Of a DNA stretch of 20,357 nt, positions 1 through 20,357 are shown one piece after another. Location: positions 1 through 20,357 of IMG/VR virus record IMGVR_UViG_3300046005_000823; one strand, given 5' to 3'. The position numbers and the translations under genes are program-made. Each line of letters starts with the position of its first letter. Positions within the stretch are counted from its first letter, which is position 1. This DNA comes from a virus. The notes under the pieces were generated by a model. The model did no database searches. It saw only the letters and a program-made list of their open reading frames with translations, and had not been told where the DNA came from.

Positions 1-567
1 TGTGTTGACAGGAATAAAATCTCTTAGATAATTTTCCGAGCCTTCAAATAATTTTATTACACCTGTTTCCAATGCTTGATTTTCAAACTTATGATAGGGA
101 CTTGCTTGATCACCTTTGTGTTCTTCATGAGGTCCGTGAACATTAAAATATCGAAACCCTTGAACTTTGATGTTTTGAAATCTACCCTGAGATAAAAATG
201 ATTCTATATATCTGTCAAATAGATACTTACTCCATGCATATGGACTTAATGGACTTTTTGGAGCATCTTCTGCAAAGTTTGTTCCAAGTCCATAGACAGA
301 TGCAGAACTTGAGTATTGTAAATTTACTCCGTATTGTTCACACCGATTAATAACTACTCTGCTAAAATCATAATTTTGTTCAAGGACTTGCTCGACATCT
401 GTTGCAGTAGTAGAAGAAATTGCACCGAGATGTATACACCAATCGTATCCTTCAAAATCAGGAAGAGGTTCTCCCCATTCAAACAAACCTAACTCGTGGT
501 CTGTTCGAAGGGCATTGACTACATTTTGTCCAATAAATCCCTTGTATCCTGTCACAAGGATTTTCAT
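1..567 (-). CDS. NAD-dependent sugar epimerase, HldD-like (partial, C-terminus off window)
   Basis: Short-chain dehydrogenase-type nucleotide-sugar epimerase; the closest family I recognise is ADP-L-glycero-D-manno-heptose 6-epimerase (HldD/RfaD), which makes the heptose donor for lipopolysaccharide core. I translated it by hand because it runs off the left edge; 189 residues are visible. It shows an N-terminal Rossmann motif TGYKGFIG (residues 6-13), a serine run (86-88), the catalytic YxxxK as YAWSK (110-114), and HldD-like blocks GFRYFNVHGP (137-146) and LFEGSEN (173-179). The segment between the Rossmann glycines and the ISSTT block is shorter than I recall for bacterial HldD. Its ATG overlaps the cupin stop codon as ATGA, so the two are co-translated. 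Family assignment is strong. The exact substrate is inference; a related nucleotide sugar is possible. Confidence 0.85.
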   Translation of the reverse strand, partial: MKILVTGYKGFIGQNVVNALRTDHELGLFEWGEPLPDFEGYDWCIHLGAISSTTATDVEQVLEQNYDFSRVVINRCEQYGVNLQYSSSASVYGLGTNFAEDAPKSPLSPYAWSKYLFDRYIESFLSQGRFQNIKVQGFRYFNVHGPHEEHKGDQASPYHKFENQALETGVIKLFEGSENYLRDFIPVNT

Positions 568-923
568 CGTTGGCTATCTCCAGGCATTACTCGATAGTTG
601 TCTTCAACGCTGTCTTCGGTGCTGACTTCAATAATAGTGCCTTCTTCTATACAATACAATTGGTGAGGTAATAGTGGTGGATTGTGCCATGTGTCACCTG
701 CATTTAATGGAAGTTCGTTGATCTTTGCCGTTTGTGTATCAATAAATTTTACAATAAATTTTCCAGATAACACATACCATGTTTCATCTTTTTCACTATG
801 AAAGTGCATACTAAATTTTGCATCAGTGGCAAACTGCATTAGTTTGCCGCAATACTTTTCGTTAGTTGCCCATATAAGTTCATGCCCCCAACCCTTTTCT
901 ACAAATCCCGATAATTGTGTCAT
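564..923 (-). CDS. Single-domain cupin, sugar-isomerase-like
   Basis: A 119-residue beta-barrel cupin. The N-terminal KGWGHELIWA (residues 10-19) resembles the KPWGxE signature of mannose-6-phosphate isomerase-type cupins. Cupin motif 1 is visible as MHFH...E...G (His40, His42, Glu47, Gly54), and motif 2 as GDTWHNPP followed by His87. These His/Glu residues would bind a divalent metal. The stop overlaps the start of the epimerase gene (ATGA), and the gene upstream ends exactly where this one starts. Pairing with a heptose-epimerase-like enzyme suggests a role in making or isomerising a surface sugar, but the substrate cannot be read from the sequence. The cupin fold call is firm; the enzymatic role is inference. 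Confidence 0.8.
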   Translation of the reverse strand: MTQLSGFVEKGWGHELIWATNEKYCGKLMQFATDAKFSMHFHSEKDETWYVLSGKFIVKFIDTQTAKINELPLNAGDTWHNPPLLPHQLYCIEEGTIIEVSTEDSVEDNYRVMPGDSQR

Positions 924-1310
924 TTATAATTCTCCACTTTCTGCTAATTTTAACATTAAACTATACTGTTCATATGCTTTCTTTACTGCTGGATATTTGT
1001 CCCGCAATGCTCTCTCACGTTCTTTCTGCTCCATTAGTGTTTCAAACATATGATAATGTCCTTGCTTTTTCATATTGTTAAAAACTTGTGCTTCAAAATC
1101 TGCAATACGTTCTAATTCACTTTGTGCAATCTCTACAGTGTATAACGGTTCTGTATCATTTACAACATCCACAAGCGAGACTTTATTAAAATCCATAGGA
1201 TCTCTAAAATACGCCATATTGATTCTCTGATACCGATGTGCTCGTTTATTTGTATCAAGCACGTTAATACTGTGATGTTGGCAAAATTGTTTTATATTTT
1301 CTGTAGGCAT
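924..1310 (-). CDS. Conserved hypothetical phage protein, helical C-terminal half
   Basis: I do not recognise a function for this 128-residue protein. The N-terminal half is His/Arg rich and contains a segment ending YFRDPMDF (residues 34-41). From about residue 60 to the end it looks almost entirely alpha-helical and charged, with many Glu/Lys/Arg, including EKERERALRDKYPAVKKAYEQY-like heptad spacing. I recall similar C-terminal blocks (LRxKYPAVKKAYEQY) in uncultured marine T4-like phage proteins of unknown role. The ATG shares one base with the upstream stop (TAATG) and the stop directly abuts the cupin gene, so it belongs to the same polycistron. Confidence 0.75.
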   Translation of the reverse strand: MPTENIKQFCQHHSINVLDTNKRAHRYQRINMAYFRDPMDFNKVSLVDVVNDTEPLYTVEIAQSELERIADFEAQVFNNMKKQGHYHMFETLMEQKERERALRDKYPAVKKAYEQYSLMLKLAESGEL

Positions 1311-1507
1311 TATTCAACTAACATTAACATAGCCATTGTGGCTTTCTTGTCGTCTTCTAAACATAGTAAAGTTTCAGAACTACGGGTTCGCATAATACGC
1401 CAACCTTCTCCGCCAATTTTATCATGAATATAATAGAGACGAGGCCCGACGTGCTTCATGCACCAGGCCTCAGCTTTACCGATACTTGTAACTTTAAACT
1501 CGATCAT
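1310..1507 (-). CDS. Small WC/TMFxLRW-family protein, divergent member 1 of the tandem array
   Basis: A 65-residue protein at the promoter-distal end of the tandem paralog array. It carries the family AEAWC....G block (Trp15, Cys16, Gly21), a central GGEGW, and the C-terminal DDKKATMAMLMLVE, which lines up with NEKDMTMFILRWS of its neighbours but has lost the aromatic/LRW ending. No catalytic residues, signal peptide or membrane segment are visible. The ATG lies 14 bases inside the upstream gene, directly after its KYG codons, which matches the position where other members start relative to the LRWS codons. The stop forms TAATG with the next gene. Function unknown; membership is by eye from the pattern. 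Confidence 0.75.
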   Translation of the reverse strand: MIEFKVTSIGKAEAWCMKHVGPRLYYIHDKIGGEGWRIMRTRSSETLLCLEDDKKATMAMLMLVE

Positions 1508-1844
1508 GTCCGTATTTTAATTGCAACATAGTATATATCTTTTCGTGTATGTCGAGAGTATTTTTATACACCATCCAATCTTTGTCAATATGATCGTGCC
1601 ACATTTCTGAAGGTTGACTTTTAATCCAAGATGATATCTTTCCACTACATTTTACAGTATACCATTGAGCATGGTCAACCTTAGATTGATCAATTACACT
1701 GTAATATTCGCTAATGTCAAAGGTCTGATTCCACATCTGTGCCATTGTGCTTTTACCAATTTGACGACCACTCATTATAATTTTCATTTCTTTAGGATCA
1801 TTTCCTGTTATTGTTGCCCATAACTCTTTTTGAAATCCATACAT
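1494..1844 (-). CDS. Small protein with terminase-type P-loop and array-like C-terminus
   Basis: A 116-residue protein. Residues 21-33 read as a beta strand plus P-loop, KIIMSGRQIGKST, of the deviant RQxGK[ST] type seen in large terminases (this phage's gp17 has PRQTGKTT). No Walker B acid pair follows, so an active ATPase is doubtful. The C-terminal half has ISSWIKSQ (70-77), a second Trp, then HEKIYTMLQLKYG (100-112), which can be aligned with EWC...W...NEKDMTMFILRWS of the neighbouring array. It may therefore be a fused, diverged array member. I prefer the ATG at 1844 over the in-frame GTG at 1853. The ATG overlaps the upstream stop as TAATG and has an AAGGTGG Shine-Dalgarno 5 nt away. Function unknown. 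Confidence 0.72.
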   Translation of the reverse strand: MYGFQKELWATITGNDPKEMKIIMSGRQIGKSTMAQMWNQTFDISEYYSVIDQSKVDHAQWYTVKCSGKISSWIKSQPSEMWHDHIDKDWMVYKNTLDIHEKIYTMLQLKYGHDRV

Positions 1845-2083
1845 TATGCCCACCTTAATAAAAATAATGTTAAATTTTTAGGGTCTTTAAACATAAATGT
1901 GGTGTTTCCAAACATACTTTCAATAGCCCATATGTTTGGCTCCATGCCTTCCCAGGTGTCGATGCGGCCGCCTATCCACTTACCTTCGCCCACATAAGTG
2001 CGACACCATTCTTCCATTTCTAAATGTTGATGATATCGATCTTTTCCAAATGTAATCCAACTTACTGTATCGTTCATGACCAT
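1844..2083 (-). CDS. Small WC/TMFxLRW-family protein, member 2 of the tandem array
   Basis: A 79-residue paralog with EEWCRTYVGEGKW (Trp26, Cys27) and a C-terminal FMFKDPKNLTLFLLRWA, the family ending. It is rich in Trp (several besides W26), predicted soluble, and lacks known catalytic motifs. Two starts are possible: ATG 2083, within the Arg-Trp codons of the upstream gene, or ATG 2077, which forms an ATGA overlap with the upstream stop. No Shine-Dalgarno is evident for either, so translation is probably by coupling or re-initiation. The AGG/TGG codons at its end create the ribosome-binding site of the next gene. Function unknown. Confidence 0.78.
   Translation of the reverse strand: MVMNDTVSWITFGKDRYHQHLEMEEWCRTYVGEGKWIGGRIDTWEGMEPNIWAIESMFGNTTFMFKDPKNLTLFLLRWA
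1850..1856 (-). promoter_or_regulatory. Shine-Dalgarno AAGGTGG inside upstream coding sequence
   Basis: The site sits 5 nt before the ATG at 1844. It is formed by the Leu-Arg-Trp codons (TTA AGG TGG) at the end of the upstream array gene, and it decides the ATG over the in-frame GTG at 1853. Confidence 0.65.
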
Positions 2084-2301
2084 CGAAGTATAAACATTGT
2101 CATATCTTTTTCGTTAGCAAAACAAAATCTATATTTTTTAGGAGCATCTCTACCTGCCCAAAACATACACCATTGTCCGTTCCTGTAACCTATTGCTTCC
2201 CAGCGTTTGCCAAACTGTTGTTTACACCATTGACCTGCTGGTCTATGTTTATCGGAATCAACTAAGACCTCGTAGTCTAAATGTAAATTTATTACGACCA
2301 T
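2074..2301 (-). CDS. Small WC/TMFxLRW-family protein, member 3 of the tandem array
   Basis: A 75-residue paralog with GQWCKQQFGKRW (Trp25, Cys26), a QWCMFW segment, and the exact family ending NEKDMTMFILRWS, identical to that of the next gene upstream. The only plausible start is the ATG at 2301. It lies within the CGA-TGG (Arg-Trp) codons of the upstream gene, 10 bases overlapping, with no Shine-Dalgarno, so termination-reinitiation is likely. Its last 38 coding bases are part of a perfect direct repeat with the upstream member, implying a recent duplication or gene conversion. Function unknown. Confidence 0.8.
   Translation of the reverse strand: MVVINLHLDYEVLVDSDKHRPAGQWCKQQFGKRWEAIGYRNGQWCMFWAGRDAPKKYRFCFANEKDMTMFILRWS
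2078..2115. repeat. 38-bp perfect direct repeat, copy 1
   Basis: Identical to 2296-2333. It covers the codons for the NEKDMTMFILRW end of one array gene plus the overlapped start of the next. It begins GACCATCGAAG and ends TTTTCGTT on the plus strand. A diverged third version is visible at about 2565-2602. Confidence 0.95.
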
Positions 2302-2561
2302 CGAAGTATAAACATTGTCATATCTTTTTCGTTTTTAAAAAAGAATTTTTTTTGATTTTCATACCACCGTGACCCACTTTTTCCGTAATGGTCGACGCAC
2401 CATTCAATTGCAAGGTCAGTAGTGTTCTCGTATTTGTTCTTTTCAGTAACAGGCAAACTAACCCAATGGTATTCTCCAATCCAACCTTTGGCTTTACCAG
2501 TCTTCATCGGAGTGAGTTCTGGTTCCATCTGAACACCGTTAAAGATATTGGTATTAAACAT
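2292..2561 (-). CDS. Small WC/TMFxLRW-family protein, member 4 of the tandem array
   Basis: An 89-residue paralog, the longest of the canonical members. About 50 N-terminal residues (including GWIGEYHW) have no counterpart in the others. Then come AIEWCVDHYGKSGSRW (Trp54, Cys55) and the ending FFFKNEKDMTMFILRWS. I chose ATG 2561 over the in-frame GTG 2570 because the ATG forms TAATG with the upstream stop and has AAGGTGG 5 nt before it. The last codons share a perfect 38-bp repeat with the next gene. No catalytic motif or membrane segment is seen. Function unknown. Confidence 0.8.
   Translation of the reverse strand: MFNTNIFNGVQMEPELTPMKTGKAKGWIGEYHWVSLPVTEKNKYENTTDLAIEWCVDHYGKSGSRWYENQKKFFFKNEKDMTMFILRWS
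2296..2333. repeat. 38-bp perfect direct repeat, copy 2
   Basis: Second copy of the repeat at 2078-2115. The two copies sit 218 bases apart, one at the 3' end of each of two neighbouring paralogs, and diverge right after base 2333. Confidence 0.95.
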
Positions 2562-2824
2562 TACGACCACCTTAATATAAACATTGTAGCATCTTTAGAG
2601 TTTTCAAACAACCAGGTTTTATTTCGACTCTTTACTTGTCCGTGACACTGACTTTGAACCCACTCTTTTATTTCGTGTGCCATTGACTCAGACATTCTTG
2701 GTCCAAAGTTAACTGTAACTCGTTCCCATCCAACTTCTGTTAATAAGTTAGCCATAACTCCCCAATCGATCTCTTCAGCAATTTCTTTCGCTGCTCGATT
2801 AAGCATTTCTTCTTCCAGTGTCAT
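2561..2824 (-). CDS. Small WC/TMFxLRW-family protein, member 5 of the tandem array
   Basis: An 87-residue paralog. It begins with an acidic helix (TLEEEMLNRAAKEIAEEID), then a Trp-rich middle, then EIKEWVQSQCHG (Trp55; the usual Cys replaced by Val, with a Cys at 60), and ends TWLFENSKDATMFILRWS. Its ATG overlaps the upstream stop as ATGA. The 3' end uses TTA AGG TGG for Leu-Arg-Trp, giving the next gene its ribosome-binding site. Function unknown; paralogy is supported by the shared ending and by position. Confidence 0.8.
   Translation of the reverse strand: MTLEEEMLNRAAKEIAEEIDWGVMANLLTEVGWERVTVNFGPRMSESMAHEIKEWVQSQCHGQVKSRNKTWLFENSKDATMFILRWS
2567..2573 (-). promoter_or_regulatory. Shine-Dalgarno AAGGTGG inside upstream coding sequence
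   Basis: Formed by the Leu-Arg-Trp codons of the upstream array gene, 5 nt before ATG 2561. It has the same sequence and spacing as the site at 1850-1856, and it decides ATG 2561 over GTG 2570. Confidence 0.65.
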
Positions 2825-3033
2825 GAATATTTTAATGCAAATAAGGTTGCATGTTTATCTTGATAAAACATAAAATTTGTATGTTTAGGAAGTTCACCGA
2901 CCATCTCATCCCACTTGCTTTGATTATATGCAAAGTCAAAATCTGTGCCTTGCAATAAACCTTCTTCTCGAAGTTTTCTAACAATGTCCATAATTTCTAT
3001 AGGATCTTTATTGTAGATAGTAATTTTAGTCAT
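2821..3033 (-). CDS. Small LRW-family protein, divergent member 6 of the tandem array
   Basis: A 70-residue protein, first of the array in transcription order. The ending NFMFYQDKHATLFALKYS matches the family ending position by position (aromatic-rich strand, D/E-K-x-x-T-hydrophobic-F-x-L-basic-aromatic-Ser), but the Trp-Cys block is missing; a lone KWDEMVGEL occupies that place. The N-terminus is a beta strand followed by a helix (DPIEIMDIVRKLREEGL). The ATG lies 8 bases inside the upstream gene, and the stop overlaps the next start as ATGA. Function unknown. Confidence 0.78.
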   Translation of the reverse strand: MTKITIYNKDPIEIMDIVRKLREEGLLQGTDFDFAYNQSKWDEMVGELPKHTNFMFYQDKHATLFALKYS

Positions 3034-3292
3034 CTAATAAAATTTCATCTACAATATCAGTGTCACCTGGGAATGTTGTTATATGATACTCCCTGTTACC
3101 TATCATATAACAACTAGTCCAACTGTGTTGATTGTTAGATGTCGAATATGGTTCAATCATTGCTAACAATAGTAAAGCATGTTCTCTTTCCTTGCCTTCA
3201 AGTGTTCGCCTAGGCGGACCCATAACATTACAAAGGAACTTTTTAAGTTCAACAGGATCTTTTACTAACTTATCTACAAAATTCTTAGTCAT
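3026..3292 (-). CDS. Conserved hypothetical phage protein
   Basis: An 88-residue protein. I use ATG 3292 rather than an in-frame ATG at 3313. The former overlaps the upstream stop as ATGA and has AGGA five bases before it. The N-terminal half is helical and basic, and the middle contains EREHALLLLAMIEP. The second half has NNQHSWTSCYMIGNREYHITTFP, which looks like beta strands. I recall similar NNQHSW / REYHxTxFP proteins in marine T4-like phages without a known function. No catalytic site is recognisable. Confidence 0.75.
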   Translation of the reverse strand: MTKNFVDKLVKDPVELKKFLCNVMGPPRRTLEGKEREHALLLLAMIEPYSTSNNQHSWTSCYMIGNREYHITTFPGDTDIVDEILLDD

Positions 3293-3984
3293 TCGATTCC
3301 TGTTTCTCGACAAATTTCTTGAATCATTATGGTATCTGCAGGATAGTCCTTGAATTTCTTAAGCCAAAATTTAACATCAAATACTGGAACAATCATGGCC
3401 AATTGTTCATCATTCATTTTGCTTATCATGGTCTTTCCTGAATTACAATTTAACACTAACCATGGACTAATCCTTCCGCCTAACATATCATGCACTGCTC
3501 GATTTAAACTAACATAGTTAAAGTAATGTGCAAAATTTGCATTATTCTCATCGCCCCAAGACATCATAGATTGTAATGTTCTTTGAACTGCGGCTTCTAC
3601 TGGTTCTACTTTGAGCATGTCATAAAGATACTGCTCGTATAATTCATCTCTGCACCAATGGTCCAGTTTTACTCCGGACTTAATAACATAATCAACAAAC
3701 TTGTCGGGGTATATGGGATTTACATTGTTAACAAAACTGCCAAATTTTACAAATGCATTGTAATATGCGCTGTTGCAAAATTCATCATATGTTTTAAGTT
3801 TTTTATTTTTCTGAGTAAGTTGATAAAATCTATTGTAAGTCATGTAACCAGCTTGAACACGCTTTTCATCTTTTTGTAAAGCACGTCTCTTTCTTTCACA
3901 CATGTGAGCAACTAGAGTTTTTTCTTTCATAAAACTCTTGCTACAATGTTCACAGAGAAAAGGTTGTTCTTGCAAGTTGATCAT
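3289..3984 (-). CDS. Zinc-finger (CCHC) conserved phage protein
   Basis: A 231-residue protein with an N-terminal single zinc finger, C-x2-C-x12-H-x-C at Cys11, Cys14, His27 and Cys29, followed at once by a basic stretch (ERKRRALQK). The fold resembles a C2H2 finger with Cys as fourth ligand. The rest is helical and aromatic-rich; recognisable blocks are YNAFVKFGSFV, KLDHWCRDELYEQYLYD and GRISPWLVLNCNSGK. I recall this architecture in marine T4-like phages, with no assigned role. A nucleic-acid-binding or transcription-related job is plausible from the finger but is inference. The ATG overlaps the upstream stop (ATGA). Confidence 0.8.
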   Translation of the reverse strand: MINLQEQPFLCEHCSKSFMKEKTLVAHMCERKRRALQKDEKRVQAGYMTYNRFYQLTQKNKKLKTYDEFCNSAYYNAFVKFGSFVNNVNPIYPDKFVDYVIKSGVKLDHWCRDELYEQYLYDMLKVEPVEAAVQRTLQSMMSWGDENNANFAHYFNYVSLNRAVHDMLGGRISPWLVLNCNSGKTMISKMNDEQLAMIVPVFDVKFWLKKFKDYPADTIMIQEICRETGIE

Positions 3985-4445
3985 TCGTATTCTTTTCTTT
4001 GTTTTTTATCAAATCCCATTTTGTCAAACAACTCATTAATGTCATCTTTATTCATCATCGACGCTAGTGTTTTAATATCTTCTAACTTCCTTGCGGGATA
4101 AATTTCTGCTAAAAGTTTTTCAATCTTATTAGCCTTACCTTTCTTGCCTGCGGCAAGATAAGGATGATACATACTCTGGCCAACACCAGTTGCTGCAAAT
4201 AGTTTCCACAACAACGGTTTGTGATTTTTACTTAATATCCAATGATTTTTATTAACATACTCGTTGGTAGTTTCTAGAAACCATGCTTGTAAATCCTGAT
4301 CGCCCTGGACATTACTTGTGTAACGCATGAGAATAAAAGGACTGAATGCTTTCTTTTCTTCATCAGTAAGACCATCATAGAATTCGTATTCTCTAGTGTC
4401 AACTGCTCGCAGTTCTCTTTTTATATCAAGTTTTGCTGTTGCCAT
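3981..4445 (-). CDS. Conserved T4-like phage protein, possible clamp-loader small subunit (gp62-like)
   Basis: A 154-residue, mostly helical protein. Blocks such as DIKRELRAVDTREYEFYDGL, SPFILMRYTSNVQG, TNEYVNKNHWIL and ANKIEKLLAEIYPARKL resemble what I recall as clamp-loader small subunit gp62 in marine T4-like phages. T4 gp62 is 187 residues and pairs with the gp44 ATPase to load the gp45 clamp. No gp44 or gp45 gene is in this window, so context does not confirm it. The start at 4445 overlaps the upstream gene by 20 bases. The stop overlaps the zinc-finger gene's start (ATGA). Treat the gp62 name as tentative. Confidence 0.6.
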   Translation of the reverse strand: MATAKLDIKRELRAVDTREYEFYDGLTDEEKKAFSPFILMRYTSNVQGDQDLQAWFLETTNEYVNKNHWILSKNHKPLLWKLFAATGVGQSMYHPYLAAGKKGKANKIEKLLAEIYPARKLEDIKTLASMMNKDDINELFDKMGFDKKQRKEYE

Positions 4446-4668
4446 CTTTTATTAACCTATACATCATTATAAGGTGATCTACGGACTTTTGCAAGGCAGG
4501 ATTGTCCTTAGCTGTGTGTCTAATATCAAGCCATTCTTGTGTAAGTAGTGTTTCCTTCATTTCGGCTGTTTTCGCCGGGCTTACATAATGTAGTTTCTTA
4601 TTTTTACTACCCATCTCTCTTACATAAACTGTTTGGCCGCCATCGGGGCTTTCATAAATTTGAGGCAT
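4426..4668 (-). CDS. Small conserved phage protein (IYESPDGG type)
   Basis: An 80-residue protein beginning MPQIYESPDGGQTVYVREMGS, an N-terminal strand-rich motif that I associate with small hypothetical proteins of marine T4-like phages. The C-terminal half is helical: EWLDIRHTAKDNPALQKSVD, then a hydrophobic LIMMYRLI segment too short to be a convincing membrane helix. Function unknown. It starts six bases beyond the end of the upstream gene with no strong Shine-Dalgarno, and its last 20 bases overlap the next gene. Confidence 0.75.
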   Translation of the reverse strand: MPQIYESPDGGQTVYVREMGSKNKKLHYVSPAKTAEMKETLLTQEWLDIRHTAKDNPALQKSVDHLIMMYRLIKDGNSKT

Positions 4669-4671
4669 ATT

Positions 4672-5175
4672 TTACCAACATCTTGTGTAATCAACAATTT
4701 CACTTTGACGACTAACTTCCTTGACAAAGTATGAACACACTGGCTTGTCACCTGCATGTAATGGAGTTGTTAGTAGTTGTCCTGCTTTCATCTTAGGAAA
4801 ATACCATTTAACATCTTGATAGATGTCAATGATATCAATCTCATGAAATTCTGGTCTAAAACTACTCAGTGGGTTAAAACAGAATGTCTTAAATCCTCGA
4901 TCATTTAGGCTTGTTAGCGGCAGCACTTCCATATCCGGACCTTCTGGGTCACCTACAATGGTGCACCAATCTAGTGGCATTGTTAGTTCATGTGGACCAA
5001 TTTTTAATACTGCGGCGGGTCCTGTAAAACTTTCTAAGAAAATTAATGGAATAAAAAAGTAGTCAGGGTTTTGATTGTCACTGTTATCGAGCACAGAGAA
5101 TCTAAGATCGTCATTGACTTCTTCTGGTAGTTCGTTAAGGTAGAACGTTTTGTTTTCTAAGGTTAAGATTTGCAT
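4672..5175 (-). CDS. Conserved hypothetical phage protein
   Basis: A 167-residue, mainly beta protein. Distinctive blocks are YFFIPLIFLESF (residues 39-50), KIGPHELTMPLDWCTIVGDP (57-76), LPLTSLNDRGFKTFCFNP (85-102) and a proline/aromatic-rich C-terminal half with DVKWYFPKMKAGQLL. It is rich in Asp/Glu and not a membrane protein despite the hydrophobic stretch. I believe similar proteins are common in marine myophages, but I know no function. Its ATG shares one base with the uvsW stop (TAATG), so it is co-translated with uvsW. Confidence 0.78.
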   Translation of the reverse strand: MQILTLENKTFYLNELPEEVNDDLRFSVLDNSDNQNPDYFFIPLIFLESFTGPAAVLKIGPHELTMPLDWCTIVGDPEGPDMEVLPLTSLNDRGFKTFCFNPLSSFRPEFHEIDIIDIYQDVKWYFPKMKAGQLLTTPLHAGDKPVCSYFVKEVSRQSEIVDYTRCW

Positions 5176-6671
5176 TATTTGTTATATTTCACTTTTTGAA
5201 TTTCGAACGGATACTTAGCTTCTTTATAAAACTTCTTCCGTTGTGTAAGGTGTCTCTTTGCATATTTCGTGCTTGCAGTGATATCCCAGATTTGGACAAA
5301 GTCCTTGTCGTCTGCTTTTCTAATGCCTCGCCCAATACTTTGTATAACTCTTGTAAAGCTCTTTCCGGACTCAAGAAGAACCAAATTAAAAATACGAGGA
5401 ATATTAATACCCACAGCGGCCACACCGTAAGTCGCCACAATAATCTTATTAGTAGAAGTTTTAATTTCATCATATTCTGCTTTTCTATCTTTAGTTTTTA
5501 CCCTGCCCGAAACGAATGCAACATCGGGTTCTTCTGATAATGCGCCAAACAAATCACTAAGGTGTGCTTGTAAAAATTCACCGCACTCAATTCTATCGAC
5601 TAGGACAAGGGTGTTACCTGAATTACTAATTTCCTTAATTAGATTAGAGATCCAGGTCATTCTATCTTTGTCAGTAACTAAGAATTTTAGTTCTTCTGCG
5701 TAACTGCCAAACTCTTTCCATTCAGCGGTTTGCACTACATTAACATGACATTGTGCTAACACGCCCTTGTCTTGCAATTCGTGAGCAGCTACGCGATGCA
5801 CCACTTCTCCTAGGCTTGCACGTATACTTTGAAACTCAAAATCTTCTTTTGGCACAGTCCCCGTTAGCCCCCAACGAATACAGGCGTTGGCTAAGTTCTG
5901 TGTTAATAATTTTTTAAGAACTTCTGCTTTGGCCATATGAACTTCGTCAACCATGACACATTGCACTCCATCTAAGAATTGAGCAAGAGTTAAAATTTCG
6001 TCGTCATCGTGTGATTTTTTTTCTAAAATATTCAAACTTTGCCAAGTGCAGACAGTATGTGTTTTGCCAATATCTTTTCTGTCTCCGTAGTAAACTCCAA
6101 CGTCAAGGCCGCAGTTAATAAAGTCTTCTTCTGTTTGTTCAACAAGACTTTTATTCGGAACAATAGTGATTGTTCTACCATATTTTTCACAGATTTTTGC
6201 CAAAGTTGCAGTGGTAATAGTCTTACCAAACCCTGTTGCAATTTCTTGTATACATTGAGGATTTTCTAAAAACTTATTAATAACTTCAACTTGATCATCA
6301 CGAAGTCGAATTGGGTGGCCTGCAAACCGATGCCCTACAGGCCAGCATTTTTCACCCCAAAAATCCTCAGAAATTTGGTCAAATTGCAGGGCTGTTGGAT
6401 TTCTTTGATCTTCTAATTGTATGTGATAATTTTTAGATTCGAGATATGCTAACACCTGAGGTAGCATTGACAAGTATGTTGTTCCGCCAAGTCCAAAGAA
6501 TGATATAGTGCCGTCCCATCGGCCTAATTTATAGGCCGGGCGATACCGTGCGGTAGGGTCTTCATACTTGAATTTCTTGACCAATGCCTTACGAGCATCA
6601 AGATCTAAATTTTCAATCTTAACATTGACTTCGTCTTTAATTATGATTTTACATGAAGGCAAAATTGACAT
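5175..6671 (-). CDS. uvsW: UvsW-type SF2 helicase (recombination and fork remodelling)
   Basis: A 498-residue superfamily-2 helicase (T4 UvsW is about 500). The UvsW-type N-terminal domain is visible (DARKALVKKFKYEDPTARY, residues 25-43, then YKLGRWDG). It has Walker A ATGFGKT (145-151), the DEVH box (242-245), motif III-like LTGT (269-272), and motif VI QSIGRGIRK (444-452). T4 UvsW unwinds D-loops, R-loops and branched DNA and regresses stalled forks, moving replication from origin- to recombination-driven. The start lies 23 bases inside the preceding 392-residue gene. The AAAGGG before the ATG is too close to be an ideal Shine-Dalgarno, so coupling is likely. All expected helicase motifs are intact. 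Confidence 0.95.
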   Translation of the reverse strand: MSILPSCKIIIKDEVNVKIENLDLDARKALVKKFKYEDPTARYRPAYKLGRWDGTISFFGLGGTTYLSMLPQVLAYLESKNYHIQLEDQRNPTALQFDQISEDFWGEKCWPVGHRFAGHPIRLRDDQVEVINKFLENPQCIQEIATGFGKTITTATLAKICEKYGRTITIVPNKSLVEQTEEDFINCGLDVGVYYGDRKDIGKTHTVCTWQSLNILEKKSHDDDEILTLAQFLDGVQCVMVDEVHMAKAEVLKKLLTQNLANACIRWGLTGTVPKEDFEFQSIRASLGEVVHRVAAHELQDKGVLAQCHVNVVQTAEWKEFGSYAEELKFLVTDKDRMTWISNLIKEISNSGNTLVLVDRIECGEFLQAHLSDLFGALSEEPDVAFVSGRVKTKDRKAEYDEIKTSTNKIIVATYGVAAVGINIPRIFNLVLLESGKSFTRVIQSIGRGIRKADDKDFVQIWDITASTKYAKRHLTQRKKFYKEAKYPFEIQKVKYNK

Positions 6672-7827
6672 CCCTTTGAGATTTTTTCTCCATGATATGG
6701 ATTACATTTTCATGGTGTTTGATAAATTCTCTAATCGTATAATGCACACTATAAAAATTAAAGTTTACAATACAATTAAATTTAATACTAGGGTCTATAA
6801 TAGTTTTGGGTATCTTGCTACTGATAATCACAGCCTTAGTGTTGTTATTGACCGGATTGTTCAATGACAAATCTTTTACAAATGTGTTAAAGATTTCTCC
6901 AGTTTCTTTGGGCAATCGGAATAAAATGCTAATTTCTGAATTAGTAACACCGATTGAGTTTAATAGATCGATACTGAGTTTAGTTTTTTCAAGTTCACTG
7001 CCCCCTGGTATAATAAAAATTGCAGGGCTCAGATTTCTTACAATCTCTTTAATGTCATTTATGGAATTTTCTTCAAGATTTAGCGGAAATGGGTCCTGAG
7101 GTGGCGTATCCAAGAAAGCCATAATCGAATTGTTGACCTGTTGCTCGGCAAGATATGAAGATACGCTTTCATCCCAAGTATGAATACCTAATTTTCTTGC
7201 AATGAACAATGACTCAACTACTGACTCAGTTTCGAGTGGGGCAATTTTTGGAATAAAATTGATAAATTTTGGAATTTTTTCTCTATATGAAACCATTGGA
7301 ACATATTTTTCTAGATTTTTCTCAATTTCTCTAACCTGTGCCAAATACTCATGGAACTCGTCATCGGCCTGGAAGTCATCACTGGTAATAAAATTACCAA
7401 GAAGTTGTATGGCTCGCTCGTGCAATGAAAAAATCCATGCTTTTTCATCCTTATCCCATCCAGCATGTGGTAAATTTGTTCGTGCTTTACGAATTTGTTC
7501 AACAAGGTGTTCGTTGAATGGGAATTCAACTTTGATTGCCTTAATGAAAACTTCATGAGGCACAATGCTGATTCGTTTGAGTGAACTCACTGTTCTTTTT
7601 CCAAGTCTAAATATTGGATTTATTAAAAACGGGCCCGCATCTTTACCTAACGCATCGTTTATTTTTGGTAAATGTCTGTTTAGGATTTTAATTGCAAGGC
7701 CACACTGCTTTTCAGTGAATCCAGATCCTCTAGAAATTTGATCGTAGAAGCTCCAAACAATTTTAGAGTCAAATGGATTCATTTGGCAGCGAGTAGCTAA
7801 CAGAATGATTAGGTCTTCGATGTTCAT
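6649..7827 (-). CDS. Unknown protein upstream of uvsW with HARP-like segment
   Basis: A 392-residue protein of unknown function, overlapping uvsW by 23 bases. Residues 1-90 are helical, including FTEKQCGLAIKIL. Residues about 98-145 (VEFPFNEHLVEQIRK ... AGWDKDEKAWIFSLHERAIQLL, with Trp124 and Trp131) look like the HARP/HepA-like domain found in fork-reversal helicases of the SMARCAL1 type. The C-terminal third alternates strands and helices (PAIFIIPGG, KAVIISSKIP, FNCIVNFNF), like a Rossmann or RecA-like domain, but I see no Walker A or other helicase motif, so it may be a degenerate ATPase fold. It has its own consensus promoter and no Shine-Dalgarno. A role with UvsW is inference from overlap and the HARP-like segment. 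Confidence 0.8.
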   Translation of the reverse strand: MNIEDLIILLATRCQMNPFDSKIVWSFYDQISRGSGFTEKQCGLAIKILNRHLPKINDALGKDAGPFLINPIFRLGKRTVSSLKRISIVPHEVFIKAIKVEFPFNEHLVEQIRKARTNLPHAGWDKDEKAWIFSLHERAIQLLGNFITSDDFQADDEFHEYLAQVREIEKNLEKYVPMVSYREKIPKFINFIPKIAPLETESVVESLFIARKLGIHTWDESVSSYLAEQQVNNSIMAFLDTPPQDPFPLNLEENSINDIKEIVRNLSPAIFIIPGGSELEKTKLSIDLLNSIGVTNSEISILFRLPKETGEIFNTFVKDLSLNNPVNNNTKAVIISSKIPKTIIDPSIKFNCIVNFNFYSVHYTIREFIKHHENVIHIMEKKSQRDVNFAFM

Positions 7828-7833
7828 CTTAAT

Positions 7834-7862
7834 ATTATATACTAAAAAAACAAGAAAATCAA
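7834..7862 (-). promoter_or_regulatory. Sigma70-type promoter TTGATT-17-TATAAT
   Basis: On the minus strand TTGATT (7862-7857) is followed by a 17-nt spacer (7856-7840, with a run of seven T) and TATAAT (7839-7834). Only six bases separate the -10 box from the ATG at 7827, so the predicted transcript start falls on or next to the start codon. It lies in the 45-base gap between uvsY and the 392-residue gene, one of the few gaps in the recombination block. Confidence 0.75.
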
Positions 7863-7872
7863 GTTATTTTTG

Positions 7873-8328
7873 TTAAAGAGAAATGTCATCTAGTCCGGCT
7901 GCTCGGAGTTTGATAATATTGCTAAGTTGCCACTGTTTAATGTCCAGTCCTTTGATAATGCCCAACCATTGATTCCTCAACATGGCAAATTCATTGATAA
8001 TTTTTTCCATGTCGACTACATCTGCTTCTCCATCGACATATTTTTCAACATCTCGACTGCTTAGTGCTCTTTGATAACTCTCTAGATATTTTTTGAAGGC
8101 TTTGCTTCGAATGCGTCTTAGTTCAATATTTAAATATTCAAGAACTGCTTCAATTTCCTGTAACTGATTAAACCGTTGTTCAACAATCCCAGGTAAAGAA
8201 GCCGAAGCTTTCTCTACTTTTCCGTAGATCTTAACTTCGGCTCTTGCACTATCTAGTTCTTTATAAAAGTATTCTATGCAGTCTGGTAAATGTGAAATGT
8301 CTTTACTAACTTTAGAATACCAAGACAT
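7873..8328 (-). CDS. uvsY: UvsY-like recombination mediator
   Basis: A 151-residue, strongly helical protein (T4 UvsY is 137). In T4, UvsY binds single-stranded DNA, UvsX and gp32, and loads UvsX onto gp32-coated DNA. The C-terminal half carries blocks I associate with UvsY of marine T4-like phages: YLESYQRALSSRDVEKYVDG (residues 81-100), MLRNQWLGIIKGLD (116-129) and LRAAGLDD (141-148). Its position between uvsX and uvsW supports the call. Translation starts at a TAATG junction with GAGGA just upstream. The N-terminal 40 residues are less conserved by eye. Confidence 0.85.
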   Translation of the reverse strand: MSWYSKVSKDISHLPDCIEYFYKELDSARAEVKIYGKVEKASASLPGIVEQRFNQLQEIEAVLEYLNIELRRIRSKAFKKYLESYQRALSSRDVEKYVDGEADVVDMEKIINEFAMLRNQWLGIIKGLDIKQWQLSNIIKLRAAGLDDISL

Positions 8329-8582
8329 TAATAGTCCTCGTCTTCTTCGTTATATCGATCATCATCCTCGTCAACGCCTCCGTCATCTCGGAATTCAGCC
8401 AAAATAACTTCAATGGCAGCGTCAAGATGTGGATCATATCCTAAAAGACCTTCGAGTGCTTCTGCATCAACATCTTTGTTTACTAGAAAGTCAACAAATT
8501 GTGCAGCCGCCGTATCGCGACCTTTTTCAGGAATGTGATCTCTAAATGTATCCCAAATTTCAAAGATTAATTGTTCTTCCAT
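8328..8582 (-). CDS. Small acidic conserved protein between uvsX and uvsY
   Basis: An 84-residue protein. The first 60 residues look like a helical domain (IFEIWDTFRDHIPEKGRDTA, then LLGYDPHLDAAIEVIL). The last 20 are a highly acidic tail (GGVDEDDDRYNEEDEDY). It is joined to both neighbours by one-base TAATG overlaps, so it is translated with UvsX and UvsY. Acidic tails on phage replication proteins (such as T4 gp32) mediate protein contacts or mimic DNA. A regulatory role in the UvsX/UvsY complex is a reasonable guess but not shown. I recall similar proteins at this place in marine T4-like genomes. Confidence 0.8.
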   Translation of the reverse strand: MEEQLIFEIWDTFRDHIPEKGRDTAAAQFVDFLVNKDVDAEALEGLLGYDPHLDAAIEVILAEFRDDGGVDEDDDRYNEEDEDY

Positions 8583-9649
8583 TATGCTTCCTCGATATCT
8601 TCTGATACTACTACCTCGGGAGTTACTCCACCGTTCTTGGAAATATCTTCCATCATGATTGATAGTCCTTCTTTTTCATTACGATCCCAGGCTTTGCGGA
8701 ATTGTTTAATTGTTTCACCATCAGTAGTTGTGTAAACAAGACTGTTGCCTTCTTTCTTTAACATACCCTTGGCCTCAAACAAATCAACTAATCCACTGAA
8801 TGGACTCATGCCCGTTGTGTAGGGAATCTCAACTTGAACTGATTCAAACGGCTTTGCATAGCGAGTTTTCATAATCTTACAGGCTGCACGGATACCGTTA
8901 ACAGTTGTAGTCTTATTACCATCAGCGTCAGTTTTCAGTTTGAGTTTCTTCATAGCAACTACAATAGAACTTGCATACACAAATCCTTGTCCGCCACTAA
9001 TCTTGTCATCTGGATCAAACATATCCTGTGATGCATATGTGTGATTTGTGCAAACCATACCTACATTCCACGAACCAAACATGTTGACACAGTTACGAAC
9101 AAGTGATGTAAGTGCTTTAGGTTTACGACCCATATCGCCCTTCATCTCACCTGCTTCGAACTGATTAACGTCAGTAGGCGTTAACAACATACCCAACGAG
9201 TCGATTACAAATAATACCTTTGGACGAATATCTTCGGGCATTACTTTATACTCTTTCATGAATTCACTAATGGTTTTTGCCACATCGTCAATCATAGCCA
9301 TGTTGAGTTTTAGAAGTTTATCTTCACCCGTATCGACACCTAAATCAAGCAACCACTTTTCATCAAGTGCATTTTCACTGTCAACTAAGACAACAAATAT
9401 ACCTTGTTCTTGTGCCGCTTTAATAATATTACCAGAGCAGATGTATGATTTACCTGCACCAGATTCGCCTGCAAAAACTGTTACTTTTCCCAAAGGGACT
9501 CCCTTGTAGAAGTCCCCTGAGATAAGATAGTTTAGGGCGTAGTTACCGGTTGAAATCCAATCGGTCGGGTCGTTAAACCCAATTCCCAAGCCGTCAATAC
9601 TTTTCGTAATAGACTTGCGGAACTTCGAAATATCGAAAGCCTTTCCCAT
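8582..9649 (-). CDS. uvsX: UvsX RecA-like recombinase
   Basis: A 355-residue RecA-family strand-exchange ATPase (T4 UvsX is 391). Walker A is GESGAGKS (residues 61-68). The acidic residue in VDSENALDE (Glu92) fits the catalytic glutamate. Walker B is VLFVIDS (145-151), followed by SLGMLLTPTD. A TNHTY block (201-205) and SGGQGFVYAS (218-227) correspond to the RecA switch and DNA-binding loop region. The C-terminus is acidic (SEDIEEA). The ATG has GGAG nine bases upstream in the 13-base gap after gp32. It forms an operon with gp32 before it and the acidic protein and UvsY after it. Confidence 0.96.
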   Translation of the reverse strand: MGKAFDISKFRKSITKSIDGLGIGFNDPTDWISTGNYALNYLISGDFYKGVPLGKVTVFAGESGAGKSYICSGNIIKAAQEQGIFVVLVDSENALDEKWLLDLGVDTGEDKLLKLNMAMIDDVAKTISEFMKEYKVMPEDIRPKVLFVIDSLGMLLTPTDVNQFEAGEMKGDMGRKPKALTSLVRNCVNMFGSWNVGMVCTNHTYASQDMFDPDDKISGGQGFVYASSIVVAMKKLKLKTDADGNKTTTVNGIRAACKIMKTRYAKPFESVQVEIPYTTGMSPFSGLVDLFEAKGMLKKEGNSLVYTTTDGETIKQFRKAWDRNEKEGLSIMMEDISKNGGVTPEVVVSEDIEEA

Positions 9650-9662
9650 AGTCTATTACTCC

Positions 9663-10679
9663 TTAGTCTTTCTGACGGTTACGAATCATCGCAATAATGT
9701 CGGCTGCACGGCTAGATGCTTCACCACCTGCGCTCTCAGCTTTTGCGGCTGGAGGAGTGAATGATTTCTCTGCTGTTGCAACTTCTTCTTCCCACGGTGG
9801 AGTTTCTTCAGCGGCAGGTGCTGCCACTGGTGCTGGACGAGCTGCCGGTGCTGCCGCTGGTCTAGCCGCTCCACCTTCTGCATTATCACGGCCGCCGTAG
9901 CCCTTTGGCTTAAAGTATTGACCCCAACGATCCATGTCAAATGCTTCGCCGTCTACTGACGCTTCAAACATTTCTTTCATAACCTTGAGTTCAACTTCAC
10001 CTGGCTTTTTAGGCAAGAAACTCTTCAAATCGTGAAGACCGTGTTGCTTAATTGCCGCATTTTCTTCTTCGCTTAGAGCACGTTCACGACGAGCCCAAGT
10101 TGAAGTAGAGTAGTCAGCATAACCACCTTTCGATGTTTTTGCAATCTTGAAATCCAATCCACGGACATAGTCTGTTGGCAATTCTTCAATTTCACTATCC
10201 ATCAGTGCGTTCTTAACAATGTTAAAAATCTGGCTACCAATGATGAATCGACGAATTGAATTCTCGGGAGTTTTATCTTCCTTGTATTTGCTGTCAACAA
10301 CAAATCCTTGAAACAGATAGCTCTTTTTCTTCCAATATTTACGACCCATATCTTCTAGGCTCTTGTCTTTAAACCAAGGACGAACCTCAGTAAGAATAGG
10401 ACAAGTTTCACCCCACATTTCCATACATGGGACTTGCACAGTCACTGGCTTGGAATTGGTCTCACCTTTAACACCGGCGAAGGGCAAATTGATCATTGCA
10501 CGTTCGATCCAGAAAAAAGTGTTGTTTGGGTCTGCGTCAGGAAGGAACCGAACTGTTGCTGTTGCACCTTCTGAGATATTCCAGTGTGGGTAAATTGCGT
10601 TGTCGCCTCCACCTTGATTACCACCGGAGTTTTGTGCGCTTTGTTGAAGTTTAGCGCGAATTTCTGCTAATGTTGCCAT
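9663..10679 (-). CDS. 32: Single-stranded DNA-binding protein gp32
   Basis: A 338-residue SSB of the T4 gp32 type (T4: 301). It coats single strands during replication and recombination and is the partner of UvsX and UvsY. An N-terminal helix (LAEIRAKLQQSAQNSGG) is followed by an OB-fold core with HWNISEGATATVRFLPD and VQVPCMEMWGETCPI, then RRFIIGSQIFNIV and STWARRERALSEEE. Only two cysteines exist (85 and 93), so the complete His-Cys3 zinc site of T4 gp32 is not present. Residues 266-295 are an Ala/Pro/Arg linker leading to an acidic EETPPWEEEV patch, but the very end is basic (RNRQKD), unlike T4's acidic tail. AAGGAAA precedes the ATG. Its stop overlaps the Shine-Dalgarno of uvsX. Confidence 0.93.
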   Translation of the reverse strand: MATLAEIRAKLQQSAQNSGGNQGGGDNAIYPHWNISEGATATVRFLPDADPNNTFFWIERAMINLPFAGVKGETNSKPVTVQVPCMEMWGETCPILTEVRPWFKDKSLEDMGRKYWKKKSYLFQGFVVDSKYKEDKTPENSIRRFIIGSQIFNIVKNALMDSEIEELPTDYVRGLDFKIAKTSKGGYADYSTSTWARRERALSEEENAAIKQHGLHDLKSFLPKKPGEVELKVMKEMFEASVDGEAFDMDRWGQYFKPKGYGGRDNAEGGAARPAAAPAARPAPVAAPAAEETPPWEEEVATAEKSFTPPAAKAESAGGEASSRAADIIAMIRNRQKD

Positions 10680-10732
10680 AATGTTTTTCCTTAATGTTGA
10701 TTTATTATGCCTCTTCTTTAAAGCCTACTGAC

Positions 10733-10774
10733 TAAAAAGAAAAACTGTGCATAGAGTTAACTATACACAGTTTT
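10733..10774 (-). terminator. Rho-independent terminator after the 715-residue gene
   Basis: On the minus strand, a 14-bp stem (10774-10761 with 10754-10741, one G-U pair) closes a 6-nt loop and is followed by TCTTTTT. It separates the late block ending at 10825 from gp32. It is less convincing in the plus direction, where no gene would use it. Confidence 0.88.
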
Positions 10775-10780
10775 ATTTAG
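10774..10780 (-). promoter_or_regulatory. CTAAATA element, possible late promoter overlapping the terminator
   Basis: CTAAATA on the minus strand ends at the first base of the terminator stem. If used like a T4 late promoter (start about six bases downstream), the transcript would begin inside the 5' arm and weaken the hairpin. The roughly 145-base region 10680-10824 holds this element, the terminator and the gp32 Shine-Dalgarno (AAGGAAA) and no gene. Confidence 0.35.
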
Positions 10781-10824
10781 TAACGCAACCTAAAAGGCTG
10801 CTAAAATATGGGTTATTTTGCCAA

Positions 10825-12972
10825 TTATTTTCTGTGGTTTGCTAATCTCATAATTGATGAAAGTTCTTCACTCATGCCCAGTTCTGCTTTCTTACGGGCT
10901 AATCCTGCTGAGCTTGTTGGACTATTGGTTTTTTCTTTTTCTAAATCTTTGGTAGACATTTTCCAATCACCGCCTTGCTCTTTGCGCTTGTATGCCGGAA
11001 CTTGGCTCTTGTCTACACCCTCGCGTTCCATGCGAGCATCATGGTCGTTTCTCATTCGTTCTTTTTTCTGTGCCAATGCGTCTAATTGAGATTGGGCAGC
11101 TTTGTCGCCACTGGCTGCTTTATCTTTTAAATGTTTTTCGTGTGACGCTTCTAACCCACGGCGGTGTTCTGCACCGACACTATTGGGATTATATGCTTCT
11201 TCTTGGGATCCGATGCCTTCAACTTTTGCCTTAACGTTGCCTAGTAGTTCTTTTAAACGAGCAAGTCCGTCATCTCCATTTACAGGTGTGCCATGACGTT
11301 GTTGCCATTCTTGTGTTAGTTTATTCATAAATTGTTCTGCCATTTGGGCCGCCTGCTCGCCAGCTTCTTCTCCAAATTTTTCTGCAATTTGTTTCTTCAC
11401 GTCGAGTGTGATACCTTCGCCGCCGCGGAATGGACCAACTTCTGGATTGTCACGATTGTAAAAACTCTTAACAATCTTGGCAACTTCTTGCACCATATTA
11501 CCTTCTTTGCCTTCTGCTACAGGAGGCTGTTCAACTGGCGCAGCCGGAGCAGGTGCAGCAGGTTGAGCTTCTGGTTCGTTTGTTCCGCTTAATCCTAATG
11601 CAACAAGAAGTTCTGGGTAACTTTCTTGTGCCCACATCTTTAATACTTCAAGTGGGTCTGCTGTTGGATCTAGGTCGGCAGCACTCTTTAGTTTGCTTTC
11701 TAAGTCACTATCTTCTAAACCAAGGCCACTAAAGAACTGCCATGCAGTTTGACCGTCTGGTCCAAGTTCTAATTCGCCATTGGGTAATTCATTTAACGAT
11801 TGTTTTAATAATTCAATTTGATCGTCTGTAAGTTTGCCTTGTTCTACTGCTTCTGCCCATTCTGTAAAAGCATTAAATGCATCTTCTTTTACATCTTCTT
11901 CAGTTTCACACGCACATGGATCTTTATGACATTTAGAGCATGTTGCTTCGTTAACATAGTCTTCTAAGTCAATTTTATTTGTTTCTTGCATGATACTATG
12001 TATCAATGGAAAATAATTTGCAAGTTCTTCTTTAAAATTAGATTGTGTGAAAGTTTGTTTATAAGTTTCCATAGTTACATCATCTAGTTCGCCTAGGACT
12101 GCATCGTCTGGTTCTTGTAATTCTGCTACCCATGATTCGTAATGGTGACGCTTACTTAGTGCTTCAATTTGTGCTTTAAGTTCTTGTAGTCGGCCTACGG
12201 CCCTTTCTGTAATGCCTAAAGCGTCATCATGCAACTGTGTGTGTTGAACTTGTCTTTGAAATTCTTGTAACTGAGCAATTTGCTCACTCATACGCATAAT
12301 AGCTTTACCTGCCGAGTCATGCGGAATGCCGCCGTGGTCGACGTGTTGTGCCATAGCAAACGCACCGGCCGGGTGAATGAACGGATATTTGAAACGCTCA
12401 CCATCAGCATTTTGAATAAAGATTGCTCTAATATTTTTTCGTTGACTGCGAGCGCCCGGAAACATTTCGTCTACTGCTTTATGGTGTCTAACAATAACTT
12501 CGGTTGCACCTTTAACTGCGCGGCTGGTTTTCTTAGAACTTTTTTGGTTCCAACGTGATTCGTTCATATTCATAGTAGGTTCTTCTTCCTTGGGGGCTTG
12601 CGTGGCAGCAAGATGTTGAAAATCATTTCTGTCAAGATTTGTCTTAGCAATATCGCGTGTGTCAAATCTTAATAATCTACGCATAGCAAACATACGCATT
12701 TCTTTTAAAAATTTATACCACATCTGTTTGCTAGGGTCGTCTTGATTTTCAGTAATACCTTGGCTGTAATAGATTTTTAGACTGCCCAGGTCGTTTAGAC
12801 TAATACTTACGCGACCTAAGTTTACTCCTTCGTTAACGAAGTCAAAATCAAAGAATCGTGCGTCTGTAGGGTCAATAGTCACTGCGCCTGTTTCGTCGCC
12901 CATTTCCAAATTTTGAAAACGGCTGCGAACTTTGTCAAACAGATCTTGTGAAATTATTTGTATAGCTTTCAT
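10825..12972 (-). CDS. Large conserved late protein of unknown function
   Basis: A 715-residue protein. Residues 1-120 form a compact conserved-looking domain (MKAIQIISQDLFDKVRSRF, DARFFDFDFVNEGVNLGRVSIS, RRLLRFDTRDIAK). Residues 150-230 include RKNIRAIFIQNADGERFKYPF and IHPAGAFAMAQHVDHGGIPHD, and residues 225-280 a predicted coiled coil. There is a Cys cluster C-x2-C-x4-C-x-C at 345-355. An Ala/Pro linker (467-486) leads to a charged, Ala/Gln/Lys-rich helical C-terminus with a low-complexity tail (residues 600-690). I recall the N-terminal domain from uncultured marine T4-like phages, without a function. Its place behind gp17 and before a terminator suggests a late protein, perhaps virion or packaging associated. 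No Shine-Dalgarno precedes the ATG; a TAAATA box lies six bases upstream. Confidence 0.85.
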   Translation of the reverse strand: MKAIQIISQDLFDKVRSRFQNLEMGDETGAVTIDPTDARFFDFDFVNEGVNLGRVSISLNDLGSLKIYYSQGITENQDDPSKQMWYKFLKEMRMFAMRRLLRFDTRDIAKTNLDRNDFQHLAATQAPKEEEPTMNMNESRWNQKSSKKTSRAVKGATEVIVRHHKAVDEMFPGARSQRKNIRAIFIQNADGERFKYPFIHPAGAFAMAQHVDHGGIPHDSAGKAIMRMSEQIAQLQEFQRQVQHTQLHDDALGITERAVGRLQELKAQIEALSKRHHYESWVAELQEPDDAVLGELDDVTMETYKQTFTQSNFKEELANYFPLIHSIMQETNKIDLEDYVNEATCSKCHKDPCACETEEDVKEDAFNAFTEWAEAVEQGKLTDDQIELLKQSLNELPNGELELGPDGQTAWQFFSGLGLEDSDLESKLKSAADLDPTADPLEVLKMWAQESYPELLVALGLSGTNEPEAQPAAPAPAAPVEQPPVAEGKEGNMVQEVAKIVKSFYNRDNPEVGPFRGGEGITLDVKKQIAEKFGEEAGEQAAQMAEQFMNKLTQEWQQRHGTPVNGDDGLARLKELLGNVKAKVEGIGSQEEAYNPNSVGAEHRRGLEASHEKHLKDKAASGDKAAQSQLDALAQKKERMRNDHDARMEREGVDKSQVPAYKRKEQGGDWKMSTKDLEKEKTNSPTSSAGLARKKAELGMSEELSSIMRLANHRK

Positions 12973-12978
12973 ATTTGT

Positions 12979-12986
12979 TATTTATT
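12979..12986 (-). promoter_or_regulatory. Late-promoter-like AATAAATA, 6 nt before ATG
   Basis: AATAAATA on the minus strand overlaps the gp17 stop codon and ends six bases before the ATG at 12972. It resembles the T4 late consensus TATAAATA. No Shine-Dalgarno lies between it and the ATG. Confidence 0.5.
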
Positions 12987-14565
12987 AATAATTGCTGATG
13001 TAGATGGGCATGGGCATGACAAATTCGTCCTCACGCTCTTCCCGCATTTTGTCATAAATCGCCGGATCCCACTCTTGTAGCATCATTGCCATGCGTATTG
13101 CCAGCAACATACTACTAACTAAATCGTCATGTTGTCCTACTTTTGCTTCAAAACTAACACCTTTAGCAATATATGTTTTAAGTTCGCTAATTAAGGGCTT
13201 AGAATTAACACCTAATCGGTTGCTTTCTAACAAATGCTTTAATTTGGCGCAGGCATTGATCTTGCTAGAGTTAGTGGTGTTAAATCCCTTACGGAATCTA
13301 CGAACATGTCCTTTTTTAATAGGTTCGCTTAGGAATAGTCCCGGAATACTTTCTTCACCAATTTCTTCAATTGCAACTAATGCAGCTTCACCAATACTAT
13401 TATTTTCAACGCTATAATAAAGGCTAGACTGGACTCCTTTTGCAGAGCACTCATCATTAATGTAATTGCACAGGTCTCTTAAAATACGCACCTGTCCTTG
13501 AATAGTAGTTAAATTATGTTGCCACTCTGCTACTTGCTCAAAACTAGGAATTTCTAAAATCTGTATTGCAGCAGGATCGCCACCGGTGCCTAAGCTAGGA
13601 TCTAATGCAATAAGATAAGTGTGCATTGGATTAATTTTTTTATACCATCGTGCTTGCCCCATCTTCATTATGGGTTCTTTGCCTTCTATAGTTGCCAGCT
13701 TAATACTGTTAATAAGTGTTTCGTCAAATACTAAAAATTCACAATCGTGTTCACGACGGAATCGTTCTTCTCCAATTCGACTGCGTTCTTCATTTGCCCA
13801 GTTCTCGTCGCGATCCGGATGTTCATTCCAGTATGCTCTAAACGGAAAGAAACCATTCCGTCCTAGAACTTGTTCGTTTCCAAATTCGTCAAATTTAAAG
13901 TTTGCTTCTTTCCAAATTCGTGCAAATTGATCTTCGTCACTGTTAGGAGTAGATGTAATAATTGCTTTACCACCCGTTGCCAGTGTGGGCGAAATAGAAG
14001 TCCAGAATTCTGTGGCAATGTTAGGTTCAACGAATGCAAACTCGTCAGCGTATAGTAATGACAGTGACAAACCTCGACCAGTTGTTTCAGTTGTTGTCTG
14101 TGCAATAATACGTGAACCGTTGTCAAACTCTATACTTTGTTTGTTGTAACTCTTTACACCACAGCGTATGTGATCCGGGCAAAGTTCGTATGCATAACGA
14201 ATACGTGACATAATTTCCTGAGCACCTGTAAACTTGTGTGCAGCCACTAGAATAGTTGCGTCAGGAATAAACATAGCATACCATAATAGATATCCTGCCG
14301 CAGTAGTTGTTTTACCTGTTTGTCGAGGTAATAAGTTTACGTTGAAGCGATTTCCGTGATAACTATCGATTAATCTTTTTTGATAATCAAACGGCTCATA
14401 CTGTAACTTACCTTTTGTTGGATGTTGAATGTAGAAAAAATGATCAAGAAAATAATGCGGTCCATTAATAGGATCTGTGCAGTGCATTAGATCTTCAATA
14501 TCTTTCTCAGTATACTTCTGCTGACTGTATGCAGTTTTTACTAGTTTATTATCAGTATATGCCAT
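12985..14565 (-). CDS. 17: Terminase large subunit gp17 (packaging ATPase and nuclease)
   Basis: A 526-residue DNA-packaging motor protein (T4 gp17: 610). The N-terminal ATPase domain has the terminase-type Walker A LPRQTGKTT (residues 79-87), Walker B LLYADEF with Asp174-Glu175, and motif III TSTPN (204-208). The C-terminal RNase H-like nuclease has LIALDPSLGTGGD (Asp322), VENNS (Glu387) and GQHDD (Asp480/Asp481), the usual three acidic positions. The protein is shorter than T4's, mainly at the ends. It starts just beyond a strong terminator, with GTAAATA five bases before the ATG and no Shine-Dalgarno. gp16 is encoded upstream, separated by two unknown genes rather than adjacent as in T4. 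Confidence 0.97.
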   Translation of the reverse strand: MAYTDNKLVKTAYSQQKYTEKDIEDLMHCTDPINGPHYFLDHFFYIQHPTKGKLQYEPFDYQKRLIDSYHGNRFNVNLLPRQTGKTTTAAGYLLWYAMFIPDATILVAAHKFTGAQEIMSRIRYAYELCPDHIRCGVKSYNKQSIEFDNGSRIIAQTTTETTGRGLSLSLLYADEFAFVEPNIATEFWTSISPTLATGGKAIITSTPNSDEDQFARIWKEANFKFDEFGNEQVLGRNGFFPFRAYWNEHPDRDENWANEERSRIGEERFRREHDCEFLVFDETLINSIKLATIEGKEPIMKMGQARWYKKINPMHTYLIALDPSLGTGGDPAAIQILEIPSFEQVAEWQHNLTTIQGQVRILRDLCNYINDECSAKGVQSSLYYSVENNSIGEAALVAIEEIGEESIPGLFLSEPIKKGHVRRFRKGFNTTNSSKINACAKLKHLLESNRLGVNSKPLISELKTYIAKGVSFEAKVGQHDDLVSSMLLAIRMAMMLQEWDPAIYDKMREEREDEFVMPMPIYISNY

Positions 14566-14570
14566 AATCT

Positions 14571-14577
14571 TATTTAC
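14571..14577 (-). promoter_or_regulatory. Late-promoter-like GTAAATA, 5 nt before gp17 ATG
   Basis: GTAAATA ends five bases before ATG 14565 and begins three bases after the terminator U-tract. With T4 late-promoter geometry, the first transcribed base would be the A of the AUG. Confidence 0.55.
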
Positions 14578-14579
14578 TG

Positions 14580-14607
14580 AAAAAAATAGCCTCCGAAGAG
14601 GCTATTT
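14580..14607 (-). terminator. Rho-independent terminator with UUCG loop
   Basis: On the minus strand, a perfect 10-bp stem AAATAGCCTC / GAGGCTATTT closes a TTCG tetraloop and runs into seven T (14586-14580). It ends the transcript of the gene at 14625-15275, just before gp17. Confidence 0.95.
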
Positions 14608-14624
14608 GGTAAAGGTAAAACTTA

Positions 14625-15275
14625 TCAGTTTTCGCCGACAAACCTTTTGTATTGTGCAAATAAATCTGTTACTGCTTCGTTCATATCTGCGTATGCTTTT
14701 GGACTTGTTCCGTCCATTCTATCGCCTTGCCCTGGCTGATTCTCTTGGTGAGCATGAGCGTTTGCATCAAACTCATCTTTGTCAGTTGGATCAGAGGGAG
14801 TATTGTCATACTCGTCAACTGGTTGTTTCTTTTCCATATCGTGATCATCCATATCGTGATCACCATCATTATCTAGGTCGCCGTGTGACTTGCTAACATC
14901 GTCGCCACCTTTGTCGTCTATTGGATTTAATTTGTCAATAACACTACGCATAGTATCAGTTGCTGACGGTGCACCTGCTGGCTCTAATACTCCCGCTGCC
15001 GGAGGTGTGTTGTCTAGTGCAGGCGCTGCTGACACTGGGCTAGCAGATTTTTGTCCTGCTAATGTCATGATAGTTGTTAGCATATCGCTAAGTTCTTCTC
15101 CGCTACCTGCAGACATATTGATACTTGCAGGATGGCTGGGACGCTCTGGCGGCATGGACATCATACCCATTTCTGGCATCATACCACACTCATCTACTTG
15201 TGCGTTTTCTTTAATCACATTTGGATTTTGAGCATCCAATTCTGCTAAACGCTTTAAAACATCGATCATATACAT
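14625..15275 (-). CDS. Late protein of unknown function with Asp-rich calcium-loop-like motif
   Basis: A 216-residue, low-complexity protein. It has an N-terminal helix (VLKRLAELDAQNPNV, residues 6-20), a Met/Pro segment, a middle helix (EELSDMLTTIMTLAGQ), an Ala/Pro/Ser linker, then DLDNDGDHDMDDHD (133-146), which fits the DxDxDG pattern of EF-hand or dockerin-type calcium loops. A final helix reads AVTDLFAQYKRFVGEN. The DHDMD part is produced by a perfect 15-bp tandem duplication. AAGGAAA sits seven bases upstream of the ATG, inside the last codons of the preceding gene. Position between gp16 and gp17 suggests a virion or assembly role, but I cannot name it. Metal binding is inference. Confidence 0.8.
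   Translation of the reverse strand: MYMIDVLKRLAELDAQNPNVIKENAQVDECGMMPEMGMMSMPPERPSHPASINMSAGSGEELSDMLTTIMTLAGQKSASPVSAAPALDNTPPAAGVLEPAGAPSATDTMRSVIDKLNPIDDKGGDDVSKSHGDLDNDGDHDMDDHDMEKKQPVDEYDNTPSDPTDKDEFDANAHAHQENQPGQGDRMDGTSPKAYADMNEAVTDLFAQYKRFVGEN
14833..14862. repeat. 15-bp tandem repeat, two perfect copies
   Basis: TCCATATCGTGATCA occurs twice head to tail on the plus strand (14833-14847 and 14848-14862). It is in frame in the gene at 14625-15275, where each unit encodes five residues of the DHDMD type. Confidence 0.95.
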
Positions 15276-15277
15276 AA

Positions 15278-15874
15278 TTATTTCCTTGGGTCTTGTGCTT
15301 GTTGTAGCACCCCTTTGGTGCCAGTTGGACTGTCTGTATTAAACTTCGCAGCACCTTGTGATGGGATCTCTTCTCCGCGTTCTTTACGCTGAAGTTTTAA
15401 TACATCATTTAATTCTTTTATAAATCCAGTGTTATATTTGTCACCATAGTAATCTTCAAATTGAGGATTACCTGCTTCTTTATAGTCAGGATCAAGTAAT
15501 AATGCTCCTTCTCTTTCTTCAGCTGGTGTTTGATAATCTTCACTAGGTTCACCTGGTCGGCGAACTACGAGATTTTGTTTGTTAATGCCTAACTCGGATG
15601 TTAGATATTCAGTTAGTTCAAATTGTGTTGTTGGAAAATCTAATGTAATTTCGTAGATGTTTACTTCGCAATTTTTAACTTGAGGAAAGTCTAATGGCAC
15701 TGCTTGAATTGGTGTTTTTGATTTTTTAAATCCAGTTAGGGTATTTTCGTTAGTAAAACGCCCTAATACACGCTTCATTGTATCTTCTTGCTCGGCAGAT
15801 ACATCTCCTGCAATTTTAATGCGGAAGTCGTATTGCTTCTTAGATTCTGTTAGGTATTCGGTGAATGATTTCAT
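15278..15874 (-). CDS. Conserved late hypothetical protein
   Basis: A 198-residue protein starting MKSFTEYLTESKKQYDFRIK, an N-terminus style common among late proteins of marine T4-like phages. The core alternates strands and helices, with KTPIQAVPLDFPQVKNCEVN (residues 53-72), LDFPTTQFELTEYL (78-91) and VVRRPGEPSEDYQ. The C-terminus is polar and Gln/Pro rich. No catalytic motif is seen. The ATG has an AATAAATA box seven bases upstream and no Shine-Dalgarno. Its own last codons (CCA AGG AAA) supply the Shine-Dalgarno of the next gene. A head or scaffold association is possible from neighbours but unproven. Confidence 0.8.
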   Translation of the reverse strand: MKSFTEYLTESKKQYDFRIKIAGDVSAEQEDTMKRVLGRFTNENTLTGFKKSKTPIQAVPLDFPQVKNCEVNIYEITLDFPTTQFELTEYLTSELGINKQNLVVRRPGEPSEDYQTPAEEREGALLLDPDYKEAGNPQFEDYYGDKYNTGFIKELNDVLKLQRKERGEEIPSQGAAKFNTDSPTGTKGVLQQAQDPRK

Positions 15875-15880
15875 GATGAT

Positions 15881-16360
15881 TTATTTATTCAGATTTTTAA
15901 GTTTTTCAAGAATGCTATTACGGTCTGTGAGTATATACCCTTCGCCTTCTACAGTATTTCCGTCGCCTTCACCGTGTTTTTTGTCTATGGCTAGCTTTTT
16001 AAGCTGTAGATCAACCATCTTTAGCTTCTTATCAATTTTGTTAGTTTTAGCTGTAATGGCAGCATTCATCATCTGTGCGGCTACTTCAAACATACGTGAC
16101 CCATAACGTGCTTCTACATTCATGCCCAAGTCCATTAGGTCATCGTAGGCTTTTTCAGCTTTGTCTGCGAGCGCATCTAATTCTTTATCGCTAATATCAC
16201 CTAGGCCTTTTACACGGGGTAATGCAGCGGCAATTTTATCAAATTCTTCTAACTTAGCTTCTAGATCTATCGTAGGAACAGGTGTGGCATCTGCCGTCGT
16301 TACATTGATAACAGGCTCGGGTAGTTCTATGTTCAATAATTCTTCTAGTCTTTTTGTCAT
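15881..16360 (-). CDS. 16: Terminase small subunit gp16
   Basis: A 159-residue protein (T4 gp16: 164). The small terminase recognises concatemer DNA and stimulates the gp17 ATPase as an oligomeric ring. The sequence has the expected layout: a variable N-terminus (MTKRLEELLNIELPEP), a long central helical pair around YDDLMDLGMNVEARYGSRMFEVAAQMMNAAITAKTNKIDKKL-type coiled coil (residues 75-125), and a short C-terminal region ending SILEKLKNLNK. In T4-like gp16 proteins a RxxEVxAxLM-like stretch occupies the same place. It lies directly after gp4 with a nine-base gap and only weak Shine-Dalgarno character. Confidence 0.82.
   Translation of the reverse strand: MTKRLEELLNIELPEPVINVTTADATPVPTIDLEAKLEEFDKIAAALPRVKGLGDISDKELDALADKAEKAYDDLMDLGMNVEARYGSRMFEVAAQMMNAAITAKTNKIDKKLKMVDLQLKKLAIDKKHGEGDGNTVEGEGYILTDRNSILEKLKNLNK
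15882..15889 (-). promoter_or_regulatory. Late-promoter-like AATAAATA, 7 nt before ATG
   Basis: AATAAATA overlaps the end of gp16 (Asn-Lys-stop codons) and lies seven bases before ATG 15874. Part of it is coding sequence, so chance A+T richness is a serious alternative. Confidence 0.4.
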
Positions 16361-16368
16361 ATTCTTAC

Positions 16369-16812
16369 TTATCGCTTTTTACTAGGATTATGAAAAATAT
16401 CAGTTTCATTCATAATTCTAAAATATATTCCCTGCTGTTTACACCACTGAGCCGCAGCGGCCCACTTTGCCATATTTTTTACATACTGTGCCTGGTCGTA
16501 GGGATTTTTTCCAACTTTTTCTCTAAGTGTTTGTTTTGCAGGTTTAATTTCCCAAAGTTCGGCGTGTTTTTTTTGATTCTTATCTACGTATACCACAAGA
16601 AAATCTGGAACATATACAGTGTGCTTACCTGTCAGCGGGTCACGGTATGGAATTTTTACAGGCTCACTTGACCATTGTTGGATTGCTGGGTTATTGTCAC
16701 AAAAATTCATAACTGTAAACTCCCAGGAACTTCTGTATGTTGGAGCCCTATTTCCAACATATTTTTCAGCATTTTTAATTTTATAAATGCCCTGACTAAA
16801 TTTTAAACTCAT
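16369..16812 (-). CDS. 4: Head-completion nuclease-like protein gp4 (gp50)
   Basis: A 147-residue protein closely matching T4 gp4 (also called gp50; 150 residues). Shared blocks are EKYVGNRAPTYRSSWEF (residues 16-32), WSSEPVKIPYRDPLTGKHTVY (47-67), PDFLVVYVD and HAELWEIKPAKQTL. The PD70...E88-I-K90 arrangement is the PD-(D/E)XK nuclease core seen in TnsA-like proteins. T4 gp4 acts late in head assembly, before tail joining. The ATG overlaps the upstream stop (ATGA). Identification rests on remembered sequence similarity across most of the length. Confidence 0.93.
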   Translation of the reverse strand: MSLKFSQGIYKIKNAEKYVGNRAPTYRSSWEFTVMNFCDNNPAIQQWSSEPVKIPYRDPLTGKHTVYVPDFLVVYVDKNQKKHAELWEIKPAKQTLREKVGKNPYDQAQYVKNMAKWAAAAQWCKQQGIYFRIMNETDIFHNPSKKR

Positions 16813-17171
16813 ACTAAAATATTTCTAGCAACTTCTGCATTAGTTTGAAATGTTTGTGCATAGCCTAGGCTGCTGGTTTTGACCCTATTGTAGTTTAACA
16901 GTTCTGCAACAAGTCCCGAAATCTCTACATCATTTAGACCTTTTAATGTATCTAATATTTGCATGGGATTATAACCATCTTGCTTCGACTGTTTAATAAT
17001 AATGATTGAAATAGATTCTGCCGACGACTCGTCAAATCCTCTATTAGTAAAATATCCCTTCATTGCAGATAAAACTGTGCTGTCAATTTCTACGGGGCTT
17101 GAGTAATATGTATCAAATGATTGAACAGTTGACGACTTAGCTGATGGTGCTAATGGTAGATTTGAAAACAT
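16809..17171 (-). CDS. Small putative virion protein
   Basis: A 120-residue protein of unknown function. The N-terminus is Ser/Thr rich (SFDTYYSSPVEIDS), the middle helical (ESISIIIIKQSKQDGYNPMQILDTLKG), and the end reads AELLNYNRVKTSSLGYAQ...ARNILV. I recall NR.KTSxLG / RNIL endings in structural-type proteins of marine T4-like phages. AAGGAAG formed by the Lys-Gly-Arg codons of the upstream gene lies eight bases before the ATG. The stop overlaps gp4 (ATGA). Its place between a tube-like protein and gp4 suggests a tail or neck component. Confidence 0.75.
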   Translation of the reverse strand: MFSNLPLAPSAKSSTVQSFDTYYSSPVEIDSTVLSAMKGYFTNRGFDESSAESISIIIIKQSKQDGYNPMQILDTLKGLNDVEISGLVAELLNYNRVKTSSLGYAQTFQTNAEVARNILV

Positions 17172-17173
17172 GA

Positions 17174-18295
17174 TTATCTTCCTTTAGGAAATATTAATGC
17201 GGCAGGGTTAGCTCTAATTTTGCCGTCTACACTGGTGTTTAATCCTTTAAAGATGTTTATTCCGACACCACCTGGCAAATTAAAAATACCCGGCTGGCCT
17301 TGTGTCGACGGTGGTTCTGAATATTTTCCTGATCCACTCCCCAGTGCACCTAACACGCCAGACGCTACATTATAACCGACTGGACCGGCCTTGCCTAGTC
17401 CATTTTTATTAAGATAATTTTTAGCTACAATTGCAGCAATATCGAGTAACGGGTTACTGCTTTGATATGTTCCGCCTGATCTACCATAAACTCTAGACTT
17501 TCCAGGTTGATCAAAACTGCTGGCTGCTCTAGTATATGATGCTTCATTTTGAGTATTGCCGCCTATTGCCAACGGACTAGGAGTATTGTCATAATAAACT
17601 GGAATCCAATTTTCAGGTTGTTGTCCAGGAACAATTGTGCCTTCTTCATAATAGACATTTTCATACGCAACGGTCATTTTGTTTTGCAACACTTTAGCAC
17701 TTTCTGACTGGTTCACGCTGTCGTGTGCCCACTCTGTTATCTTTGGATTAACTAATGTGTATTTTGTAAACTGTCCCTGATTTAATACAAATATATCGAT
17801 TGATTCTAAAAATGGTTGAAATGCTTTATTATCATAAAATCCGTAAGTGTAGTCAGTAATTCCGTATTTTGTATCTTTAAATGCAATGTCAGATCTATTG
17901 CTATCTGCTACATGGTGTTTATAATATGCTTTCCACAATCGATGTGTGATGTTGCTGTTGTCATCGTGTAATTCAATTGCAATAGGCTGGTAATTTAGTT
18001 TAGTATGAGCAAGTGTTTTTCTATTGTATTGATTTAGTGTTTCAGTTGCAATAGAAAATCTAGGAAGATCGGCTCTCTTTGCAAGAAGTCCAATGTCACG
18101 CAAATCTCTGTTGGTCCATCCTGGTTCTACTTCAAGTGCTAACGTAGAATTGATGTTTATCTGAACAAAGTAAATGAATCCAAACTTAGGAGCACGGGCA
18201 TAGGTATCGTTAACATACAACCTATTACCGTGCTGGTAATCTCGCAGGACAGTATTCCCAGTTGAGGACAGAAAATTATTAAAGGCATTACTCAT
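17174..18295 (-). CDS. Tail-tube-related baseplate/tube protein (gp54/gp48-like candidate)
   Basis: A 373-residue protein immediately downstream of the tail tube gene. Residues 30-200 look like a tail-tube fold: FGFIYFVQININ, KRADLPRFSIATETLNQYNRK (73-93), LNYQPIAIELHDD and a region ending in a hydrophobic IFVLNQG strand. T4 gp19, gp48 and gp54 share this fold; gp54 and gp48 initiate the tube on the baseplate. The C-terminal third is Gly/Pro/Asn rich (GGVGINIFKGLN), as in T4 gp54's glycine-rich end. Length (T4 gp54: 320, gp48: 364) fits either. It starts five bases after a CTAAATA box with no Shine-Dalgarno. The tube-fold call is moderate; the exact orthologue is uncertain. Confidence 0.7.
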   Translation of the reverse strand: MSNAFNNFLSSTGNTVLRDYQHGNRLYVNDTYARAPKFGFIYFVQININSTLALEVEPGWTNRDLRDIGLLAKRADLPRFSIATETLNQYNRKTLAHTKLNYQPIAIELHDDNSNITHRLWKAYYKHHVADSNRSDIAFKDTKYGITDYTYGFYDNKAFQPFLESIDIFVLNQGQFTKYTLVNPKITEWAHDSVNQSESAKVLQNKMTVAYENVYYEEGTIVPGQQPENWIPVYYDNTPSPLAIGGNTQNEASYTRAASSFDQPGKSRVYGRSGGTYQSSNPLLDIAAIVAKNYLNKNGLGKAGPVGYNVASGVLGALGSGSGKYSEPPSTQGQPGIFNLPGGVGINIFKGLNTSVDGKIRANPAALIFPKGR

Positions 18296-18300
18296 ATGAA

Positions 18301-18307
18301 TATTTAG
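18301..18307 (-). promoter_or_regulatory. Late-promoter-like CTAAATA, 5 nt before ATG
   Basis: CTAAATA lies between the terminator and ATG 18295, with a 5-nt spacer identical in length to that before gp17. A T4-type late start would fall on the A of the AUG. Confidence 0.55.
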
Positions 18308-18313
18308 TCAAAG

Positions 18314-18337
18314 AAAAAGCCCGGAAATTCCGGGCTT
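18314..18337 (-). terminator. Rho-independent terminator after tail tube gene
   Basis: On the minus strand, an 8-bp GC-rich stem AAGCCCGG / CCGGGCTT (18337-18330 with 18324-18317) has a 5-nt loop and is followed by T-rich sequence. It separates gp19 from the downstream late block. Confidence 0.93.
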
Positions 18338-18357
18338 GATTATAGTCAATAAAACTA

Positions 18358-19005
18358 TTAACCTGTAGCTAAGCCTTGAGCGCCTGCTGGTCTTACAACA
18401 CGACCTACTTCTATACCAATACCACTTGCTGCTCCGCCTGGGGCTTCTAGTTGAATTGCATTATCGTAAGTGATAGTTAGTGCAATATCCATTGGATCGT
18501 TGCTGGTATAATCACCACCTTGGTATGTTGCTTGTTTGATAAAGCAACCTAAGAATTCGAAACTTTCCAATGTAACTGGCTCAAACGCACCGTTGCCACC
18601 ATCTAAAATTTCTACACGCATTCTGAATTTATAATCAATACCAGATGCTGCGCCTGATTGTTCAAAGAAATCAAACTGTTTCTGTAGTTGTTCACCGACC
18701 TTGCGGCTAACAACACCGGATGCATCATCTCTTAGTGTTAGTTTTGAATCAGCAAAATTGTGTCGTCCTAGTAATTTAACAGTGCTGTTATATACAGACA
18801 ACTTTACTTCTTCAAAACTAACTTCTGGACGAGTTACGTTCATAACTTGTTTAGTTAATTCAGTAGAAGGAGTTCCTGCAACACCGAAGTTATCTAAAGT
18901 AACGCGAAAGCGATACTTTAGTTTTGGCATCAACAGACCTTGTGTGGACGCTGCTTGGGTCGCACTCAATGGAACTGTGAATCTGTTTAAACTTGCAATT
19001 GGCAT
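18358..19005 (-). CDS. 19: Tail tube protein gp19
   Basis: A 215-residue tail tube subunit (T4 gp19 is smaller, 163). It forms the inner tube through which DNA passes. Visible features: a hydrophobic N-terminal strand, LMPKLKYRFRVTLDNFG (residues 25-41), TRPEVSFEEVKLSVYNST (58-75, the typical P-x-x-S-F-E-E turn of myophage tubes), KFRMRVEILDG, ESFEFLGCFIKQATYQGGDY and ALTITYDNAIQ near the C-terminus. AAGGAGC lies about six bases before the ATG. The gene follows the sheath gene directly, the order used in T4-like phages. Confidence 0.95.
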   Translation of the reverse strand: MPIASLNRFTVPLSATQAASTQGLLMPKLKYRFRVTLDNFGVAGTPSTELTKQVMNVTRPEVSFEEVKLSVYNSTVKLLGRHNFADSKLTLRDDASGVVSRKVGEQLQKQFDFFEQSGAASGIDYKFRMRVEILDGGNGAFEPVTLESFEFLGCFIKQATYQGGDYTSNDPMDIALTITYDNAIQLEAPGGAASGIGIEVGRVVRPAGAQGLATG

Positions 19006-19027
19006 ATAAATGCTCCTTATTCTTTAT

Positions 19028-19034
19028 TATTTAC
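19028..19034 (-). promoter_or_regulatory. Late-promoter-like GTAAATA upstream of gp19
   Basis: GTAAATA in the 32-base gp18-gp19 gap. Here a Shine-Dalgarno (AAGGAGC, 19018-19012) follows, so this site would give a conventional short leader, unlike the sites near gp17 and 18295. Confidence 0.4.
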
Positions 19035-19037
19035 CTA

Positions 19038-20357
19038 TTATAGTCCAGCTGCAATATCACCAGTATTTTTCAATCTTAGTGGGATATAGATAAACTCTAC
19101 AGCCTTAACTGGTTCAATAGCAATGTCCATGTATAGTTCGCTACGATCAATACGTGCAGGTGTGTTATTTGTTTCGTCGCACACTACAATAAAGTCATAT
19201 AGAGCACGTTGGCCTACTAATTCTAACATTAGGCTCTCTGCCGCTGCTTTAATTTCTCTACGTGTCTGAGCATCGTTAGGTTCAAACAAGAATGGTCTTG
19301 CAAGAACATCTAGTTGTTTACGTAGGTAGCAAACTAAACGTGCAACGTTGATACGATCTAAACTGCTGGCATTTCTAGCACGAGTGCGTTGACCATAGGC
19401 CAGCACGCCAACGCCTGTTAGGGTAGCAATTGGATTAATTTTTACATCGTCGAGCACATCGCGTAGTCCCTGATGTAATGCAACAGTAGCAAACTCACCT
19501 TCGCTTGTAATATAACCTACGCTACTTACGTTGTCTACACCACCACGACGTGTTCCTGCTGGAGCAAACCATTGATAGCTCTTGTTATCGCTATTAATAA
19601 ATGTGCGTAGCATCATGTGGCTTGGAGGAACAACAATCGGATTACCAGTGTTGTCATTTGTATAACCACTTGGGTAATACATAGCCATATACTCGTCGAA
19701 GCTTGTTGCGCCAGCATCTCCGTTGTCTACTGCAAGGGCTGTATTATTACCCCATGCAGTTAACGCGGTGCCAGTTGGCTGTAAGCGGAATGGTGTATCA
19801 CCAATAACAAATGCAGTGATTCCTCTGTCAGTGTTGAAGCTTATCATATTTTGAATTGCTTCTGGATAACCAGGAGAAACAATAATGTTAAAGTTCAATG
19901 TGTCAGTATCTCTAATAGATGTGTTAGTATCAATAGTTGCTTTTAATGATTCAACTACCTGTTTTCTTTGAGCGTGTCTACCAAACACGCCAGATCCGTT
20001 TTCGTTAACATTGTTTTGACTTACCCAACGATCTGCTTCATATCCAGACATAGCCTGGCCGCCGGTAGAACTTGGATCGAAACGAATATTTAAACCGTCA
20101 TTTGCAGTCTTGTTGATATGGCCAACAATGTATTTCTTAACGTTAAATCCAGAACGACGAGTGTTCCATAGGCGCATACCTTTTGGATACAATGCTGGAT
20201 CTGGAGCATCTGGGTCTAGGTAATTACTGCTTAATAAGTCAACAATAGAGCTTGCTTCTAATGTGCTACCGGCAGTTGCCCAGCGAGCATCTGCAAATAA
20301 CCAACCGTCCGGTGTAGACTGATCTGTAACGTCTTGTAAAACCCAACGTTGACCAGT
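19038..20357 (-). CDS. 18: Tail sheath protein gp18 (partial, N-terminus off window)
   Basis: Contractile tail sheath. The C-terminal 439 residues are inside the window; the reading frame stays open to the right edge, so the true start lies beyond 20357 and the TTG at 20192 is internal. Typical sheath blocks are visible: VGHINKTANDGLN, FNIIVSPGYPEAIQNMISF, a middle polymorphic domain, YQWFAPAGTRRGG, INPIATLTGVGVLAYGQRTRA, SLDRINVARLVCYLRKQLD, PFLFEPND and the C-terminal strand VEFIYIPLRLKNTGDI. The T4 protein is 659 residues. It is the first gene of the tail unit here and precedes gp19. Confidence 0.96.
   Translation of the reverse strand, partial: TGQRWVLQDVTDQSTPDGWLFADARWATAGSTLEASSIVDLLSSNYLDPDAPDPALYPKGMRLWNTRRSGFNVKKYIVGHINKTANDGLNIRFDPSSTGGQAMSGYEADRWVSQNNVNENGSGVFGRHAQRKQVVESLKATIDTNTSIRDTDTLNFNIIVSPGYPEAIQNMISFNTDRGITAFVIGDTPFRLQPTGTALTAWGNNTALAVDNGDAGATSFDEYMAMYYPSGYTNDNTGNPIVVPPSHMMLRTFINSDNKSYQWFAPAGTRRGGVDNVSSVGYITSEGEFATVALHQGLRDVLDDVKINPIATLTGVGVLAYGQRTRARNASSLDRINVARLVCYLRKQLDVLARPFLFEPNDAQTRREIKAAAESLMLELVGQRALYDFIVVCDETNNTPARIDRSELYMDIAIEPVKAVEFIYIPLRLKNTGDIAAGL

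Follow-up and report, generated by a model that had tools for sequence, protein, structure and literature searches.

The window, a 20,357-nt stretch of viral DNA (positions 1 to 20,357 of IMG/VR record IMGVR_UViG_3300046005_000823), contains seven minus-strand ORFs whose neighbours overlap by 1–14 nt (Table 1). They lie where a sequence-only reading had placed a tandem array of overlapping small paralogs, and all seven are matched by a family profile trained on other contigs only, with the window left out. Among 101 window ORFs, this held-out profile recovered exactly the seven array genes, the next ORF reaching E = 0.27; their scores of 24–55 bits compare with 10.8 bits for the best of 1400 shuffled copies. 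In leave-one-group-out tests, 31/31 similarity groups were recovered by the profile of the remaining groups (weakest E = 0.004, Z = 1000).

Table 1. Features of the array and its flanking slot in the window (E, held-out profile).
Feature	Coordinates	Strand	Description
g3289	3289..3984	-	Conserved slot border, upstream side; phrog_11058 (function not known)
g3026	3026..3292	-	Small non-family gene within the slot; in only some relatives
g2821	2821..3033	-	70 aa; heads the array; group OG1; C-terminal end DKHATLFALKYS; E = 1.9e-12
g2561	2561..2824	-	87 aa; OG2; EWVQSQCHG ... SKDATMFILRWS; E = 1.8e-14
AAGGTGG in LRW codons of g2561	2567..2573	-	Predicted Shine-Dalgarno of g2292; TAATG junction; from sequence and family-wide codon test
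g2292	2292..2561	-	89 aa; OG0, the most frequent group; EWCVDHYG ... EKDMTMFILRWS; E = 2.9e-17
g2292 3' end block	2296..2333	-	38 nt identical to the g2074 3' end block
g2074	2074..2301	-	75 aa; OG3; modelled strand-helix-strand-strand-helix; E = 5e-15
g2074 3' end block	2078..2115	-	38 nt identical to the g2292 3' end block
g1844	1844..2083	-	79 aa; OG9; EWCRTYVG ... PKNLTLFLLRWA; E = 2.2e-11
AAGGTGG in LRW codons of g1844	1850..1856	-	Predicted Shine-Dalgarno of g1494; TAATG junction; from sequence and family-wide codon test
g1494	1494..1844	-	116 aa; OG16; N-terminal Walker-A-like GRQIGKST, then array module; end DIHEKIYTMLQLKYG; E = 2.2e-8
g1310	1310..1507	-	65 aa; OG7; final member before g924; AWCMKHVG; degenerate end KKATMAMLMLVE; E = 1.4e-7
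g924	924..1310	-	Conserved slot border, downstream side

Profile–profile comparison with hhalign gave 98.9% for g1844, 98.4% for g2292 against the g2074 group, 98.1% for g2561 (43 columns) and 95.5% for g1310 (59 columns). For g2821 the value was 93.3%, confined to the last 23 columns. A shared ending with an upstream EWC block had been described for these genes; the common C-terminal module stands, but g2821 shares the end only and lacks the EWC block. The gene earlier regarded as a possible seventh, g1494, is a member with weaker support (76.9% against A5, 2.6% against A2). Both g1494 and g1310 are degenerate members, g1494 being the weakest of the seven; relatives of g1494 end in FDIHEKLYTMLALKWS, and orthologs of g1310 in ..ATLFILRWL or ..AMLYMLRWS. 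Residues 1–39 of g1494 gave the best PHROG match among the seven window genes, a weak one to phrog_2 (terminase large subunit, E = 0.0035) covering the P-loop stretch alone. Identification as a terminase large subunit was rejected, as g1494 is 116 aa long with only a P-loop-like stretch, no complete ATPase and no nuclease domain; the true terminase of the window lies at 12985-14565.

The profile search that had been suggested shows a large family: phage contigs yield 706 distinct members, which fall into 228 similarity groups and are packed as densely as 23 per 8.5 kb, and cultured jumbo phages carry relatives as well. Such arrays, tandem small tryptophan-rich proteins on one fold, are found in large aquatic phages. 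The sequence-only reading knew of no named family, and none is present in Pfam or PHROGs: a profile scan of 74 members found no family at E ≤ 0.01 in either library, and the seven window genes matched no Pfam family at the curated cut-off. A literature search, with thin coverage of subscription papers, found no account of the family. A scan of bacterial genomes with one strict, narrow DNA pattern gave no match, and bacterial copies may exist. With g1844 and g2292 as queries, and likewise with two consensus-like members, tblastn against annotated phages returned nothing meaningful, and relatives in cultured phages were reached by profile search only: 24–33 matches in Sinorhizobium phage Phosso (PV764938; E down to 2e-10), 2–4 in Pseudomonas phage PA5oct and one in Agrobacterium phage Atu_ph07, all hypothetical proteins. 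The Phosso members, scattered as well as clustered in the genome, resemble the window array in their D/HAMLFKL-aromatic end. In the relatives from these cultured phages, unlike in the window's clade, LRW varies and most genes lack the Shine-Dalgarno signal. Among known systems, Bacillus phage G is a jumbo phage with a lineage-specific expansion of about 35 small zinc-ribbon proteins (PMC7824862), where a single small domain with no known role is likewise present dozens of times. The fold differs, its description there mentions neither a fixed slot nor an embedded ribosome-binding site (RBS), and the LRW family, unlike the phage G set as described there, is spread over many phages.

All proteins of the array close with a module of ~50 residues. 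Fold was modelled for g2074 and g1494, and for the module AlphaFold2 predicts strand-helix-strand-strand-helix, with high confidence in g2074 (pLDDT 90.7, pTM 0.78). In g1494, residues 48–110 (pLDDT about 90; whole-model mean 71.5) are predicted to adopt the same element order after one extra strand. The earlier view is supported that small proteins have been duplicated, with the C-terminal half kept constant and one fold in common while the N-terminal parts vary. Nearly all conserved residues of the module are aromatic or hydrophobic, together with glycines and an E.D cap, and the remainder varies freely; across members no conserved polar catalytic set was found, and members have no charge in common, net values spanning -12 to +11 (mean -0.7). 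Sequence and fold searches of the PDB gave no significant relative, Foldseek returning nothing below E = 1. The KH, PII-like and EF-G domain III alpha-beta folds resemble the module in broad strand/helix order (VIA Z 4.5–6.1; the best, KH at 6.1, tied with unrelated folds), but differ from it in showing no significant Foldseek match and no sequence similarity. Three BFVD entries from uncultured Caudovirales phages (A0A6J5L980, A0A6J7WGT2 and A0A6J5LHB1) have the same predicted fold, with a Foldseek probability of 1.00 and a TM score, normalised by target length, of up to 0.94; they are deposited predictions bearing no name, family or function.

The LRW[S/A] end is typically spelled TTG-AGG-TGG-TCA-TGA, which reads as a Shine-Dalgarno sequence and an overlapping start codon for the gene that follows. 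With one member per group, the Arg codon is AGG in 107/149 (72%) against 7% background (p = 2e-86), and TTG (67% versus 20%) and TCA (77% versus 17%) are similarly enriched for Leu and Ser. At the final positions, codon bias amounts to 0.60, 0.97, 1.76 and 1.15 bits, compared with 0.07–0.25 upstream. AGGTGG is present at 59% of family junctions versus 2% of non-family ATGA junctions, with Shine-Dalgarno duplex energies of -7.0 versus -3.7 kcal/mol. In this clade the last 4–5 codons thus statistically double, with strong support, as a predicted RBS, and usually also as the overlapping start, of the follower. AGG frequency is 80% when a follower is immediate and 53% without one (p = 2e-7); given this 53%, and neighbour-derived loci in which AGG is as high without a follower (10/11) as with one (25/33), inheritance or missed followers contribute too. 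In the window, AAGGTGG occurs in only 2/7 array genes, which makes the RBS feature a statistical tendency of the family rather than a universal one.

This codon bias, together with the alignment of g2821 over its last 23 columns only, could be taken to mean that the LRWS tail is nothing but an RNA signal for the next overlapping gene, borne by otherwise unrelated proteins. We give this reading very little credence and regard it as largely refuted. Homology extends over 43–59 columns in g2561, g2292/g2074, g1844 and g1310, the module has a high-confidence predicted fold, and orthologs are under purifying selection with RBS codons excluded. Overlapping-frame constraint, raised earlier as a possible sole cause of the shared ending, accounts for the last 4–5 codons in many members but is insufficient as a full explanation, given that the bias is limited to about the last five codons and the upstream part of the motif has background codon use. 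Since that part is at background and Phosso keeps its D/HAMLFKL-aromatic ends mostly without the Shine-Dalgarno signal, protein and RNA constraints overlap.

Comparison with relatives shows that the array sits in one slot, bordered by g3289 and g924. Dozens of relatives' loci have nothing in this slot (0 members, 0–21 nt gap), close relatives (g924 74–88% identical) have 2–7 members there, and at its fullest it contains up to 15 members over 6.1 kb; order is partly kept, with g2821-like genes first and g1310-like genes last. Arrays also occur at other sites in other phages. The slot adjoins UvsW-type replication genes, not the structural block; in relatives, those neighbours that carry an annotation are metabolic and nucleic-acid enzymes. 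Among groups with five or more ortholog pairs, dN/dS calculated with RBS codons excluded is 0.10–0.32, save for one group at 0.03 whose dS is saturated; selection on the array genes is purifying. Together with the fixed slot and the variation in both presence and copy number, this selection makes the accessory nature of the array well supported, although no known anti-defence gene was recognised beside it. The identical 38-nt 3' ends of g2292 and g2074 likely reflect recent conversion or recombination between neighbours. Near-identical 3' ends are 6.5 times commoner within a locus than between loci (p = 0.001), direct evidence of recombination amounting to a handful of pairs. Frequent conversion across arrays was rejected: synonymous identity is 0.586 within a locus versus 0.560 between loci, indicating that conversion is occasional, not constant.

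Our preferred explanation, which we consider fairly probable, sees small phage proteins built on one scaffold and arranged as an accessory array, in which slot-borne cassettes encode host-directed binders. The genetic architecture is very likely as proposed; that the products may be host-directed binders is plausible at somewhat less than even chances. Arrays are gained, lost and resized at the g3289–g924 slot. Each gene would bring the translation signal for its follower, so that a gene with its 3' end would behave as a plug-in cassette whose addition or removal would leave translation of the chain intact. Recombination between similar 3' ends would reshuffle the chain. The products would bind host or defence proteins without acting as enzymes, and so serve host takeover or counter-defence, with the scaffold fixed and the surface diversified. 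More tentatively still, the array may be a self-perpetuating, recombinase-free cassette system: the conserved 3' end of each gene would at once form the last protein helix, give the following gene its RBS and start, and serve as a short stretch of homology for recombination, allowing small host-directed binders to be stacked, swapped and deleted while the chain is still translated.

A special case of this explanation, in which each member inhibits one host defence protein and arrays track the local defence repertoire, would fit the fixed slot with content turnover, the small size, and the single scaffold with a varied surface. We rate it as rather unlikely: nothing matched known inhibitors or defence-linked families (PADLOC, which covers defence proteins and not inhibitors, gave one match among 74 members, E = 0.005), and the partly conserved slot order suggests some core roles. 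The strand/helix layout recalls KH or RRM-like folds, and weak structural similarity to KH and other ferredoxin-like domains might point to small nucleic-acid-binding proteins or regulators of transcription or translation. Z scores of this size are common by chance, however, and the lack of PDB Foldseek matches, the spread of net charge and the absence of an evident conserved basic patch or GXXG-like loop make such a role improbable. Delivery into the cell, as minor proteins of the virion or head interior, would accord with the T4-type structural genes also in the window, and proteins this small are easily missed by mass spectrometry. Three PA5oct relatives that were checked, subject to that same ease of being missed, lack the ESI-MS/MS mark of detected virion proteins, and the variable slot lies outside the structural block; we consider a virion role very unlikely.

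Of the hundreds of tiny genes without a name that large phages carry, one group now has a common scaffold and a searchable profile. Its defined slot allows empty states to be set against full ones, and there is a candidate rule for how arrays stay translated while their content changes. The RBS findings also caution that a conserved protein ending can partly be a conserved RNA signal. If members are inhibitors, the slot would be a ready place to seek counter-defence genes.

The array is a real, selected accessory set of genes, variable in content and built on one scaffold. Its seven genes lie, with overlaps of 1–14 nt, where the sequence-only reading had placed them. As a chance test, a family profile trained on other contigs only was run against 101 window ORFs; it matched 7/7 array genes (E = 3e-17 to 1e-7) and none of the other ORFs searched. 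Members scored 24–55 bits versus 10.8 bits for the best of 1400 shuffles, and when entire similarity groups were held out, 31/31 were still recognised by the profile of the remaining groups. Profile–profile comparison bore out a domain-length relationship of g2561, g2292, g2074, g1844 and g1310 (genes named by start coordinate), with the match of g2821 limited to the last 23 columns. The end of g1310 looks degenerate in the window; its orthologs end ..ATLFILRWL or ..AMLYMLRWS. The gene g1494, earlier put forward as a doubtful seventh member, has weaker profile–profile support (76.9% versus one group profile, 2.6% versus another), but its relatives end FDIHEKLYTMLALKWS, fitting the array motif. 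A member at another locus, L052, combines GRGTGKS with the canonical LRW end.

The AlphaFold2 model of g2074 with 25 relatives (pLDDT 90.7) comprises five elements, strand-helix-strand-strand-helix. In the g1494 model, confidence is high only beyond about residue 48; there the element order of g2074 recurs, preceded by an extra strand, and the P-loop part stays unresolved. Conserved positions of g2074 include W25, C26, G31, W44, W48, Y57, F61, E64, D66, F70, L72, R73 and W74, and those of the family contain no enzyme-like conserved polar set. Tryptophan accounts for 5.5% of member residues versus 1.3% in long ORFs, and net charge spans −12 to +11. No solved structure stands out as a relative in sequence or structure searches; the structures that match well belong to unnamed proteins from uncultured phages.

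Phages commonly have overlapping ATGA junctions in which a Shine-Dalgarno site is embedded. The sequence-only reading had itself named, as a refuting possibility, that overlapping-frame constraints alone explain the shared ending. The typical tail, TTG AGG TGG TCA TGA, contains GAGGTGG, a strong Shine-Dalgarno, with five bases from GAGG to ATG in the ATGA overlap. Compared with non-family genes having the same overlap, members show duplex energies of −7.0 versus −3.7, and AGGTGG in 59% versus 2%. AGG encodes the Arg in 74% of members ending LRW plus ≤1 residue, versus 7% in the background (107/149 with one member per group, p = 2e-86). Codon bias, again with one member per group, amounts to 0.60, 0.97, 1.76 and 1.15 bits at the last informative codons, versus only 0.07–0.25 bits across thirteen upstream positions. 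AGG is used in 80% of cases with an immediate follower versus 53% without (p = 2e-7), a contrast carried by pattern-derived loci. These results therefore indicate that an RNA signal shapes the final four or five residues, for which the overlap explanation holds in many members, whereas the upstream F.F..ekDat.F.L part, for which it fails, is kept as protein. The cultured phage Phosso, a natural control, retains D/HAMLFKL-aromatic ends mostly without a Shine-Dalgarno; in the window, AAGGTGG occurs only at the ends of g2561 and g1844.

Searches that started from the neighbour g924, from g2292 and g2074, and from a single degenerate DNA pattern collected 855 members (706 distinct, 228 similarity groups); these counts are not a census, as the loci obtained with the pattern favour LRW[SA] ends. 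Members have a median length of 78 aa, and only 0–2 residues follow the W in nearly all of them. As many as 23 members occur within 8.5 kb at a single locus, and as many as 32 copies in a whole record (a 364 kb contig). Phosso has 33 members at E ≤ 0.01 and 24 at 0.001, PA5oct 4 and 2, and Atu_ph07 1 (searched at 0.001 only); profile searches found none in Salicola SCTP-2, Vibrio 2.275, XacN1, XaC1 or one Erwinia phage. The earlier statement that no named family applies was upheld, with 0 PHROG or Pfam family matches among 74 diverse members. A possibly related small family adjoins arrays, and some of its proteins are picked up marginally by the array-family profile.

Locations of the array, its borders and accompanying features (window coordinates unless a locus from another contig is named)
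Feature	Location	Remarks
Array	1310–3033, minus strand	downstream of UvsW; between g3289 and g924
g3289	3289–3984	phrog_11058
g924	924–1310	other border of slot
g1494	1494–1844	Walker-A-like GRQIGKST stretch, weak terminase match, joined to array module
Cupin protein	564–923	downstream of g924
Apparent sugar-nucleotide epimerase	within 1–923	downstream of g924
TnsA-like endonuclease domain protein	16369–16812	PF08722, E = 1e-24; among structural genes
Proteins ending [YN]P[AS][VL]..A.E.Y..LL.L	924–1310, 4426–4668; L004 88–546, 4201–4614, 5513–5935
TilS-like PP-loop ATPase	L004 4933–5568	ACSGGVDSM; directly past g2074/g924 homologs, phage contig
Possibly related small family	L101 5588–5875; L200; L192; L177	KWCRRN.G....WDF and MYEMW-type end

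The 20.4 kb virus record carries T4-type genes on the minus strand, with its UvsX-like RecA, gp32, terminase and UvsW-like helicase confirmed by Pfam; jumbo phages, including PA5oct, Phosso and SCTP-2, carry g3289 relatives. Dozens of relatives have nothing in the g3289–g924 slot (0–21 nt gap) and several have one to three genes there; the window has seven, L086 has 11 and L095 has 15 across 6.1 kb. Slot content varies even among relatives with g924 74–88% identical. Most empty-slot contigs have no member elsewhere within the fragment; one has an eight-member array at a different place. Ortholog pairs show dN/dS mostly of 0.10–0.32, ribosome-binding-site codons excluded. The 3' ends of g2292 and g2074 share 38 identical nucleotides, silent sites included, the rest being divergent, and near-identical 3' ends are 6.5x commoner within loci than between (p = 0.001, few cases). 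These shared ends suggest that neighbouring genes occasionally recombine. Several small proteins of the window and of relatives, dissimilar in other respects, share a second C-terminal motif at their ends (e.g. KYPAVKKAYEQYSLMLKLAES). Downstream of g924, the cupin and apparent epimerase suggest surface-sugar modification genes; the TnsA-like protein is possibly a head-completion nuclease.

Large small-domain expansions are already known from jumbo phages; phage G, for instance, has about 35 zinc ribbons (PMC7824862). As far as the searched libraries tell, what is new is the family itself, a slot that occurs both empty and filled, and a family signature part of which is the ribosome-binding site of the following gene. 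The genes nearby in relatives (thymidylate synthase, NAD synthetase, RNA ligase, nucleotide enzymes) are consistent with an accessory region without proving it, and no known inhibitor was recognised. We infer that the array products act as host-directed binders, of which counter-defence would be the most attractive special case.
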